Below the pieces are notes generated by a model. It was not told the DNA's origin, searched no databases, and saw only the letters and a program-made list of their open reading frames with translations. Position numbers and translations under genes: made by a program. This document shows, piece after piece, positions 1-64,000 of a DNA stretch of 64,000 nt. Source of the stretch: Mycobacteroides immunogenum (GTDB lineage: Bacteria; Actinomycetota; Actinomycetes; Mycobacteriales; Mycobacteriaceae); contig NZ_CP011530.1 of the NCBI RefSeq assembly GCF_001605725.1, forward strand, positions 3,658,001 through 3,722,000, read 5' to 3'. Position 1 is the first letter of the stretch. Every line of letters begins with the position of its first letter.

Positions 1-39
1 ATTTTGGCCGTATGACCAACTTGGTCGATCGGCCAAATT
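1..39. repeat. Nested inverted repeat over the TetR start codon
   Basis: Outer arms ATTTTGGCCG (1-10) and CGGCCAAATT (30-39) match at 9 of 10 positions. They enclose a second perfect inverted repeat, GACCAA-C-TTGGTC (14-26). The structure spans the ATG at 12, so binding by the encoded TetR protein could block both transcription and translation. This is a candidate autoregulatory operator. The left edge of the window cuts off the upstream context. Confidence 0.5.
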
Positions 40-629
40 CTGCGCGGGGTGATCGCCGTCGCTCGGAGTTGGTGCATGCCGGGATAGAGCTGTTGTGCGA
101 GGGCGGCTGGCCCGCGGTGACCACACGGGCTGTGGCCACCCGCGCGGGCACCAACCCCGGATTGATCCACTACCACTTCGGCGGACTCGCCGGACTGCAC
201 TGTGCGGTCGCCCGTCAGACCTGCGAACTGGTGATCAGCCCCCTGGTCACGACGTTTCTCGACGCACCCGATACCCGTAGCGCCCTGCGCGCGATGCGCG
301 ACGCCCTTCCCGAGGCCGCCAGCGACGACAACGCGATGCACTTGGCCGTCGAGCTCATCGCTGGGGCGACTCGCGATGCCGCGCTGGGCGCAGCGCTGGG
401 CGCCAAGCTCAAAGAGGTGCGCGCGGAGGTCGCCGACCATGTGCGGCTGCGGCATCCCCACTGGTCCCGGCACCGCGCCGCCGGATTGGCAACGCTGATC
501 ATCGCGTTCATGGACGGCCTGGTGCTGCATCACACGGTTGACCCCAATATTGAGACAGCCGAGGCATTTTCGCTTCTCGAAAGCCTGCTAGACGAGGAAG
601 GGAACCATGAGAAAGATCCAAAAACCTAA
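12..629 (+). CDS. TetR/AcrR family transcriptional regulator
   Basis: This 205-residue protein has an N-terminal TetR helix-turn-helix at about residues 16-58 (RSELVHAGIELL, then AVATRAGTNPGLIHYHF). The usual variable all-helical ligand domain follows. Such proteins are one-component repressors that release DNA on binding a small molecule. The gene overlaps the next one by 23 bp, so the two are probably cotranscribed and the regulator probably controls the downstream nitroreductase-like enzyme. A nested inverted repeat covers the start codon and may be its own operator. The ligand cannot be predicted. The ATG at 12 is the only good start visible. Confidence 0.9.
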   Translation: MTNLVDRPNSARGDRRRSELVHAGIELLCEGGWPAVTTRAVATRAGTNPGLIHYHFGGLAGLHCAVARQTCELVISPLVTTFLDAPDTRSALRAMRDALPEAASDDNAMHLAVELIAGATRDAALGAALGAKLKEVRAEVADHVRLRHPHWSRHRAAGLATLIIAFMDGLVLHHTVDPNIETAEAFSLLESLLDEEGNHEKDPKT

Positions 630-1083
630 TCCCCCAACCGGATTGCAGCGCATCCTGTGGCGCCTGCCCATCTCACTTTTTCGGGCCCATCTCGGCTTTC
701 TGGTGAGCAAGCGCATCATGCTGTTGACGCACATCGGCCGGAACTCGGGCCAGCCCCGCCAGGCCGCGCTCGAGGTCGTCGAACACCGTGAGGACGGCAG
801 CATCATCGCGGCCTCGGGGTTCGGCGCCGCGGCCGACTGGTACAAGAACGTCCGCAAGACACCCGAAGTCACTATTCAGGTCGGCGCCCGGACACGGCAG
901 GCGCGGGCGGTCGCGCTATCCACTGACGAGGGAGGTGACCTGATGGCGCACTACGCAATGAAACGCCCGCGGTCGGCCAAGCAGCTGAGCCGCCTCATGG
1001 GATTTGAAGTCGACGGCTCTGCCGCAGACTTTCGCGAGGTGGGCCGGGCCATTCCGTTCGTGCGATTCGCGCCCGCCGACTAG
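607..1083 (+). CDS. Deazaflavin (F420)-dependent nitroreductase family protein
   Basis: This 158-residue protein belongs to the Ddn-like split-beta-barrel family (PF04075), which uses coenzyme F420 or a related deazaflavin to reduce quinones and nitro compounds. Family hallmarks are MLLTHIGRNSGQ near residue 40 and ASGFGAAADWYKNVR near residue 76, the latter containing the cofactor-facing segment. A purine-rich ribosome site (GGAAGGGAACC) lies just before the ATG. The gene starts inside the end of the TetR gene, so the two form a coupled pair. Substrate is unknown. Confidence 0.85.
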   Translation: MRKIQKPNPPTGLQRILWRLPISLFRAHLGFLVSKRIMLLTHIGRNSGQPRQAALEVVEHREDGSIIAASGFGAAADWYKNVRKTPEVTIQVGARTRQARAVALSTDEGGDLMAHYAMKRPRSAKQLSRLMGFEVDGSAADFREVGRAIPFVRFAPAD

Positions 1084-1175
1084 GGCGCTCTGCACGCTTG
1101 CCAGGACGTGCTCAGCCTGTGCCCGTACACTCCGCGAACAACTGGATAGTGACGGGATTCGGAGGGCATTGATCG

Positions 1176-3047
1176 ATGAAGACGGCGACCGACTGGGGTA
1201 CCGAGATATGGCGATCGCTGGTATGGGTCGGTTGGGTCTGGCCGCTGACCTCAGCAGTCTTCGTCACCATCGCCTTCTTGATCGTTCAGTTCACGCAGTG
1301 GGGACGGCAGTTCTGGCGTATCACGGGCCAGTACTTCACCACCCGCGCGGGGCGGGGCGGCTTGGTTCTGCTGGGACTGGTGCTGCTCTCCGTCGTCGTG
1401 AACGTCCGCCTGTCGGTGGTATTCACCTATTACTACAACGACATGTCCGCGTCGATTCAGTACATCGTCCAGGCGCTGGCCCGCGACGGTCAGGGCATGC
1501 CCGAGGCCAAGGCATTCTTCTGGCTCAACATCCGGCGGTTCTGCCTTTTGGCGGGTATCAACATCGCCGTGGTGGTCACCGACCTCTATCTGTTGCAGGC
1601 GTTCATCATTCGGTGGCGTGTGTGGCTCACCGAGCGCGTCACCGTTGACTGGCTCTCCAAGCGGGCGTTCTACCGGTCACGCTTCATCGACAACACCATC
1701 GACAACCCGGATCAGCGAATTCAGGCCGATATCAACAACTTTGTCGCCATGTCGAGCGCACCGGAGCAGCTGCAAAGCTCGTCACTACATCTGGCATTCG
1801 GCGCCGTCAACGCATGCATCTCGCTGCCGTCGTTCACCATCATCCTGTGGGATCTCTCGGGGCCGCTGAATATCTTCGGGTTCGAGATGCCCAGAGCCCT
1901 GGTATTTCTCACCTACATCTACGTGATCGTCACTACCTTGATCGCCTTCCGGATCGGGCGCCCACTGATCCGCAGATTCTTCCTCAACGAACGCCTCAAC
2001 GCTATGTTCCGGTACGCGCTGGTGCGCCTGCGCGACACCTCGGAAAGCGTGGCCTTCTATCGCGGCGAGAGGGCCGAGTCCAAACAACTCAAGAGCCGCT
2101 TCGACGCGATCATCGGTAACTTTTGGCAGCTGGTCTATCGGAGCATGGGATTCACCGGCTGGAACTTCGCGGTGTCCCAAACCGCCGCGGTCTTCAACTC
2201 GGTGCTGCAGGTGCCACGACTCATCGCGGGACAGATCACCTACGGTGACGTGAGCCAAAGCGCCAGCGCGGTAGGACAACTACAGACCTCGCTGTCATTC
2301 TTCCGCAATGCCTACGACAACTTCGCCGCCTATCGTGCGACGGTCATGCGCTTGGACGGCCTGCTACAAGCCGACTCTCAATCGCGCGAGCTGCCCATGC
2401 TGGAGCCGGGCGATCAGGCAGACGGCGTCACCCTGAACAACATCTACGTGCGTAAGCCCAACGGCGACAGCTTGATCGACGACCTGAACCTCAGCCTTAC
2501 CGCTGGAGACGCGCTGTTGATCAAAGGGCAGTCAGGTAGCGGCAAAACCACGCTGCTGCGCTCCCTCGCGGGGCTGTGGCCGTACACCGATGGCGATTGG
2601 ACCCGCCCCGGCGGTGATCACGAGACCATGTTCATTTCGCAGCTGCCGTACCTACCGCTTGGCAACCTGCGCGATGCGCTCTCCTATCCGGCCGAGTCGG
2701 GCACCTTCTCCGACGAGGAGTTGCTCCAGACCTTGGAGAAGGTGTCCCTGGCTCACCTCGCCGATCGCCTCGATGAGGAAGCCGACTGGATCAAGGTGCT
2801 CTCCCCCGGTGAACAACAACGCGTCGCCTTCGCACGCATCTTGCTCATCAAACCCAAGGCCGTCTTCATGGACGAGTCGACATCCTCACTCGACGAAGGG
2901 CTCGAGTTCTCGCTCTACCGTCTGCTGCGCAGCGAACTACCCGGCTGCACGCTCGTCAGCGTCGGCCACCGCAGCACCATCGATCAGCACCACGATCACA
3001 GGCTTCAGTTAGACACCGACGGCCGGTGGTCTCTATCACCGCTATGA
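1176..3047 (+). CDS. SbmA/BacA-type ABC transporter, fused permease and ATPase
   Basis: This 623-residue protein has an N-terminal SbmA/BacA-like membrane domain with about six helices up to residue 350, then a C-terminal ABC ATPase. Walker A (GQSGSGKTT) is at about 451-459, the signature (LSPGEQQRV) at about 541, Walker B (KAVFMDES) at about 561 and the switch histidine (SVGHRS) near the end. The size and layout match mycobacterial Rv1819c, a BacA-like importer of cobalamin and hydrophilic peptides. Transport of those substrates here is inferred from the family. A GGAGGGC ribosome site lies 10 bp before the ATG. The gene stands alone, between the nitroreductase gene and adhC. Confidence 0.88.
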   Translation: MKTATDWGTEIWRSLVWVGWVWPLTSAVFVTIAFLIVQFTQWGRQFWRITGQYFTTRAGRGGLVLLGLVLLSVVVNVRLSVVFTYYYNDMSASIQYIVQALARDGQGMPEAKAFFWLNIRRFCLLAGINIAVVVTDLYLLQAFIIRWRVWLTERVTVDWLSKRAFYRSRFIDNTIDNPDQRIQADINNFVAMSSAPEQLQSSSLHLAFGAVNACISLPSFTIILWDLSGPLNIFGFEMPRALVFLTYIYVIVTTLIAFRIGRPLIRRFFLNERLNAMFRYALVRLRDTSESVAFYRGERAESKQLKSRFDAIIGNFWQLVYRSMGFTGWNFAVSQTAAVFNSVLQVPRLIAGQITYGDVSQSASAVGQLQTSLSFFRNAYDNFAAYRATVMRLDGLLQADSQSRELPMLEPGDQADGVTLNNIYVRKPNGDSLIDDLNLSLTAGDALLIKGQSGSGKTTLLRSLAGLWPYTDGDWTRPGGDHETMFISQLPYLPLGNLRDALSYPAESGTFSDEELLQTLEKVSLAHLADRLDEEADWIKVLSPGEQQRVAFARILLIKPKAVFMDESTSSLDEGLEFSLYRLLRSELPGCTLVSVGHRSTIDQHHDHRLQLDTDGRWSLSPL

Positions 3048-3122
3048 GCCGGGGCGGGAATAAGTGGGGCCGAGTAGGCTTTCAATCGGTAGCTTCGTTA
3101 ACTATCGCAAAAGGATGCATAT

Positions 3123-4163
3123 ATGGTCTCCGTGTCGGCTTATGCCGCGACTTCCGGTAAGGACCCGCTGGTCCCCACCACAATCGAACGTCGCGAGGTC
3201 GGTCCGCACGATGTCTTCATCGACATCAAATTCGCGGGTATCTGTCACTCCGATATCCACACTGTCCGTGACGAGTGGGGCCGCGCCAGCTACCCCATCG
3301 TCCCTGGTCACGAGATTGCCGGCGTCATCACCGAGGTCGGCTCCGAGGTAACCAAATTCAAGCCGGGCGATCACGCGGGCGTCGGCTGCTTCGTCGACTC
3401 CTGCCGTGAGTGTCCCAGCTGCCTTGCTGGACTGGAGCAGTTCTGTGAGCGCGGCATGGTGGGCACCTACGGTGCCAAAGATCGCGACGGCACCCAGACA
3501 CAGGGTGGATACAGCCAGGCCATCGTTGTCGACGAGAACTACGTCCTGCGTATCCCCGACAGCCTTCCCCTGGATGCGGCAGCGCCACTGCTGTGCGCCG
3601 GTATCACCACCTTCTCTCCGCTGCGGCACTGGAACGCCGGCCCCGGCAAGCGCGTCGCGGTCGTCGGTCTGGGTGGTCTCGGTCACATGGCCGTCAAACT
3701 GGGTAAAGCGATGGGCGCCGAGGTGACAGTGCTGAGCCAGTCACTCAAGAAGATGGAAGACGGCCTGCGCCTGGGCGCCAGCCACTACTACGCGACCGCC
3801 GACCCCGATACTTTCAAGTCGCTGCGGAGCAGCTTCGACCTGATCCTCAACACCGTGTCCTCGAACCTGGACATGGGCAAGTATTTGGGTCTGCTGGGCG
3901 TCGACGGCACCCTGGTGGAGTTGGGCCTGCCCGAGAACCCGATCGAGGTCCCGGGCTTCCCGCTGCTGGCCAACAGGCGCAGCATCTCGGGATCGTTGAT
4001 CGGTGGCATTCCGGAAACCCAAGAGATGCTTGATTTCTGCGCCAAGCACGGCATTGGCTCGGAGATCGAGGTCATCGACGCCTCGTACATCAACGAGGCC
4101 TACGAGCGCGTGGTTGCCAGCGACGTGCGATACCGCTTCGTCATCGATACCGCCACGCTCTAA
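3123..4163 (+). CDS. adhC: NAD(P)-dependent zinc alcohol dehydrogenase AdhC
   Basis: This 346-residue medium-chain alcohol dehydrogenase resembles the cinnamyl-alcohol-dehydrogenase/YahK group. Catalytic zinc ligands are visible as C41 (GICHSD) and H63-E64 (PGHE). The structural zinc site is C94, C97, C100 and C108. The dinucleotide site GLGGLG is at about 182-187. It should oxidise or reduce a broad range of alcohols and aldehydes in the cytosol. Length and sequence agree with mycobacterial AdhC (Rv3045), and the nearby DUF3349 and nrdF genes keep the Rv3045-Rv3048c order. The start follows AAAGGATGCATAT. Confidence in the class is high; the physiological substrate is unknown. Confidence 0.92.
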
Positions 4164-4219
4164 GTTTCACCCCGAGTACAACCGGTGACTGACGTCGTCG
4201 GGGTGCCGATGCTGAGGGG

Positions 4220-5671
4220 ATGACCCGCGTCATCCGTTTCAACGCGTTCGATATGAATTGTGTTGCGCACCAATCCCCCGGCCTATGGCGGCACCCCGAC
4301 GACCAGTCCTGGCGGTACAAGGATCTGTCCTACTGGACCAACCTGGCCAAGCTTCTCGAGCGAGGCCGATTCGACGGATTGTTCATCGCCGACGTGCTGG
4401 GTACCTATGACATCTACGGCGCCAGTGATGAGGCGGCCATCCGTCAGGCCGCGCAGATTCCAGTGGCCGATCCGCTGCTTTTGGTCTCGGCGATGGCGTT
4501 GGTCACCGAACATCTGGGCTTCGGCGTCACCACGGGTACCGGATTTGAGCATCCGTACCCGTTCGCGCGCAGGCTATCCACCCTCGATCACCTCACCGGC
4601 GGGCGGGTCGGATGGAACGTGGTCACCGGATATCTACCCGCTGCCGCCCGCAACATGGGTCAGACCGATCAGCCCGCACACGATGCCCGGTATGACCACG
4701 CCGATGAGTACCTCGAGGTGCTCTACAAGTTATGGGAAGGCTCATGGGAGGACGGCGCCGTCGTCCGCGATGCCGCCCGTGGCGTCTTCACCGATCCCGA
4801 CAAGGTGCACCACATCGGCCATGAGGGAACGCATTTCACCGTTCCTGGCGTGCACTTGGTGGAGCCGTCACCGCAACGTACGCCGGTGATCTATCAAGCC
4901 GGGTCCTCACCGCGCGGGGTACGTTTTGCCGCGGAGAACGCCGAGGCGGTGTTCACCGCCGCCCCCACCAAGGAACTGCTGCGCCAGACGGTGACCACCA
5001 TCCGCCGCGAATTGGAGCTTGCGGGACGCGATCCCTACGCCGCCAAAATTTTCAACCTCACCACGGTGGTTACCGGGGAGAACTCTGAAGCGGCACATGC
5101 CAAACACGCCGAATTGCTGAGCTACGGCAGTGCCGAGGGCGCCCTGGTGTTCATGTCCGGCTGGATGGGTGTGGACCTCGCCCGCTACGGCCTGGACGAA
5201 CCGATCGGAAATGTGGATTCCAACGCGATCCTGTCGGCGGTCGCGGCCTTTCAGGCGGCCACCGCCGACGGCCGGGAGTGGAAGGTGCGCGATATCGCCG
5301 AGTGGGGCGAGATCGGCGGGATGGGACCGCGGGTTGTCGGTTCCGGCAGCGAGGTCGCCGACACCTTGCAGGAGTGGGTGGATGAGACCGACGTCGATGG
5401 CTTCAACCTGGCCTACGCGATTACGCCGGGCACCTTCGAGGACTTCGTAGAGCATGTGGTCCCGATACTAACCGAGCGCGGCGCCTACCAAAACGCCTAC
5501 ACCCCAGGAACATTGCGCCACAAGCTGCTGGGCAACGGCGACCGGCTACCCGAGGAACATCGAGGAGCCAAGTACCGGATCGGTGGGCCACTCTCGACGA
5601 TCATCGATCGACCGTCGACCGTGCCGTCATCGTCGGGGTCCACGGCGCCGGCACCGACGCGGGGGCGCTAG
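4220..5671 (+). CDS. LLM-class flavin-dependent monooxygenase (NtaA/SnaA/DszA type)
   Basis: This 483-residue bacterial-luciferase-like protein belongs to the NtaA/SnaA/SoxA/DszA branch. These are FMNH2-using monooxygenases that attack chelators, sulfones or other xenobiotics. Typical segments are NVVTGYLPAAARNMG near residue 135, YQAGSSPRGVRFAAENAE near residue 226 and a C-terminal GTLRHKLLG. Length is normal for the branch. It needs reduced FMN from a separate flavin reductase; none is adjacent, but one is encoded at 22605-23141. The gene interrupts what is otherwise the adhC-DUF3349-nrdF order of M. tuberculosis, so it looks like an accessory insertion. Substrate unknown. Confidence 0.88.
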   Translation: MTRVIRFNAFDMNCVAHQSPGLWRHPDDQSWRYKDLSYWTNLAKLLERGRFDGLFIADVLGTYDIYGASDEAAIRQAAQIPVADPLLLVSAMALVTEHLGFGVTTGTGFEHPYPFARRLSTLDHLTGGRVGWNVVTGYLPAAARNMGQTDQPAHDARYDHADEYLEVLYKLWEGSWEDGAVVRDAARGVFTDPDKVHHIGHEGTHFTVPGVHLVEPSPQRTPVIYQAGSSPRGVRFAAENAEAVFTAAPTKELLRQTVTTIRRELELAGRDPYAAKIFNLTTVVTGENSEAAHAKHAELLSYGSAEGALVFMSGWMGVDLARYGLDEPIGNVDSNAILSAVAAFQAATADGREWKVRDIAEWGEIGGMGPRVVGSGSEVADTLQEWVDETDVDGFNLAYAITPGTFEDFVEHVVPILTERGAYQNAYTPGTLRHKLLGNGDRLPEEHRGAKYRIGGPLSTIIDRPSTVPSSSGSTAPAPTRGR

Positions 5672-5687
5672 AAACGCCCTCGATCCG

Positions 5688-5703
5688 CTACCCGCGCGGG
5701 TAG
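5688..5703. promoter_or_regulatory. Perfect 16-bp palindrome upstream of secreted gene
   Basis: CTACCCGCGCGGGTAG is a perfect palindrome. It lies between the monooxygenase stop (5671) and the ATG at 5713, ending 9 bp before that start. It is either an operator or a structure affecting ribosome access to the downstream secreted-protein gene. With no unpaired loop it is a poor terminator. Confidence 0.35.
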
Positions 5704-5712
5704 ATTCCGGGC

Positions 5713-6207
5713 ATGACGAAGGGGGCGCGTCGCCTACTGACAGCCTGCGCGGTGCTACTGGGCACAGTGCCGACGAATACGTATCCCGCTGCGGCTCAAC
5801 CGCCACCGGGTTTCCCCGACTTCAGCGGGTTGCCCGCCGTCGATGCTGACCAGTACCCCAGCTATACCGGGCACTCATTCACCACACCCGACGGGCTGGT
5901 CTGTTTCGGGCGTGGACGGTACCCCTACTACAGCGTGGGATGCGCTGGGACCACGGTCGGCTCGGATCGCGCGATCCTCGATATGAGCACCTACGCGCGC
6001 ACAGACAACTTACCCGCGACGATCTACGCCAGTCCGGTCGCCGAGAGCGCCACCGGCGTGCGGCCACTGCCTATCAACCACACCATCCAGATGACGGCGG
6101 ACGTCGTCTGCGCCGTTCTGGAACCGGCAACTACAGCTTGCGTTCTCGATTCATCGTCGCAGACACACGGATTCGTACTGAGCCCAGAGCGCAACTGGGC
6201 GTTCTAG
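5713..6207 (+). CDS. Small secreted protein, paralogue of 13194-13742
   Basis: This 164-residue protein has an N-terminal signal peptide (basic MTKGARR, hydrophobic core, likely cleavage near AAAQ-PPPGFPD). The mature part is short and has four cysteines that may form disulfides. It starts PPGFPDFSGLPAVDADQY and ends with THGFVLSPERNWAF. The gene at 13194-13742 encodes a protein with the same PPGFP start, the same C-x-L-D segment and the same HGFVL ending. The two are therefore members of one mycobacterial secreted family of unknown function. Enzymatic motifs are not visible. Confidence 0.75.
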   Translation: MTKGARRLLTACAVLLGTVPTNTYPAAAQPPPGFPDFSGLPAVDADQYPSYTGHSFTTPDGLVCFGRGRYPYYSVGCAGTTVGSDRAILDMSTYARTDNLPATIYASPVAESATGVRPLPINHTIQMTADVVCAVLEPATTACVLDSSSQTHGFVLSPERNWAF

Positions 6208-6537
6208 TTACGCGTTGAGCGCGGTGGCGTCCACACCAGCCAACGGCCAGCCGCCGGCCGCCAGACGTGAGGCAACGCGTGAAATGTCTTGAGCGGTTGG
6301 CTCATCCTTGGTCACGTCCGAGATGAACTTCTCGATCTCATCCTTGCTCACCACACCATCAACCTGAGCCGACGATTCCGGGTCGGTCAGCTTGGCGACG
6401 ACTTCCTTGACCTGCTCCTCGGTCAACGTGCGACGCAACAGCGCCAACAGCGGGAACCGATCGGTGGGAGGTACCCCCTCCGGGTATCCGGCGGACAGCC
6501 AGGAAACGATCGAACCAATAATCGATGTGCTCGTCAC
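6208..6537 (-). CDS. DUF3349 domain protein
   Basis: This 109-residue acidic, mostly helical protein matches the DUF3349 family, with PPTDRFPLLALLRRTLTEEQ and a C-terminal segment on DITRVASRLAAGGWPL (here DISRVASRLAAGGWPL). Members are confined to actinobacteria and have no assigned function. In M. tuberculosis the equivalent protein (Rv3046c) sits between adhC and nrdF2, as here. Its stop codon directly abuts the end of the convergent secreted gene. Confidence 0.85.
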   Translation of the reverse strand: MTSTSIIGSIVSWLSAGYPEGVPPTDRFPLLALLRRTLTEEQVKEVVAKLTDPESSAQVDGVVSKDEIEKFISDVTKDEPTAQDISRVASRLAAGGWPLAGVDATALNA

Positions 6538-6617
6538 GGTAATAGTGTCCCCGCAGCAGGTTCACAGCGCGAGGTGACATCAGCACAGTTCACCGGCCGT
6601 TCATTTGTGGAGAACGA

Positions 6618-6668
6618 GCAGACGTAAAAGCCCCCGACACGGCGGGCGTGCGGGGGCTTTACGTCTGC
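6618..6668. terminator. Strong intrinsic terminator after nrdF
   Basis: The arms GCAGACGTAAAAGCCCCCG and CGGGGGCTTTACGTCTGC pair along about 18 bp with one bulged base, around a GC-rich loop. The hairpin lies 15 bp beyond the nrdF stop on the minus strand, and downstream of the divergent DUF3349 promoter region. It should end nrdF transcription. Confidence 0.85.
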
Positions 6669-6682
6669 TGGCGAGGACCGGG

Positions 6683-7798
<1,116 letters not shown>

Positions 7799-7806
7799 TC
7801 ACACAA

Positions 7807-7824
7807 ACTTGACACGTGTAAAGT
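7807..7824. promoter_or_regulatory. TetR-type operator-like inverted repeat before SDR gene
   Basis: ACTTGACACGTGTAAAGT is an imperfect 18-bp palindrome ending 8 bp before the ATG of the downstream SDR. It matches 15 of 18 positions of the ACTTGACACCCGTCAAGT element found before cyp136 (27240) and the acyl-CoA synthetase (38962). It is a plausible weaker site for the same regulator. Confidence 0.45.
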
Positions 7825-7832
7825 CCGTGGTC

Positions 7833-8687
7833 ATGGACAAAATCACGGGCAAAAACATCGCCATTACGGGTGCCGCGCGCGGTATCGGGTACGCCACCGC
7901 CACTGCTCTCCTGCGGCTCGGTGCCCGAGTGGTGATCGGTGACCGTGATGTCGAGGCCCTTGGATCGGCCGTGGAGGGGCTCAAGGAGGAAGGCAACGTC
8001 GACGCGCATCCGCTCGATGTCACCGACCCGGCCTCGTTCAAGCGATTCCTCGAAGCCGCGGGCGCTGGCGGGCCCGTCGACGTGCTCATCAACAACGCCG
8101 GCGTCATGCCGATCGGGCCGTTTCTGTCCACCAGCGACCGCGCGATTCGGTCGATGCTGGAGGTGAACCTGTACGGCGTGATCAACGGATGTCAGCTCGC
8201 TCTGCCGGAGATGGTGGCGCGCGGCCGCGGCCAAATCGTCAACATCGCCTCCGTCGCCGGCCTGATGGCCGTACCCGGCATGGCGGTCTACAACGCGTCC
8301 AAGTTCGGCGTCGTGGGCCTCTCGCGCGCTCTCAGCGATGAGTTCGCACCACAAGGAGTGCAGGTCAGCGCGGTACTACCGACCTTCACCAATACGGAGC
8401 TGATCGCGGGCACCGATTCCACCGGGGCGCAGAAGCCCGTCGAACCCGAGGACATCGCCGCCGCGGTGGTGCGCATCATCGAGAAGCCCCGGGTCCAGGT
8501 CACCGTGCCGAAGCCGCTGGGCGCGGTCACCACGCTGGTCAATTCTCTGCCCACCGGAATCCGCCGGTTCATGAGCAAGAAGACCGGCACCGACCGCGTC
8601 TTCCTGGAATTCGACACCAGCGCCCGCAGCGCGTACGAGAACCGCGCGGGGTCAAGCCTGGGCGTGACCAAACCCGACGGCGAATAG
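7833..8687 (+). CDS. Short-chain dehydrogenase/reductase
   Basis: This 284-residue classical SDR has the cofactor motif TGAARGIG at 12-19, the NNAG motif (INNAGVMPIG), the catalytic serine in NIASVAG and YNASK for the catalytic Tyr/Lys. It catalyses an NAD(P)-linked alcohol/ketone interconversion; the long C-terminal part resembles lipid or steroid dehydrogenases of mycobacteria. I choose the ATG at 7833 because the conserved fold starts immediately after it, although the frame is open back to 7755. The promoter region is shared with divergent nrdF and carries an operator-like repeat at 7807-7824. Confidence 0.88.
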   Translation: MDKITGKNIAITGAARGIGYATATALLRLGARVVIGDRDVEALGSAVEGLKEEGNVDAHPLDVTDPASFKRFLEAAGAGGPVDVLINNAGVMPIGPFLSTSDRAIRSMLEVNLYGVINGCQLALPEMVARGRGQIVNIASVAGLMAVPGMAVYNASKFGVVGLSRALSDEFAPQGVQVSAVLPTFTNTELIAGTDSTGAQKPVEPEDIAAAVVRIIEKPRVQVTVPKPLGAVTTLVNSLPTGIRRFMSKKTGTDRVFLEFDTSARSAYENRAGSSLGVTKPDGE

Positions 8688-8716
8688 ACGCCCTCGCGGC
8701 CCTTACTATTTGATAC

Positions 8717-9916
8717 GTGAGCGAGAACCACTACGACATCGCGGTAGTCGGCGGGGGCCCGGCGGGGTCATCCGCGGCCTGGCAGGCCGCCCGTACGGGT
8801 GCCCGCGTGGTTCTCGTCGATAAGGCCGAATTCCCACGTGACAAGCCATGCGGCGACGGGCTGACCGCCCGCGCGGTGAGTTACCTGCAGAAGATGGGGC
8901 TGGCCAGCGAGGTCGCCCAGTTCCACCGGGTCGACGGTGTGCGGGTGGATAGCGGCAGCGTCTGGGAGCTCACCTTCCCCAAGCGCCCTGGTATGCCCGA
9001 TCACGGGCATGTGGTGCGCCGCCCCGAGTTGGACACCCTGCTGCTCAAGCACGCGGAGTCCGCGGGCGTCGAGGTGCGCCAGTCCACCGAAGCGGTGGGA
9101 CCGGTCGGCGACGGAGACCTGGTCAAGGGTGTCGAAGTGAAGACGGCCAACGGATCTCGCGAAACCATCTCCGCAGACGCGGTGATCGTCGCCGACGGTG
9201 CGTACTCCCCCTTCAAGCGGGCGATGAACATCGACTCGGAATACAAGGGATACAGCGCGATCGCGATCCGCGCCGAGATGACGGCCAACCGCGAAGACTC
9301 GAACATGCTCGACATCGATCTGCGGATCCACCACCAGCAGGACGCGCTGCCCGGATATGGCTGGGTGTTCCCGCTCGGCGGTGGCCGCATCAACATCGGC
9401 ATCGGGTACGTCAATAGCTACCGCAAGTGGCAGGACGTCAACGCCGCGCAGGTGCTCGACGCTTACATGCAGAAGTTGCCCAAGGAATGGGAACTGCCCG
9501 ATCTTGCCGAACTGCGCAAGAACAAGGGTGTGCGCGCCTGGCGTCTGCCCATGGGATTCACCGCCTGGCCGCCGTGGCGCCCGGGCGTGCTCTTCGCCGG
9601 CGACTCGCTGGGCGCGGGCAAGCCCGCCAGCGGAGCCGGTATCTCCAAGGCGCTCGAATCCGGTTTGGCAGCAGGCGAATGCGCAGTGGCGGCGTTGCAA
9701 AACGCCGGGCCACGCGACTTCACCAACTACGAGCAGCGGATGAACGAGGCTTGGGGCAAGGAATACAAGCGCGGCCGCATGATGCACCGCGCGATCGGGA
9801 ACCCGTGGCTGTGCGCGCAGGGCATCAAGCTCATCGACAACGATCTCTTCCGTGACCGCATGCTCAAGGTGTTGTACAAGCGAGCGCAGGGTCCCGGACA
9901 CAAGACGTCGCACTAG
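8717..9916 (+). CDS. Geranylgeranyl-reductase family FAD oxidoreductase
   Basis: This 399-residue flavoprotein has a GGGPAGSS Rossmann FAD site at about 12-19, the PRDKPCGDGLT motif typical of geranylgeranyl reductases near residue 41, LPGYGWVFPLG and INIGIGY in the middle, and LFAGDSLGAGKPASGAGI as the second FAD motif. Such enzymes saturate isoprenoid double bonds; in mycobacteria one (MenJ) reduces a menaquinone side chain. Whether this one acts on menaquinone or another prenyl lipid cannot be told. It starts at a GTG 30 bp after the SDR stop and is probably cotranscribed with it and with the following membrane gene. Confidence 0.85.
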   Translation: MSENHYDIAVVGGGPAGSSAAWQAARTGARVVLVDKAEFPRDKPCGDGLTARAVSYLQKMGLASEVAQFHRVDGVRVDSGSVWELTFPKRPGMPDHGHVVRRPELDTLLLKHAESAGVEVRQSTEAVGPVGDGDLVKGVEVKTANGSRETISADAVIVADGAYSPFKRAMNIDSEYKGYSAIAIRAEMTANREDSNMLDIDLRIHHQQDALPGYGWVFPLGGGRINIGIGYVNSYRKWQDVNAAQVLDAYMQKLPKEWELPDLAELRKNKGVRAWRLPMGFTAWPPWRPGVLFAGDSLGAGKPASGAGISKALESGLAAGECAVAALQNAGPRDFTNYEQRMNEAWGKEYKRGRMMHRAIGNPWLCAQGIKLIDNDLFRDRMLKVLYKRAQGPGHKTSH

Positions 9917-9921
9917 CCGCC

Positions 9922-10584
9922 GTGTGGTCCATCCGGCGGCGAGAGATGGTGCTGGCCACCGGACTGTCAACTGTCGCAGGGTTTCTCGACGCGATCGGAT
10001 TTGTACACCTGGGCGGGTACTTCCTGTCGTTCATGAGCGGCAATACCACCAGGATGGCCGCCTCGACCGCCACCCAACACTGGGAATCCGCTTATAAGGC
10101 CGCCGGTTTGATCGGCATGTTCTTCATCGGCGTGATGATCGGCGCGATCGCCTCGAGGGTAAGCGGCGAACACGAGCGCGTCGCCGTACTGGCCGTAGCC
10201 TCGACAACCGTTGCCGCGGCTGCCATCACCCAGGACTTGGGCGCAGGTGTTGCCTCGCTGCTCATCACCTCGCTTGCGATGGGGGCGATGAACTCCGTTT
10301 TCCAGCGCTCCGGCGAGGTCCAGGTCGGGCTCACCTACATCACCGGCACCGTGGTCAAGGCCGGACAGCGGCTCGTGGACGCTTTCTTCGGCGGGCCCCG
10401 CTGGGTGTGGCTGCGCTACATCACGCTGTGGGCCGGGCTAACCATCGGCGCCGTGTTGGGCGCCGCGACATATCACCGCATCGGGCTCGACGCGCTGTGG
10501 GTGGGATTGACGCTGCTCGCCGTGTCCACCATCGCCACCTGGGCGGTGCAGCGGTCGAGCCGCCCGCTACTAAATTCGGACTAG
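9922..10584 (+). CDS. YoaK/DUF1275 family membrane protein
   Basis: This 220-residue protein has about six hydrophobic helices and the DUF1275 hallmarks VAGFLDAIGFVHLGGYFLSF and MSGNTTRMA near the N-terminus. It is a cytoplasmic-membrane protein of unproven transport function. It starts with GTG 5 bp after the reductase stop, so it is part of the same transcription unit. Its stop overlaps the end of the convergent maleylpyruvate-isomerase-like gene by 15 bp. Confidence 0.85.
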   Translation: MWSIRRREMVLATGLSTVAGFLDAIGFVHLGGYFLSFMSGNTTRMAASTATQHWESAYKAAGLIGMFFIGVMIGAIASRVSGEHERVAVLAVASTTVAAAAITQDLGAGVASLLITSLAMGAMNSVFQRSGEVQVGLTYITGTVVKAGQRLVDAFFGGPRWVWLRYITLWAGLTIGAVLGAATYHRIGLDALWVGLTLLAVSTIATWAVQRSSRPLLNSD

Positions 10585-11307
10585 ATCAAACACTCGCTCT
10601 ACGTGGGCGACATCCCCCTCGACCGTCACGCGCGACAGCGGCACCCGGTGCCACAGCGCAAGCAGCAGATCGGACGTCGACGCCGTGATGACCGCGTCCG
10701 GTGCGGCATCCTCGTCCACGATACCGATGCTCTCCGCGTCAGCACGCAACAGCCACGAACCGCCACCGTCTTTGGCCTGCAGGAGTATTCGCGCTCCCTG
10801 AAGATCTTGTGGGGTACCCCCGTCGCGTCCGATGCGCCGAGGTGTGAAGACCTCCGACCACTCGCCGATGCCATCGGCGGCCAACTCGGCATCGATCGGA
10901 GCGGCATCCCAACCGCGATAGGCGTGCTCGATATCCCAGCGGTGCACCGCGACCTCGTGTGCCTGCCTGCGGTACCAGAACCGCACCGGCCGCTCGCCGA
11001 ACGGCGACTTCGTCGGCGCGTCAAGGTCACTCGATGTCAACGTGGCCAGGAGCGCGTCGGCGCGCTCGGCGTACCAGCCAAGGACACCCTCGCCCGCTGG
11101 AGCCTCCGGGTCGACGTCCGCGTACGGAACCTTTTGCCCAACAAGGATTCCCACTGCCCATCGGTGCACCCCACCGAGGTGGGCGATCAGATCGCGTGCC
11201 GTCCAGCCCGGGCATGACGGCGCATCCTGATCCAGGTGCTCGGGCGGGGTCGCGGCCACCGCCGCCGTTCCACTGCGCAGCGCTTCCAACCATTCCTCAG
11301 GACTCAT
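10570..11307 (-). CDS. Maleylpyruvate isomerase family mycothiol-dependent protein
   Basis: This 245-residue protein has an N-terminal MDMPI/DinB-like four-helix domain (CPGWTARDLIAHLGGVHRWA at about residues 32-51, including a metal-ligand histidine) and a C-terminal SCP2-like domain. Further ligand histidines are probable in RRQAHEVAVHRWDIEHA. Proteins of this family use mycothiol as thiol cofactor. Most members in mycobacteria have no assigned substrate. It faces the YoaK gene, and its last codons overlap that gene. Confidence 0.85.
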   Translation of the reverse strand: MSPEEWLEALRSGTAAVAATPPEHLDQDAPSCPGWTARDLIAHLGGVHRWAVGILVGQKVPYADVDPEAPAGEGVLGWYAERADALLATLTSSDLDAPTKSPFGERPVRFWYRRQAHEVAVHRWDIEHAYRGWDAAPIDAELAADGIGEWSEVFTPRRIGRDGGTPQDLQGARILLQAKDGGGSWLLRADAESIGIVDEDAAPDAVITASTSDLLLALWHRVPLSRVTVEGDVAHVERVFDLVRI

Positions 11308-11397
11308 GCCGTAGTGGTATCACGCCCCGGCGACCACGGCCCGACGAGCCGACAGCGGGGCATCTACCCCGTGATCCGCGTACTGGAAATACCACTT

Positions 11398-11411
11398 GTA
11401 AATCGATTTAC
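11398..11411. promoter_or_regulatory. Perfect 14-bp palindrome upstream of secreted gene
   Basis: GTAAATCGATTTAC is a perfect, AT-rich palindrome in otherwise GC-rich DNA. It is 51 bp before the ATG at 11463. Its position fits an operator over the promoter of the secreted-protein gene. The binding protein is unknown; it is neither an IdeR nor a Zur consensus. Confidence 0.5.
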
Positions 11412-11462
11412 TTCTAGTAAGTTCATGCTGTCTTTTTACTGTGTACTTCCAGGGGGATCACC

Positions 11463-11924
11463 ATGAACATCCGTCGTACTCGCTGTGCGCGTCTTCTGCT
11501 TGGGCTAGGAATAGCCCTCTGTGCTGCGGTTATTCACGTGCCCACCGCCAACGCCGACAATCCGCCTAACTGCGAGCAGGTCCCCTGGGGCTTTCTGGGC
11601 TCGCTGAAGCGCGAGATCTGCGACCAGCCGATCCGCAAAGATGGGTCCTGGATACGGCGCAAAGTCATCGGGATTCCCGCCCACTATCAGAACCCGAGCA
11701 GCAGCTGCTATAGCAGCGGATACTGGGGCACCAGCAACTGCACCTACTACCCGGGCAGGCAGGTACCCGACCGAGTCGACAGTGACGAAACCTACGAATT
11801 GCGCGCGGACACCGTGCCCGCCGACGAGCCAGGGCACATGCCCGACCCCGCACCGGCTCCCCCGGCGCCCAAGGAGCCCACACCTGCGCCCGCCCCGCCA
11901 GAGCCGGTTTCGGAAGACGCCTAG
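11463..11924 (+). CDS. Secreted proline-rich protein of unknown function
   Basis: This 153-residue protein has a signal peptide (MNIRRTRCARLLLG, hydrophobic core, likely cleavage after TANA). The mature part contains six cysteines (CEQVPWG, EICDQP, SSSCYS, TSNCTYY region) and a C-terminal tail of alternating proline, alanine and glutamate. The cysteines suggest a disulfide-stabilised fold outside the membrane, and the tail may span the cell wall. AGGGGGATCACC precedes the ATG. No family was recognised. A 14-bp palindrome upstream suggests regulated expression. Confidence 0.7.
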   Translation: MNIRRTRCARLLLGLGIALCAAVIHVPTANADNPPNCEQVPWGFLGSLKREICDQPIRKDGSWIRRKVIGIPAHYQNPSSSCYSSGYWGTSNCTYYPGRQVPDRVDSDETYELRADTVPADEPGHMPDPAPAPPAPKEPTPAPAPPEPVSEDA

Positions 11925-11952
11925 CTGACCGGCGCGACCCCGGATCATCGCC

Positions 11953-12006
11953 GAGTCTGCGTCTCACGACGGTTTTGGGCCGAAAAGCGTCGTGACACGC
12001 AGAGTC
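11953..12006. repeat. 54-bp long-arm inverted repeat between convergent genes
   Basis: The 19-nt arms (11953-11971 and 11988-12006) pair with two mismatches. The loop contains a further GGTTTT/AAAAGC complementarity. The element lies between two converging stops (11924 and 12019) and can act as a bidirectional terminator. Its long, nearly symmetric arms look more like a REP- or MITE-type dispersed palindrome than a simple terminator. No second copy was noticed in this window. Confidence 0.65.
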
Positions 12007-12018
12007 GGAGGGGCCGCG

Positions 12019-12732
12019 TCAACGGCGACCGCGATCGGTCCGTCCCGGCTTGCGGGCGACCTTGCCTGCGGCGGCACGGGCCGCCTGTTTGGCCAGGGTC
12101 TTCTCTCGTGCCGTGCGTTTCGGCGTGGGCTCGTCCCGCCCCCGGGATGAATCTGGCTTGCGGCCCCGCACGATCCCGATGAACTCCTCAACGAGTGACG
12201 ACTGCTGCCCTTCCGGGAAGGCCAGCGCCACTGGGCAGCTGGGCGCATCGGAGATCGGGCGGTAGGTGAGGTCCTTGCGGTGATGCAGCCGTGCCAACGA
12301 CTGCGGAACGATGAGCGCACCCAGTCCTGCGGCGACGAGTTCTATTGCGTCCTCGGTGGTCTCGGGTCGGTGATCGACCACACTGCCAGGGGCGTCCGTC
12401 CAGTCGAGGACGTCGTCGAGTGGGAGCAGCATCGGTTCGCCGTCGAGGTCTGCCACCGTAATGGTGTCGACGGCACTGAGCAGGTGATCGGTCGGCACCA
12501 CTGCCACCGTTGTCTCTTCGTAGAGAGGGATGACGGCCAGGCCGCTGGTGTCGGCAGGCAGCCGCAGCAGCGCGATATCGACCGTGCCGTCCCGCACCGC
12601 GTCGGCCGCGTCTGCGGCAGCGACAGCGCTCAGTTGCAGGGGAATGGCTGGGTGACGCTCAGCCCAGATCCGCACCCATTTCGCGGGTGTCCCGCCGGGG
12701 ACGTACCCCAGAGAGAGCGAGGGCGAGGTCAT
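12019..12732 (-). CDS. LysR-type effector-binding domain protein lacking DNA-binding domain
   Basis: This 237-residue protein starts directly with the periplasmic-binding-like effector domain of LysR regulators (LSLGYVPGGTPAKWVRIWAE, then DGTVDIALLRLP and VAAGLGALIVPQSLARL). It has no N-terminal winged helix, which would add about 60-85 residues. The last 40 residues are a lysine/arginine-rich tail (KRTAREKTLAKQAARAAAGK) that could bind nucleic acid. It is divergent from a DUF5997 gene with only 28 bp between the starts. It may sense a metabolite and act through the tail or through the neighbour. The function is inference. Confidence 0.8.
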   Translation of the reverse strand: MTSPSLSLGYVPGGTPAKWVRIWAERHPAIPLQLSAVAAADAADAVRDGTVDIALLRLPADTSGLAVIPLYEETTVAVVPTDHLLSAVDTITVADLDGEPMLLPLDDVLDWTDAPGSVVDHRPETTEDAIELVAAGLGALIVPQSLARLHHRKDLTYRPISDAPSCPVALAFPEGQQSSLVEEFIGIVRGRKPDSSRGRDEPTPKRTAREKTLAKQAARAAAGKVARKPGRTDRGRR

Positions 12733-12760
12733 CGTCTCAGGCTACCGATAGGCTGAACCC

Positions 12761-13147
12761 ATGAGCAGGCCGAACGCGCAGTCCATGAAACCCGCCACTG
12801 CGGCGAAGAAGCTGGACGTGTATCTGCAAGCGACGCCTGCGGAGTTCCAGGAGAACGCGATCACACGAGCCGAGCTGGCGGCCCTGCAGGCGGACCCGCC
12901 GCAGTGGCTGAAGGATCTACGCAAGGACGGGCCGCACCCCAAGAATCTGGTGGCCGCGAAGCTCGGCGTCTCGATCTCCGGGCTCGCCCGCGGTGGTGTC
13001 GAGGACGCCCTCACCACCGAGCAGATCAACCAGCTGCTCGAGGAGAAGCCGGATTGGCTTGTCGCAGAGCGCGAGAGCTACCAGGCAGTGCTGCGCGAAG
13101 AGCGCCGCGTGAAAGCGCTACGCGCAGAGCAGGCGCGGAAGAGCTGA
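12761..13147 (+). CDS. DUF5997 family protein
   Basis: This 128-residue, highly charged helical protein matches actinobacterial DUF5997, with LDVYLQATPAEFQENAITRA near residue 19 and PPQWLKDLRKDGPHPKNLVA near residue 46. The central segment LGVSISGLARGGVEDALTTE resembles a small helix-turn-helix, so DNA binding is possible but unproven. The start is 28 bp from that of the divergent LysR-effector protein, and the pairing suggests the two work together. Confidence 0.78.
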   Translation: MSRPNAQSMKPATAAKKLDVYLQATPAEFQENAITRAELAALQADPPQWLKDLRKDGPHPKNLVAAKLGVSISGLARGGVEDALTTEQINQLLEEKPDWLVAERESYQAVLREERRVKALRAEQARKS

Positions 13148-13193
13148 TTCTCCTTCTAGCGTAGTGATCCCAAACTCCTCCGGCTGATACTCA

Positions 13194-13742
13194 TCAGAAG
13201 ACGATGCTGTTGCCGTCTTCTCGGAGAACGAACCCGTGGTTACCGCCCGTGGTATCGAGGCACGCGGTCACGCCTTCTTCTGCCGCACAAGTTATTGGAC
13301 CGTACTGGATTTTCTTTCCGGCAGGCAATAGTGGGGTATTCGACTGGTATTCGCCGCAACGACCCTTAAATCCGCCAAATGAATAGGGCGCGCCCGGCCC
13401 TGTCCAATTGATTCTCTTAATAGAACACGATTCGGGCGGATTTGACGCCGGTACTTGATCATCGGGAACGCCAGGAATTTCACCACTACAGCTAAGACGG
13501 GCAGGAGTACCGCCCGAGATAACAAAGCCACATCCATATCTACCGCCAGGGAGGGTAAATCCTACGGAATCACCGTTGGCGCGACCACCATGTTGGATAT
13601 AGGCACCTGGATCCACCGGAGCAAAGGAATCCATGTTCGGGAATCCTGGTGGCGGTTCAGCCAGCGCTGGAGCTGCAAATCCGAAGAGACTGACCGCTCC
13701 GCCGATAGCGATAGCACCAATAGATTGTTTGATACTCATCAT
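13194..13742 (-). CDS. Secreted protein downstream of large surface protein
   Basis: This 182-residue protein has a clear signal peptide with cleavage near ALA-EPPPGFPN. The mature part has six cysteines, and its PPGFP start and C-terminal HGFVL motif show that it is a paralogue of the 5713-6207 product. The gene starts 26 bp after the stop of the 1076-residue membrane protein gene, so it is cotranscribed with it. Base composition here is clearly richer in A+T than the surrounding genome. It may be a partner, or an exported immunity-like factor, for the C-terminal module of the upstream protein, but no direct evidence shows this. Confidence 0.75.
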   Translation of the reverse strand: MMSIKQSIGAIAIGGAVSLFGFAAPALAEPPPGFPNMDSFAPVDPGAYIQHGGRANGDSVGFTLPGGRYGCGFVISGGTPARLSCSGEIPGVPDDQVPASNPPESCSIKRINWTGPGAPYSFGGFKGRCGEYQSNTPLLPAGKKIQYGPITCAAEEGVTACLDTTGGNHGFVLREDGNSIVF

Positions 13743-13768
13743 GTCGTTCGGTCGCCTTTCACGCGAAG

Positions 13769-16700
13769 CTATGGTGTGGGAGGTTTTTGTATGAGGATAC
13801 TTAGCGTAGAAGTCCAGGTTTCTGGATGGTAGCCTGCCGGGTCCGCTTCATTGAATGGCCAAGCACTCATACCGGTAGCAACATTGATGATGTTGGATCC
13901 CGCTGGGCCCGGCGTAACGGCACTGGCAGTTGGCCCGTAGACACTATTTACCGTGGCAAGAGCGTTTGGATTTGGCGTATTGTCACCTGCGACCAAGTAC
14001 GTCCAGTCTGGATTCAGCAGCTGTTGGGGCGTCCATGCGGCGGCTCCGTATATGCCGCCATTGATTGGATTCATGTTGGCATCTAGTAACAGCAGACCGC
14101 CACCAGGAAGCGACAAGATCTGATTTTCGCGATCGCCGCCACCTGCGATATCGCCTATCTTGGTCAGATGATTGATCCAGTCATTAGGCTTACTCGAATC
14201 AACTGGTGCTGATTGCCATATAGAGCGAGGAGCGTTGGAGCCCCATCCGTCATTCCCGACAACCACCATAGTGTTACTAATTGGGTCGTATGCACCGCTG
14301 CTCTGAGATCCTGGCGTTTGACCGATTAATACTGGAGAGCTGGGATTACTCAGATCGTACACTGAAGTATGGGGTGAAATAAAGTTCCAAGGATTCTTGG
14401 CTAATTCCCCATCAGTTTCGGAGTACTTCCTTATGCTGAACATTCCGTAGGGACGATCGTTTTGGCCCAACGCATACCCCATCGGAAGTGCGCGCTCACC
14501 TGGTTTGTTAATCGGGTTATCCACTCCGTTCAGTTGCGTTGTGCCGTGCTTCGGGTCACCGGTAAACGATAGATTTTTGCCCGGCACCTTGGTCAACAAA
14601 TCGACTTTATCGCGCGATGTTTGTTGCGGCGCGGTCATTCCCGATATTGAAAATGTCGGAGGCGGCGCCTCCGGCGACGCCGGGTCGGTCGGCGACTGCT
14701 TCAAATCCGCTGCAGCCGCCGTACCTTCGGGAACTTCGCCGCTCATCAATTCGATGGGCTGAGCGTCAGCAGCGTTGGCGGCACTGTCCGCAGGACCCGA
14801 CATCGCTTCAGCCGTCCCCCCGCCATCCGGAATACCACCTGAGCCCATGCTGCTCACCGTGTTGACCGCACCAGCACCCTGGGAAGTCAGCTGGGCGCCT
14901 TGCCCAACGAGATCAGTGACTTGCGAAGCCTGGTCGTTGATTTGCGTGAGCTGCTGCATCTGCGGTTTCAGTTGTGGGTTGGCGTCGCCGACCGCCTGGG
15001 CAGCCTGATCGGCTTCCTTCTGAGCGGTTTTCACGATCTGACTGCCCGCGTTGACGGCATCCGCGGTGCCCTGGATGCCTTGGGACACGCCTTGCACCAA
15101 CGTGATCGCGTCCTGCGGATTCACCGCCCCGGACTGCGCCGACGACGCCAACGAAGCACCAGCCTGCGCCGCCGAACCAAAGCCCTGCGCTGCCTGCCCT
15201 GACGATTCGCCGATCTGCTGCCCCGACTGCACGTAAGTCTGAATATCGCCCGGAAGCCCTTGCGCTGCTTGGGATGCATCCTGACCAAACGCCTGCGTGT
15301 CCGGACCCTGCTCATCTTGCTTACGCCGCCGCGTGGAAGCCGCACCCAATAACAACGCTGTCAGATCATTGTCACCGGACTGCTTGTCGCGATCCTGCTG
15401 GTCCTTGTCGTCCTTCTTCTTGTCCTTCGACGGAAATTTCGGCAACTGCTGCTGCTTCTGATTCTGCTTGCTCTGCTGCAGCTGCTTGGTCAGATCATCG
15501 ATGCGCTGACGATCCTGACCGGACTGTTGCTGCTGATCTTGCAGCTGGCGAGTGAGATCATCAACGCGCTGCTGATCAGATTGTTGCGGCGGCTGCTGGC
15601 TTAGATCCTGCTGCGGCGGCTGGTTCTGCGCAGGCTGCTGTTGCGGCGCGCTTTGATTGGCTTGCCCGCCTTGCGATCCCGTGTTCGTGCCCGGGTTGGC
15701 TTGCCCACCGTTATAGTCAGGATTCGGCGCACCAGGCCCTTGAGTGTACGGGGTGGCACTTTGATAATCCGGGATTTGGCTGCCGTGTTGAGGTGTCTGC
15801 CAGCCCTGCTGAGCCTGCTGCGCGCTTTGGCCACTGGTGCTTTGGCTCACCGCCGGGGACTGGGTGTTGTAAATCGAAATCGAACCGTTTTGATCCAGCG
15901 GCGGCTGGTTGTTGAAACCGCTCTGATAATCGGGCATCTGATTCGGCATCTGCGGCGGCTGAAACTGCGAAGCATCAGGCCCATAGGAGTTCGACCCATT
16001 AGAGCCACCCCCACAATCAGGCGGACACTGCGCATGCGCCTGCGGCACCGTCGCCGGACTAAACCAGCCCAAACCCAAACCCCCAGCCGAAAACATCAAC
16101 AACGCAACAACACCCGAGGTCGCGGCAGCCTTGTTCGAGGCATCAGTGGCCCACTTCCACAGACCCGCAAGACCTTTCCACCACCCCAGATTGGACCCGA
16201 TCGCCCACAACAAGACCACGACGATCGCAGCGACAGCAGGCAACACATCCGGGCCCACGATCCACACATACAGCCGCGGCGCGATCCCGGCGGTTAACAG
16301 CACCAGGCCCAAACCACCGCCAACAAGGGCAGCCACCAGACCCGGATGCCACAACCCTTCCGGGGCCCGCCGCTTACCCGCCGCCCGATCACGCTCGATG
16401 AGCAGACCCGAATCCGTGAGCACCTCCGTGACCAACCCGGTCAGATATCGGCCGCCGGTGAACAGCGCAGCTCCGGCCAGCACCGCCACCAGCATCTGGC
16501 CGATCCCCAGCGCAAGCGACCATTGACTTTCCCCGGTCGCATTCCGCCACCAGCTGGCGTAACCACCGCGGAACGTCCACCACATGCCCAGCGCCCCAAC
16601 AACCACCGAGGCAGCCGCCACAACCGCCAACACCGGCTCCGCCAAGCGTTCCTTGGCCCCATCAAACAGCGCGGCGATTACCGGCCGCGCACCCCACATC

Positions 16701-16999
16701 GCGAGCTTGATCCCACCACCGAGCGCGGTCAGCGCGAACAACAACAACCCGGACCAGCAGATCAGAGCAGCAGCGCTATCACCATCGCGGTACAAGCCAT
16801 GAAGTAAAGCGATGCCACCGATCGCGGCAATGCATCCCGCAGCGAAGGCTGCAAGCCGCCTTCCCAGATCACCCCCAGCGGTAATCCCAGTTTCAAGATC
16901 ACCCCTGAGCAACCCTTGAGAAGTCTGCGCAGAACCTGTCAGATCACGGCGATTACCGTTCACTTCCACAGATTCAACCGACCGCGCATACCCCGACAC
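13769..16999 (-). CDS. Large modular membrane-surface protein, 1076 residues
   Basis: GTG start after GGAGGCGAT. The first 320 residues hold about seven hydrophobic helices; the last ends in VPQAHA-Q near residue 322, which resembles a signal-peptidase site. Next come a Gln/Pro/Asn-rich low-complexity stretch (about 325-480), a coiled coil with a repeated R-x-DDLT-x-QLQ unit (about 480-520), a lysine-rich patch, and an Ala/Gln-rich helical region (about 600-760). The final 290 residues are rich in Gly, Asn, Pro and Trp and look like an extracellular beta-rich, possibly propeller, domain. G+C drops sharply from about 14640 onward, so the C-terminal module appears to be of different origin from the membrane part. 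The function is unknown. The layout recalls polymorphic surface or toxin proteins with exchangeable tips. Confidence 0.75.
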   Translation of the reverse strand: MSGYARSVESVEVNGNRRDLTGSAQTSQGLLRGDLETGITAGGDLGRRLAAFAAGCIAAIGGIALLHGLYRDGDSAAALICWSGLLLFALTALGGGIKLAMWGARPVIAALFDGAKERLAEPVLAVVAAASVVVGALGMWWTFRGGYASWWRNATGESQWSLALGIGQMLVAVLAGAALFTGGRYLTGLVTEVLTDSGLLIERDRAAGKRRAPEGLWHPGLVAALVGGGLGLVLLTAGIAPRLYVWIVGPDVLPAVAAIVVVLLWAIGSNLGWWKGLAGLWKWATDASNKAAATSGVVALLMFSAGGLGLGWFSPATVPQAHAQCPPDCGGGSNGSNSYGPDASQFQPPQMPNQMPDYQSGFNNQPPLDQNGSISIYNTQSPAVSQSTSGQSAQQAQQGWQTPQHGSQIPDYQSATPYTQGPGAPNPDYNGGQANPGTNTGSQGGQANQSAPQQQPAQNQPPQQDLSQQPPQQSDQQRVDDLTRQLQDQQQQSGQDRQRIDDLTKQLQQSKQNQKQQQLPKFPSKDKKKDDKDQQDRDKQSGDNDLTALLLGAASTRRRKQDEQGPDTQAFGQDASQAAQGLPGDIQTYVQSGQQIGESSGQAAQGFGSAAQAGASLASSAQSGAVNPQDAITLVQGVSQGIQGTADAVNAGSQIVKTAQKEADQAAQAVGDANPQLKPQMQQLTQINDQASQVTDLVGQGAQLTSQGAGAVNTVSSMGSGGIPDGGGTAEAMSGPADSAANAADAQPIELMSGEVPEGTAAAADLKQSPTDPASPEAPPPTFSISGMTAPQQTSRDKVDLLTKVPGKNLSFTGDPKHGTTQLNGVDNPINKPGERALPMGYALGQNDRPYGMFSIRKYSETDGELAKNPWNFISPHTSVYDLSNPSSPVLIGQTPGSQSSGAYDPISNTMVVVGNDGWGSNAPRSIWQSAPVDSSKPNDWINHLTKIGDIAGGGDRENQILSLPGGGLLLLDANMNPINGGIYGAAAWTPQQLLNPDWTYLVAGDNTPNPNALATVNSVYGPTASAVTPGPAGSNIINVATGMSAWPFNEADPAGYHPETWTSTLSILIQKPPTP

Positions 17000-17204
17000 A
17001 TCGCCTCCAACGATTCATCGCAAACCCCACGAAAACACGAGACTACGCCGAACCGAGACTAGTTGTCCACAACACAGCAAACATTGCACACAGAACGGCC
17101 CCGATTCCGGCCGTTCTGCCATCCCCTACGGGGAGGATCGCCATGAAAATTGGCCATCCCAGGCACCAACCCTGCAAGGATGCGCTCCACCCATTTGCTA
17201 CGTT

Positions 17205-17648
17205 GTGGCCGTGACGGCGACCGACGACCGCAGTGACCTGTCGGCGTACTGGCGGCTCAAGTTCGATTTCTACGACCGCTACGGCACGAGATTCACACCG
17301 CAAGCTGTGGCCGCCGCTCGGGCGCGCCCCTTCGCAACGAGGATGCGCTCGGCCATCAACCTACCCGCGCTATTCTTCGGCGCGATCTACTTCATCACAA
17401 AAGGGATGTGGCGCAAGGCGATAACGTTGACCCTGTTCAACGTAGCCTTCGGAGTTGTTCTCTACCTGACGTTTCCAGCCCTGGGGCTCGGTGGGTTCCC
17501 GGCCAACGGTGCGCTCTACATGATCCTGGCCGGGCCGGCCTACTATCGCCACCGGGTACTCGACAGCCGATCATGGAATCCACTCGACGGCATCGGCTGG
17601 CGCTTCGATCGCGAAATGCGGGAAGCCTGGAAGCGGCGCCGCGCGTAG
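17205..17648 (+). CDS. DUF2628 family small membrane protein
   Basis: This 147-residue protein has a polar N-terminus (LSAYWRLKFDFYDRYGTRFT) typical of DUF2628, two central hydrophobic segments (about 45-95) and a basic C-terminal end rich in arginine. The role is unknown. The start may be the GTG at 17205 or the one at 17211. It converges on nrdE and shares its terminator. The 205 bp upstream, back to the divergent surface-protein gene, hold the promoters of both genes. Confidence 0.75.
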   Translation: MAVTATDDRSDLSAYWRLKFDFYDRYGTRFTPQAVAAARARPFATRMRSAINLPALFFGAIYFITKGMWRKAITLTLFNVAFGVVLYLTFPALGLGGFPANGALYMILAGPAYYRHRVLDSRSWNPLDGIGWRFDREMREAWKRRRA

Positions 17649-17679
17649 GAAGCCTCTTGGTTCACAAACGCCTTGAATA

Positions 17680-17719
17680 AACAAGCAGGCCAGGGACATT
17701 CATCCCTGGCCTGCTTGTT
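17680..17719. terminator. Bidirectional terminator between DUF2628 gene and nrdE
   Basis: Perfect 17-bp arms, AACAAGCAGGCCAGGGA and TCCCTGGCCTGCTTGTT, enclose a 6-nt loop. The hairpin lies between the two convergent stops (17648 and 17732) and is flanked by AT-rich bases on both sides. It should stop transcription from both directions. Confidence 0.92.
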
Positions 17720-17731
17720 ACCGGAAAATTC

Positions 17732-19915
17732 TCACAGCATGCAGGAAACGCAACCCTCAACCTCGGTGCCTTCCAGCGCCATCTGCCGCAGCCGGATGTA
17801 GTACAGCGTCTTGATTCCCTTGCGCCAGGCGTAGATCTGCGCCTTGTTCACGTCACGCGTGCTGGCGGTGTCCTTGAAGAACAGTGTCAGCGACAAACCC
17901 TGATCCACGTGCTGGGTGGCCGCGGCGTAGGTGTCGATGATCTTCTCGTAGCCGATCTCGTACGCGTCCTGGTAGTACTCCAGGTTGTCGTTCGTCAGGT
18001 ACGGCGCCGGGTAGTAGGCCCGGCCGATCTTGCCTTCCTTGCGGATCTCAATCTTCGAGGCAACCGGGTGAATCGACGACGTCGAGTGGTTGATGTACGA
18101 GATCGAGCCCGTCGGCGGCACCGCTTGCAGGTTCTGGTTGTAGATACCGTGCTGCTGCACCGATTCCTTCAACCGCAGCCAATCATCCTGTGCCGGAATG
18201 CGAATCCCGGCATCGGCGAACAGCTGGCGCACCTTCTCGGTCTTCGGCTCCCACACCTGCTCGGTGTACTTGTCGAAGAACTCGCCGCTGGCGTACTTGG
18301 ATCTGTCGAACCCGCCGAACTTCGTACCCCGCTCAATGGCAATGCGGTTCGACGCCTTCAGCGCGTGATAGAGCACGGTGTAGAAGTAGATGTTGGTGAA
18401 GTCGACACCCTCTTCGGAACCGTAGAAAATGCGCTCACGCGCCAGGTAGCCGTGCAGGTTCATCTGGCCCAGGCCGATGGCGTGAGAGTCGTTGTTGCCC
18501 TGCTCGATCGACGGCACCGACCAGATATGCGTCTGATCCGACACCGCGGTCAGCGCGCGAATAGCCACCTCGATGGTCTGCGCGAAATCCGGCGAATCCA
18601 TCGTCTTGGCGATGTTGAGCGAACCCAGGTTGCACGAGATGTCCTTGCCTACCTTGGCGTAGGACAGGTCGTCGTTGAACAGCGAGGGCGTCGACACCTG
18701 CAGGATCTCCGAGCACAGGTTCGAGTGCGTGATCTTGCCCTCGATGGGGTTGGCCCGGTTCACGGTGTCCTCGTACATGATGTACGGGTAGCCGGACTCG
18801 AACTGCAGCTCGGCGAGGGTCTGGAAGAACTCGCGCGCCTTGATCTTCGTCTTCCGGATCTGGCCGTTATCGACCATCTCGTAGTACTTTTCGGTGACGT
18901 TGATGTCCGCGAACGGCACCCCATAGGTGCGCTCGACGTCGTACGGCGAGAACAGGTACATGTCCTCGTTCTTCTTGGCCAGCTCGAAGGTGATGTCCGG
19001 GATCACCACGCCCAGCGAGAGGGTCTTGATGCGGATCTTCTCATCGGCGTTCTCGCGCTTGGTGTCCAAGAAGCGGTAGATGTCCGGGTGATGCGCGTGC
19101 AGGTACACCGCACCGGCGCCCTGGCGAGCACCGAGCTGGTTGGCGTAGGAGAACGAGTCTTCCAGCAGCTTCATGATCGGGATGACACCCGAACTCTGGT
19201 TCTCGATGTTCTTGATCGGCGCACCGTGCTCACGAATGTTGGTGAGCAGCAATGCAACACCACCACCACGCTTGGACAGCTGCAGCGCCGAGTTGATGGA
19301 GCGCCCGATGGACTCCATGTTGTCCTCGATACGCAGCAGGAAGCAGGACACCGGCTCGCCGCGCTGCTTCTTGCCGGAGTTGAGGAAGGTCGGGGTAGCC
19401 GGCTGGAACCGGCCGTCGATGATCTCGTCGACCAGCTTCTCGGCCAGCTGCAGATCGCCGTCGGCCAGAGTCAGCGCCACCATGACGACACGATCCTCGA
19501 AGCGCTCCAGGTATCGCTTACCGTCGAAGGTCTTAAGCGTGTACGAGGTGTAGTACTTGAACGCACCGAGGAAGGTCGGGAAGCGGAACTTCTTGGCGTA
19601 CGCGCGATCCAGCAGTGACTTCACGAAGTTGCGCGAGTACTGGTCCAGCACCTCGCGCTCGTAGTACTCCTTCTCGATCAGGTAATCGAGCTTCTCGTCC
19701 TGATTGTGGAAGAACACCGTGTTCTGGTTGACGTGCTGCAGGAAGTACTGCCGCGCGGCCGCAGCGTCTTTGTCGAACTGGATTTTGCCCTCTGCGTCAT
19801 ACAGATTGAGCATCGCGTTGAGCGCGTGATAGTCCAGCTCGCCGTGAGCCGAGCCGTGCGCAGAGGTCACTGGTTCTGCAGTTGTCGCGGTTGGCGCCAC
19901 GGTGTGTCCTTCCAA
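17732..19915 (-). CDS. nrdE: Class Ib ribonucleotide reductase alpha subunit NrdE
   Basis: This 727-residue catalytic subunit reduces NDPs to dNDPs with NrdF. Visible features are the active-site cysteine segments [10 protein letters not shown] and [12 protein letters not shown], the thiyl-radical region around NLCSEILQ, and the C-terminal redox pair CVSCML that is re-reduced by NrdH. Length and sequence match mycobacterial NrdE. The gene ends the nrdH-nrdI-nrdE operon; its ATG lies 49 bp inside nrdI, and a GTG at 19900 is an alternative start. Transcription stops at the hairpin 17680-17719, and control by NrdR is suggested by sites upstream of nrdH. Confidence 0.97.
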
Positions 19916-20307
19916 AATTCATCGAGTCCGGCGAGCACTTGCTCCACATCTTCAGCGGTGCCCATGAGTTCAAAGCGATACAGATACGGCACGTCACACT
20001 TGGCCGAAATGACCTTGCCCGCGTAGCAGTACTCGGCCCCGAAATTGGTGTTTCCGGCCGCGATGACACCACGGATCAAGGATCGGTTTTTTTCGTTGTT
20101 GAGAAATTTGACGACCTGCTTGGGGACGTATCCCCCGGCCTTGCCGGGCACCGGATGCCCGCCGCCGTAGGTCGGCACGACCAGAACGTAGGGGTCGTTG
20201 ACCTCTATATCGCCGCGCAGCGGGATCCGGGTGGCAGGAGCACCCAACTTCTGGACGAAGCGGTGGGTGTTCTCCGACACGCTGGAGAAATAGACCAGAT
20301 GGGCCAT
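19867..20307 (-). CDS. nrdI: NrdI flavodoxin-like assembly protein
   Basis: This 146-residue flavodoxin-like protein supplies the oxidant, via FMN, that generates the Mn(III)-tyrosyl radical in NrdF. It starts with [18 protein letters not shown], the FMN phosphate-loop region, and contains VPTYGGG and [15 protein letters not shown], typical of the family. It lies 28 bp downstream of nrdH and overlaps nrdE by 49 bp, which indicates translational coupling. Confidence 0.95.
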
Positions 20308-20335
20308 GCCCGACTCCCGTACGACTTACTACCTA

Positions 20336-20578
20336 TTAGGCAGAGACGGCGACCGCGCCGGCGAGGGCCTTGATGCGGTCAGGACGGAAACCCGACCAGT
20401 GATCGTCACCGGCGACCACCACGGGCGCCTGCAGATAGCCGAGTGCCATCACGTAGTCACGAGCCTCGGGGACCTCGGTGATGTCCACGACGCTGTATTC
20501 GATGCCCTGCTTGTCTAGGGCCTTGTACGTCGCGTTGCACTGTACGCAGGCGGGCTTGGTGTAGACGGTGATGCTCAT
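20336..20578 (-). CDS. nrdH: NrdH glutaredoxin-like redoxin
   Basis: This 80-residue redoxin has the CVQC active site at residues 12-15 (YTKPACVQC) and the NrdH-type ending GFRPDRIKAL. It passes electrons from thioredoxin reductase to the C-terminal cysteines of NrdE. First gene of the nrdHIE operon, with a GAGGAGC ribosome site. The NrdR-like pair lies about 170-220 bp upstream. Confidence 0.96.
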   Translation of the reverse strand: MSITVYTKPACVQCNATYKALDKQGIEYSVVDITEVPEARDYVMALGYLQAPVVVAGDDHWSGFRPDRIKALAGAVAVSA

Positions 20579-20750
20579 GCGTAGCTCCTCAGCGAATCGA
20601 TCGTAGACATCTCAACAAAGTTTTCAGCAGTCCAGCGCCCGGGAAAATTCCGCGCCGCCCGTGGTGGCTGAGCGCCGGGATTGGCGCCAATATCTGGCGA
20701 AAATCCGGGCCGGGCGGCCCGGATTCATTCCCGGCCTTTCGGTGTTCCAG

Positions 20751-20798
20751 ACACTACACCTAGTGTCCGACAATCGGAACTCATACAAGATGTTCTGA
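20751..20798 (-). promoter_or_regulatory. Paired NrdR boxes upstream of nrdHIE
   Basis: ACACTACACCTAGTGT (20751-20766) matches the NrdR consensus ACACWATATATWGTGT at 13 of 16 positions and is a near-perfect palindrome. ATACAAGATGTTCTGA (20783-20798) matches at 11. Their centres are 32 bp apart, exactly as in the pair before nrdF, which supports joint control of both units by NrdR. Confidence 0.82.
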
Positions 20799-21227
20799 AC
20801 AACATTCGTGAAATTCCCTGGTCGTGAGACTTGGTACCCCCAAAGTCCCGGCGTGTCGCAACTGCGGCATGTCCGGGCAAGCGGCGATGGCTGGAACATG
20901 TGGGGTGTCTACCACGCGGCACCGACACCGGCTAGCAGACCGACCACCGCCGGGCAAACGTTTTCGCCCGGCGAGTCTGTGGAAACTGTGGAGTTCTGTG
21001 GACGAATCTGGGGACAGATCCAGATCACGCGGAAGAGCCCCTGGTGGCCGGCCGCCCACCGCACGTAGGCGACACCCGGGCACCCGGCCGGCCGGGGCGC
21101 CGATCTGTTCGCCGGAAAATGACTCGGCTCCGCATGGCAGCACACGACGGCGCGCTAAGCTGCCACGCCAAGGACTGCCGGTTTACTCAACGGCGCGACA
21201 ATCACCAGCACCGGAGGTAGTCCCACC
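20799..21227. other. Long intergenic region with clustered DnaA-box-like repeats
   Basis: No convincing gene was found in these 429 bp; open frames exist on both strands but show no family features or good ribosome sites. Three TGTGGA hexamers occur at 20978, 20987 and 20997, about one helical turn apart; the third extends to a complement close to the mycobacterial DnaA box TTGTCCACA. The stretch must hold the promoter of the MFS gene, and may hold distal control sites of nrdHIE. Confidence 0.4.
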
Positions 21228-22553
21228 ATGACGTCATCCCCGGCAGGGTCGCCGCAGCAGATGACGCACTCAGGTACCAGCCCCCGCAGAGTGTTCATGG
21301 CCAGCGCGGTGGGGTCGGCCATCGAGTTCTACGACTTCTATATCTATGGCACGGCGGCCGCACTCGTCTTCCCGACGGTCTTTTTCCCGAATCTCAGCCA
21401 CTCCCTGGCGCTCTTCGCATCGATCGCCACCTTCAGCACCGCGTTTCTGGCCCGCCCGATCGGTGCCGCCCTGTTCGGCCACTACGGCGACCGCTTGAGC
21501 CGTAAAGGCACCTTGGTGGTCACCCTCATCACCATGGGGCTCGCCACCATGGCGGTCGGGCTGGTTCCCGGCGCCGCCTCGATCGGGGCCGCGGCACCGG
21601 CAGCCATCGTCTTACTGCGCCTTATCCAGGGCCTCGCGGTCGGCGGCGAGTGGAGTGGTGCGGCATTGCTCTCCTCCGAGTACTCGCCAAGCCAGAACCG
21701 CGGCCGCGCTGCCACCGCCGTGCCGATCGGAACCTCAATCGGGCTGTTACTCAGCAGCCTGGTCTTTCTGGTGGTCAGCATTACGGTCGGGGAAAACAGC
21801 CCCGCATTCCTGTCGTGGGGCTGGCGAGTTCCCTTTATTGCCAGCGGACTCCTGGTAGCAGTGGGCCTGTACATCCGGCTCCAGATCGCCGAGACGCCGG
21901 AGTTCGCCGACGCCAAGGCGCACCACAAGCTGGTCACATCACCCCTGCGACACGTCATGATGGAGAGCCCGCGCACGTTGGCCCTCACCACCGGCACGAT
22001 GCTGATCATCTTCGCGCTGTCCTTCATGACGAACACCTACTTCCCTGGGTTCGCCAGGGCCGAATTGCACTTCTCGCGAGCGGCCATTCTCGCCGCCGGG
22101 GCGCTCGGCGCCATTGTTCTGATGGCCTCCGCGGCAGCCGGAGGAATCCTGAGTGACCAGCTAGGCCGACGGCGGGTGATATTGACCAGCATGTGCCTGA
22201 TGCTTCCGTGGACGCTGGTGGTCACTCCCCTGCTGACCAGTGGTCCTTTCTGGGCTTATCTGGCAGCCCTGGCGCTCACCTATGTGTTGTTCGGGCTTGC
22301 CTTCGGCCCGATGTCGAGCTTCCTTCCGGAGTCCTACCCGGTAGGCACCCGCTATAGCGGTACCGGCGTGGCGTTCAACGTGGCCGGCGTGTTCGGGGGC
22401 GCCGTTCCGCCACTGATCGCCGGCCCGCTGCAGAACACCCTGGGCAGCTGGGCAGTCGGCCTGATGCTGCTGATCATCTGCGCCATCAGCGTCGCCTCCG
22501 TTGCAGGCATGCAAGAAACATGGTCAGGCGCACCCCGCTGGAACGGCCGGTAA
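21228..22553 (+). CDS. MFS metabolite:H+ symporter (MHS family)
   Basis: This 441-residue transporter has about 12 membrane helices. The N-terminal FMASAVGSAIEFYDFYIYGT and the loop GHYGDRLSRKGTLV between helices 2 and 3 are hallmarks of the proline/shikimate-type metabolite:proton symporters. It probably imports a carboxylate or amino-acid-like compound; the substrate is not predictable. The start follows GGAGGTAGTCCCACC. It lies between nrdHIE and the FMN reductase, and ends at a bidirectional terminator. Confidence 0.9.
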   Translation: MTSSPAGSPQQMTHSGTSPRRVFMASAVGSAIEFYDFYIYGTAAALVFPTVFFPNLSHSLALFASIATFSTAFLARPIGAALFGHYGDRLSRKGTLVVTLITMGLATMAVGLVPGAASIGAAAPAAIVLLRLIQGLAVGGEWSGAALLSSEYSPSQNRGRAATAVPIGTSIGLLLSSLVFLVVSITVGENSPAFLSWGWRVPFIASGLLVAVGLYIRLQIAETPEFADAKAHHKLVTSPLRHVMMESPRTLALTTGTMLIIFALSFMTNTYFPGFARAELHFSRAAILAAGALGAIVLMASAAAGGILSDQLGRRRVILTSMCLMLPWTLVVTPLLTSGPFWAYLAALALTYVLFGLAFGPMSSFLPESYPVGTRYSGTGVAFNVAGVFGGAVPPLIAGPLQNTLGSWAVGLMLLIICAISVASVAGMQETWSGAPRWNGR

Positions 22554-22557
22554 AACA

Positions 22558-22594
22558 CAATTGCCTGCCATCGGTTCGCGATGACGGGCAATTG
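22558..22594. terminator. Bidirectional terminator between MFS and FMN reductase genes
   Basis: Arms CAATTGCCTGCCATCG and CGATGACGGGCAATTG pair with two mismatches around a 5-nt loop, between two convergent stop codons (22553 and 22605). Confidence 0.8.
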
Positions 22595-22604
22595 GTTTCC
22601 GTGA

Positions 22605-23141
22605 TTACTCCGCGGTCAATGCGTCCAATATCTTGGTCAGCTCGGCGACCGTCTCGGCATGCTCACGCGGGTGATTGCCATCGAAGGCCGACGACGGCAC
22701 CGCGAGCTTGACGTCCTCGAGCACATTGGCAGTCGCGATGCCGGCAGCCTTGCGGGTCTCATCGATCGCCCAGACGCCGCCATAACGGCCCGCCGAAGTT
22801 CCGATCACCACTGTCGGCTTGCCCTTGAAAACGCTCGAGCCGAAGGGGCGCGACAGCCAGTCGATCGCATTCTTCAGCGAGCTGGAAATGGTGCCGTTGT
22901 TCTCCGGGCTGACCAGCAGCACCGCGTCGGCTCCCGCGATGGCCGATCGCAGGGCGGCTGCGGCGGCGGGTGCGTTGTCGCCGTCGAGGTCCTCGTTGTA
23001 GTGCGGAAGATCGGCCAGGCCCTCGTAGATGCTCACGCTGACGCCGTCCGGCGCGCTCTCCGCGGCTGCCTCAGCGAGCTGCCGATTGACCGATGCCTTG
23101 CGCAGGCTTCCGACGATTGCCAGCACCTTCTTCTCTGCCAT
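22605..23141 (-). CDS. NAD(P)H-dependent FMN reductase
   Basis: This 178-residue flavodoxin-fold enzyme of the NADPH_FMN_red family (SsuE/chromate-reductase type) has the phosphate loop GSLRKASVNRQLAEAA near the N-terminus, the flavin-contact motif SPENNGTISSSLKNAIDW and GTSAGRYGG. It reduces FMN or quinones with NAD(P)H and could feed the luciferase-like monooxygenases encoded nearby. I start at the ATG at 23141, which has a GAAAGG site upstream; a GTG at 23150 is possible. It is divergent from a TetR gene, as for Rv3054c-Rv3055 in M. tuberculosis. Confidence 0.9.
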   Translation of the reverse strand: MAEKKVLAIVGSLRKASVNRQLAEAAAESAPDGVSVSIYEGLADLPHYNEDLDGDNAPAAAAALRSAIAGADAVLLVSPENNGTISSSLKNAIDWLSRPFGSSVFKGKPTVVIGTSAGRYGGVWAIDETRKAAGIATANVLEDVKLAVPSSAFDGNHPREHAETVAELTKILDALTAE

Positions 23142-23211
23142 ATTGCCCACCTTTCATCAGAGCGGCACGTTTGTCGCACCTACATCCTGCTTCTTTGTCA
23201 CGTTCTACAAT

Positions 23212-23227
23212 ACGGACTGTGGTCCGT
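23212..23227. promoter_or_regulatory. Operator-like inverted repeat between FMN reductase and TetR
   Basis: ACGGAC-TGTG-GTCCGT is a perfect inverted repeat with 6-bp arms in the 116-bp divergent promoter region. It lies 30 bp from the TetR start and overlaps a TACAAT sequence, so it is a likely operator for autoregulation and control of the reductase. Confidence 0.6.
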
Positions 23228-23257
23228 TTTATTCTCAGCGGCTACTATCGAGGTGTT

Positions 23258-23872
23258 ATGCCTGGTCAAGAAATCCCCCTGCTTTCTGTCGACCTTGCGC
23301 AGAATCCCGCCCGCGAGCGAGCCGTCGCGACCCGTAATCGTGCCCTGCTCCTGGACGCCGCCCGTCGGCTGCTCGACGAGGTGGGTCCGGACGGAATGTC
23401 GATGGACGCCGTCGCCAACGCGGCAGGTGTCGGCAAGGGCACGCTGTTCCGTCGTTTCGGCAGCCGCACCGGACTGCTACTGGCACTGCTCGACCACGAG
23501 GAGCACATCGAGCAGCAAGCATTCATGTTCGGGCCGCCACCCCTTGGCCCCGACGCTCCCCCGCTCACGCGGCTCGTCGCGTTCGGAAAAGCCCGACTCG
23601 CTTTCCTGGAGCGCCATCTCGATCTGGCCCGCGCCACCACCGCGGACGCCGACGCGTGGCACAACGCACCGCCGACCATGCTGGTCCGCTCACACATCCG
23701 GTCGCTGCTGGCCCAGCTCGAATGCACCGGCGATCTCAACGCACAGACCCATGCTCTGATGTCGATCATTGATCCCGGATACGTGCATTTCGCCACCAGA
23801 TCCAACGGCCAGTCGATGACCCAACTCGGAGACGCCTGGGAGGACCTGGTGCACAAGGTGTGCGCACGCTGA
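23258..23872 (+). CDS. TetR family regulator (Rv3055-like)
   Basis: This 204-residue protein has the TetR helix-turn-helix at about 28-72 ([36 protein letters not shown]). The [14 protein letters not shown] recognition helix places it in a common actinobacterial subgroup. I use the ATG at 23258; the upstream open frame to 23093 covers the promoter and is not credible. It probably controls the divergent FMN reductase through the repeat at 23212-23227. The ligand is unknown. Confidence 0.9.
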
Positions 23873-23894
23873 CGGAGCGTTCTACAGTCGGGCC

Positions 23895-24716
23895 ATGAAG
23901 AGCCTTCGCGAAGAGATCCGGTCCGCCCTCGACGTCTCCCCCACGATCGATCCGGCTGCCGAGGTCTCCCGACGGGTGGGCTTCCTCAAAGACTATTTAA
24001 GAGCCAGCGGGACAAAGGGATTCGTACTCGGCATCTCCGGCGGGCAGGACAGCGCCCTGGCCGGGCGGCTGTGTCAGATCGCGGCGCAGGAATCGCGGCT
24101 CGAAGGTGTGGAGGCCGAATTCATCGCGATTCGGCTGCCCTACGGCATACAGGCCGATGAGGACGATGCCCAAGTAGCCCTTCGCTTTATCGACCCCGAC
24201 CGCACCATCGTCATCAACATCAAGGACACCTCCGACGCGGCAACTGCCGCCGTCGCGGAGGCACTCGGCGAGGCACCATCGGACTTCGTGAAGGGCAATA
24301 TCAAGGCCCGGGAACGAATGGTCGTCCAGTATGCGGCGGCCGGACAACACCGGCTGCTGGTCGTCGGCACCGACCACGCCGCCGAGGCGGTGACAGGATT
24401 CTTCACCAAGTTCGGTGACGGCGGCGTCGATGTCACCCCACTCACGGGACTCACCAAACGCCAAGGCGCTCAGATTCTTTCCCATCTCGGCGCACCGGAG
24501 AGCATCTCCCACAAGGTACCCACCGCCGACCTGGAGGATGACCGCCCCGCACTTCCCGACGAGGTTGCCCTCGGCGTCACCTACGCACAAATCGATGACT
24601 ACCTGGAGGGCAAGGCGGTTACCGTCGAGGCCGCCGACCGCATCGAACGGTGGTACCTGCAGACCCGGCACAAGCGCGCGGTTCCGATCACCCCGTTCGA
24701 CAGCTGGTGGCGCTAG
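23895..24716 (+). CDS. nadE: NH3-dependent NAD+ synthetase (short form)
   Basis: This 273-residue enzyme converts nicotinate adenine dinucleotide, ATP and ammonia to NAD+. The P-loop SGGQDS is at 48-53, and [20 protein letters not shown] and [12 protein letters not shown] are typical of the E. coli/Bacillus type. It lacks the N-terminal nitrilase-like glutaminase domain that makes the usual mycobacterial NadE about 680 residues long, so it is probably an extra copy. It starts 22 bp after the TetR stop and may be cotranscribed with it. In M. tuberculosis this position holds dinB2 instead. Confidence 0.93.
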
Positions 24717-25597
24717 GAATCAACGGACGGCGAGCTGGGGCCCGCCTTCTGAAACCCGGGCCGCAGCGCATTGGTGAACGCATAGTTGGCCACCCGCATC
24801 GCGACGCTGTACGGCCACCACAACGTGCGCTTGAACAGATAGAGCGCCCGGATGTCGACCGAGGTGTACACCAGGTAGCGGTTATGCCGGATGCCGTACA
24901 CGATGCGCTCGGCCACCTTCTCCGGGCTCACCGCATGGCCCACAAACCGCCCTATCCACCTGGCCACCTTCTCGTTCTCACGGTCCACACCGGCGATGTC
25001 GACGGTGCGTACCAACGGAGTGTTGACGGCGCCGGGCACCACTACCGTGACACCGATCTTGTACCGCGCCAGATCGAACCGCAGCACCTCCGAGACCCCC
25101 CGCAGGCCGTACTTGCTGGCGCTGTAGGCCGCATGCCACGGAAGAGCGACAATGCCCGCAGCCGACGAAACGTTCACGATCTGGCCGCCGTTGCGTGCCT
25201 TGATCATCGCGGGGACGAAACTCTCGATGACGTGGATGGGCCCCATCAGGTTGATATCGACCACCGAGCGCCACTGCTTGTGGCTGAGACGGTCCACAGA
25301 GCCCCACACAGATATGCCCGCGATGTTGAGCAAGACATCCATGCTTGGGTGGGTCGCCAGGATGTCGGAGGCGAAGGCGGATACCGCGTCGTAGTCAGAA
25401 ACATCCAGCGCCCGATAGGCGCTGACCTTCCCCCCGGCCGCCTTGATCTCCTCGACAACGGACTCGAGCCCGTCGGCGGCTCGATCGGTCAAAAACAGCT
25501 CGGCACCCTCGCGCCCCAAACGCAGCGCGGTGGCCCGTCCAATACCGCTGGCAGCTCCCGTGACGAAGCAGCGCTTACCGGTGAAGTCGTACGCCAT
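24713..25597 (-). CDS. Short-chain dehydrogenase (Rv3057c-like)
   Basis: This 294-residue SDR starts [20 protein letters not shown], with the cofactor motif [15 protein letters not shown] in place of NNAG, VSSAAG and the YSASK catalytic pair. A hydrophobic C-terminal part resembles the acetoin-dehydrogenase-like SDRs of mycobacteria that act on lipids. The frame is open upstream to 25714, but the conserved fold starts at the ATG at 25597. Its stop overlaps the nadE stop region by 4 bp in convergent orientation. Confidence 0.88.
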
Positions 25598-25665
25598 TAC
25601 TGAACCGTACCGGCCGACAATCTTGAATTTCTGCGCGGCCCGATAGCAAACGGTACCTTCGAAAG

Positions 25666-26610
25666 ATGATCTTTCCCGGCACGCAATCTCGCCGAAGTTG
25701 GTTACCTTGGGCAACTACACTTGCAGTAGCGCTGATGGCGTCTGCGGCATGCTCGGGCAATTCGCCCGCACGGACCGAAGCGCCCGATTCCGGGATTTAC
25801 CCCGCCACCGCGGCACCCACCTACACTCAGCCGCCGGCGGCCCCGTTGCGCGATTCGCCGCAGCAGGCTCCGCAGTACGGCCCGCCGACCGAATCCAAGC
25901 GCGACATCGTCAAGACCGGCACCATGACGATCATCGTCGCCAATCCGTCCGAGGCCGCCGACAAGGCGGCACAGCTCACCGAATCGGCCAACGGCCGGGT
26001 GGAGAGCCGCTCGGAGGACGCGGGGTCCCGAGCAGGCCGGGCGCAGACGTCGATCGTGCTACGCATCCCCGCGGCCAAGCTCGACGGCGTGCTGCGCGAT
26101 CTCAAGGAGCTGGGGAAGGTCAAGTCCGCCGACACCAAGAGCGATGACGTGACCTCGCAACGGGTCGACCTGGATGCCCGGATCGCGGCGCTGCAGACAT
26201 CCGTCGACCGGCTACTGGGGATCATGCGCGACTCCAAGGACACCGATGCCTTGATCAAGGCCGAGAGCGAGCTGTCCAAGCGGCAGGCCGACCTCGACAG
26301 TCTGCGCGCGCAGCGCAACCAGCTCGGCGAGCAGATTGCCTACAGCTCGGTCACCGTCACCTTCCTCGCCGAGGAGGTCGGCCTCCCGCCTGCACCGCCC
26401 AAGTACCAAGGGTTTTTCGGACAGGTAGAGCGCGGCTGGGACGGGCTCGTCGCGGCGGCCGACAATGTGCTGCTGCTGTTCGGATTGTTACTGCCCTGGC
26501 TGGGCGCGCTCGCCGTACTCGGCGGAATCGGCTACGGTGCGCGCCGCGCGGTACTGCGACGCCGATCCGATTCGGCGCAGCTACTGACCCAAAAGACAGA
26601 CACGCCATAA
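25666..26610 (+). CDS. DUF4349 lipoprotein with C-terminal membrane anchor
   Basis: This 314-residue protein has a signal sequence ending in a lipobox-like MASAAC (Cys about residue 29), a proline-rich linker and a DUF4349 domain (KTGTMTIIVANPSEAADKAA; VVLRIPAAKLDGVL-type core; long coiled coil around DLDARIAALQTSVDRLLGIM). The single C-terminal membrane helix (LLLFGLLLPWLGALAVLGGI) is followed by arginines. It is an envelope protein with no proven function. The 3' end overlaps the convergent TetR gene by 30 bp. Confidence 0.85.
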   Translation: MIFPGTQSRRSWLPWATTLAVALMASAACSGNSPARTEAPDSGIYPATAAPTYTQPPAAPLRDSPQQAPQYGPPTESKRDIVKTGTMTIIVANPSEAADKAAQLTESANGRVESRSEDAGSRAGRAQTSIVLRIPAAKLDGVLRDLKELGKVKSADTKSDDVTSQRVDLDARIAALQTSVDRLLGIMRDSKDTDALIKAESELSKRQADLDSLRAQRNQLGEQIAYSSVTVTFLAEEVGLPPAPPKYQGFFGQVERGWDGLVAAADNVLLLFGLLLPWLGALAVLGGIGYGARRAVLRRRSDSAQLLTQKTDTP

Positions 26611-27219
26611 GGTTTCGACAATAGCGATTGCGCGTGCGGAATCGCTATCGCGCCCGACGAATGAGGTGTCTCCGGACAACGTCGAGGCGGTAAGCGCCAC
26701 CAACGAGCGCACCAACGCGGGCAGGTCGTCAGAAAGCGGTTGCGCACCGCGCTCTTTCACCTCGATCTCCGCGATGCTGACGATCTTCTCGATGATGCCG
26801 TCGCTGAGATCGTCGAGCATGCCGGCGATCGTCGGGTCGGTGATCCGGGCTTCCATACAGGCCTTCATCAGCGGGTCGTTGTGCGCGAACACCAGAGCGG
26901 CACTGCCGACCATTCGTTGCGCGAACTGCTCAGGCGTCTCGGCCTCACCGCGCGATGCGAAGTAATGGGTGAGCTCTTCCAGTTCGGCGAGCGCGTCCCC
27001 GACCATTTGCGCGAGCACCGAGTACTTGCTGTCGAAGTAGAAGTAGAACCCCGACCTACCGACGCCCGCGCGCTCACTGATCGCACTGACCGAGAGGTCG
27101 GCGAAGCTGTGGTTTTCCGCGATGAGCTCTGCGACAGCCGTCATGATCGCGTCCCGCTGGCGATCGCCGCGGGTCTGCGTGCCACTGCGCGCTGGACTGA
27201 CCACTTGCACAGTTTGCAC
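26581..27219 (-). CDS. TetR family regulator of the cyp136 locus (Rv3058c-like)
   Basis: This 212-residue regulator has an N-terminal TetR helix-turn-helix (RQRDAIMTAVAELIAE, then ISERAGVGRSGFYFYFDSKY) and a helical ligand domain. I choose the GTG at 27219, because an open frame to 27285 would run through the operator. It is divergent from cyp136, and the ACTTGACACCCGTCAAGT palindrome lies between them. The same palindrome before the acyl-CoA synthetase suggests that gene is a second target. The inducer is probably a lipid or acyl-CoA, by inference from the targets. Confidence 0.88.
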   Translation of the reverse strand: MQTVQVVSPARSGTQTRGDRQRDAIMTAVAELIAENHSFADLSVSAISERAGVGRSGFYFYFDSKYSVLAQMVGDALAELEELTHYFASRGEAETPEQFAQRMVGSAALVFAHNDPLMKACMEARITDPTIAGMLDDLSDGIIEKIVSIAEIEVKERGAQPLSDDLPALVRSLVALTASTLSGDTSFVGRDSDSARAIAIVETLWRVCLLGQ

Positions 27220-27239
27220 CGAAACACCGTATGAACAGA

Positions 27240-27257
27240 ACTTGACACCCGTCAAGT
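27240..27257. promoter_or_regulatory. 18-bp TetR operator between TetR and cyp136
   Basis: ACTTGACACCCGTCAAGT is a perfect inverted repeat (arms ACTTGAC and GTCAAGT, spacer ACCC). It lies 21 bp from the TetR start and 64 bp from the cyp136 start, so it can repress both. An identical copy is at 38962-38979. Confidence 0.75.
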
Positions 27258-27320
27258 CCTGTGGCGAAGATGATCTGGAGCACATCGACGTGCTTGCCGC
27301 GAGCGAAGGAGCGACGCCCC

Positions 27321-28799
27321 ATGGCGACGATCAACAGCACCGACTACCTCATCGACCAGGCCAAACGCCGCCTCCCCACGATGAACACCCTGCCGGGTAT
27401 GGGCTACATCGAGAATTACCTCAATAGCCGCGAATGGCCGATGGCGGAGCTGGCCGCACCGCCGCCCGGCAGCGGCTTGAAGCCGGTCATGGGCGACCAG
27501 GGGCTGCCGCTGTTAGGGCACATGATCGAGATGTTCCGCGGGGGCATCGACTGGGTGCTGGACACGTACAACAAACGCGGACCGGTGAGCTGGACACAGA
27601 CCCCCATCGGCCCCGTCGTCACCGCGCTCGGACCTGACGCCACCCAGGCCGTCTTCAGTAACAGAACCAAAGACTTCTCCCAGGACGGCTGGAAGACCGT
27701 CATCGGCCCCTTCTTCAACCGCGGGCTGATGCTGCTCAACTTCGGCGAACACCACGAACACCGCCTGATCATGCAGCAGGCCTTCCTGCGTAGCCGCCTG
27801 GCCGGATACGTGGAGCAAATCGATTCCGTCGCAACCGATATCGTCGCCGAATGGCCGACAAACGACAGCCGGTTCCTGTTCTACCCCGCCATCAAGGAAT
27901 TGACCCTGGACGTGGCCTCCGTGGTGTTCATGGGCAACGAGCCGGGCGCAGATCACGAACGACTTGAAAAGGTGAACAAGGCGTTCGTCGCGACCACCCG
28001 GGCGGGCGGCGCCATCTTCCGGTTCGGCCTACCTCCGTTCAAGTGGTGGCGCGGACTGGAGGGGCGCAAACTTCTCGAAGAGTACTTCGCCGAACGGGTC
28101 GGCATTGCGCGCCAAAAGGCCGGGGGCGCGGACATGCTGACGGCACTGTGCCACGCGGAGACCGACGAGGGCGATGCCTTCACCGATACCGACATCGTCA
28201 ACCACATGATCTTCCTGATGATGGCCGCGCACGACACCACGACGTCGACCACGACGACCATGGCCTATTACCTGGCAGCCAATCCCGAATGGCAGGACCG
28301 GGTTCGGGACGAATCGGACCGTCTCGGCGACGGACCGCTGGACATCGACTCACTGGAAAAACTGGAGAGCCTGGACCTGGTGATGAATGAGGCGTTGCGT
28401 CTCGTCACGCCACTGCCGTTCAACGTGCGCTCGACGATCCAGGACACCGACCTGCTCGGGTTCCATGTGCCCGCCAACACCATGATCAACATCTGGCCGG
28501 GCATGAATCACCGTCTGCCCGAACTGTGGACCGATCCAGGCACGTTCGACCCTGAGCGCTTCTCGGAGCCCAGATCCGAACACAAGCGCCATCGATACGC
28601 GTTCGCACCATTCGGCGGTGGTGCACACAAGTGCATCGGCATGGTGTTCGGACAGCTGGAGATCAAGGCCGTCATGCACCGGCTCCTGCGGCGGTACCGG
28701 TTTGAACTGGCACACCCCAACTACGAGGCCAAGTGGGACTACGCGGGTATGCCGCTGCCGATCGACGGCATGCCCATCGTCCTGCGCCCGCTGCACTGA
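27321..28799 (+). CDS. cyp136: Cytochrome P450, CYP136 family
   Basis: This 492-residue P450 has the heme-binding loop FAPFGGGAHKCIG with the cysteine at about residue 437, the I-helix oxygen motif MMAAHDTTTST near 304, and an ExxR motif in MNEALRLV. Length equals that I recall for M. tuberculosis CYP136 (Rv3059), and the divergent TetR is conserved, so the family assignment is firm. CYP136 resembles sterol or long-chain lipid hydroxylases; its natural substrate is not settled. The start is the ATG at 27321, because the 20 upstream in-frame codons run through the operator region. Redox partners are not encoded here. Confidence 0.93.
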   Translation: MATINSTDYLIDQAKRRLPTMNTLPGMGYIENYLNSREWPMAELAAPPPGSGLKPVMGDQGLPLLGHMIEMFRGGIDWVLDTYNKRGPVSWTQTPIGPVVTALGPDATQAVFSNRTKDFSQDGWKTVIGPFFNRGLMLLNFGEHHEHRLIMQQAFLRSRLAGYVEQIDSVATDIVAEWPTNDSRFLFYPAIKELTLDVASVVFMGNEPGADHERLEKVNKAFVATTRAGGAIFRFGLPPFKWWRGLEGRKLLEEYFAERVGIARQKAGGADMLTALCHAETDEGDAFTDTDIVNHMIFLMMAAHDTTTSTTTTMAYYLAANPEWQDRVRDESDRLGDGPLDIDSLEKLESLDLVMNEALRLVTPLPFNVRSTIQDTDLLGFHVPANTMINIWPGMNHRLPELWTDPGTFDPERFSEPRSEHKRHRYAFAPFGGGAHKCIGMVFGQLEIKAVMHRLLRRYRFELAHPNYEAKWDYAGMPLPIDGMPIVLRPLH

Positions 28800-28802
28800 C
28801 TT

Positions 28803-29252
28803 TCAGCAGGCCAGACGGTTGGCGCAGGACGTGACCGCCTTGAGTGATGACGTGATGGCGTCGCGGGCACGGCCCATCGCCCATGCGGTGCCGGAGCCAT
28901 TGGTGCCGCGAATGAAGGTGCAGGTCTGATCGCCGTCGCGCAGTTGGTGGAAGCTGAGCGTCTCCATCCGGATGCCACGCTCGGACAGCATGGCGGTCAG
29001 CGCCGCCATCGGTCCGCACGCTTCGACCGTTGACGATTCAATGCGCTCGCCGATCGCCAGGGTCGCCTGGTAAGTGCCGTTGGCCTCGGACCACTGGCCG
29101 AGCCGCAACGAACCGCCGTTGCGCTCGTAGGTCTGACAGAACGAGGCCCAGGACATATCACCTGCCTCTTCACGCAGTCCGCGCGGCAGCGGGACACCGA
29201 AGCGAGCCGTGAACTGATCGGTCTGCGGGGAAAATGTGGTGTGAGTGTGCAT
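28803..29252 (-). CDS. LeuA regulatory (dimerisation)-domain-only protein
   Basis: This 149-residue protein resembles only the C-terminal allosteric domain of 2-isopropylmalate/homocitrate synthases, with GSLRLGQWSEANGTYQATLA, AACGPMAALTAML-like and ETLSFHQLRDGDQTCTFI segments. The catalytic TIM barrel is absent. The domain normally binds leucine, so this may be a leucine sensor or a regulatory partner of LeuA. The ATG at 29252 follows GAAAG; an ATG at 29267 is also possible. A structured leader with a short peptide rich in Leu and Val precedes it, which points to attenuation by branched-chain amino acids. It converges on cyp136 with 3 bp between the stops. Confidence 0.72.
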   Translation of the reverse strand: MHTHTTFSPQTDQFTARFGVPLPRGLREEAGDMSWASFCQTYERNGGSLRLGQWSEANGTYQATLAIGERIESSTVEACGPMAALTAMLSERGIRMETLSFHQLRDGDQTCTFIRGTNGSGTAWAMGRARDAITSSLKAVTSCANRLAC

Positions 29253-29290
29253 GTGCCGGTCTTTCATCCGAATGGAAGGTGACCGACGGG

Positions 29291-29353
29291 TAGTAGCTTC
29301 GACCCACAGCGAGGGGTCGGTCTGGATCAGACCCCGCTGCGGGTTGCTACTAC
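29291..29353 (-). promoter_or_regulatory. Attenuator-like hairpin in the leader of the LeuA-domain gene
   Basis: On the minus strand, GTAGTAGC (29346-29353) pairs with GCTACTAC (29291-29298). Inside this, CAGCGGGGTC pairs with GACCCCTCGCTG across a short loop. The result is a long near-continuous stem in the untranslated leader, overlapping the end of a 16-codon peptide frame. This layout is that of ribosome-mediated attenuation. Confidence 0.6.
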
Positions 29354-29377
29354 GAGTTGACCGGAGAAGTACAGCAC
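29327..29377 (-). CDS. Putative leader peptide (MLYFSGQLVVATRSGV)
   Basis: A GTG-initiated frame encodes 16 residues including Leu, Leu, Val, Val and Val, and ends with TGA inside the attenuator-like hairpin. Such peptides sense charging of branched-chain tRNAs in ilv and leu operons of actinobacteria. No strong ribosome site is seen, so its translation is uncertain. Confidence 0.42.
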   Translation of the reverse strand: MLYFSGQLVVATRSGV

Positions 29378-29405
29378 GAGAAGCAACACTAGACGTGGCG
29401 TCTGA

Positions 29406-30398
29406 TTAGCGCAAATACTTTCCCAGGGCCAGCATCGATCGCTCGGGGTCCGGGTCGGGCGGATCGTCGACGAGAGTGTGCAGGCGCTCGGTGATGGTGT
29501 CACCATCCAGGTGGGTGCCGATGAGCACCAGACTCGCCCCCGACGGCTGGTCCGTGCGCCGGGGAGCCTTTTCGATCGAGATATGGTCCCCGACTGTGTG
29601 CACGGCCAGCACCTTGCCGCCCAGCCGCATCAGCCCCTTGATGCGGTATACGCCGGCGGGCTGACTGTCGAGGAACTCGATGAGGCGCCGCGGATGCAAC
29701 GAGTGCTCGGTGGTGAATTCCACTGTCTCGTAGTGGTGATGGGCATGATGCTGATGATCGTGGTCCTCGCGAATCAGGTCCTCGAGTGAGAGCTGACCGA
29801 CAGGCTCGGGGCGCTCCTGTTTGTCGAACAGCAGCCGGGGGTCGACATCTGCGCCGACCGTCTCCACGATCGAGGCACGCGGGTTGCGTTCTTTGACGAG
29901 GGCGCGCAGGTGCGTGCGATCTCCCGCGTCGGCCAGGTCAATCTTGTTGAGGACCACCAGATCCGCCAGGTCTAAGTGTTGGGCGATCTCCGGATGCCGG
30001 ACCGCGACATCCTCGAATTGGGCGGTGTCGACGACGGTGACCAGTCCCCCGTAGCCGATCCGGGGGTCGGCCGCCGCCGCCGCGAGCACCATGCGCACCA
30101 TAGGCAGCGGCTCGGCCAGCCCGCTGGCCTCGATGACGATGGCATCGATGTCCCGGCCGGCCAGGGTGGTCAGCATGCCGCCGAGCTCGTCATCGTCGGC
30201 GGTGCAGCACAGGCATCCGTTGGACATCGTCATAGTGGAGTCGACCTGACCCGCGACTAACATGGCATCGATATTGATGGCACCGAAATCGTTGACTACC
30301 ACGCCGATTCGCACACCCAGGGTATTGCGTAGCAAGTTGTTCAGCAGTGTTGTCTTACCGGAACCCAGGAAGCCGGAGACGATGGTGACCGGGATCAA
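29406..30398 (-). CDS. CobW/COG0523 family GTPase, metal chaperone
   Basis: This 330-residue G3E-family GTPase has Walker A GFLGSGKTT at 9-17, the metal-binding CLCC motif (SNGCLCCTADDDE), Walker B IEASGLAEP and the guanine motif NKID. A histidine cluster (HDHQHHAHHH) after residue 210 and the C-terminal CobW domain are present. Members insert or deliver Zn or Co to client enzymes. The His-rich insert favours zinc or another transition metal. The start seems to be TTG at 30398, since the conserved MIPVTIVSGFLG begins there. No Zur box was recognised upstream. Confidence 0.88.
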   Translation of the reverse strand: MIPVTIVSGFLGSGKTTLLNNLLRNTLGVRIGVVVNDFGAINIDAMLVAGQVDSTMTMSNGCLCCTADDDELGGMLTTLAGRDIDAIVIEASGLAEPLPMVRMVLAAAAADPRIGYGGLVTVVDTAQFEDVAVRHPEIAQHLDLADLVVLNKIDLADAGDRTHLRALVKERNPRASIVETVGADVDPRLLFDKQERPEPVGQLSLEDLIREDHDHQHHAHHHYETVEFTTEHSLHPRRLIEFLDSQPAGVYRIKGLMRLGGKVLAVHTVGDHISIEKAPRRTDQPSGASLVLIGTHLDGDTITERLHTLVDDPPDPDPERSMLALGKYLR

Positions 30399-30523
30399 AC
30401 CGAGTTCTCGACACTTCTGGGCACACCCTCAGTGTAGGCAACAGGACCGACCAGGTACCGGTCGAGCGGGAATGTCCGCACTACCGTCGGAGTTGTCGGT
30501 CGTGAACCCGCGAAAGGAAAACC

Positions 30524-31186
30524 ATGCCGCAGAAGATCGTCATCGCCGGTGGCCACGGTCAGATCGCCGCGCATCTGATTCGCTTGCTCGCCGCGCGCGG
30601 CGATACCGCCGTGGCGCTCATCCGCAATCCCGATCACGCCGCCGACGTCGAGTCATGGGGTGGGCAGCCGTTGGTGCTGGACCTGGAAGCGGCCGACGCG
30701 GCAAGTGTGGCCGATGCCCTCGCGGGTGCCGATGCCGCCGTGTTCGCGGCGGGCGCGGGGCCGGGCAGCGGTCCGGCCCGTAAGGACACCGTGGACCGTG
30801 CCGGCGCGGTGCTCTTAGCCGATGCCGCGGAACGTGCGCGGGTGCGCCGGTTCATTCAGATCAGCGCCTTTGGTGCCGGTGAGCCGGCGCCCACCGAGGG
30901 GGACGAGTCGTGGATCGCCTACGTGATCGCCAAGACGGCCGCCGAAGAGGACCTGCGCGCACGCGGCGGCTTGGCATGGACCATTCTGCGCCCCGGCCTG
31001 CTCACCGACGCTACGCCTAGTGGATCAGTCACCTTGGCGGCCAACAGGATCGAACGCGGATCCGTGCCACGCGCCGATGTCGCGGCGGTGGTGGCCGAAC
31101 TGTTGACGGCGCCGGCCACCGCCCACCAAATCCTGTTCCTCACCGAGGGCACTACGCCCATCGCCAGCGCGGTGGCCGCGCTCTAG
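30524..31186 (+). CDS. NAD(P)-binding atypical SDR (NmrA-like)
   Basis: This 220-residue protein has the cofactor motif IAGGHGQIAAHLIRLL at the N-terminus, the strand segment RRFIQISAFGAG and a YVIAKTAAEEDLRARG catalytic-type segment. The YxxxK motif reads YVIAK. It is like NAD(P)H-binding epimerase-like proteins used as reductases or redox sensors. Substrate unknown. AAAGGAAAACC precedes the ATG. It is divergent from the CobW gene and overlaps the convergent F420 oxidoreductase by 4 bp. Confidence 0.85.
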   Translation: MPQKIVIAGGHGQIAAHLIRLLAARGDTAVALIRNPDHAADVESWGGQPLVLDLEAADAASVADALAGADAAVFAAGAGPGSGPARKDTVDRAGAVLLADAAERARVRRFIQISAFGAGEPAPTEGDESWIAYVIAKTAAEEDLRARGGLAWTILRPGLLTDATPSGSVTLAANRIERGSVPRADVAAVVAELLTAPATAHQILFLTEGTTPIASAVAAL

Positions 31187-32199
31187 AGCAATGCGAAGAG
31201 CCGTTCCAGGGCACGCAGCTGCTCGTCATACGCGGTGTCGAGTTTGACGAGCAGCGTCGAGATACCGGCCGCACGATAGCGTTCCAGGCGCTCACCGATC
31301 ATCTGATCGGTGCCGACGAGATTGGTGAGGCGCCCCAGATCTTCAGGGACGGCAGCGCGCGCGGCATCACGATCACCGGCACGCCACAGTGATTCGACCG
31401 CGCGGACGCCGTCACCATATCCGAGCCGGGCGAATGCCTCATTGTAGAAATTGCGGCCCGACGCCCCCATGGCGCCGATGGTGAAGGCGTATCCGGCGGC
31501 GTGACGTTTCACCGCCGCGGCGGCATCTGTTGCGGTGTCGGCGAATTCGAGAGCTACTGGCGCCACCAGGTCGATATCGCCAACGCTCCGCCCGGCCGCG
31601 GCCGCGGCCTCGCCGATGGGTCCGAGGAAAACTTCGGCGAGCTCCGGAATAAAGGAGTTGCCGAGCCAGCCATCGGCAAGCTCACCGGTGAGCGCCAGGT
31701 TCGCCGGCCCCATGGCCGCGACGTAGATGGGAACGTTTTGCGGTGCCACCAAGGGCCGCAACGGTTTACCGGCGCTCCCCGGCAGCGGCAACGTATACAC
31801 CTGACCCTCGTAACGCAGCCGTTCCCCGCGAGCCACCATCCGGACAATGTCGATGGTTTCCCTGGTGGTCCGCACCGGTTTGGTGAAGCGCACCCCATGC
31901 CACCCCTCCATCACCTGCGGCCCGGAAGCTCCCACGCCCAGGGTGAAGCGGCCACCAGAAAGCTGCTGAATGCTCAGCGCCGACGTGGCCAGCATTGCCG
32001 GTGATCGGGACCCGAGCTGCACCACGAAGGTCCCCAGCCCGATGGTCTCGGTGCAAGCGGCCAGGTAGGCCAGGCCCGTCAGGGCGTCATAGCCCCACAC
32101 CTCGGGCACCCACAGCGACGCCACCCCCAACTGCTCCGCACGCCGCGCGAAGTCCGCGGCACCCGGCAACCGCGGCTCGATCGTCACACCAATTCGCAT
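31183..32199 (-). CDS. LLM-class F420-dependent oxidoreductase
   Basis: This 338-residue protein of the bacterial-luciferase-like/MER group begins MRIGVTIEPRLPGAADFARR and has SLWVPEVWGYDALTGLAYLA, QQLSGGRFTLGVGASGP and NVPIYVAAMGPANLALTGE, all typical of mycobacterial F420-dependent enzymes. It carries out a hydride transfer with F420H2 on an unknown substrate. The ATG at 32199 is preferred over one 12 bp upstream because the fold begins there. Confidence 0.88.
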   Translation of the reverse strand: MRIGVTIEPRLPGAADFARRAEQLGVASLWVPEVWGYDALTGLAYLAACTETIGLGTFVVQLGSRSPAMLATSALSIQQLSGGRFTLGVGASGPQVMEGWHGVRFTKPVRTTRETIDIVRMVARGERLRYEGQVYTLPLPGSAGKPLRPLVAPQNVPIYVAAMGPANLALTGELADGWLGNSFIPELAEVFLGPIGEAAAAAGRSVGDIDLVAPVALEFADTATDAAAAVKRHAAGYAFTIGAMGASGRNFYNEAFARLGYGDGVRAVESLWRAGDRDAARAAVPEDLGRLTNLVGTDQMIGERLERYRAAGISTLLVKLDTAYDEQLRALERLFALL

Positions 32200-32231
32200 C
32201 CGGCCCTCCATCGCAGACGTAGGATCAGCCT

Positions 32232-32723
32232 ATGCGATACCGCGACTGTCCCACTATTGAAGTGTCACAACGGATGTCGGGCACAGTTTCCGACGCGTGG
32301 GCGATCGTCACCGATATCGCCTTCCCCACCTACTGCACCGGCGAGCTCATCGACGTCCACTGGCTGGATGGCGCCGACAAGGTGGCGGTCGGCGCGCGGT
32401 TCAAAGGTACCAACGGGGGTGACGGCAGTCAGTGGGAAACGATCTCGGTGATCACCGAGGTCGAACCCGAGTCCAGGTGGGTATGGAACGTACTGTCTGA
32501 CGGCGGGACTTACGCGGCGAGTTGGGGATTCGAGGTGGAACCGGCAAGCGATGGCGTGATCGTCCGGCAATGGGGACGCCTGGGTCCGGGACCTTCGGGC
32601 CTTACTCCCGCCATCGAGGCGATGCCCGAGAAGGAGGCGCGCATCGTCTCTCGCCGCCTGCAGGACTGGCGGGTGGGTATGGAGGCCAACCTCCGGGAGG
32701 TCGCCGAGCGCTTATCGCGCTAG
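32232..32723 (+). CDS. SRPBCC/START-like ligand-binding protein
   Basis: This 163-residue protein has the helix-grip pattern of polyketide-cyclase/START-like proteins, from [20 protein letters not shown] to a C-terminal long helix ([20 protein letters not shown]). Such proteins bind hydrophobic ligands or act as small cyclases; no catalytic residues can be assigned. It is divergent from the F420 oxidoreductase with 32 bp between starts, and overlaps the sigC stop by 4 bp. Confidence 0.8.
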
Positions 32724-33271
32724 CCGGTCATGTTCTCGGGCTCGGCCCACCCGATCAGCTCGTCACGAGCCCGGGCCACCCGCGATCGAATGGTGCCGAT
32801 CGCGCAGCCGCAGACATCTGCCGTCTCGGCGTAGGACAGACCGACGACCTGAGTCAGCACCAGCGCCTCGCGCCGATCGTCATCGAGTGCGGCCAGCAGC
32901 GCTTTGAGCTCTACCAGCTCTTCGAAACGGTGCGTCGGGCGGCGCAGTGAGGCTTCCTCGAGGTCGGCGCCGTGCGCGATGCGCGGCCGGGACTTCAGGT
33001 GACGGATGTGGTCGGCGACCACGCGGCGGGCGATCGAGAGCAACCAGGTGCGCACCGTTGAGCGTCCAGCGAAGCGTGGGAGTGCGCCAAGAGCCCGCAG
33101 GTATGTCTCCTGGGTGAGGTCGTCGGCGACGCCGGTATCGGCCAGATAAGCGACGAATCGCCACACATCACCCTGGGTCGCCTTGACCAAGGATTCGAGT
33201 GCGGACTGGTCGCCACGACCGGCAGACAGCGCAAGTTCAAGCAGCTGCTCGTCGTCGGTGCCGGTGGCCAC
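32720..33271 (-). CDS. sigC: ECF sigma factor SigC
   Basis: This 183-residue sigma factor has region 2 ([33 protein letters not shown]) and region 4 ([34 protein letters not shown]) with no C-terminal extension. The sequence is that of mycobacterial SigC (Rv2069), whose regulon in M. tuberculosis includes copper-acquisition genes. It starts at GTG, 31 bp from the divergent PepSY gene. In M. tuberculosis no cognate anti-sigma is established, but a zf-HC2 protein is encoded two genes away here. Confidence 0.93.
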
Positions 33272-33302
33272 GAGTCCTACTCTATGTCGTAGACGTTCGG
33301 GG

Positions 33303-34757
33303 GTGAACAGCGGGAACTCTTTTACCGATTCATCCGACCAATATCCCGTGACTTATACCGAGGACCGGCCCGATGCTCGTGAGTCCCAGCCAGACACCGT
33401 GTGGGGGCGATTCGCACCGATAGTACTGCGCCTGCACTTCTATGCGGGGCTCCTCGTCGGCCCGTTCCTGCTGATCGCGGCCCTGACAGGGCTGGCATAC
33501 GCGCTGGTGGGGCAGGTCGACGCCGTGGTGTACCGCCACGAACTCAAGGTCGATTCCATCGGGGGCAAGCCGCTGGCGCTCTCGGATCAGTTGGCGGCGG
33601 CGACGGCGGCACAGCCTGCCGGCACGGTGACCTCGATCCGCCCACCGGCAGCGCCCGACGACACGACCCGCGTGGTGTTGGCCGTTCCGGAAGACCCAAC
33701 CGTTCCCGTCGACTATTCACGCACCGTGTTCGTCGACCCCTACACCGGTGAGATCCGTGGCACGCTGACCACCTACGGCGAGTGGCTGCCGGTGCGCGCC
33801 TGGTTCGACGAACTGCACAGGAATCTGCATTTGGGTGCGTTCGGGCGCAATTACAGCGAGCTCGCGGCCAGCTGGCTATGGGTGGTCGCCCTCGGCGGCC
33901 TGTTCCTCTGGATCGGCTACCGCCGCCGCACCGGGCGACTGAGCCGGATCGCACTTCCCGATCGCGACGCCACCCCGCGACGGCGCAGATTGACCTGGCA
34001 TGGCGCCGTCGGGATCTGGATTGTTCTCGGGCTGTTGGCCCTTTCGGTGACAGGACTGACGTGGTCGCGCTATGCCGGCACCAATATCGGTGACCTCACC
34101 CAGGCCATCCGGCCGGCGCTGTCCACCGAACTCGACCCTGCCGCCGCCGCACCAATGACCGGGCACAAACACCACGGCGCCACCGCGGCTTCAGCCGTCG
34201 ACCCACTCATGGGGGCCAACACGGTGCTGGAGACGGTGCGTGACGCCGGACTGCGCGGTCCGCTGTGGATGACGCCGCCTTCGGAGCCCAACACCGCCTG
34301 GCTGGTCTCGGAGCGCAAGCGCAACATCCCCACTCAGCTGGATGCCATCACCGTCAATGCCGCCAACGGCGAGATCACCGGGCGCAGTAATTTCTCCGAG
34401 TGGTCGCTGCTGCAGAAGTCGACGGAGTGGGCGATCGACGGCCATATGGGTGTCCTGTTCGGTATCCCGAATCAGATCCTGGTGGCCCTCATCGTGATCG
34501 GCCTGATCACCGTCATCACACGCGGCTATCTGATGTGGTGGCGCAGACGCCCGACCAAGAGCAGGCGCTGGCCGGTGCCGCCGCGCCGGGGCGGTCTGCT
34601 CGCGCTCAAACCGCTGGAGCTGGCGCTGCTGGCCGTGGTGGTCATCGCCGTCGGCTGGTTCACGCCGCTGCTGGGGATCTCGCTTGCGGCGTTCCTCACC
34701 ATCGACCTGGTGTGGGGGTTCGTGGCGAGCCGACGCACCGGCGCGTCAGGCAGCTGA
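33303..34757 (+). CDS. PepSY-associated membrane protein (PiuB type)
   Basis: This 484-residue protein has PepSY-associated membrane helices: one near residue 45 ([20 protein letters not shown]), one after the first PepSY-like domain ([16 protein letters not shown]), one around 250-275 and two or three at the C-terminus. The external loop contains GHKHHG, which could bind copper. Members sit beside iron or copper uptake and reduction systems. I use the GTG at 33303 (another GTG at 33348 is possible); the frame upstream overlaps sigC and is not credible. It is divergent from sigC and so is a likely SigC target. Confidence 0.82.
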
Positions 34758-35465
34758 GTTATCGGCGGAGCGCAGATGCCGCTCCCCTGAAGCGACCTCG
34801 TCAAGGAACACGGCGCGGTGCTGGTTGGGCGGGGTACGCCCGGCACGGTAGTCACGCAGAACCAGTAGCGCGAAGATCAAACCGAGCAACACCGGCGAGT
34901 GGCTGATGATGCGAGCCAACGTCACCTGATCATTGACGGCGTCGTTGATGACGTAGCCGGTGAGCACGAGCGCGAATGCGCCCAGCACCGTGGCCATTCC
35001 GGCTGCGGCGGCGGGCCGCACACCGGCGATCACCATGGCCACACCCAGGGCAACCACCCACGCGGTGGATTCGTTCATGAGGTGCGCGCCGGTCATCGCG
35101 CCGTGGTGATGCGCAGAGACCATGCCGAAGTCGATTCCGGCGACCTGCATGCCGGCCACGCCCAGCTGGAGCAGCCCGATGAGCACCAGTGCACACCGGT
35201 TGATGTTGTGGCGTGCCCAATGGGCGTAGCGCGCCATGGGGGTGAGAGGTTCGACGGCGGCAGCGGCGAGGATCTGTCCGGTCAGGTCGCGAGTCGGGGC
35301 CGAACGCGCATAGGCGAACTGGCGCTCCAGACCGCGTGCCCGCCCCAGCCATTCCCGGCAGGACACGCAGGAGAGCACGTGCTCATCCAGACGCTTGCGC
35401 GCGACGCTCGCCTGCTCACCGTCGACCCACGCCGACAGCTGCTCGCGCACTTCCTGACAGTTCAC
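34746..35465 (-). CDS. zf-HC2 anti-sigma-like membrane protein
   Basis: This 239-residue protein begins with a zinc-binding anti-sigma domain: C3, then H29-x3-C33-x2-C36 (HVLSCVSC), preceded by the EQLSAWVDGE helix. A linker and about five to six membrane helices follow, with a histidine-rich loop (AHHHGAMTGAH) on one face. It should hold an ECF sigma factor at the membrane; SigC, encoded 1.5 kb away, is the obvious candidate. The His-rich loop may sense copper. It overlaps the end of the convergent PepSY gene by 12 bp. Confidence 0.83.
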   Translation of the reverse strand: MNCQEVREQLSAWVDGEQASVARKRLDEHVLSCVSCREWLGRARGLERQFAYARSAPTRDLTGQILAAAAVEPLTPMARYAHWARHNINRCALVLIGLLQLGVAGMQVAGIDFGMVSAHHHGAMTGAHLMNESTAWVVALGVAMVIAGVRPAAAAGMATVLGAFALVLTGYVINDAVNDQVTLARIISHSPVLLGLIFALLVLRDYRAGRTPPNQHRAVFLDEVASGERHLRSADNSAA

Positions 35466-35524
35466 CCCTCTATGGTCGCCTATCGCGTGGACTTAGGTGT
35501 GAAGACCCCCTGATCTGCGGGCCT

Positions 35525-36202
35525 CTACAGCGCCGCGAGCAGCTGATTCGAGTCCGCAACGGCACCGAAGACCCCGCCTTGCATGGTCACCATCTTCAGC
35601 GCCGCGGCGTGATTTCCTGGGTCGGTGGCACCCGTGCAATCGGACAGGATGAGGCATTCGAATCCGCGATCGTTCGCTTCACGCATGGTCGTGTGCACGC
35701 ACACGTCGGTGGTGATCCCCGTCAGCACGATGTACCGGATGCCGCGGGTGCGCAACACCAAATCGAGATCGGTCGCATAGAACGCACCCTTGCCGGGTTT
35801 GTCGATGACGGGTTCGCCCGCCAGCGGCGCCACTTCCGGCACAATCTGCCAGCCCGGCTCACCATGCACCAGAATCCGTCCGCAGGGCCCCTCAACCCCG
35901 ATCTCGGCTCCGATCCGGGCCGAGCGCCACCGCTTGTTGGCCGGCAGATCCGAGAGGTCCGGGCGATGTCCCTCGCGGGTATGGATGATGGTCATCCCCG
36001 CCGCCCGCGCCGCCGCCAGCACACGTGCCGTCGGTTCCAGGCCCGCGCGCGTCAGAGACAGGTCGTATCCCATCGTGTCCACGTATCCGCCGGGGCCGCA
36101 GAAGTCGACCTGCCAGTCGATGCACAGCACCGCTGTCTGTGCGGGATTCACGGGACCGTCGAACGGCCACGGGTACGGCTGCGCGTCGACCTGCCCCGTC
36201 AT
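35525..36202 (-). CDS. biuH: Biuret amidohydrolase (isochorismatase-like cysteine hydrolase)
   Basis: This 225-residue cysteine hydrolase has the catalytic aspartate in [20 protein letters not shown] (D29), a lysine in [10 protein letters not shown] and the nucleophile cysteine in [19 protein letters not shown]. The sequence closely follows Rhizobium biuret hydrolase, including [20 protein letters not shown] and [20 protein letters not shown], as I remember it. The reaction is biuret to allophanate plus ammonia. The start overlaps the NCS1 permease stop by 4 bp, so uptake and hydrolysis are coupled. Allophanate hydrolase is not in the window. Confidence 0.88.
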
Positions 36203-37524
36203 ACCGTCACTCCCCGACGCCGCACCGCACGGCGCGCCGCGATGTAGATCAGCGCGGCGGCCGCCATTCCCACCAAGGCGTCAGAAAGCTGCGGCGCCCA
36301 CAGATGGGTGGCCAACGCAGACGCCGCGCCCGCCGCCCATGCCCCGAACGACTCCCACCGAATTCCGGCATCGCGCATGGCAATTCCGAATCGGGGCAAC
36401 ACCAGCTGGTCGAGAATGAGTACCGTCCCGATCGGCGGAACCACAACGCCCAACAGCGTCAGCCACTGCTCGAATTGCGACCACACGCCAAGAACGGCCA
36501 ACAACACCCCCACCGCACCCAGCAGCACGGCGAGCAATCGCATGGTGTGACCGGTGAGCTGGCTCCAGCCGACCGCGCCGTTGTACAAGCAGTGCGCACA
36601 GACCGACCCCAGGTTGACGAAGACGAACGCGATCGAGACCGGCACCAGCCAACCGCCCGTGTCGATCAGGGCGCCCAGGAAATTGCCGCCGTCGGTCGCG
36701 GGTGATGACGCCGCCCCCAGCGCAACGATCATGCCACCGATGACCATGGCGACACAGTTCGCGAGCGGGAAAGCCGCGAAGGAGGACCAGAAGCCTTGCC
36801 ACCCATTGCGAGACCATCGCGTGAAGTCCGCGGTCATGGTGCCGGAATCGATGAAACAGGCGACCACCAAAGTCACCGCAGCGCCCATGCTCATCGCAGC
36901 CGCTCCTGCTCCCCCGCGGTAGCCGAACGCCTCCAAAACCGTCGAATTGCGCAGGGCCAGAGCAATTGCCGTAACACCCAGCAGTAGATACAACGGGGCG
37001 GCGATCAGCCCGATCACCGAGAGCGCCCTGATGCCGACGAGCGTCACCGCGACGTAGCCGATACCCGCGGCCAGTGCTGTCCATCGCGCGTCCCATCCGG
37101 CGCTACCCGCAAGAACCGAGCCGGTAAGACCGGTCTGGAACGCGAACCAGCCGATCACCACGGTGGCCAGGAACCCGGAGACCACCCGGTATCCCCGCCC
37201 GCCGAACGTCCCGATCGCGTTGAGCGCGAAGTTCTTTCCCGTCTTGCCGGCCAGGTAACTCAATGCTCCGACATAGCCGCTCAGGACAGCGTTGCCCAGC
37301 GCGATCGCCAGCATGCCGCGCCAGAAGCCCAGCGAGTAGACAATCAGTCCACCGAACACCGCACAGGTGAGGATCATCGGGAATCCGAGCCACACCGCCG
37401 CGACCGTCAACACGCCGCGCCGCGCGTGTGGCGGAACTGGTTCGTTCTCGTACTCGCAGACCCCCGATTCGGCTGCACCAGCGGCAATTACCTCAACATC
37501 TGAGGTGGCGGCTTCTATCGTCAT
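36199..37524 (-). CDS. NCS1-family nucleobase/amide permease
   Basis: This 441-residue protein has about 12 membrane helices and the CodB-like NCS1 pattern ([60 protein letters not shown]). Family members import cytosine, allantoin, hydantoins and similar amides. Its 4-bp overlap with biuH suggests biuret or a related amide as substrate. The start is the ATG at 37524, because the long upstream frame (to 37887) runs through the neighbouring gene. Confidence 0.86.
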
Positions 37525-37551
37525 CGACGCACAGGATCGTGCCGCGATGTT

Positions 37552-37581
37552 GCATACGCAGTCCCTAGCGGTTACGTATGC
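37552..37581. promoter_or_regulatory. Inverted repeat upstream of the permease-biuH operon
   Basis: GCATACG (37552-37558) and CGTATGC (37575-37581) are perfect 7-bp arms with a 16-bp spacer. They begin 28 bp upstream of the permease start. Arm spacing of about two helical turns fits a dimeric activator or repressor. It lies just downstream of the yeiH-like stop, so a weak terminator role is an alternative. Confidence 0.42.
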
Positions 37582-37601
37582 GTGACGAGCGCCCGCGGGT
37601 T

Positions 37602-38723
37602 CTAGACATGCGCACCCCAACCGAACACCCGCGACGTCAGCAGAACCAGCCCCAGAGACACTGCTGCCACCACCACGAGACCGATCACCGCCACTACGAG
37701 CGGACGCCAGCCGCTCCGGGCGATCTCCCGGAAGTTGGTGTTCAGTCCGACCCCGGCGAACGTCAGCAAGAACGCCCACTTGGACACATTCACCAGGTTG
37801 TTCACCTGACCCTTCGTCAGCCATCCAAGCGTCACAACGGTGGACACGGCCAGGAAACCGAGGACGAACTTGGGGAACTTGTCCCACACGAACGCGGCCT
37901 TGGCCTTATATCCGGGAGCTATGTTGTCGGCCTCGCCACGGGCCGCCCAATAGAGAGCGAATCCGAGCACCACAAACCCGATGAGCGCGTTGCGCGTGGA
38001 TTTGACGACCGTCGCGATATCGCCGGCATGTTCGGAGTAGAGACGTCCGGTGGCGACGGTTTCGGCGGTGTTGTCCACGGCCAGGCCCGCCCACAGCCCA
38101 AACTCGTAGTCCGTCAGACCTAGCCCATGCCCGATCGCCGGCAGGGTGAACAGCGCGACCGCGCCGAGCGCCAGAATGGACGCGATGGCATAGCTGACAT
38201 CCGAGTTGCGAGCCCGGATGGCTCCCTTGGCCGCGATGATGGCCGACACCCCGCAGATCGAGGTGCCGATCGCCAGCAGGGATCCCAGCTTGCCGCTGAG
38301 CCCAAACCACTTGGCGGCCAAAAGAATGATGGCTCCGGCTACGGTCATGTCGACCAGGATCTGCACCAGGCTGGTGCCACCCAATTTGAGAACATCACCC
38401 AGGACGAATCGGGCGCCCAGCGCGACGATGCCGATCTTGAGCCAGAACTCGTACGTCTGCACGCCGGGCCGGAAGATGCGATGCAGCCCAATCGTGTTGG
38501 TGATGAGCAGACCGATCACAATGGCCCACAACACGTATTCGATATCGGGCACCGTCCAGTGCTGCGCCTTCGCCAGGTCTTTCCACCAGATCTGCGCGTA
38601 CTTACCCAGCAAGCCCACACCGATGAGCAACAGGATTCCGGGCACATAGTCGAGCGGGCGGCGGGAGGTAAAGCTCGCCTCGGGGTTTTCGTACGCCTCG
38701 TCGGCGGTCTGCGTTGTTGTCAT
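37602..38723 (-). CDS. YeiH family putative sulfate exporter (UPF0324)
   Basis: This 373-residue protein has about ten membrane helices and the YeiH family signatures [20 protein letters not shown] and [20 protein letters not shown]. The family is annotated as putative sulfate exporters on weak evidence. The product ends in a basic-polar tail. A small single-helix protein gene lies 4 bp upstream and is probably cotranscribed. Confidence 0.87.
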
Positions 38724-38727
38724 CGGT

Positions 38728-38883
38728 TCACCACGGAATCTTCGGCAGCACGTTGGCTACGGCCAGTAGGGCGATCAGGCCGGCGATGATGGTTGCCCAC
38801 CAGTCGACGCTGATACGCGCGAGCAGAGATGTTGTGGGCTGATCCCCGGCAGGAGCCGAGGCGCCGGACTGTTCGTCGGTCAC
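38728..38883 (-). CDS. Small single-helix membrane protein upstream of yeiH
   Basis: This 51-residue peptide starts at a GTG ([15 protein letters not shown]) and has one hydrophobic segment, [20 protein letters not shown], near its C-terminus. It stops 4 bp before the exporter start, indicating coupling, and may be an accessory subunit. The frame is open upstream to 38970, but that part crosses the operator of the divergent acyl-CoA synthetase, so the short form is preferred. Confidence 0.6.
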
Positions 38884-38961
38884 GGACCAAAATCTTGATG
38901 GGGCGGTAACGGGCTCACAAGAGATCCGCTCGTATTGAGTCGAGATGGGTGGCGGGATGGA

Positions 38962-38979
38962 ACTTGACACCCGTCAAGT
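38962..38979. promoter_or_regulatory. Second identical 18-bp TetR operator
   Basis: ACTTGACACCCGTCAAGT, identical base for base to the site before cyp136, lies 47 bp upstream of the acyl-CoA synthetase start and 78 bp from the divergent small membrane gene. Chance identity over 18 bp is very unlikely, so both promoters should bind the same TetR. Confidence 0.75.
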
Positions 38980-39026
38980 ACAGTCGACGGCGCCCGCAGA
39001 CAACGCCGTCGGAAGGTCCTCGTCCC

Positions 39027-40565
39027 GTGTATCCAGGTACCCACGCCGCCCAGTTCCCCGACAAGCCAGCCGTGGTGATGGCGGGTTCCGGGGCCACCCT
39101 CACCTACGGAGAATTGGACGAGCAGTCCCGGCGATTGGCCCGGCACTGGTATGACAGTGGGCTGCGCAAGGGCGATCATGTGGCACTGCTCAGCGACAAC
39201 GTTCCCGAGGTCTTCGTCGTGTATTGGGCGGCGCTGCGATCGGGGCTGTACATCACGTCGGTCAACCATCACCTGGTCCCGGCAGAAGTCAGCTACATCA
39301 TCAACGATTCCGGCTCCACGGCACTGGTCGCCGCCGCGGGGCTGCGCGAACAGGCCGAGGCGATCCTCGACGACATCCCCGCGGTCACGCTGCGATTGGC
39401 GTTCGGCGGCGCGGTACGCGGGTACGACTCGTACGAGGAAGCCCTCAACGGCGCCACCGACCAGCCACTGCCCGCACAACCCGCCGGATCGGACATGCTG
39501 TATTCGTCGGGCACGACCGGCCGCCCCAAGGGCATCAAGGTACCGCTCATGGACCGGCAGATCGACGAGCCCAGCCCGTTCGCGATGCTGTTCGCCCATC
39601 TCTACGGATTCAACGCCGACACCGTGTACCTGTCTCCGGCACCCATCTATCACGCGGCCCCGCTGCGATTCTGCGGTTTTGTGCAGTCGATGGGCGGCAC
39701 CGCGGTGGTCATGGAACGCTTCGACCCCGAAGAAGCACTAGCCGCCATTGAAAAGTACCGAATCACCCATAGCCAATGGGTGCCGACGATGTTCGTGCGA
39801 ATGTTGAAGCTACCCAATGAAATACGGGACCGCTATGACGTCTCCTCACTGCGGGTCGCGGTACATGCCGCCGCACCGTGCCCGCGCGAGGTCAAACAGT
39901 CGATGATCGAGTGGTGGGGCCCGATCCTGTACGAGTACTACTCCTCCACCGAGGGCAACGGCGTCACGTTCATCGACTGCGAAACCTGGCTCAAACGGCC
40001 GGGTTCCGTGGGTAGCGCCGCGCTCGGCGTGCTGCACATCTGCGATGAGGAAGGCGCCGAGCTTCCCGTCGGAGAGGCCGGGCTGGTGTACTTCGAGCGC
40101 GAAGAAATGCCGTTCACCTATCACAATGACGACGAAAAGACCTGTAGCGCTTGCCATCCCACGCATGGGACATGGACAACGACGGGCGACATCGGATACG
40201 TCGACGACGAAGGCTTTCTATTCTTGACCGACCGCAAGGCGTTCATGATCATCTCCGGAGGCGTGAACATCTACCCCCAGGAGATCGAAAACGCCCTGGC
40301 GCTGCACCCCGCCGTGCTGGATGTCGCCGTCATCGGGGTGCCCGATGACGAGATGGGCGAATCGGTGAAGGCGGTGGTGCAACCCGCCGACTCCTCAGCA
40401 GATCACGAGGCCCTCTCCGCCGAGCTCGCCGAATTTCTGCGTGAACGCATCACCCGATACAAGGTGCCCCGCAGTTTCGACTTCACCGACACCCTTCCGC
40501 GCACCCCCACCGGTAAGCTGGCCAAAGGACTGGTGCGCCAGAAATATTGGGAGGGGGCTCAATGA
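39027..40565 (+). CDS. Acyl-CoA synthetase (FadD-like, ANL superfamily)
   Basis: This 512-residue adenylate-forming enzyme has the AMP-binding loop MLYSSGTTGRPKGIK (about 154-168), the A5-type YEYYSSTEGNG, TTGDIGYVDDEGF and the C-terminal lysine motif PRTPTGKLAKG. It activates a fatty or other carboxylic acid as the CoA thioester. The start is the GTG at 39027 after GGAAGG; the longer frame to 38949 would run through the operator. Control by the cyp136-linked TetR suggests that acid activation and P450 oxidation serve one pathway. Confidence 0.9.
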   Translation: MYPGTHAAQFPDKPAVVMAGSGATLTYGELDEQSRRLARHWYDSGLRKGDHVALLSDNVPEVFVVYWAALRSGLYITSVNHHLVPAEVSYIINDSGSTALVAAAGLREQAEAILDDIPAVTLRLAFGGAVRGYDSYEEALNGATDQPLPAQPAGSDMLYSSGTTGRPKGIKVPLMDRQIDEPSPFAMLFAHLYGFNADTVYLSPAPIYHAAPLRFCGFVQSMGGTAVVMERFDPEEALAAIEKYRITHSQWVPTMFVRMLKLPNEIRDRYDVSSLRVAVHAAAPCPREVKQSMIEWWGPILYEYYSSTEGNGVTFIDCETWLKRPGSVGSAALGVLHICDEEGAELPVGEAGLVYFEREEMPFTYHNDDEKTCSACHPTHGTWTTTGDIGYVDDEGFLFLTDRKAFMIISGGVNIYPQEIENALALHPAVLDVAVIGVPDDEMGESVKAVVQPADSSADHEALSAELAEFLRERITRYKVPRSFDFTDTLPRTPTGKLAKGLVRQKYWEGAQ

Positions 40566-40876
40566 GAACGGTGACCGCTATCTGCGTTGCCGCGGGGGTA
40601 TTGGCAGGGTGCTCGACATCCACCACACAGGAGGGGCCGTCCAGCGCGCCGAGCGCGACAGTGCCCACAGTTCAGCCGGGCGTCATGCCCAATCTGACAG
40701 GTTTGCCATGGAGCGACGTCAAACCCCTGCTGCGCAAATTGGGCAGGGTCAATGTCGCCACCAAAGAGGTCCCTGTACAGGACCCCGCCCAGAAGTCACG
40801 GATCATCGGACAGAATCCGGCGGCCGGGGCACATCTTGAACCGGGCGCCAAAATCACCCTGACGTTCGGAACCTAA
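40562..40876 (+). CDS. PASTA-domain lipoprotein
   Basis: This 104-residue protein has a signal peptide ending in a lipobox (GVLAGC, Cys near residue 17), a short Ser/Thr/Pro linker and one PASTA domain (MPNLTGLPWSDVKPLLRKLG, then QNPAAGAHLEPGAKITLTFG). PASTA domains bind peptidoglycan-type or beta-lactam-like ligands. Here there is no kinase or PBP attached. The ATG overlaps the acyl-CoA synthetase stop (ATGA), so the genes are translationally coupled. Confidence 0.85.
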   Translation: MRTVTAICVAAGVLAGCSTSTTQEGPSSAPSATVPTVQPGVMPNLTGLPWSDVKPLLRKLGRVNVATKEVPVQDPAQKSRIIGQNPAAGAHLEPGAKITLTFGT

Positions 40877-40977
40877 GCCGCCACATCGCAATTCCGGCCC
40901 CTTCGGGGCTGACCGTTCTTCGGTATCGGTGATCCCATCGGGCGATATGCGCCGCGGTATCTCCGCTTCCCGGCACC

Positions 40978-41005
40978 CCACGCCACGCCTCTCAACGTGG
41001 CGTGG
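40978..41005. terminator. GC-rich hairpin terminator after PASTA lipoprotein gene
   Basis: CCACGCCACG and CGTGGCGTGG form a perfect 10-bp stem with an 8-nt loop, about 100 bp after the lipoprotein stop. No T-run follows, which is common in mycobacteria. Confidence 0.65.
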
Positions 41006-41083
41006 TCCAACACGGCACCACGCCCGATTCACGCGCGCACCTCTCACCGTCGCCCCAACACCTCTTGACACGGCCACGTCCCA

Positions 41084-41123
41084 TTGAAATGCTCACAGCA
41101 TTCACATGTTGTCAGCATTTCAA
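41084..41123. promoter_or_regulatory. Overlapping inverted repeats upstream of SDR gene
   Basis: TTGAAATGCT (41084-41093) and AGCATTTCAA (41114-41123) are perfect 10-bp arms. Inside, AATGCT-CAC-AGCATT (41088-41102) is a second perfect inverted repeat. The block ends 29 bp before the SDR ATG and follows a TTGACA at 41065. It looks like a multi-site operator of a TetR- or MarR-type regulator not encoded next to it. Confidence 0.6.
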
Positions 41124-41152
41124 CACTCGAAGTTCATTCCCCGAGGAGGGTC

Positions 41153-42040
41153 ATGACCACCCATCCAGATCGCCCCATCGCCGGTTCCCGGATCGTTATC
41201 ACCGGTGCGACCAACGGAATCGGGAAAGAGATTGCCCGTGCACTGGTACGGCGCGGGGCCCTACTGACGCTGCTGGCCCGAAATCCCGACAAGGCCGCCG
41301 AGACGGTCCGCGAACTCGCGGCCGAGAACGGGGCGACTACCGCGCCGGACTACATCCAAGCCGACCTCGCGGATCTCGACTCGGTGCGTGCCGCCGCACA
41401 CGAGATCGCCGCGACACACTCCCGGATCGACACACTGGTCAACAACGCCGGCGTGCACTGCCTCACGGGCAAGCCCAGCGCCGATGGCTACGACCTGATG
41501 ACCGCGACCAATCACCTCGGGCCGTTTCTGCTGACCAACCTGCTACTCGAGCCGATCATCGCCGCGGACCGAGCACGCATTGTCATCACCGCTTCCGAAG
41601 CGCACCGGTCATGGCCGCGCATCGATTTGGCGCGATTCGCAGAAGCGCGCCGCTACAACGCGATCCGCTCGGAGATTCGGTACGGGCAGTCCAAGCTCAT
41701 GAACATTCTGTTCACCCAAGAACTCGCGCGGCGCCTGGCGGGCACCGGCGTGACAGTCAACTGCTTCTGCCCCGGCATGGTGTCGACCGGACTGGTGCGG
41801 GACAGCCGCACGCTCACCGCAGCGGCGGGTCTGGCCTCGCGCACACCGTTTGTGCGCCGGCCCAATCAGGGCGCCAAGATGGGGATCCGGTTGGTGCTCG
41901 ATGACGACCTCGCAACGGTCAGTGGGCAGTTCTTCACCTCCACCCCCGGCCTGGGGCTACTGCCCGCGGTACGAATCCGTTCTAACCAGCGGGCCCAGGA
42001 AGAGTTATGGCGGCGCTCTGGCGAGTTGGTGGATCTGTAG
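41153..42040 (+). CDS. Retinol-dehydrogenase-like SDR
   Basis: This 295-residue SDR has VITGATNGIGKEIARALVRR, LVNNAGVH and YGQSKLMNILFTQELARRL, the last being typical of the retinol/WW-domain oxidoreductase-like group. It reduces or oxidises an unknown lipophilic alcohol. The ATG at 41153 follows GAGGAGGGTC, a strong ribosome site. An elaborate inverted repeat precedes it. The downstream glycosylase gene is 48 bp away. Confidence 0.88.
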   Translation: MTTHPDRPIAGSRIVITGATNGIGKEIARALVRRGALLTLLARNPDKAAETVRELAAENGATTAPDYIQADLADLDSVRAAAHEIAATHSRIDTLVNNAGVHCLTGKPSADGYDLMTATNHLGPFLLTNLLLEPIIAADRARIVITASEAHRSWPRIDLARFAEARRYNAIRSEIRYGQSKLMNILFTQELARRLAGTGVTVNCFCPGMVSTGLVRDSRTLTAAAGLASRTPFVRRPNQGAKMGIRLVLDDDLATVSGQFFTSTPGLGLLPAVRIRSNQRAQEELWRRSGELVDL

Positions 42041-42088
42041 CACCGTGCCAGCTTGGTCAGCGCGGGCACCGTCGGGTACAGAGAACAC

Positions 42089-42538
42089 ATGCGACTGTGG
42101 TCTTTGCATCCAAGCAACCTCGACGCCAAGGGGCTGGTCGCGTGTTGGCGGGAAACACTGCTCGCCCAAAAGGTGCTACAGGGCCGCACGCGGGGATACC
42201 GCAACCACCCGCAGCTACACCGGTTCACATCGTTGGACGAGCCGCTCGCCGGGATCGGCGCGTACTTGACCGGGCTGCTCGAGGAGGCAGACCGCCGTGG
42301 TTACCGATTCAACCGTGAGCTGATCGGCGCGCCGGCGGCGACGCTCGAACCGCTGATCGAGGTTCATCGCGGGCAGCTGGAATATGAACGATGGCTGCTG
42401 GACAGCAAACTGGCACAACGCGATCCGGATCTGCTCGGCGCGAACAACCCACGACGGATACAGCCGCATCCCATCTTCCGGGCGGTACGCGGCACGATCG
42501 AAAGCTGGGAGAAAGTGCTGCCGGCCTATCCGGCGTGA
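42089..42538 (+). CDS. Pyrimidine dimer DNA glycosylase/endonuclease V family protein
   Basis: This 149-residue protein belongs to PF03013, with MRLWSLHPSNLDAKGLVACW at the N-terminus, QGRTRGYRNHPQLHRF in the middle and RRIQPHPIFRAVRGTIESWE near the end. The family is named after phage T4 endonuclease V, but most bacterial members are untested. It would cut at UV-induced dimers. I start at the ATG at 42089 rather than at 42053 because the conserved family begins exactly there. It may be cotranscribed with the SDR. Confidence 0.82.
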   Translation: MRLWSLHPSNLDAKGLVACWRETLLAQKVLQGRTRGYRNHPQLHRFTSLDEPLAGIGAYLTGLLEEADRRGYRFNRELIGAPAATLEPLIEVHRGQLEYERWLLDSKLAQRDPDLLGANNPRRIQPHPIFRAVRGTIESWEKVLPAYPA

Positions 42539-42542
42539 GGTT

Positions 42543-43466
42543 TCACCGACCAGCCAGCGCAGCAGCGTAGAGCGCTAGCTCGTCACCGACGTTGGCGATG
42601 GTCGCGGCACCGTCAGTGTCCATCGCTGTCCCGAAGGTGTCGCGCACTTCTTCGATGGTGAGCCGCGCCGAGGTCACCCCATGTGTCTCGCCGAGGAAGA
42701 CCCGCGCGAATCGCCCGCCACCGGCGCTGAAGCTCACCCCCGAGCACGGCACCTCTTCGGACACCAGGAAGGCCGCCACCGGCGCCACCGCCGTGGCGGG
42801 GAACGTGTCGCGAAGCCAGCCGAGTGCCGGTTCGGGCATGTTCTCCACCATCCGGGTAAAGCCGACGGGAAGCAGTGCGTTGACCTTGATGCCGTACGCC
42901 GGTCCCGCGAGCCCCAAATTCGTTGTCATACCGATTATTCCGGCCTTAGCGACCGGGTAGGTGCACGCCTCCCCTTGCCCGAACATGCTGCCCGAGGAGA
43001 TGTTCAGGATCCTTCCGTATCCCTGGTCGACCATCGACTTCCACGCCGGGCGCAGTACATTGAACGGGCCGAGCAGTTGCACGCCGAGCACGGTGTCCAC
43101 ATCCTCGTCGGTGAGATCGGCGAAAGTCTTGATGGGACCGATGATCCCCGCGTTGTTGATGACGACGTCGACTCTCCCCCAGGTATCCAGCGCAGCACCG
43201 ACGATGGCGCGTCCTCCCTCTCCGGTGGCAACGGTGTGCGTATCGGCGATGGCTTCACCACCCAGCGCCTGAATTTCGGCGACCACTGAGGCGGCCGGGA
43301 CATCGGAGCTTCCGGTACCTAGAAGCTCGTCGGGTGATCCGATGTCATTGACCACGACCTTGGCGCCGCGGCTGGCCAACAGCAGCGCGTACTCACGTCC
43401 GAGCCCACCGCCCGCGCCGGTGACGATCGCCACCCGTCCGTCGAAGCGAATGTCATTTCCAAACAC
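42543..43466 (-). CDS. SDR, 3-hydroxyacyl-CoA/steroid dehydrogenase type
   Basis: This 307-residue SDR starts at a GTG after GGAGGCATGC. It has VTGAGGGLGREYALLLASRG, NNAGI, NISSGSMFG and the catalytic YPVAK. The segment GAKVVVNDIGSPDELLGTGS is typical of the peroxisomal-multifunctional-enzyme-like group acting on (3R)-hydroxyacyl-CoA or steroids. The frame is open to 43682, but similarity starts at residue 1 of this model. Palindromic sequences lie upstream. The gene is convergent with the glycosylase gene. Confidence 0.88.
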   Translation of the reverse strand: MFGNDIRFDGRVAIVTGAGGGLGREYALLLASRGAKVVVNDIGSPDELLGTGSSDVPAASVVAEIQALGGEAIADTHTVATGEGGRAIVGAALDTWGRVDVVINNAGIIGPIKTFADLTDEDVDTVLGVQLLGPFNVLRPAWKSMVDQGYGRILNISSGSMFGQGEACTYPVAKAGIIGMTTNLGLAGPAYGIKVNALLPVGFTRMVENMPEPALGWLRDTFPATAVAPVAAFLVSEEVPCSGVSFSAGGGRFARVFLGETHGVTSARLTIEEVRDTFGTAMDTDGAATIANVGDELALYAAALAGR

Positions 43467-43523
43467 GCATGCCTCCAAACGAATTCGCCTCGACATTGAG
43501 TTGAACCCTCGTCTCAACAGATA

Positions 43524-43540
43524 CGTTATCGGAAATAACG
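43524..43540. promoter_or_regulatory. Inverted repeat upstream of SDR gene
   Basis: CGTTAT-CGGAA-ATAACG is a perfect 6-bp-arm inverted repeat 58 bp before the SDR start. The adjacent TTGAG (43500 region) and CTCAA form a looser pair. It is a plausible repressor site. Confidence 0.42.
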
Positions 43541-43621
43541 GATCTGACGCAAGGGTGATCGCACCCGGAACACAGGTGTGCCTGGCGACCGACCCGTAGG
43601 CGAGCGCCGTGATGTGCAGAC

Positions 43622-44368
43622 TCAGGACAGCGACAATGCCTCGACTAGCGCGGGCAGCGCGGTGGCTGCGGTAGCCCGCCACACCAGGTCCGCACGGTCG
43701 GACAAGTCGGTCTCATGCGGGTTGATCTCGACAACCGTCGCGCCGCGACTCAAGGCCAACTGCGGCAAGCCCGCGGCGGGGTACACGATCCCCGACGTTC
43801 CGATGAGCAGCATCAGATCGCAGTTCTGCGAATGCGCGACAGCATGACCGAACTCCACCTCGGGCAGCATCTCCCCGAACCACACGATGCTCGGACGGAC
43901 CTTTCCGCCGCAACCACATTCGGGAGGCTCGATCCGTTCGGCCTCGGGGGCGGCGACCGTCGCCTCGAAACCGGTCTGGCAGGTGTCGCAATGCGATTTG
44001 AGCAGGCTGCCGTGCACGTGCGTCACCTCCACGCTGCCGGCACGTTCATGAAGGTCATCGACGTTCTGGGTGACGATCCGAATATCGCGGTGAGATCCCC
44101 ACCGCGCCAACGCACGATGTCCGTCGTTGGGCTGCACCGCCAGTAGCTGGATGCGCCGATTCTGATACCACGCCCACACCAGGCCCGGGTCCTCTTGCCA
44201 GGACTCCGGCGTCGCCAGTGTCATCGGGTCATACTTCGACCACAGTCCGGTTTGCGCATCACGAAACGTGGGTAAACCGCTCTCGGCGGACATGCCGGCG
44301 CCGGTGAGCACCGTGACCGTGCGTGCCTTTACCGCGGCGGCGATGAGCTGCTCGGGAACCTGGGTCAT
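43622..44368 (-). CDS. cobB: Sir2 family NAD-dependent protein deacylase
   Basis: This 248-residue class III sirtuin has GAGMSAESGLPTFR at 23-36, the NAD/catalytic TQNVDDLHERAG with the histidine in THVHGS, and the zinc site HCDTC plus CGCGG. It removes acyl groups from lysines, releasing O-acyl-ADP-ribose; the WSKYDP segment resembles SIRT5/CobB deacylases. Targets in mycobacteria include acetyl-CoA synthetase. It is transcribed alone, divergent from the STAS protein gene. Confidence 0.93.
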   Translation of the reverse strand: MTQVPEQLIAAAVKARTVTVLTGAGMSAESGLPTFRDAQTGLWSKYDPMTLATPESWQEDPGLVWAWYQNRRIQLLAVQPNDGHRALARWGSHRDIRIVTQNVDDLHERAGSVEVTHVHGSLLKSHCDTCQTGFEATVAAPEAERIEPPECGCGGKVRPSIVWFGEMLPEVEFGHAVAHSQNCDLMLLIGTSGIVYPAAGLPQLALSRGATVVEINPHETDLSDRADLVWRATAATALPALVEALSLS

Positions 44369-44467
44369 GCGTCTTTCTTACTATGGATTTGACAGGCATT
44401 CGACCGATCCGGAGGTGCTCGCCCTACCTACGATGGAATGGCCGACAGCTTTCAGCGAGGAGAAGCC

Positions 44468-44836
44468 ATGATCGAAATATTGTCCGATATGCCCGAGGGA
44501 GTTGCCGGATTCCGGGTGTCCGGCAAGGTAGCCGGCGATGAGCTACGTGAGCTCGCGCCGGCCATCAAAGAGTCACTGACGGGCGATGAGCTCCGGATCG
44601 TCGAGGTCATCTCGACCGACTACGAGGGCTTTGGCCCCGGCGGGCTCGCCGAGGACCTGAAACTGGGCTTCGGGATGCTGTTTCAGCACCATTCGGCCTT
44701 CAAGAAGATCGCGGTGGTCACCGACAAGGAATGGGTGGCACACACCCTGCACGCGCTCGCGTGGATGGTGCCCGGTGAGATCTCGCTGTTCGGGCTTGAT
44801 GAACTGGATCGTGCCAAGGCCTGGGCTGCCGGCTAA
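44468..44836 (+). CDS. SpoIIAA-like (STAS fold) protein
   Basis: This 122-residue protein belongs to PF11964, with MIEILSDMPEGVAGFRVSGK, a DYEGFGPGGLAEDLKLGF segment and KKIAVVTDKEWVAHTLHALA. The fold is that of anti-sigma antagonists, but this subgroup lacks a proven phosphorylation serine; in some proteins it binds hydrophobic ligands. The ATG at 44468 follows GAGGAGAAGCC; an in-frame ATG at 44438 is less likely. Role unknown. Confidence 0.85.
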   Translation: MIEILSDMPEGVAGFRVSGKVAGDELRELAPAIKESLTGDELRIVEVISTDYEGFGPGGLAEDLKLGFGMLFQHHSAFKKIAVVTDKEWVAHTLHALAWMVPGEISLFGLDELDRAKAWAAG

Positions 44837-44978
44837 GCCGACAAGGCGATCTCGGGTAGTGCACTACTCGTGCCCCCAGACACCGCCCGCCCATAGCGTC
44901 GCACCACCAACGTTCGGCTGAAGCCCAACGGCCCTGCGCTGGGAGGATATTCATCCAGCGACGAAAGGCGCGTGCACC

Positions 44979-45503
44979 ATGGTCCTCATCCCGAACTTTG
45001 AAAGCCAGTCACATTTCTTCACCCCGGTGGCCTTGGCCGTCAATGAGCGACCGCCGTCGTCAATTGTCGATCAGCGCTTCGTTTTCCAGACGAACGGAGT
45101 AGCGATCGTCAACATGCCCGGACAGACCAGCGTCGACTGGTCCCGCGATCAGGCGTTGATCTCCCCCAATATGAGCGATGCCTTCACGGCGATCACCACG
45201 CGGTACAACATCCCGATACCCACCGGAACCTTCCCATGGTTTCAGGTGGACAGTGTCATCCCTTTCGCGACACTGAGCTCGATCTTCGACAGACATCAGG
45301 CGATAGATGCGGGATTCGCGGTGGATCGCTGGCGTTTTCGGACACGAACCGGAGTCGGGGCACAACCCGGACAGACTCTTCAAAGCCTGTTCGACGGACT
45401 GCTCGTCGATCTGGCCGTGCGTGACAGCGACGCGGTGATACACCGAATCAGCTACCACATCACAGTGCAAGGCCGAATCCGGTTTGTCACGGGCCTGACG
45501 TGA
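44979..45503 (+). CDS. Hypothetical protein, beta-rich
   Basis: This 174-residue protein was not recognised. It has no signal peptide or membrane segment, is rich in Phe, Thr and Val, and is likely mainly beta strand. It begins MVLIPNFESQSHFFTPVALA and ends HITVQGRIRFVTGLT. GGCGCGTGCACC precedes the ATG, with GAAAGG further upstream. It converges directly on the MarR gene, with the two stop codons adjacent. The 142-bp gap upstream holds no other gene. Confidence 0.65.
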   Translation: MVLIPNFESQSHFFTPVALAVNERPPSSIVDQRFVFQTNGVAIVNMPGQTSVDWSRDQALISPNMSDAFTAITTRYNIPIPTGTFPWFQVDSVIPFATLSSIFDRHQAIDAGFAVDRWRFRTRTGVGAQPGQTLQSLFDGLLVDLAVRDSDAVIHRISYHITVQGRIRFVTGLT

Positions 45504-45965
45504 TCAGTCCCCGGAGGTCGCGTCCCCTGCCACAAACGCCTTTTCAAGCAAAACAAATAGTTCACATCGCTGCGTGGGACTCAACGCGGACAACACACGC
45601 CCCTCTGTGTTTCGGAGTGTCTCGACCATCTCAGCACTCCGACGCCGCCCGAGCGGGGTGATGATGACGTCGTGACGGCGGCGGTCCTCCGGGGACCGTT
45701 GACGCTCGACATAGCCGATCGCTTCTAGGTCATTCAGCAGCCCGACCATGGTCGTCTTGTCCACGCGTACGGCCTCAGCGAGGTCCGCCTGAGACTGCTT
45801 GCCGGCCGCCTCCAAGACGTTGAGCGTGCCCAGGTGCAGCAACCGCAGCTCATGCTTGCCGAGTTCGGCGTCCACTTCGACACGCATCCGCCGCAGGAGG
45901 ATTTCGAGCAGCGGCCCGAACAGGCCATTTGGCCTGGGAAAAGCGTCCGGCGGGAATTCACTCAT
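45504..45965 (-). CDS. MarR family transcriptional regulator
   Basis: This 153-residue regulator has the winged-helix core LHLGTLNVLEAAGKQSQADL, VDKTTMVGLLNDLEAIGYVE and RQRSPEDRRRHDVIITPLG (the wing). MarR proteins usually repress divergent genes and are released by phenolic or oxidising compounds. The gene is divergent from an MspA-type porin, with the inverted repeat 46003-46035 between them, so it probably controls porin expression. The start is the ATG at 45965. Confidence 0.92.
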   Translation of the reverse strand: MSEFPPDAFPRPNGLFGPLLEILLRRMRVEVDAELGKHELRLLHLGTLNVLEAAGKQSQADLAEAVRVDKTTMVGLLNDLEAIGYVERQRSPEDRRRHDVIITPLGRRRSAEMVETLRNTEGRVLSALSPTQRCELFVLLEKAFVAGDATSGD

Positions 45966-46002
45966 GACCCCAATAGTACATACATGACGATCATCTGCTT
46001 TA

Positions 46003-46035
46003 ATCAAATCATTAGTCCTACACAAACGATTTGAT
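46003..46035. promoter_or_regulatory. MarR operator-like repeat before the porin gene
   Basis: ATCAAATC (46003-46010) and GATTTGAT (46028-46035) are perfect arms in an AT-rich stretch between the divergent MarR and porin genes. It ends 15 bp before the preferred porin start. Each arm, or the arms together, could bind a MarR dimer. Confidence 0.6.
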
Positions 46036-46049
46036 GGGAGATGCGCATT

Positions 46050-46706
46050 GTGGACAGCTCGAGGCGAACCGGTCCATTGGTCGGAGCGGCAGCCGCGGCG
46101 GTCGCACTGGCCATCGCAACGTCGGCAACCGGCTGGGCCGACCCCACGGAGATGGCTCCCCAATCCAGCCACCGCACGACTTTTGACGGCTGGAACTTGT
46201 CGGTCGCCCTCTCCGGGGAAGTGATCAATGCCGTGCCCAACCTGGCCGGCGCACAGAACTCGCGCGAGGCCTTCATGACGTTGTCCGCGCAGGCGAACAT
46301 CGGCGGTAGCGGTGGCAACCCCGTCACCTCGGCCAACTTCGTAGCCGGCTACCAAGTCGGCTGCCAGATCGATGTGTCGCAGGGTCTGCAGATCGGCGGC
46401 ACCGCCCAACTGGCGGGATCGGTTGGAGCGAACATCAGTGCACAGCCTGGAGTGCAGGCGGGCGGCAGTGGAGCGATTGGCGGCTTCGTACAGACCGATC
46501 TGCAGCCGGGCGTGATCACCACCGTCACCATGGGCAACATGCCGGTCACCGCTAGCGTTGGACGGCTGGACATGCAAGACGTTCACCTGAAGGTCGATGC
46601 GTGTGGAGGACCTGTGACCGTGCGTTCCTATGCGACATTCGCGGTCGCCACCGCTGTCCAACAAACTCAATTGTCCGTGTACGGCGACCCATACGTCCTG
46701 AACTAG
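46050..46706 (+). CDS. MspA family mycobacterial porin
   Basis: This protein of about 218 residues has a signal peptide (cleavage near TGWA-DPTEMAP) and the MspA fold: RTTFDGWNLSVALSGEVINA, GGNPVTSANFVAGYQVGCQI and a C-terminal VRSYATFAVATAVQQTQLSV. It forms octameric pores in the outer mycomembrane for small hydrophilic nutrients. The GTG at 46050 has GGGAG well placed; the ATG at 46041 lies almost on that site. Two cysteines (QVGCQI and DACGG) are extra relative to MspA as I recall it. Control is probably by the divergent MarR. Confidence 0.92.
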   Translation: MDSSRRTGPLVGAAAAAVALAIATSATGWADPTEMAPQSSHRTTFDGWNLSVALSGEVINAVPNLAGAQNSREAFMTLSAQANIGGSGGNPVTSANFVAGYQVGCQIDVSQGLQIGGTAQLAGSVGANISAQPGVQAGGSGAIGGFVQTDLQPGVITTVTMGNMPVTASVGRLDMQDVHLKVDACGGPVTVRSYATFAVATAVQQTQLSVYGDPYVLN

Positions 46707-46715
46707 GAGCGATAG

Positions 46716-47060
46716 ATGTTGTTGTTAAATATAATTCGCCGATACGGTGGCCTGGCCTTGTTCTTGGTTACCGCACTGAACGTCGCCGCGGCCATCAATG
46801 TCGCACATGCCGACCCCGGCCCAACAGTGCCGCCACCTCCGCCCGTGATCGGGCCATTGCAATACGGACCACCCGGATACCCTGTGGCAGTGGGGGTTCC
46901 ACTGCTACCGGCGGCACGCTCGGGTGTGTCGGTGTCGGCCGACGCACTAAGCCCTGTGGCCCCAACTCCGGCTACACCCAACGCTTCCGGTGGCATCTCC
47001 GGCGTACGGACTTCGGCGGACGCACTGAGTCCTGGTGCGGCGTCAGCGAGTCGGCCGTAG
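46716..47060 (+). CDS. Small secreted protein with internal repeat
   Basis: This 114-residue protein has a signal peptide (hydrophobic core then NVAHA-DPGPTVPPPPP). The mature part is short, proline- and alanine-rich, and carries two copies of a (S/T)-SADALSP motif (VSADALSPVA and TSADALSPGA). It starts 9 bp after the porin stop with an AGGAG site, so it is cotranscribed with the porin. Its 3' end overlaps the convergent DUF1460 gene by 18 bp. Function unknown; possibly an envelope partner of the porin. Confidence 0.65.
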   Translation: MLLLNIIRRYGGLALFLVTALNVAAAINVAHADPGPTVPPPPPVIGPLQYGPPGYPVAVGVPLLPAARSGVSVSADALSPVAPTPATPNASGGISGVRTSADALSPGAASASRP

Positions 47061-47870
47061 CACGACAATTCCCGGGACCGTGCCTAGATACTCCTTGAGC
47101 GGTGTATCGACGACTTGGTTGTTCGCCCTGAGTGACGAGGCGTTGCGCAGCACCGGTCCGGTTGGCGCGTGCAGGAAGATCCCCACGTGCGTGACGTCGA
47201 GCCCGCCGAACGTTGCGTAAGCACCGAGGTAGTCACCATCGTGAAGATTGGCGATAACACCATCAGAGACACGGGCACTCGGCAGATAGACGATGGTGCG
47301 TGGCTGCGGCGCAAGTCCGGGCAGGTAGCTTTCCCCGGAATCTTTCACGTTGAGCATCTTGGCCACCTGCTCCGTGGGCGCCCCCAGGCTTGCCGTCACG
47401 TCGGTGGCAATGGCGGGTGCGTCGGCAGCCCAGTCCGTGAAGAAGTGCCGGCGCTGCGTGAAGCTGACATCTCCCCCGCGATAACGGATCTGAGTCAGTT
47501 GAGCAAGGAAACCCGCGCGATCGCTGGACCGCTTCAGCGCTTCGACATAGTCGGCATAGGTAAAACAGTCCACGCGGGTGAGCTCTACGATCAGCTGCTC
47601 GGGGACCGTCGCAGACCCTACGAGCGTGTTGGCACCGTAGGGCACTTGCAGAAAGAGCGCCGATATCCCGGCACTCAGCTGTGCGGGATTCGCGGCCGCG
47701 AGGCGGTTTCGCTCACCGAGCAACTCCTGCAACCGACGTTCATTGGTCGGGCTGATCTGCACGGTGTCGGCCGACCCGACAGGAGCGGCGCACAGTGCAC
47801 ATATCAACGCGAGCGCGGCGAACAGGCCGAGGCGACGTCGCATCAGGGCTGGACGCATCGTGCTGGCCAT
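47043..47870 (-). CDS. DUF1460 family secreted amidase-like protein
   Basis: This 275-residue exported protein has a signal peptide (LFAALALICALCAAPVGSA). The NlpC/P60-related DUF1460 domain includes TRVDCFTYADYVEALKRS, with the likely nucleophile cysteine, and VTHVGIFLHAPTGPVLRNAS, with the likely histidine. Members are N-acetylmuramoyl-L-alanine amidase-like cell-wall enzymes. I use the ATG at 47870 behind GGAAAGG; the frame opens at 47924. It converges on the porin-linked operon. Confidence 0.85.
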   Translation of the reverse strand: MASTMRPALMRRRLGLFAALALICALCAAPVGSADTVQISPTNERRLQELLGERNRLAAANPAQLSAGISALFLQVPYGANTLVGSATVPEQLIVELTRVDCFTYADYVEALKRSSDRAGFLAQLTQIRYRGGDVSFTQRRHFFTDWAADAPAIATDVTASLGAPTEQVAKMLNVKDSGESYLPGLAPQPRTIVYLPSARVSDGVIANLHDGDYLGAYATFGGLDVTHVGIFLHAPTGPVLRNASSLRANNQVVDTPLKEYLGTVPGIVVLRPTR

Positions 47871-48000
47871 CACCTGATGCCTTTCCAAGGGCCAGCTCTT
47901 GCGAACTCGGCTAACGGACTTCATCTCTGCGGATAGGTACAGATCACATCCTCACACAAATAGCGCCTTGCGCGAGAGCTCCGCTGTCGTCAAAGAGTGG

Positions 48001-48041
48001 GGGTTCTTGGAATCGGGCTCCTACCCCGATTCCAAGAACCC
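48001..48041 (-). terminator. Perfect 17-bp hairpin downstream of the DUF1036 operon
   Basis: GGGTTCTTGGAATCGGG and CCCGATTCCAAGAACCC pair without mismatch around a 7-nt loop. It lies 22 bp beyond the DUF1036 stop on the minus strand, as expected of its terminator. No clear T-run follows. Confidence 0.85.
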
Positions 48042-48062
48042 TACCGAGATGCGTGCGCGGCG

Positions 48063-48425
48063 TCAGGGATTCAAGTTCACCGTATGTGTATTGAACAGGA
48101 ACGAGCCCACCCCCACGCGTCTCATCTTGACGACATCCCATGTTGAGGTACCGATAAGAAGACACGAATCGAATCGGTAGTAGGGATTGACATATACCCG
48201 CGGACCGTTGACGTCACCCCACCACGCGCCATTGCTGGCCTTGGCGTAGTAATACGCGGCGTCGTACTTCGTCCAGATGGCGGTCTTTGACTCCCCTGGA
48301 TTCAGATTCCACCATCCGTGCGTCGCCCAACCGCCGTACTCTCCGCCGCAGGCATCCGAGTCCACCTGCATCACCGCGACGGAAACCGGCAGTCCGTAGT
48401 TGTTATGGAACGCTAACCAAGGCAT
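48063..48425 (-). CDS. DUF1036 family protein
   Basis: This 120-residue protein matches DUF1036, with LAFHNNYGLPVSVAVMQVDS, GWATHGWWNLNPGESKTAIW and YYYAKASNGAWWGD. Tryptophan and tyrosine content is high, giving a compact beta sandwich. Homologues occur in proteobacteria and cyanobacteria and have no known function. The ATG at 48425 follows AGGGAGCT. It is 4 bp downstream of a 63-residue gene, so it is the second gene of a two-gene operon. Confidence 0.8.
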   Translation of the reverse strand: MPWLAFHNNYGLPVSVAVMQVDSDACGGEYGGWATHGWWNLNPGESKTAIWTKYDAAYYYAKASNGAWWGDVNGPRVYVNPYYRFDSCLLIGTSTWDVVKMRRVGVGSFLFNTHTVNLNP

Positions 48426-48429
48426 CGGA

Positions 48430-48621
48430 CTAGCTCCCTTGCTTGAGTGACGGTGCGGGCCGACTCGAGGCTTCACGGAAGGGTGCGGTCACATTCGCAC
48501 CTTCATTCGAAGGCGCTTCTGGACCGTTGGCCCGATGATCTTCCGCGGTGTGAGATTCGATATCACGTATGGCAGGAGCCTCCGTCAAGGCAACAAACCT
48601 GCCCGGCTGAGCAGTAGTCAT
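48430..48621 (-). CDS. 63-residue disordered peptide gene coupled to DUF1036
   Basis: MTTAQPGRFVALTEAPAIRD starts at an ATG with a good GAGAAAGG site. The rest is polar and proline/alanine/serine rich with no cysteines and no signal peptide, ending SSRPAPSLKQGS. The stop is 4 bp before the DUF1036 start. It is probably a real coding gene because of the ribosome site and coupling. It might be a partner or precursor peptide; function unknown. Confidence 0.55.
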   Translation of the reverse strand: MTTAQPGRFVALTEAPAIRDIESHTAEDHRANGPEAPSNEGANVTAPFREASSRPAPSLKQGS

Positions 48622-49015
48622 GAATTTCACCTTTCTCCCAATTCAGATTCAGCATGGAATTGCGGTGATCGCCTACGCACAGTTCCTCATTCGCGATTGT
48701 TGGATGACGACAACCACGCGACCCTTGGACCTGACACCTGCGGTCTCCCGCTTTGTCATCGTGGGCTCGGCCATCGCCAAGGCGCCTGCGTAGTGAACTA
48801 CTCGAATCCGGGCGAATTGCCCGAGGCCGCGGTACCAGAGGTGGTCGCGATTACCGACTGCCACTCGTACCTGTTCCAACTTCTACTGGACGAGCAGGCG
48901 GTGACTGATGGTTGATTCCATTGGCGCAACGCCAATTTCACATCAATGCAATCAGTTCATGTGAAGTTTCCGTCAACACCGTTCAAAGTGGCGGACATGT
49001 GTGGGAAGGATCTGT
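48622..49015. other. Intergenic region with two overlapping mini-frames
   Basis: This gap holds the promoters of the DUF1036 operon and of whiB. On the plus strand a 42-codon frame (48665-48793) ends in TAG overlapping the GTG of a 40-codon frame (48793-48915), in a TAGTG arrangement typical of coupled genes. The second ends in SYLFQLLLDEQAVTDG. Neither matches a known family, so they may be peptides or remnants of a broken gene. Confidence 0.3.
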
Positions 49016-49318
49016 GTGGAGGATGTGCGGGTAGCTGAGACGACGGTTCTCACCGATGGTTTTGCGTGGCAGCTACGGGGAGCGTGCCGGAAGGCCAACC
49101 ATGACTTGTTTTACTCCGACGACAACGAGCGCCCCATCGAGCGCAGGCTCCGGGAACAGCACGCACGCGAGGTGTGCCGCAGTTGCACGGTGGCCACGCA
49201 CTGCCTTGCGTATGCCCTGGAGATCGAGGAGCCCCATGGGATGTGGGGTGGCATGTCCGAGGTGGAACGTCAGCGGATTCGTCTGCGCATCTCCGTACGA
49301 AACTCGATACCCCACTGA
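49016..49318 (+). CDS. WhiB-like iron-sulfur regulator
   Basis: This protein of 100 residues has the Wbl pattern: an isolated cysteine (RGACRKANHDLF), then CRSC and THC with the spacing C-x2-C-x5-C, and the GMWGG turn (usually GVWGG) followed by a basic stretch (RQRIRLRIS). The [4Fe-4S] cluster senses redox or NO, and the protein acts with the primary sigma factor. The GTG at 49016 behind GGAAGG is preferred; GTG 49001 is also in frame. The subclass was not determined. Confidence 0.9.
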   Translation: MEDVRVAETTVLTDGFAWQLRGACRKANHDLFYSDDNERPIERRLREQHAREVCRSCTVATHCLAYALEIEEPHGMWGGMSEVERQRIRLRISVRNSIPH

Positions 49319-49324
49319 ATGGCG

Positions 49325-50044
49325 CTACTTTGATGTCAGCTGCCAGCGAATCCATTGTTTGGCCGCCGACCAACCGGCCGAGGACGGAACGATCAGATCG
49401 AAGTGGTCCAGGTCAGAGAACTCGAAGTAGTCCACGGGGGTCCCTGCTGTTCTAGCTGCGGACACGTAGTGCTGGGAGTATTCGACGGGGATATTGATGT
49501 CGCGCACACCATGGACGAGGGCATGGTGCCGACTGTGGCCAAGTTGCCGAATCGGCGATGCGGCCTCAACCTCGTTTGGCGAAACTCTCACGGCCCCAAG
49601 GAATTCTGTGGCAGCGCCGTCTCCCAGGTTCTCCCGCAATGCGCGTTCAATATCGCTGGCAGGCGCTAAGGCGACGGCGAAGTCTACCGATCCCGCAGCA
49701 AGGGCCAGAAGTGCGAGATGACCACCGGCGGAGTGCCCGACTACAAATGACTGAGTGGGATCTGGATAGGCGTGCCGGACAGCTGCTGTCGCCGCCTTCA
49801 CATCCTCGAATGTCTCCGGCCATCCTCCCCCGCCGCCGACTCGGCGATACTCGATGTTCGCAACGAGGAAACCGTCAGTGCGCAGGTCCTCGGCTATCGG
49901 TGCGGTGAGATCAGCACCCAGTCCTTCTCGCCAGAATCCGCCATGGATGACAAAGACCAGGGCAAGAGCGGGCCCATCGGGCTCAAGAATGTCGACGTAT
50001 TGACTCGGGTGATCGCCGTAGGTCAGACGCCCTTGTTGTGGCAT
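49325..50044 (-). CDS. Alpha/beta hydrolase (acylamidase/kynurenine-formamidase-like)
   Basis: This 239-residue hydrolase has the oxyanion HGGFW motif (FVIHGGFWREG), the nucleophile elbow GHSAGGH and a C-terminal histidine in DLDHFD. The HGGFWR motif is typical of esterase/formamidase-like BD-FAE proteins. Substrate unknown. It is convergent with whiB with a 6-bp gap, and its start faces the prophage junction. Confidence 0.85.
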   Translation of the reverse strand: MPQQGRLTYGDHPSQYVDILEPDGPALALVFVIHGGFWREGLGADLTAPIAEDLRTDGFLVANIEYRRVGGGGGWPETFEDVKAATAAVRHAYPDPTQSFVVGHSAGGHLALLALAAGSVDFAVALAPASDIERALRENLGDGAATEFLGAVRVSPNEVEAASPIRQLGHSRHHALVHGVRDINIPVEYSQHYVSAARTAGTPVDYFEFSDLDHFDLIVPSSAGWSAAKQWIRWQLTSK

Positions 50045-50173
50045 TGCTTCGCTCCCGAATCAGGTTTATGCGTAAAGACGTCGACCAGAGTATCGAGGCT
50101 GCAAACCCGGATGGATACGAAGCCCCGACCGCGCCGCGCAAGGTCACGAACATCGAATCGTGATCCCGAAAGC

Positions 50174-50202
50174 AAAAATCCCAGGTCGTCTGACCTGGGA
50201 TT
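50174..50202 (-). terminator. tRNA-gene terminator at the prophage junction
   Basis: AATCCCAGGTC and GACCTGGGATT form a perfect 11-bp stem with a 4-nt loop, followed on the minus strand by five T residues. It lies directly downstream of the tRNA 3' fragment and belongs to the bacterial side of the junction. Confidence 0.85.
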
Positions 50203-50206
50203 ATTG

Positions 50207-50245
50207 TGGAGCTAAGGGGACTCGAACCCCTGACCCCCACAGTCT
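50207..50245 (-). other. Prophage attachment core: 3' end of a tRNA gene
   Basis: On the minus strand this reads as a T-arm (AGGGGTTCGAGTCCCCT) plus the acceptor 3' strand TAGCTCCA of a tRNA. The expected 5' acceptor strand and D-arm are missing upstream, so only the 3' part is here. The sequence resembles tRNA-Ala(GGC) of actinobacteria from memory. It marks the crossover site used by the adjacent integrase; the exact core length needs the other junction. Confidence 0.8.
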
Positions 50246-50274
50246 GAAAAATGTGGACTAGCAGAGACAATTAC

Positions 50275-50404
50275 GGACAGTCAAGGGCAGCCCAAAAATA
50301 GCCGTATACCTGCGGATACTTCCGATTTTGGACAGTCGGGGACAGTCGAACGCAATTGCGAAAAGTCGCCACGTCGCGCGAATTAGTGATGACTTAGTGA
50401 TGAC
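50275..50404. repeat. Candidate integrase arm-type sites
   Basis: Three GGACAGTC direct repeats occur at 50275, 50330 and 50340, and an 11-bp perfect tandem repeat (TTAGTGATGAC) occupies 50383-50404. They lie between the attachment core and the end of the integrase gene, where tyrosine integrases of the lambda/L5 type bind with their N-terminal domain. Confidence 0.5.
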
Positions 50405-50426
50405 CATCTCGGCCGATAGCACCGGC

Positions 50427-51749
50427 CTAGGACTCCCCACTAATGGCCTCGTGCAGCGCCGCTGCGGCTTCGCTGTGTGCCCGTCCCCGCGCCATATAAA
50501 AACGCTGTGTCATGGACGGGTCGGCGTGCCCAAGCATGTCGGCAGCAACACGCGCAGATAGTCCAGCGTCATCGAGAATGGTCGCCACCGCCTTACGGAA
50601 GCTGTGCGCGGTGATGTCGTCAGGCAGCCCCAATGCCGACCGCACACGGCGCCACTGGGCCGCGACATTGTTCGGGTCGCGCGGCGTCCAGTTTTCAGAT
50701 GGGAACACCAAGTCTTCGTAGTTCGCCGGGGCCTGGCGTGGATCAAGTAGGCGACGTTCGGCTAACCGACGCTTGCGAATCTTGAGGGCGTCGACCGCGA
50801 ATTGTGGCAACGCAATCTCATTGTCCGAACCCTTGGTATCGCCGTCGACGGGCACTAGGACGAGGCCTTCACCCTTGACGCGGATGAGTTTCCGCGATGG
50901 ACGCAGCACACCGGCTTTCAGGTCCAGCTCTGGCCAGACCGTCGCAAGCGACTGACTTCGACGGTGGCCGCTGGCAATCAGCATCACTATCCAGTCGACC
51001 AGGTCGGCGTCGGCGCAGAACTCCGCGACAGTCGGCGGCGTGTAGCTTCCGACACCCTTCTCGCGTTCGCCCTTGGCCAAAATGCGTGGGCACGGCAGAT
51101 CGGATGTCCGTATGGCGATGAGAATGGCGCGCACCTGGTCAACGGTTACCTGGCGCGCCCCGCCGCGCTTGGCGCCCTTGCGCCGCGCCAACTTCACCTC
51201 GCGCAGCGGGTTTATCGTGATCGCACCATTGCTCATGCGTATCGCGTAGTTGTACATGCCAGATAGCACGGTCCGCGACGACTTCGCCGCGCCAGCACCA
51301 CGCGTATCGGCCACGGTGATCAGGAACTTCTCCATAACCGGGGTGGGCGCCTCCATGAGGCGTCTGTGACCGAACGCAGAATCAAACCCCTTGGCTTCGA
51401 AGTCGTATCGGTCAAGGGTGGCAGGCGCCCTCCCCTGGTCTACGAGATGCGGGCGATAGTGTTCGTAGTACAGCGCGCGAATAGTCGTCTCTGTCGACAG
51501 CTCCGCATCGAGCACCGATACCGACAGCTCAGCCGCAGCGGCAAGTACGGCATCGCGGGCACGTATTCCGTCCCGGTCTGGCACAGGGCGCCCGCGAGTA
51601 TCGGTGCGCGGTGGGCTTATTCGCATGACCTGCCGCCGCTTACCGCTGGCATCGCGGACACGGAGCTTGGCTCTCCAGACGCCAGGTCGAACCTCAGCTA
51701 GGTCAACGTCACCCGATACCCCAATTGGTCGTGGAGGCCTACCTCGCAT
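50427..51749 (-). CDS. Tyrosine-family phage integrase
   Basis: This 440-residue integrase has an N-terminal arm-binding region, a core-binding SAM-like domain near 90-165, and a C-terminal catalytic domain with SGHRRSQSLATVW (first Arg), HSFRKAVATILDDAGL (His and second Arg), MLGHAD and the nucleophile in MTQRFYMAR. It recombines attP with the tRNA-borne attB. It lies next to the displaced tRNA fragment, with candidate arm sites between them. It follows the membrane-protein gene by 11 bp in the leftward operon. Confidence 0.95.
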   Translation of the reverse strand: MRGRPPRPIGVSGDVDLAEVRPGVWRAKLRVRDASGKRRQVMRISPPRTDTRGRPVPDRDGIRARDAVLAAAAELSVSVLDAELSTETTIRALYYEHYRPHLVDQGRAPATLDRYDFEAKGFDSAFGHRRLMEAPTPVMEKFLITVADTRGAGAAKSSRTVLSGMYNYAIRMSNGAITINPLREVKLARRKGAKRGGARQVTVDQVRAILIAIRTSDLPCPRILAKGEREKGVGSYTPPTVAEFCADADLVDWIVMLIASGHRRSQSLATVWPELDLKAGVLRPSRKLIRVKGEGLVLVPVDGDTKGSDNEIALPQFAVDALKIRKRRLAERRLLDPRQAPANYEDLVFPSENWTPRDPNNVAAQWRRVRSALGLPDDITAHSFRKAVATILDDAGLSARVAADMLGHADPSMTQRFYMARGRAHSEAAAALHEAISGES

Positions 51750-51760
51750 AGCTCCCGCCC

Positions 51761-52219
51761 CTAACTGCAGAAAATTGGCAAATGTTCAACGACGAGTCCA
51801 ATGGTCGAAACTAACAAACCTGCTATTGCCCAATTAATGTCGCCAACTTGAATCAGTTTCTGCCGCGCATCCGATGCAGACATTGTCGAATCTATGGCAG
51901 ACTTGATCCTGGCATCTATCCGGGTATTTAGCTGGGCCAGTTCTGTTTCAATAGTCTGAATTCTCTCTTCGGGCATCACTATCGAGTCCGCTTGAATCAC
52001 CCGCGCCGTGCCCACCCCATCACCGCCATCGATTCCGCGCACATGGATGTCCTGGGCCACAGGGGAACCCGAAAGTCGTGCAGACAGTTCTCTCCAAGAT
52101 TGACTTACTTTCTTACGCCACTGAGAGGCTCGACCGGATGCCCGATTCCAGGCGGTGAAAAGGCCCCACGCCAGTAGCAGGTTGCCCAAAAACTGTATGC
52201 AAAACCCCGCAATGATCAT
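51761..52219 (-). CDS. Two-helix membrane protein, candidate superinfection exclusion factor
   Basis: This 152-residue protein has an N-terminal membrane helix (MIIAGFCIQFLGNLLLAWGL), a central region with a predicted coiled coil (ERIQTIETELAQLNTRIDAR) and a second hydrophobic segment near the C-terminus (AIAGLLVSTIGLVVEHLP). No family was recognised. It is placed between the repressor and the integrase, where mycobacteriophage prophages often carry genes against other phages, and it should be expressed in the lysogen. Its start overlaps the DUF3263 stop by 4 bp. Function is inference. Confidence 0.7.
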   Translation of the reverse strand: MIIAGFCIQFLGNLLLAWGLFTAWNRASGRASQWRKKVSQSWRELSARLSGSPVAQDIHVRGIDGGDGVGTARVIQADSIVMPEERIQTIETELAQLNTRIDARIKSAIDSTMSASDARQKLIQVGDINWAIAGLLVSTIGLVVEHLPIFCS

Positions 52220-52419
52220 AATGACCGTCTCCGTATCCTGCGCAGGCGATTCACGGTCTGCGCGTCAGTGGCCAGCGCTTCTGGCGTCTCAATAGTGGTG
52301 TTCAACTTCTGGTAGTAGCGCACGGGCGACAGGCCGAATCGCTCGCGAATCGCCTCATCCTTGGCGCCGGAAACTGGCCACCAAAGGCGTTCTATCTCAA
52401 GGGCTTCGACTGTGTTCAT
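52216..52419 (-). CDS. DUF3263 domain protein
   Basis: This 67-residue protein matches DUF3263: EIERLWWPVSGAKDEAIRER, then FGLSPVRYYQKLNTTIETPE and RRIRRRS. The family is found in actinobacteria and their phages and looks like a sigma-region-4-like helix-turn-helix. It overlaps its neighbours by 4 bp on both sides. DNA binding is a reasonable guess. Confidence 0.8.
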   Translation of the reverse strand: MNTVEALEIERLWWPVSGAKDEAIRERFGLSPVRYYQKLNTTIETPEALATDAQTVNRLRRIRRRSL

Positions 52420-52844
52420 GGGCGCTGCGGATCTTCGACGCGGTCCGCCAGCCAATCGCGCTCAACCGGGGTGAGGGTCTGGCGTCGCACCCGCACGGTG
52501 TGAACATCGGTCCAAAGCTCTTCTGCCAGTTCGTAATCGTCGTTGGTCCATTGCAGCCCGCGCAGCAGGGCAGGTAGTGGGATGAGTCGGCGAGCCGCCA
52601 GCACGTCCACATAGTGCTCTTCGCGGGCGCGGTGGATGACGGGCGCGATGCCCCGGTCAACGTGGATCAACTCATGCGTCAAAGTCGAGCGGCGCTCAGC
52701 CTGTGTGAGGCTCTTGCACAGCCAGATGGTGTTGCCCTTGATCAGTCCGGCTACTCCCCGGGGCAGGACGTGATCGCAGGAAACGGCGATGTGTGGGTAG
52801 TGCTCGGCGAGCGTTCGCCATGGATGCCAATGGTTCGTGATCAT
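52416..52844 (-). CDS. ImmA/IrrE family metallopeptidase
   Basis: This 142-residue protein has the zinc-protease motif HELIH (LTHELIHVDRG) and a downstream glutamate in EEHYVDVLAARRLI. ImmA-type proteases cleave a partner repressor, for example when the host SOS or a signal peptide system triggers induction. The gene follows the repressor by 77 bp in the same operon, so the repressor is the likely target. The ATG at 52844 is preferred over the longer frame to 52919. Confidence 0.88.
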   Translation of the reverse strand: MITNHWHPWRTLAEHYPHIAVSCDHVLPRGVAGLIKGNTIWLCKSLTQAERRSTLTHELIHVDRGIAPVIHRAREEHYVDVLAARRLIPLPALLRGLQWTNDDYELAEELWTDVHTVRVRRQTLTPVERDWLADRVEDPQRP

Positions 52845-52921
52845 GGTGCAAGACGCTAGAACAGGACACCGACAAATACGGCGCCGACCAGGAACAACAC
52901 GGTTGTAATCTGGTATCACAT

Positions 52922-53896
52922 TTACCTACGTAGCGGATTCACCTCGATTCGGAAGCCACGCCCTCGCGTGTCACCGATCCCTGTCTTGGACGCCAGATCC
53001 ACCGCGTGCTCGATGTCCTCCTCGGCCTCACCGCGCATCTTGAGTTCGTCGCGAACCGAACCCAGCGCACCTTCAAGTTCATCGAAGACGAAGCGGTCGG
53101 CATAGTCATTCTTTTCGCTCAGGCTGTAGACCTTCACCTCAAACCCGGCGGCATCCTTAAGCGCATCCGCGTAGGCGTCCGCTCGCTTCTCTCTGCGTGA
53201 AGTGACCACATCGGGGTCGTTCAAATCCGGTGGCGGTAAGCGATCTTCCTTGAGGCGGTCGCGGATTGACGCGCGAAATTCGTATGACTTGTCCAGTTCA
53301 ACCCGCATGTCGATCTCACTCGAATGATCAGCTACCTCGTGTGCCGTCTTGATCAAGTAGTCAATCATCGAGGCAGACAACGCATCCGCTTGCTTGGATA
53401 ATCTTCTTCTATCATCCTCTGACACCTCGGGGTTCTCGATAAGGCTGATCAGCCCCTCCATAGTTGTCTTGTAGCTGTCCAACGTCGCACGCACGATGTC
53501 AACTAAGGGCCCCTTCCTTTCAGGTGGCGCCTGTTCGACCAGCTCACGCTCCTCATCGAGAAAATCGCGAATGACCTTCTCATCCCCTGGGACTGCTAAT
53601 CCGCGATGCCTCCGCTCTGTGGCATCCACGAATCGCTTAACACGATCATCAGATCCCTGCGGAACACTCTGGGCCGCACCCGCCAAGATTGACAGCGAGT
53701 GCCCCTCGCTCCATCCGAGGCCAAGATCAAGCTTGCGGAGAGTATCCCCGCGCGGCCGAGGCTTCTCGTTGTTTTCAATTCGTCCAATGACAATGTCCGA
53801 GGGGCCACCACGATCCTGGACCGCAGCCTGACTGATCCCAAGATCTGCGCGCCGCGCACGCACAGCACGCGCGAGCGCTTCCCAGTTTTCTGGCAT
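52922..53896 (-). CDS. XRE-family phage repressor
   Basis: This 324-residue protein has an N-terminal XRE helix-turn-helix (ARAVRARRADLGISQAAVQD, then VIGRIENNEKPRPRGDTLRK). A long charged helical middle part and an unusual C-terminal domain follow (VRDELKMRGEAEEDIEHAVD). It is longer than simple immunity repressors, and the extra part may be the ImmA-cleavable or signal-sensing region. It is divergent from the Cro-like gene with the palindrome 53948-53964 between them. Confidence 0.85.
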   Translation of the reverse strand: MPENWEALARAVRARRADLGISQAAVQDRGGPSDIVIGRIENNEKPRPRGDTLRKLDLGLGWSEGHSLSILAGAAQSVPQGSDDRVKRFVDATERRHRGLAVPGDEKVIRDFLDEERELVEQAPPERKGPLVDIVRATLDSYKTTMEGLISLIENPEVSEDDRRRLSKQADALSASMIDYLIKTAHEVADHSSEIDMRVELDKSYEFRASIRDRLKEDRLPPPDLNDPDVVTSRREKRADAYADALKDAAGFEVKVYSLSEKNDYADRFVFDELEGALGSVRDELKMRGEAEEDIEHAVDLASKTGIGDTRGRGFRIEVNPLRR

Positions 53897-53947
53897 GTCA
53901 CCACTGTCTCAGAGATATTTGGCAAACACAAACCTAGATACGCCTGT

Positions 53948-53964
53948 ATTACAATGATTGTAAT
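53948..53964. promoter_or_regulatory. Perfect palindromic operator in the phage switch
   Basis: ATTACAATGATTGTAAT has perfect 7-bp arms around TGA and overlaps a TACAAT -10-like element. It lies in the 176-bp region between the repressor and Cro-like starts. It is the best candidate operator for the lysogeny switch. A half-site, TTGTAAT, occurs near 52905 at the start of the ImmA operon segment. Confidence 0.75.
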
Positions 53965-54072
53965 GTGCAGGTAGGCGAGGTCGGGTCAATCAGTGCAGCT
54001 CGCCGAATGTTTTCCCAATATCAACACAACAATCAGTTGCTTTCACCGAATCAACGTTGTAGCGTCTTCGTT

Positions 54073-54357
54073 ATGCCACCGAGACCCAAGCCGCGTCCAC
54101 AGCTCACTCCACCCCACGTTCCAATCCGAGCCCTGCGGCATCTGGCAGGGCTGACGCTGAACGGTCTGGCAGACCTTATTGAAGATGCGACCGGCGTTCG
54201 CTACTCGCGGGGAACCCTGTCGGCCGTCGAAAGCGGACTGCGCGGAACGTCAAAAGAGCTGCTTGCGGGTATTGAGGTCGCCTATGGCCTTGAGCCAGGG
54301 ACGATCACGACGACTTACCGTCCCCGCCTGGCCAGCGTGCGAGGTATCGCGGGATGA
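54073..54357 (+). CDS. Cro-like XRE DNA-binding protein
   Basis: This 94-residue protein has a helix-turn-helix: IRALRHLAGLTLNGLADLIE, then YSRGTLSAVESGLRGTSKEL. As the first rightward gene opposite the repressor, it is the expected Cro equivalent that commits to lytic growth. A longer frame begins at a GTG at 53965, next to the operator, but the ATG at 54073 fits the domain. It overlaps the excisionase start by 4 bp. Confidence 0.8.
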   Translation: MPPRPKPRPQLTPPHVPIRALRHLAGLTLNGLADLIEDATGVRYSRGTLSAVESGLRGTSKELLAGIEVAYGLEPGTITTTYRPRLASVRGIAG

Positions 54358-54707
54358 ACCTTCAGGAACTCGCCGCCCAGGCGGGCATGACCGCCGACAG
54401 CTCGCCTGTCGAAATGGCCCGTATTGCAACATCTATCGCCGATACCGGCCTCACTCCCCTCTCCCCCCACGAGACCCTTCGCGCCCTGCTCCGCATTCAG
54501 CGCGATTCGCAAACCCCAGTGTTCGTCACCACCAGTGTTGGTGCCGGAATCCTTGGCATCCACCCCGAAACGCTTCGCTACTGGAGCCGTCGGGGGCTCT
54601 ATGACCTTCCGGAGCCTACTCGGGCCGGTAGTCAGCTCCGGTGGGATGCCAATGAGCTGCGCGCATGGGCCGAGCGCCGTAAGCGGCGGAGCCCGGTCGC
54701 TTCATAA
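54354..54707 (+). CDS. MerR-like excisionase/DNA-binding protein
   Basis: This 117-residue protein has a C-terminal winged-helix domain of the excisionase/HTH_17 type: TTSVGAGILGIHPETLRYWS, RRGLYDLPEPTRAGSQLRWD and ANELRAWAERRKRR. Such proteins direct the integrase towards excision. The N-terminal half is helical and of unknown role. It follows the Cro-like gene with an ATGA overlap. A stem-loop lies 32 bp downstream. Confidence 0.8.
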   Translation: MNLQELAAQAGMTADSSPVEMARIATSIADTGLTPLSPHETLRALLRIQRDSQTPVFVTTSVGAGILGIHPETLRYWSRRGLYDLPEPTRAGSQLRWDANELRAWAERRKRRSPVAS

Positions 54708-54738
54708 CCCCAACTCCCACAACTGAATAACCCCCAAC

Positions 54739-54778
54739 GCTGACGGCGGTCTACTCGCCAAAGTCCCCCGCCGTCAGC
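54739..54778 (+). terminator. Stem-loop after excisionase, first copy
   Basis: GCTGACGGCGG and CCGCCGTCAGC form a perfect 11-bp stem with an 18-nt loop. The sequence of both arms resembles the stem-loop at 62937-62978. It lies between the excisionase stop and the first gene of the early operon, so it is either a terminator or an antitermination/processing site. Confidence 0.65.
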
Positions 54779-54818
54779 GCCATCGAGAACCGAAATCAGC
54801 CCTTAGGAGGCATTCGGC

Positions 54819-55103
54819 ATGTCCGACGCTACCCAATTGGCCCCGGCAGCGGCCACTACTTCCCCGTTCCTCATCGAGCATGTAGTCAACGGCGAAGACA
54901 CCGAAACTCTCGTCAACGACGAACTGGTGGTGTCGTCCTGGTCGAGTCTCAACCAGCCAGACGATGGCGACCAGATCTACATCGCCCCGGTGGCCTGGGG
55001 CTTCACGCCCGGCTTCCTGGTCACCGACGAAGCCGCCGCCCGCCAGGCCCGCACCGCCATTGCCCATATCTATATCGCCGGACTCAGGGCCGGTGCGCGA
55101 TGA
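54819..55103 (+). CDS. Hypothetical phage early protein
   Basis: This 94-residue acidic protein was not recognised. It contains FLIEHVVNGEDTETLVNDEL, AWGFTPGFLVTDEAAARQAR and a C-terminal helix. It is preceded by TAGGAGGC, the strongest ribosome site in the early region, so it is the lead gene of the operon. It overlaps the HNH gene by 4 bp. Confidence 0.7.
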   Translation: MSDATQLAPAAATTSPFLIEHVVNGEDTETLVNDELVVSSWSSLNQPDDGDQIYIAPVAWGFTPGFLVTDEAAARQARTAIAHIYIAGLRAGAR

Positions 55104-55540
55104 CCGTCCGGCGCGGTACCACGAACCGCAACGATCGTGGGTCGGCGGAAAGTCGGCGCATTCGCAGGCAATGGCTGCTCGACCAGTTCGGCGACGGCAC
55201 CACATGCCAGTGCTCGACATGCCCGACCGTTTTGGACTTCGACAGCATCACCGTTGACCGGCACCCGGTCGCGGGCGTCGACGGTGGCACGTACCGGCGC
55301 GGCAACATCCGGCCACAGTGCGCGCCATGCGCCAGTCTCCAAGGCGGCAAGATGTCGGCGCAGCGCCGCCCCCTCAAAGTCGACAGCCTCGTGCGAGTTC
55401 GTCAGGGCGGCAAAGTGTATCGCATTGGAATTCTGCGCGGCGGATGGGCGCACCTTCGCGCAGGCGCCAAGCACCCCGAGGCCGCTAAGTCGGCATTCGG
55501 CTGGCGCAAACCTGACACCTTGATTCGGGTGCCCGCATGA
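55100..55540 (+). CDS. HNH endonuclease-like protein
   Basis: This 146-residue protein has a zinc-knuckle HNH layout: CQCSTC, then ITVDRHPVAGVDGGTYRRGN (the D-R-H catalytic part) and IRPQCAPCASLQGG, the second CxxC. The C-terminal 60 residues are basic with a possible SH3-like or KOW-like segment (KVDSLVRVRQGGKVYRIGIL). Early-region HNH proteins of mycobacteriophages are usually nicking or mobile endonucleases. It is not in the position of a terminase-linked HNH. Confidence 0.78.
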   Translation: MTVRRGTTNRNDRGSAESRRIRRQWLLDQFGDGTTCQCSTCPTVLDFDSITVDRHPVAGVDGGTYRRGNIRPQCAPCASLQGGKMSAQRRPLKVDSLVRVRQGGKVYRIGILRGGWAHLRAGAKHPEAAKSAFGWRKPDTLIRVPA

Positions 55541-55737
55541 GCGCCCTTGTCTCATTCGGCGCCAGCGCGTTCATGGAACTCAGCACCGAAGTCGAGGGCG
55601 ATCACATCCTGGTTTCCGCCAGGGGCAACTGTGCACTGGACATTCGACTGAACATCGATGAGGCCGAAGAGCATGTGGCGGAACTCAATCAGGCCATCGC
55701 AAGCCTGCGGGCCAATCAACAGGTGGGCCGCCCGTGA
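55537..55737 (+). CDS. Hypothetical phage protein, 66 residues
   Basis: A small acidic protein (MSALVSFGASAFMELSTEVE, ending SLRANQQVGRP) with a probable beta-strand half and a helical half. It was not recognised. It overlaps both neighbours by 4 bp, which supports it as a real gene in the coupled operon. Confidence 0.6.
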   Translation: MSALVSFGASAFMELSTEVEGDHILVSARGNCALDIRLNIDEAEEHVAELNQAIASLRANQQVGRP

Positions 55738-55871
55738 TTCTCGGCCGCACCGACAGCGGTGCCGTAATCGGCACCGACAACCCAATCTCGGCGGCGCAAT
55801 GGGCTTGGCAGCAAGTCCAATCCGGCGCCGTCGTCGTCATCACCAACAACACCAAGGAAGGCACGAAATAG
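55734..55871 (+). CDS. Hypothetical phage protein, 45 residues
   Basis: A GTG-started frame overlapping the previous stop (GTGA). It encodes VILGRTDSGAVIGTDNPISA and ends VVVITNNTKEGTK. No family known. The overlap and lack of any gap support its reality, but it is very short. Confidence 0.5.
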   Translation: MILGRTDSGAVIGTDNPISAAQWAWQQVQSGAVVVITNNTKEGTK

Positions 55872-55872
55872 C

Positions 55873-56181
55873 ATGAGCACCAAGGCAGAAGTAACCATGA
55901 GCGGGCTATCAAGTTCGCGCACGTACACCGTCAATGACACGGTGATCGCCCGAGCCGATGGGTCCACCGTCATACCGGTCAACCCTGGCGGGGCCATCGC
56001 AATCGCGGTCGACAATCAGGAAGCCCGCGACGCCGCAGTAGCCATCGCGAAGGCATACGCCGCAGGCTACAACGCAGGCGTCGCCGATGGCGCCCCCGTC
56101 ACTGAGCGGCGTGCCCGCGACATCGCCGACGAGCAGATCGCCAAGGCGCTCGACGCACTCACGGTTGAGGTGAAGCGATGA
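55873..56181 (+). CDS. Phage early protein, paralogue of the next gene
   Basis: This 102-residue protein was not recognised. The C-terminal 25 residues, with ARDIADEQIAKALDALTVEV then KR, are nearly identical to those of the following gene product, showing a tandem duplication. The N-terminal part is more variable and probably beta-rich (RTYTVNDTVIARADGSTVIP). It overlaps the next gene by 4 bp. Confidence 0.65.
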   Translation: MSTKAEVTMSGLSSSRTYTVNDTVIARADGSTVIPVNPGGAIAIAVDNQEARDAAVAIAKAYAAGYNAGVADGAPVTERRARDIADEQIAKALDALTVEVKR

Positions 56182-56507
56182 GCGCCAGGCGTATTGAGAT
56201 CCGCCCCGTGACGGACCGCGACTACGAGCTACGTATTGGCGGCGAGGTTGTCGCACGTACCGAAACCAGTTGCCTGAGCCGCTGTGACCGGTTTATCCGC
56301 TTCGGCAATGCGCATGGCGGTGGCGTTCACGTCCCGTGCGAAACGACAGTCAACGTCGTGCTGGAGCACCTGGGCCAGTTCTATGTCAGCGCGTTCGCCG
56401 CTGGCCAAGACTCGGCCGCATCCGTCACCGTGAAGCAAGCGCGCAACATCGCCGACGAACAGATCACCAAGGCGCTGGACAGCCTCTCTGTGGAGGTGAA
56501 GCGATGA
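56178..56507 (+). CDS. Phage early protein, paralogue of the previous gene
   Basis: This 109-residue protein has the same C-terminal ARNIADEQITKALDSLSVEV-KR helix as its upstream neighbour, and the aligned AFAAGQDSAASVTVKQ corresponds to the neighbour's YAAGYNAGVADGAPVTER. The variable part contains two cysteines (TSCLSRC). No known family. Confidence 0.65.
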   Translation: MSARRIEIRPVTDRDYELRIGGEVVARTETSCLSRCDRFIRFGNAHGGGVHVPCETTVNVVLEHLGQFYVSAFAAGQDSAASVTVKQARNIADEQITKALDSLSVEVKR

Positions 56508-56794
56508 GTGACACCGTAATTGAGGTGGTCGGCGAAATCATGCCGCCAATGCCCGAGTCCATCAAGATCGCCGTGGTCGAGTTCTCCGGGTCGGAAGATG
56601 TAGAGCTTCGCGAGGGTGACAAGAAACTCGCCAGGCTCAAGCGCACCAGTCTCGGTGAATGGCTCGTGTCCATTGAATTGCTGTCGAGCCACAGCTTTGA
56701 GGGCTTCTATGTCACGAACCGTAGCGAGGGGATCGACGCACTCAGTGATTTCGGACGGCTTTACCACGCAGCAAAGACAGGGGAATTTAAGTGA
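56504..56794 (+). CDS. Phage early protein, first of a second paralogue pair
   Basis: This 96-residue protein starts at the ATG overlapping the previous stop. It has a beta-rich part (KIAVVEFSGSEDVELREGDK) and a C-terminal FYVTNRSEGIDALSDFGRLY. The next gene has FVLDNRNEAIDALHQIGALY at the same place, so the pair arose by duplication. Function unknown. Confidence 0.65.
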   Translation: MSDTVIEVVGEIMPPMPESIKIAVVEFSGSEDVELREGDKKLARLKRTSLGEWLVSIELLSSHSFEGFYVTNRSEGIDALSDFGRLYHAAKTGEFK

Positions 56795-57066
56795 GTGTCA
56801 ACGTAATTCATACTATTGGCGCCCTGCCTGCCGTCGTCAGCCATGTGCAGGTGGTGGCAGATGGCGATAGCAGGGTCGAGTTGCATGTCGCTGGAGCCGT
56901 ACTCGCAGATGCCCGCAAGGTTGGTGACGAGTGGATGGCAGATATCAAGACACCGACCGCCAGGAACCTGCTCCGCTTTGTGCTCGATAACCGCAACGAG
57001 GCTATCGACGCACTCCACCAAATCGGTGCCCTCTACTTCGATATGCGGACGGGGGCGCTGTCATGA
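56791..57066 (+). CDS. Phage early protein, second of the paralogue pair
   Basis: This 91-residue protein is related to the preceding gene through its C-terminal half (NRNEAIDALHQIGALYFDMR). The N-terminal half (HVQVVADGDSRVELHVAGAV) is beta-rich. It overlaps both neighbours by 4 bp. No known family. Confidence 0.65.
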   Translation: MSVNVIHTIGALPAVVSHVQVVADGDSRVELHVAGAVLADARKVGDEWMADIKTPTARNLLRFVLDNRNEAIDALHQIGALYFDMRTGALS

Positions 57067-57473
57067 GCTACAGCGGTGCTGTCTCCCCCCTCAAGGTCTC
57101 GCCGCGCGAAGCCGTTGAGCGTGACGAGCTTCCAACCTTCGAATTCACTGGCGCCGAGGTGGTCGCCGAGATTCGCAGGCTCGCATTGCGATTCCCCGAT
57201 CAGGAAGCCGAATGCAAGTACGTCGGCAAGGATGACCGCCCGTGCTGCATTGGCGGGCGTGCACTCGCCAATCTCGGTGTCCCCCTGAGCCTTCTGATCC
57301 AAGCCGAGGGCACCGCGTTGGACACGGTGATGTCGCGTCTGCGGATTACAGCTACGCAGTGGCAACGCAGCTGGGCCAGGTCGACGCAAGCCAACCAGGA
57401 CAACGGTATGGCCTGGGGCCGGGCCGTGAGCACCGCCGACTTCTACCACTCCGGGTCGGCGGTGACGGCATGA
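57063..57473 (+). CDS. Hypothetical phage protein, 136 residues
   Basis: This protein was not recognised. It contains FTGAEVVAEIRRLALRFPDQ, a cysteine pair region (CKYVGKDDRPCCIGGRALAN) that is reminiscent of small phage proteins carrying CxIGRAL-type motifs, and a polar C-terminus. It overlaps neighbours at both ends. Confidence 0.62.
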   Translation: MSYSGAVSPLKVSPREAVERDELPTFEFTGAEVVAEIRRLALRFPDQEAECKYVGKDDRPCCIGGRALANLGVPLSLLIQAEGTALDTVMSRLRITATQWQRSWARSTQANQDNGMAWGRAVSTADFYHSGSAVTA

Positions 57474-58243
57474 CGTGGATCAAGAGCGCTGAGCTGGAAA
57501 GCCTTCGGGCCCGCGTGCGCCGGGCAAAGGAGGATATACAAGCTGCACGCGCCGCACTGAACGCCGGGATGCAGTTGGCCGCGTCGGCCATGACTCAGCT
57601 CGACCCGGTTGCGCCGCTTGCGGAGAAGGCTGCCCAAGAACTCAAGGCCGAGCGGGTGCGTACCAACAAGGCCGAGAGGGAACTGAGCGAGACCAAGGCT
57701 CAGCGCGACATGATGTGCAACCAGCTCGACAGCACAAGGGCAGACCTGGCCGAGGTTCGCAAGGTGCTGGACACCGCCAATGGTGGTCCGGTCGGGTTAC
57801 TCGTTGGCTACAGCGTCGGCGGCAACGTCAATGCGAAGGTGGCCCTGAAGTCGGCAGCCGTCACCGCCGCCGAGCACCTGGCCAAGCGAGTAGGCGAGCT
57901 GGCCGACAAGGTGAAGGCCCAGCGCGAAGAGCTGGACGCTATCGAGCACCAGCGCGCGCAGGAAGCCGTGGACGCCGAGTATGCGGCGCTACCCGACTGC
58001 GCGCCAAATGGCTGGTTCGCCTGCCCGAAATGCGACCGCGAGGTTGTATCGCCGCGCCTGAGCGACGACGCCGACCAGAATCCGCAGTCTGCCGAAATGT
58101 ACAGCGTGATCACGCTCGCCGCGCTGGCCAGTCAGGGCGCGGTGGTCACAGTCGGGCACGCTAAGCCGAAGCTGCCACAGCACCTCGTGTGGCGGTGCGT
58201 ATGCGGCCACACGGTGCGCACCAAGACACGGGATGCCTCATGA
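57470..58243 (+). CDS. Coiled-coil phage protein with C-terminal zinc ribbon
   Basis: This 257-residue protein has an N-terminal coiled coil of about 150 residues (LESLRARVRRAKEDIQAARA; AERELSETKAQRDMMCNQLD) and a second helical region (KVKAQREELDAIEHQRAQEA). The C-terminal ribbon has CPKC (GWFACPKCDREV) and CVC (WRCVCGHTVRT). The combination suggests a structural or nucleic-acid-binding role. The start is the ATG at 57470 that overlaps the previous stop. Confidence 0.68.
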   Translation: MTWIKSAELESLRARVRRAKEDIQAARAALNAGMQLAASAMTQLDPVAPLAEKAAQELKAERVRTNKAERELSETKAQRDMMCNQLDSTRADLAEVRKVLDTANGGPVGLLVGYSVGGNVNAKVALKSAAVTAAEHLAKRVGELADKVKAQREELDAIEHQRAQEAVDAEYAALPDCAPNGWFACPKCDREVVSPRLSDDADQNPQSAEMYSVITLAALASQGAVVTVGHAKPKLPQHLVWRCVCGHTVRTKTRDAS

Positions 58244-58413
58244 ACACCGCCACTGTCTGCGGCGGATGCGGCCGAGTTGTCATGCGCCCCGTGGGCGGCG
58301 AGGTCTGCCAAAAATGCCGGCAAAAGCCTTCCGATGTTTGGGCGCACGCACTGCTGATCACCGTTGCCCTGTTCATCGTCGCCGTCATCGCGGTTCAAGC
58401 GGGGTGGCTATGA
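58240..58413 (+). CDS. Mini-protein with zinc ribbon and one membrane helix
   Basis: This 57-residue protein has CGGCGR and CQKCRQ, which form a four-cysteine zinc ribbon in the first 30 residues. One membrane helix follows (ALLITVALFIVAVIAVQAGW). A cytosolic ribbon tethered to the membrane is an unusual design for a phage early product, and the role is unknown. It overlaps the flanking genes by 4 bp each. Confidence 0.65.
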   Translation: MNTATVCGGCGRVVMRPVGGEVCQKCRQKPSDVWAHALLITVALFIVAVIAVQAGWL

Positions 58414-58649
58414 GCTACCTCATTGACCAGAACGGTGACAGCTTCGATGTGCGTGTCGTCGGTCTGGAGGACCCGCTGGCGACGGCATACCCCGAGATGT
58501 ACGGCGGCGAGCCCACGCCCCTGTGGGTGGTTGACGTGACCGGTATTGCCGAGGACCTGGAGCCGATCAACGTCGCTAGTTTCGAGCAGGCCTACCGGAC
58601 ATTGCACGCCATCGGCCGCGTCTACGAGGCGGGCGGCGGCGGGTCATGA
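58410..58649 (+). CDS. Hypothetical phage protein, 79 residues
   Basis: It begins MSYLIDQNGDSFDVRVVGLE and ends in a helix (SFEQAYRTLHAIGRVYEAGG) resembling the C-terminal helix of the 56504 and 56791 products (IDALxxxGxLY). It may be a distant third member of that family. Overlaps of 4 bp on both sides. Confidence 0.6.
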   Translation: MSYLIDQNGDSFDVRVVGLEDPLATAYPEMYGGEPTPLWVVDVTGIAEDLEPINVASFEQAYRTLHAIGRVYEAGGGGS

Positions 58650-58861
58650 GCGCCGCACTGGTCGTTCTCGTCGCCATCCCCTACGTGGTGGTCGGGTTGT
58701 TCGTCAGCCGCGCTTGGTGGCGGAGCCTCACCGCAGCCGAAAAGCACTACAACACACCCGAGGTCGCCGCCTTCATGGTGATCTTCATCTGGCCCGCCGT
58801 TCTCGCCTTCTACTGGGTCAGTGTGTTCGTCCGGTGGTTCTACACGGAGCCGAAGCGATGA
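58646..58861 (+). CDS. Two-helix phage membrane protein
   Basis: This 71-residue protein has two hydrophobic segments, LVVLVAIPYVVVGLFVSRAW and AAFMVIFIWPAVLAFYWVSV, and a short basic C-terminus. No known family. It overlaps the HNH-like gene start. Confidence 0.65.
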   Translation: MSAALVVLVAIPYVVVGLFVSRAWWRSLTAAEKHYNTPEVAAFMVIFIWPAVLAFYWVSVFVRWFYTEPKR

Positions 58862-59295
58862 GCGCCCGGTACGGCGTGCGCGAGGTCTTCAACGGGCGAT
58901 ACCGCGTCGTGAAGCACTTCGGCAATGAGGACTTCGCCGAGAAAGGCTCCTACGCCACCAAGGCCATGGCGCAGGGCCGGGCGGCGCAGCTGGAGCAGCG
59001 CGCGGCCCGCCGCGAGGCCGTAGCCGAGGCGAAGCGCCGCGCGAAGAACCACTGCGAATGCAAGGGCGAATGCGGACATCTGCACTTCGCCTCACGTACC
59101 TGCCCATGGGGCGAAGGCGAAGACATGGGCGGCGGTATCGGCAAGGTCGCCCTGGTCGCGGTGCCGCTTGACGGCGACGACACCAATCTGTCGCTGACCA
59201 ACATCCGCATGGTGTGCCAGCTGTGCAAACAACATCACGACGCCGACCGAATCAATGGCGGCGCAGCACTATTCGACATTAAGGAACCGGAATGA
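58858..59295 (+). CDS. HNH-like zinc protein
   Basis: This 145-residue protein has a basic helical N-terminus (AQGRAAQLEQRAARREAVAE) and a C-terminal module with HCECKGECGHLH, SRTCPW, SLTNIRMVCQLCKQHHDADR. The last segment resembles the ending of HNH nucleases (N-x-x-x-x-C-x-x-C-H). The central D/H pair is less clear, so activity is uncertain. The start is the ATG at 58858. Confidence 0.65.
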   Translation: MSARYGVREVFNGRYRVVKHFGNEDFAEKGSYATKAMAQGRAAQLEQRAARREAVAEAKRRAKNHCECKGECGHLHFASRTCPWGEGEDMGGGIGKVALVAVPLDGDDTNLSLTNIRMVCQLCKQHHDADRINGGAALFDIKEPE

Positions 59296-59618
59296 CTGAG
59301 ATAGATCAGCTTGTCGCAATCATCGAGGACAGCGGAGACGAAATCAGGCACGGAGAAATTGACGGCTTCGTGCATGTGGCCACCATTCGCCACGAAGATC
59401 GGCGCTGGTCGTATACCAGCGAAGAGATTGTGCGCGCCCCCTCTGGGCGCCTGTATGCCTTCTTGAATGAGAACGGGCTGACTGAGCGCCAGGACGACGG
59501 ATACGGCCCGGAATTCCACGACTACACGGTCTACGAGGTTGAAGCCGTCACCGAGTTCGTGGAGCGCACCCGCTACGTCAAGGTGGAGCAGCCGACCGAC
59601 GCCGAGGCTGAAGCATGA
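59292..59618 (+). CDS. Hypothetical phage protein, 108 residues
   Basis: This acidic protein begins MTEIDQLVAIIEDSGDEIRH and ends KVEQPTDAEAEA. It was not recognised. Overlaps of 4 bp on both sides indicate it is part of the coupled operon. Confidence 0.6.
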   Translation: MTEIDQLVAIIEDSGDEIRHGEIDGFVHVATIRHEDRRWSYTSEEIVRAPSGRLYAFLNENGLTERQDDGYGPEFHDYTVYEVEAVTEFVERTRYVKVEQPTDAEAEA

Positions 59619-59992
59619 GTGCCGCAGACGCCGACCAGCTGCGCCAAGCGTGGGACTACATCGAGCGCAACGGCTTTCAGACCAGGGGCACCGGGTACGC
59701 ATCGCCGGGAGACGAGCGCGCCGCCTGTGCACTCGGGGCGCTGGCGTACACCGCCAAGCTAGACCTGATCATAGAGGCCGCAGCGGGTGACGCTCTCTTC
59801 GCAATCGTCAAGCACACGTGGCGTGCGGCGCGCTGGCTGTATCGCACACAGCCGAGGCAGCCGAGATTTGGAGACCTGCACCAACGCGCCGCTGTCGCCA
59901 TCTTCCAGCACAACGACAAGTACGTCAAAACCATCGACAAGGCGCGCGCATGGTTCGCCGCCGCCATCGCACTCGCCGAGGCCGACGCATGA
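59615..59992 (+). CDS. DUF6197-like phage protein
   Basis: This 125-residue protein has DQLRQAWDYIERNGFQTRGT near its start, CALGALAYTAKL and a later FGDLHQRAAVAIFQHNDKYV, resembling the DUF6197 family found in actinobacteria and their phages, with the CxLGAL and ND motifs. Function unknown. The family call rests on memory of these motifs. Confidence 0.6.
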   Translation: MSAADADQLRQAWDYIERNGFQTRGTGYASPGDERAACALGALAYTAKLDLIIEAAAGDALFAIVKHTWRAARWLYRTQPRQPRFGDLHQRAAVAIFQHNDKYVKTIDKARAWFAAAIALAEADA

Positions 59993-60216
59993 GCGCCGTG
60001 GTGCGGGCCATCGTCACCAATGGTGGGCCGATTCCGACAAGCCGAGACGTTGAAGTGCCGCGCGCCAACGGGTATCGGATCGACGCAGACGGTCGGCTCA
60101 TCCTCGAAACATCGGCGTGGGGCGGCGATGTAGTTGCCGCATTCCAGAGGTGGGATCACTTCGTTATCACCCCCGACCGTGGCCCGAATGGGCGATTCAT
60201 CAAGAAAGGCAGCTGA
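59989..60216 (+). CDS. Hypothetical phage protein, 75 residues
   Basis: A small basic beta-rich protein (MSAVVRAIVTNGGPIPTSRD, ending DRGPNGRFIKKGS). Not recognised. It starts with ATG overlapping the upstream stop. Confidence 0.58.
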   Translation: MSAVVRAIVTNGGPIPTSRDVEVPRANGYRIDADGRLILETSAWGGDVVAAFQRWDHFVITPDRGPNGRFIKKGS

Positions 60217-60218
60217 TC

Positions 60219-60572
60219 ATGGCTGACATCGATCCTCGCGAGCCGAAGCTGCCCGCCTGGGCGCGTGAGCAACTGGCGAAAGCGAGGAACCGCGCGGGGG
60301 ACGCCGAGAGAAAACTAGACGCGCACCTTGTCACGATCACCAAGTCGCGAATCTGGTACGGCAACTACGACAACCCCATCTACATACCCGAAGCGCACGG
60401 CTATCAGACGGTGTACTTCTCACCATCTGGCGGCGAAAGCTCCTTCGACCAGATCGGCGTCACCATCCGTGACGGCGCAATCGAGATTCAAGGCGGTCAC
60501 AGCGTCGCCCTTGAGCTGCAGTCGTCCAACTTCTTTCGCGTCTGCCTTGCCGACTCACGGCGGTCACGGTGA
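60219..60572 (+). CDS. Hypothetical phage protein, 117 residues
   Basis: It has a helical N-terminus (LPAWAREQLAKARNRAGDAE) and a beta-rich remainder (GYQTVYFSPSGGESSFDQIG). Not recognised. It has its own AAAGGCAGC site 2 bp after the previous stop. Confidence 0.58.
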   Translation: MADIDPREPKLPAWAREQLAKARNRAGDAERKLDAHLVTITKSRIWYGNYDNPIYIPEAHGYQTVYFSPSGGESSFDQIGVTIRDGAIEIQGGHSVALELQSSNFFRVCLADSRRSR

Positions 60573-60802
60573 GTGACATCGATTGGGAGACCGTCAAAGT
60601 CGATGACGGATTCAGGGCGGCACACCGTGGCGTCTGCGGTCGATGCGGTGAAGGCATCTACCCCGGCGACATGATTCGCCAGGCCGTCGGCGGTCACTAC
60701 GAACACGTCAAGTGTGACATCGACGTGGACGCCGAGGCTGATGCGGCGCCGGTCGAAGTGTGCCCTGACTGCAACCTTGAACACGCTGGCGGGTGCTTCT
60801 GA
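60569..60802 (+). CDS. Small zinc-binding phage protein
   Basis: This 77-residue protein has CGRCGEGIYPGDMI followed by YEHVKC, then CPDCNLEHAGGC. The three cysteine clusters indicate one or two zinc ribbons, similar to PARP-type/HNH-associated fingers that bind DNA ends. It starts at a GTG overlapping the upstream gene and precedes the nuclease gene. Confidence 0.65.
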   Translation: MSDIDWETVKVDDGFRAAHRGVCGRCGEGIYPGDMIRQAVGGHYEHVKCDIDVDAEADAAPVEVCPDCNLEHAGGCF

Positions 60803-61848
60803 TGACCGCCGAAATCGACTGGGACGCTGTGCCAGACGTTGAGCCCGGACCGGAGCGCGACCACTTCGGCGTGTACCGCAACGGCAACAACCAGCCGTTG
60901 ATCATGGCCGAAGACGGCAGCAAGCGCTACCCGTACCAGCGCACCACCAACTTCATTGACCAGCTAGAAGACGGCGGCGAAGGCCTGCGGATCTGGCAGG
61001 AACGCCTGACCTTGGCCGGGCTGGTGATGTCGCCGGAACTCCGCAAGGAACTCATGGCGTGGATGGGTGAACCGCGCGAGCTATCCGACATAGCAAGGCG
61101 TGCAGCCAAACTCGCTGGACGGGACGAAAAGCAAGAGTGGGGCTCGATGCTCCACCAGATCACCGAAGCCATCGACAAGGGCGACATGATGCCGCGTGAG
61201 TGGTGGAACGAAAACACCAAACAGATGGAGCCGGTTCCAGTCGCCGAGGTGAACCGCGACGTAGAGGCCTACCGCATGGCCACGCGCTGCCTGACTCATC
61301 ACGCCGCCGAGCAGATGCACGTGTACGACGACTACCGCGTCGCGGGCACGCCAGACCGAGTGTCGAGCTACACCGCCAACGGTAAACGTCAGGGCCGACC
61401 CAAGATTGTCGACCTCAAGACCGGCACATTGCACACGCGGATGGTTGAGGCGCAGTTGGCGATGTATTCGCGCAGCCGCGCCTATGACCCGCAAGCCGAG
61501 GCGAGGTTGGACACCGACCCTATTGATCAGAAACGCGGCATTGTCATCCATCTGCCAATGAAACAGGCCAAGTGCGAGCTGTTTTGGGCTGACCTGACAA
61601 AGGGCTGGGCTGACTGCAAGGTCGCCCGCGATAAGCATCAGAAGGGTCTGCGGCGCAAGCTGACCACCCTGGGGCGGCTCATCGAGCTTGGCCCTGACGT
61701 GCCGCTCGCCGATCGGGTTGGCCTGTGCGCCAACGTCGAATCGCTGCGCGACCTGTGGAAAGAAGCCGCCGCACGCGGCGAGTTAACCGAAGACCTCAAG
61801 GCGGCATGCCTTGAACGCCAGCAACAGCTGGCACCAATCAGTAAGTAA
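60802..61848 (+). CDS. RecB/Cas4-like PD-(D/E)xK exonuclease
   Basis: This 348-residue protein has the PD-(D/E)xK core of phage Cas4/RecB-family nucleases: GTPDRVSSYTANGKRQGRPK followed by VDLKTGTLHTRMVEAQLAMY, in which D, D-x-K and Q-x-x-x-Y are the catalytic and QxxxY motifs. An upstream histidine lies in the helix GSMLHQITEAI. It would process DNA ends in phage recombination or replication. It is followed by the SSB-like gene, a common pairing. Iron-sulfur cysteines of true Cas4 are not seen. Confidence 0.8.
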   Translation: MTAEIDWDAVPDVEPGPERDHFGVYRNGNNQPLIMAEDGSKRYPYQRTTNFIDQLEDGGEGLRIWQERLTLAGLVMSPELRKELMAWMGEPRELSDIARRAAKLAGRDEKQEWGSMLHQITEAIDKGDMMPREWWNENTKQMEPVPVAEVNRDVEAYRMATRCLTHHAAEQMHVYDDYRVAGTPDRVSSYTANGKRQGRPKIVDLKTGTLHTRMVEAQLAMYSRSRAYDPQAEARLDTDPIDQKRGIVIHLPMKQAKCELFWADLTKGWADCKVARDKHQKGLRRKLTTLGRLIELGPDVPLADRVGLCANVESLRDLWKEAAARGELTEDLKAACLERQQQLAPISK

Positions 61849-61867
61849 CGGAAGGGAACATATATCA

Positions 61868-62335
61868 ATGTCCGAAAACTGGGACGCCGCCGAAGAGATC
61901 GAAATCCCGAAGGGTGCCTTCATCGGCTGGGGCAACAACAAGGGCCAGCACGTCACCGGCAAGGTGATCGAGTACGGCGACCTTGCTGGCGAAGACACCA
62001 AGGGCAACGCCTGCCCACAGGTCACCGTCGAGCTGATCGAACCGGCAGCATCATTTGACAAGCTCGGCGCCCGCACCGACTACCCGGCCGGTGAGCTGGT
62101 ATCGCTGACGTGTAGTCAGGTGCAGTTGAAGCGCGGCATCAAGGCCGCCGATCCGTCGCCGGGCGACCTGATCCGCATTGTGCTGGAGGACGTTCGGGTG
62201 CTTCCCAACAACGGCAACACCCTCAAGGAGTACGGCATCAAGATCAAGCGCGGTGCCGGTGGACCCGTGGCGGCGCCCGCGTCCGCCAGCGCTGGATTCG
62301 GTGGCACCGCCGACGATTCCACCCCGCCGTTCTGA
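61868..62335 (+). CDS. SSB-like single-stranded DNA binding protein candidate
   Basis: This 155-residue protein has an OB-fold-like beta-rich body (VTGKVIEYGDLAGEDTKGNA, GDLIRIVLEDVRVLPNNGNT) and a flexible Gly/Ala linker. The acidic end, DDSTPPF, closely resembles the DDDIPF tip with which bacterial SSB recruits partner enzymes. It has its own GGAAGGGAAC site and lies 19 bp after the nuclease gene. No standard SSB signature was recognised, so the call rests on fold pattern, tail and context. Confidence 0.6.
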   Translation: MSENWDAAEEIEIPKGAFIGWGNNKGQHVTGKVIEYGDLAGEDTKGNACPQVTVELIEPAASFDKLGARTDYPAGELVSLTCSQVQLKRGIKAADPSPGDLIRIVLEDVRVLPNNGNTLKEYGIKIKRGAGGPVAAPASASAGFGGTADDSTPPF

Positions 62336-62362
62336 TCGGCAGCTGGTCGCGCCTGCGGTGAG

Positions 62363-62422
62363 GACATGGGCCAGCGCGCTAATGCAGGCATTGGGCGCGG
62401 ACATTTCCCGATGGCCCATGTC
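62363..62422. repeat. Nested inverted repeat between SSB-like gene and next gene
   Basis: GACATGGGCC (62363-62372) and GGCCCATGTC (62413-62422) are perfect 10-bp arms. AATGC-AG-GCATT lies inside. It occupies most of the only gap over 100 bp in this part of the operon. It may be a terminator, an RNA-processing site or a replication-linked structure. Confidence 0.5.
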
Positions 62423-62468
62423 ACCAGCACCCCACCACCAAAACATCAAGTGACGAAAGGAATTAACC

Positions 62469-62933
62469 ATGGCAATCAGCAAGGCGGCGCTACTCGATGT
62501 CATCGAGAGCACCCTGAAAGCCCACACAGAAGACCAGCAGCGGTACAAGGCCGAGGTCCAGGACTGGCAGCGCAAGCGACGTGAGAAATGGGAGGCCGAG
62601 GCGGTCCCCCGCCTCCGCAGCCTGCGAGACATGCTGACGACCAAACTCAAAGCGGGACAGGTCGTTACCGACAAGGACATCTCCGAGGCGATTGGAACTG
62701 ACCCCGACGGCTACAGCCGAAATGTCAGCTATGTGACGTGGAGCCCGAATTCAGACCCCGGCTACAACCAGGTCAAGCCGGTGCCACGTCTCGACGTGCC
62801 CATGCTCAACCAGCTCAAGTCGGCACTGTCAGTCATCGACGGAGACACCATCTCAGTAAGCGCCCTGTCTCAGTGGGGTTTCCGCAATCTCGGATTCCTG
62901 TTCAAGTCCGCAGCTCAACTTTCCATCAAGTAA
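62469..62933 (+). CDS. Hypothetical phage protein, 154 residues
   Basis: It has a long N-terminal helix (DVIESTLKAHTEDQQRYKAE, then VQDWQRKRREKWEAEAV) and a mixed C-terminus ending SALSQWGFRNLGFLFKSAAQ. Not recognised. ACGAAAGGAATTAACC gives a good ribosome site, so expression is probably strong. A stem-loop directly follows its stop. Confidence 0.65.
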   Translation: MAISKAALLDVIESTLKAHTEDQQRYKAEVQDWQRKRREKWEAEAVPRLRSLRDMLTTKLKAGQVVTDKDISEAIGTDPDGYSRNVSYVTWSPNSDPGYNQVKPVPRLDVPMLNQLKSALSVIDGDTISVSALSQWGFRNLGFLFKSAAQLSIK

Positions 62934-62936
62934 GGC

Positions 62937-62978
62937 GGCGACTGGCGGCGGGTGTCTCCTACCCCGCCGTCAGTCGCC
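62937..62978 (+). terminator. Stem-loop, second copy, after the 154-residue gene
   Basis: GGCGACTGGCGGCGGG and CCCGCCGTCAGTCGCC form a 16-bp stem with one mismatch and a 10-nt loop, starting 3 bp after the stop at 62933. The inner arms repeat those of 54739-54778 (CTGRCGGCGG and CCGCCGTCAG). Confidence 0.7.
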
Positions 62979-63003
62979 CAGAACTCACAGAGAGGTAAAC
63001 GGC

Positions 63004-63306
63004 ATGGCCAAGCATGAAATGCGGCATCCGACCGCTGAGCGTCCCGTGGTGCGCATCCTGCCCGAAAGGGCGTTGCGCGGCAACGGCATCCTGTACCGGA
63101 CCGAGTACAGCGCCCTCCACCCTCTCGGGGATATCACATTTCCCGGCGGGCGCCTGGGCCGCGTTCCGACCAAGCCGACCTCGCATGCGAAAGGGCGTCG
63201 CGCCACCGTCGATCGACCGATAGTCGTCCAGCCGAACGGCACCGGACGCTTTCTGCGCATCGGCATGAAGATGGCAGAGCAAATGACGGTGCAGGCGATC
63301 CTATGA
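63004..63306 (+). CDS. Hypothetical basic phage protein, 100 residues
   Basis: A basic, probably beta-rich protein (VVRILPERALRGNGILYRTE, HAKGRRATVDRPIVVQPNGT) preceded by GAGAGGTAAACGGC. Not recognised. It overlaps the primase-polymerase gene by 4 bp, so a role in replication is possible. Confidence 0.6.
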   Translation: MAKHEMRHPTAERPVVRILPERALRGNGILYRTEYSALHPLGDITFPGGRLGRVPTKPTSHAKGRRATVDRPIVVQPNGTGRFLRIGMKMAEQMTVQAIL

Positions 63307-64000
63307 GGCTGTTCAGCACATGCCGCGACTGCGGTGAGGCCATGTTGGTCACTAGCATTGACGACACGGTGCACCCGACATGCGAGCCGAAGCCGACAGC
63401 CGTCGACATTCAGTGCGCCGAGTTCCTGGCCGCTGTACAGGCCGGTGACGACGCGCGCGCCGATGAGCTGGTCGCGACCATCGACGCCGCCGAACGGCCC
63501 ACCCTGCGCGGCTCAGCCCTCTACTACAGCCAGACGCTTGGCTGGCCGGTGTTCCCACTCAAGGCCGGGGGCAAGGAACCGGCGACGCTCAAGGGATTCA
63601 AGGACGCCACCACGAACCGGCGCCGCATCGAAGCCTGGTGGAATGGCAACCCCAACTACAACATTGGGCTTGCTACCGGCCACGCCTTCGATGTCGTGGA
63701 CATCGACCCCGGTCCGGGTGGCCGCGAGTCTCTGGCACAGCTTGAGCAGGCGGGCAGCCTGCCCGACGTTCACGGCTACGTGGTGACCGCAGGCAACCGC
63801 GCTGAAGGCCGACCGGCTGGCATTCACCTGTACGTGAAGGCCACCGGACGCGGCAACCGCGCTGGCTTCCTGCCCGGCATCGACTATCGCGGGGCGGGCG
63901 GCTATGTCGTCGGCGCCCCGTCCAGCCTCGGCGATCACCAAACATGGCAGTGGCTCATGCCGCCGTCACTAGACATCAAGGCCCACAACAACACTGAAAG
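63303..64000 (+). CDS. PrimPol-type bifunctional primase-polymerase (5' part)
   Basis: The gene is cut by the window edge; 232 residues are visible without a stop. A small zinc knuckle (CRDCGEAM, HPTCEP) opens the protein. The PrimPol catalytic domain follows: ALYYSQTLGWPVFPLKAGGK, NYNIGLATGHAFDVVDIDPG with the D-x-D metal ligands, HGYVVTAG and GIDYRGAGGYVVGAPSS. These are the features of the archaeo-eukaryotic primase-like prim-pol of phages and plasmids. It would prime and extend phage DNA; a helicase domain or gene is expected further on. Confidence 0.88.
   Translation, partial: MRLFSTCRDCGEAMLVTSIDDTVHPTCEPKPTAVDIQCAEFLAAVQAGDDARADELVATIDAAERPTLRGSALYYSQTLGWPVFPLKAGGKEPATLKGFKDATTNRRRIEAWWNGNPNYNIGLATGHAFDVVDIDPGPGGRESLAQLEQAGSLPDVHGYVVTAGNRAEGRPAGIHLYVKATGRGNRAGFLPGIDYRGAGGYVVGAPSSLGDHQTWQWLMPPSLDIKAHNNTE

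What the first reader, a model, noticed from the sequence alone, without database searches (positions are those of the whole stretch)
13194..16999. Seven-helix surface protein with a compositionally foreign C-terminal module and a cotranscribed secreted partner
The 1076-residue protein combines seven membrane helices, a signal-peptidase-like site after the last one, a Gln/Pro-rich spacer, a repeated coiled coil and a 290-residue extracellular module. G+C falls sharply at about 14640, exactly where that module starts, and stays low through the secreted 182-residue gene 26 bp downstream. Module plus following gene appear to have moved together, as in polymorphic toxin/immunity or phase-variable surface systems. 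The anchor is not one of the standard toxin-delivery types I know.
Basis: partly seen in the sequence, partly recalled or inferred. Interest (0 to 1): 0.72.

Follow-up and report, generated by a model that had tools for sequence, protein, structure and literature searches.

The report
Swappable mycobacterial toxin on membrane anchor
Two neighbouring genes look like a bacterial weapon and its antidote: a membrane-anchored carrier protein, shared by fast-growing mycobacteria related to M. abscessus, bears an exchangeable toxin end (here probably an enzyme that cuts the mycobacterial cell wall) followed by a gene for a matching protective protein.

Summary
In detail: seven hydrophobic segments, a conserved signal-peptidase-like site, a Gln/Pro-rich spacer, a C-terminal module, and a G+C drop at codon 781 (62.4 to 51.5%) that continues through the 182-aa secreted gene. 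It is a polymorphic toxin/immunity cassette of Mycobacteroides. Residues ~91-720 are conserved, while 133 of 134 examined long proteins sort into about 20 kinds of C-terminus, including Tox-REase-5, Tox-REase-7, GH-E, papain-fold, NS-nuclease, SLT and GH19 domains, several with known immunity families downstream. Between the same two flanks a sister genome has another module and partner, and a second genome has neither. The window's module recurs on five kinds of N-terminus, usually with the same partner family beside it. Its predicted fold matches endo-D-arabinanases best, other propellers close behind. The partner family matches EatI, solved with the DUF4185-type protein EatA. Best reading: a D-arabinan-attacking toxin with a secreted immunity protein. 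The carrier matches no known delivery domain. Related carriers often lie behind an MspA-type porin and an uncharacterised secreted protein, suggesting an undescribed export route, not shown.

The parts
13769..16999 (-). Polymorphic-toxin gene, 1076 aa (7-TM anchor, spacer, exchangeable C-terminal module)
16070..16855 (-). Seven hydrophobic segments, residues 49-310
   Evidence: Kyte-Doolittle; conserved block in alignment A6
16031..16039 (-). Signal-peptidase-like A-H-A site, residues 321-323, after TM7
   Evidence: A-[HR]-A in 134 of 134 long proteins
15560..16030 (-). Gln/Pro-rich spacer, residues 324-480; its first ~130 aa are shared with short signal-peptide forms
   Evidence: alignment A1; PHROG 30921 (5e-25) and 35557 (2.4e-23), both of unknown function
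14840..15559 (-). Coiled-coil repeats and conserved stalk, residues 481-720
14660..14839 (-). Junction, residues 721-780, where conservation decays; contains PIELMSG at 748-754
   Evidence: mean identity to the window in blocks 691-720, 721-750, 751-780: 0.66, 0.33, 0.15
13772..14659 (-). Exchangeable module, residues 781-1076, predicted propeller fold, endo-D-arabinanase-like; candidate residues D800, D815, E958
13194..13742 (-). 182-aa secreted partner (hydrophobic signal ending ALA-28), EatI-family, predicted immunity protein

Best explanation
The locus is one cassette of a polymorphic toxin/immunity family of Mycobacteroides. The N-terminal ~780 residues are a carrier: seven membrane helices whose last helix ends in a signal-peptidase site, then a Gln/Pro-rich spacer and a stalk that place the C-terminal module outside the membrane. 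The C-terminal ~296 residues are an exchangeable toxin with a propeller, GH183/EatA-like fold, predicted to cut the D-arabinan of arabinogalactan or lipoarabinomannan of competing mycobacteria. The 182-aa gene makes the cognate exported immunity protein of the EatI family, which protects the producer and its kin in the same compartment. Module and immunity gene are exchanged together, probably by recombination in the stalk/junction. Shown here: conserved carrier, variable C-termini, linked partners, cassette exchange between the same flanks, fold similarity, partner homology to EatI. Inferred: export and cleavage, enzymatic activity and substrate, inhibition by the partner, use against other bacteria. 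Unknown: how the toxin leaves the mycomembrane and reaches a target.
Against: No sequence-level GH183/DUF4185 hit for the window module. hhalign of module versus DUF4185 is weak (probability 22%; 10.5%, score 29.8 against 14.5 for a reversed control) and did not align the two aspartates. The window partner alone finds no PDB relative. The partner family is much wider than the module (268 of 297 genomes against 55), so many members have other roles or partners. Nine of 59 module places show no partner in the visible (truncated) rows, and eight are convergent rather than co-directional. The distant module homologue L005 has no partner. No experimental data on this locus.
Confidence: 0.8

Rival explanations
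1. The platform and linked variation are real, but this module is not an arabinanase: it is another propeller glycan hydrolase, a lectin-like binder or an inactive relative.
Against: The first three Foldseek hits in a library of 350,542 chains are D-arabinanase chains; the partner family matches EatI and also follows true DUF4185 toxins; two aspartates in a D-L...G-D spacing and a Glu are invariant in both module alignments.
Confidence: 0.25
2. A surface or wall-remodelling enzyme family with mosaic domains, used by the cell on its own envelope; the downstream gene is a regulator or chaperone.
For: Several C-termini are wall hydrolases (SLT, GH19, amidases, arabinanase-like); DUF4185 genes are common in mycobacteria (19 of 26 genomes; PMC10115798, passages).
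Against: The same carrier bears nuclease- and deamidase-type toxin domains with classical immunity genes; cassettes occur on prophages and plasmids and are exchanged between fixed flanks.
Confidence: 0.07
3. A host-directed effector (macrophage or amoeba) rather than an antibacterial toxin.
For: Mycobacteroides includes opportunistic pathogens; prophage WXG100 toxins of this clade have been discussed as virulence factors (PMC8092301, PMC10654092, passages).
Against: An arabinan- or peptidoglycan-cutting module has no obvious host substrate; immunity genes are needed only against self or kin bacteria; a displaced toxin/partner pair is typical of antibacterial arrays.
Confidence: 0.1
4. A phage lysis enzyme carried over into the chromosome.
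For: Relatives occur in prophages and some bear endolysin-like domains.
Against: In prophiGD12-2 the spacer gene lies beside, and separate from, annotated lysin A, lysin B and holin genes; in the other three prophage stretches viewed no lysin is annotated next to it. The protein has its own export signal and partner gene.
Confidence: 0.02

Closest known systems
EatA/EatI (PDB 9myt, 9mxm, 9mz5; names from the PDB molecule field)
   Same: The partner family profile matches EatI; EatA matches the DUF4185 part of the own-genome WXG-type protein L192; the window module's predicted fold is arabinanase-like.
   Different: The window module is not detectably homologous to EatA by sequence and rides on a 7-TM carrier. 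I found no paper on EatA/EatI, so its tested function is not cited here.
PEST1-3, phage-encoded ESX-secreted toxins of the M. abscessus-chelonae clade (PMC8092301, PMC10654092)
   Same: Same hosts, variable C-terminal toxin plus immunity gene, mobile elements, cassette exchange.
   Different: PEST toxins have WXG100-type N-termini and WXG100 partner genes for ESX export; the window carrier has seven TM helices, a signal-peptidase-like site and a spacer, and no WXG100 hit.
PrsW-linked polymorphic toxins (Zhang et al. 2012, PMC3482391, passages)
   Same: Multi-TM N-terminus linked to variable toxins, also in actinobacteria.
   Different: PrsW is a membrane peptidase; no PrsW or other Pfam hit on the carrier at E up to 1.
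GH183 endo-D-arabinanases AraH2 / EndoMA1 (PMC10115798, PMC10509167, passages)
   Same: Top structural hits of the module model.
   Different: Not on a swappable carrier; sequence link weak.

Membership tests
Polymorphic toxin system | Conserved N-terminal part with different C-terminal toxin domains | tested here: met
Polymorphic toxin system | Immunity gene directly downstream, varying with the toxin | tested here: met
   Imm52, YezG-like, ankyrin, and sub-threshold Imm35 and SUKH; EatI-family partner for the window module; protection itself not testable
Polymorphic toxin system | Recombining or displaced cassettes | tested here: met
   orphan CHAP-like piece (91.7%/108 aa) plus partner (96.7%/150 aa) downstream of another toxin in L051; replacement between the same flanks in G050
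Polymorphic toxin system | One of the known trafficking domains (WXG/LXG, Rhs, CdiA, VgrG/PAAR, PrsW, MuF, PVC) | tested here: not met
   no Pfam or NCBIfam hit at E up to 1 and no PADLOC hit at E up to 0.01 on the window protein
PEST (WXG100/ESX) toxins | N-terminal WXG100-type helical domain and WXG100 partner gene | tested here: not met
   no WXG100 match at E up to 1; no small WXG100-like gene recognised by eye among the neighbouring ORFs
GH183 (DUF4185) endo-D-arabinanase | Propeller fold matching GH183 catalytic-domain structures over most of the module | tested here: met
GH183 (DUF4185) endo-D-arabinanase | Family-level sequence match | tested here: not met
   no Pfam hit for the window at E up to 1; only a sub-threshold 0.042 in relative L035
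GH183 (DUF4185) endo-D-arabinanase | Catalytic Asp/Asp plus third Glu | tested here: inconclusive
   D20-L21...G34-D35 and E178 of the module are invariant in A3 and A5, like D12-L13...G32-D33 and E242 in the DUF4185 alignment A7, but hhalign did not align the aspartates
GH183 (DUF4185) endo-D-arabinanase | Cleaves D-arabinan | not testable with these tools
   needs biochemistry
EatI immunity family | Sequence homology to EatI | tested here: met
   profile of 12 partners including the window protein: 9mz5_C 1.3e-29, 9myt_A 8.9e-28; the window protein alone finds nothing at E up to 1

The most novel reading that the evidence does not exclude
Mycobacteria have a dedicated, undescribed toxin export route that is neither ESX nor any known polymorphic-toxin pathway. 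A Sec-exported spacer (from a cleavable signal peptide or the 7-TM carrier), a ~410-aa secreted protein and an MspA-family mycomembrane porin carry swappable toxins out of the cell, with toxins for different envelope layers (peptidoglycan, arabinan, possibly mycolate/lipid via a cutinase-like end), for membranes (glycine-zipper-like ends, by eye) and for the cytoplasm. Basis: the gene order MspA, ~410-aa gene, spacer toxin, partner at several loci. Twenty of 27 counted places of the ~410-aa gene have a spacer hit within 2.5 kb downstream on the same strand. All 13 genomes with a 7-TM hit (of 396 searched) also have the ~410-aa gene, which is found in 23 of 392. The window locus itself has no MspA or ~410-aa neighbour; its genome keeps a ~410-aa gene elsewhere.
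Probability: 0.3. Interest if true: 0.93.

Novelty: new variant of a known kind. Interest (0 to 1): 0.82.

Why it matters
How mycobacteria fight each other, and how any protein toxin crosses the mycomembrane, are open questions. The papers on this clade that I saw describe WXG100/ESX toxins. This locus points to a second, widespread family (537 relatives of the carrier; prophages, plasmids and chromosomes). Its members now carry scattered names such as 'YIP1 family', 'methyl-accepting chemotaxis protein' or 'hypothetical protein', and, where the end is recognised, 'putative toxin' or 'GH-E family nuclease'. It links D-arabinan, a wall polymer typical of mycobacteria and their relatives, to a toxin/immunity pair, and it suggests a testable outer-membrane partner, an MspA-type porin. 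It would also supply a large set of enzymes acting on mycobacterial envelope layers together with candidate natural inhibitors.

Tried and rejected
Rejected: phage lysin; conjugation or T4SS membrane protein (recalled resemblance only, no Pfam support); anti-phage defence (no PADLOC hit). AF2 of the 7-TM part failed (pLDDT 37.6, pTM 0.25), so no fold claim is made for it; a PDB sequence search with its profile gave only one hit at 0.11, a ribosomal protein. Module profile versus PDB sequences gave only one hit at 0.6, unrelated. Module versus DUF4185 profiles: weak, but collinear and above a reversed control. In VIA EatA chains do not appear, which excludes nothing.

Counts and dropped rows. 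One search used 59 of the 72 module rows; the 13 weakest or fragmentary were left out, among them eight distant homologues (L005 and seven like it). The partner table was cut, so the 9 'none' are an upper bound. One search used 27 of the 63 rows: strong rows of the 13 genomes searched with A1. Left out were rows of other genomes, weak or partial rows, and a second G417 copy found in two pieces. The 120 listed of 537 proteins are redundant (many M. abscessus strains), so cluster sizes do not measure prevalence. Cluster numbers depend on thresholds; with the last 120 or 150 aa even the window module is split (window, L008, L053), while low-complexity ends (L055, P0059, P0115, P0118) may be one kind. 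One of 134 proteins (P0075) had no C-terminal part. In G132, G128, G209, G282 and G230 only the nrdE flank was seen in the stretch fetched, so 'same site' with both flanks is shown for G050 and G187 only.

Labels given by eye: CHAP-like for L028 (Pfam only Amidase_6 at 0.026), WXG100-like for P0003, L041 and L192, glycine-zipper ends, lipoprotein and signal-peptide labels, diverged spacers in L215-L219.

Literature absence: searches in the PMC open library; no bioRxiv held; subscription papers missing. Seen: passages of PMC8092301, PMC10654092 (plus section 8 part 1), PMC9934374, PMC9308005, PMC3482391, PMC10115798, PMC10509167; other papers only as search listings. The species of the window genome is not established; I recall that M. 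immunogenum has a genome of this size, not tested.
Full report
1. What is in the window. The two genes are as described: 13769-16999(-), 1076 aa, and 13194-13742(-), 182 aa, separated by 26 bp. Seven hydrophobic segments precede A321-H322-A323|Q324-C. The best G+C changepoint is codon 781 (window 14656), 62.4% to 51.5%; the 182-aa gene is 54.1%, and the lowest 870-bp windows of the 64 kb lie here. Neither protein hits Pfam or NCBIfam at E up to 1, nor PADLOC; the spacer hits two PHROG families of unknown function.

2. Conserved carrier, exchanged ends. The own genome has a second full-length copy (59%) and shorter proteins sharing only the spacer. Eight of 100 genomes searched, the own one included, have matches. 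A scan of named genomes with the spacer alignment gave 36 loci, all in records titled Mycobacteroides or Mycobacterium sp.. Thirteen other long proteins agree with the window at 0.64-0.96 mean identity per 30-residue block from residue 91 to 720 (0.32-0.55 over the first 90 residues); identity then falls to 0.33 and 0.15 and stays at 0.04-0.18. The large protein database holds 537 relatives of residues 1-780. The 120 listed, the 13 and the window sort into 20 BLAST clusters by C-terminal part, one protein lacking such a part. With only the last 120 aa there are 23-26 clusters, a count that splits some related ends. Long and short forms together, including prophage copies, give 35-42 clusters among 101 distinct proteins.

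3. Many ends are known toxin domains, with immunity genes behind. On the long carrier: Tox-REase-5 (6e-14) followed by Imm52 (4.5e-17); papain-fold glutamine amidase (5.5e-11) followed by Imm35 (2.6e-5, below Pfam's cut-off); Endonuclea_NS_2 (4.5e-17) followed by SUKH (5e-5, below cut-off); another NS_2 (2e-22) followed by a YezG-like immunity protein (7e-5); Tox-REase-7 (1e-13) with a weak HEAT match (0.0019, below cut-off) behind; GH-E (1e-9) with an unknown gene and then an ankyrin protein; SLT (9e-6), GH19 (8e-14) and Amidase_6 (1e-21), whose next genes look exported, lipoprotein-like or membrane-anchored. Tox-REase-5/Imm52, Tox-PL1/Imm35 and Tox-REase-7/ImmHEAT are pairings listed by Zhang et al. 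2012 (PMC3482391, passages). By a crude hydropathy rule, partners of five of six nuclease- or deamidase-type long toxins look cytosolic; the Imm52 gene of L052 is the exception.

4. Cassette exchange. The sister genome G050 has the same neighbours on both sides and a 75%-identical carrier, but a CHAP-like end (by eye) and another 155-aa secreted partner; nucleotide homology is lost between window 13141 and 14797. G187 has both flanks and no carrier between them. In five more genomes only the nrdE flank was recovered. Beside it lie a carrier with a papain-fold end and a 189-aa gene (G132; Pfam 9.9e-9), an interrupted carrier with another end (G128), a WXG100-type cassette (G209), a carrier remnant (G282) and small orphan genes (G230). 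In CBMA 271 the CHAP-like piece (91.7%/108 aa) and its partner (96.7%/150 aa) lie displaced behind a Tox-REase-7 cassette. Two short-form genes of G050 share 97.7% over 258 aa and nothing significant beyond.

6. Mobility. Carrier or spacer matches occur in 20 of 50,697 phage records (16 of them only over about 73 residues of the spacer), 3 of 72,556 plasmid records and 111 viral-contig stretches. prophiGD12-2 has separate lysin genes and, near them, a spacer protein annotated metallopeptidase followed by a 'metalloproteinase inhibitor'. In prophiGD43A-3 the spacer gene and those after it are transcribed against their neighbours. The integrase beside the own-genome copy L008 is identical over 378 aa to that beside the M. 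franklinii copy L043.

7. A possible export route. Divergent 7-TM/spacer proteins with glycine-zipper-like ends (by eye), and several short-form toxins, lie behind a ~410-aa secreted protein (no Pfam hit above cut-off) and, at several loci, an MspA-family porin (PF09203, 1.9e-36 in L209; also L030, L208 by Pfam and L210, L068, L074, L076 by BLAST). Twenty of 27 counted places of the ~410-aa gene have a spacer hit downstream. All 13 genomes with a 7-TM hit (of 396) have that gene, against 23 of 392 overall. In five of five further loci from four other genomes it precedes a protein that looks, by eye, like a signal peptide plus diverged spacer with its own end. Two of these ends and their following genes are homologous to own-genome cassettes L010 and L012. 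The co-occurrence is not independent of phylogeny, and the window locus lacks these neighbours.

8. What is known. The papers on this clade whose passages I saw describe WXG100/ESX toxins (PEST1-3). EatA/EatI is known to me only from PDB molecule names. I found no description of the 7-TM or spacer carrier. The carrier therefore looks like a new delivery variant of a known kind of system, and the arabinanase-type toxin a further member of a kind that others have begun to solve.

Noticed in passing
window 17205-17648: A DUF2628 gene sits between the toxin gene and nrdE; homologues sit in other toxin loci (78% in L045, 35-39% in L054, L201, L202), so it may be an orphan accessory or immunity gene of earlier cassettes.
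   Followed up: partly
L192 (own genome C1:14000-20000): A small WXG-like gene, a 515-aa WXG-type DUF4185 protein matching PDB EatA, and two tandem EatI-like partners: an ESX-type relative of the window pair in the same genome.
   Followed up: yes
L010 12144-13861 and L012 15247-17518 (own genome): Two short-form spacer toxins with other ends (one DUF2599) and their own following genes; both pairs have homologues in other mycobacteria.
   Followed up: partly
L068 6707-8641; L213 4694-6544: Short-form spacer protein L068 with a cutinase-like alpha/beta hydrolase end (Abhydrolase_8, 6e-47) behind MspA and the ~410-aa gene; L213 has the same layout (its end was not scanned). Possibly a mycolate or lipid-attacking toxin.
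   Followed up: no
window 14738-14758; L011; P0004; P0006; P0008: A short junction motif like PIELxxGxVPxGT precedes the modules on both the 7-TM and the DUF1883 platforms (by eye); it may be a recombination or processing point.
   Followed up: no
L005 (own genome C1:4126666-4130271): A 587-aa ORF joining a Maf-like N-terminal part (by eye) to a distant module homologue without partner; similarly long module matches occur in seven related genomes, possibly a domesticated relative.
   Followed up: no
L207, L208, L209, L211: Divergent 7-TM/spacer proteins with glycine-zipper-like C-termini; in L207-L209 small hydrophobic genes follow, resembling membrane-active toxins and their immunity proteins, outside as well as inside Mycobacteroides.
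   Followed up: partly
L204 8763-9305: A 180-aa gene near the nrdE site of G282 ends like the EatI family (by eye) without a visible module, a possible orphan immunity gene.
   Followed up: no
L212 3572-5671 (own genome): The ~410-aa secreted gene is followed directly by a lipoprotein-like gene; in G132 (L213) the same interval holds a toxin cassette, so the own genome seems to have an empty toxin slot there.
   Followed up: partly
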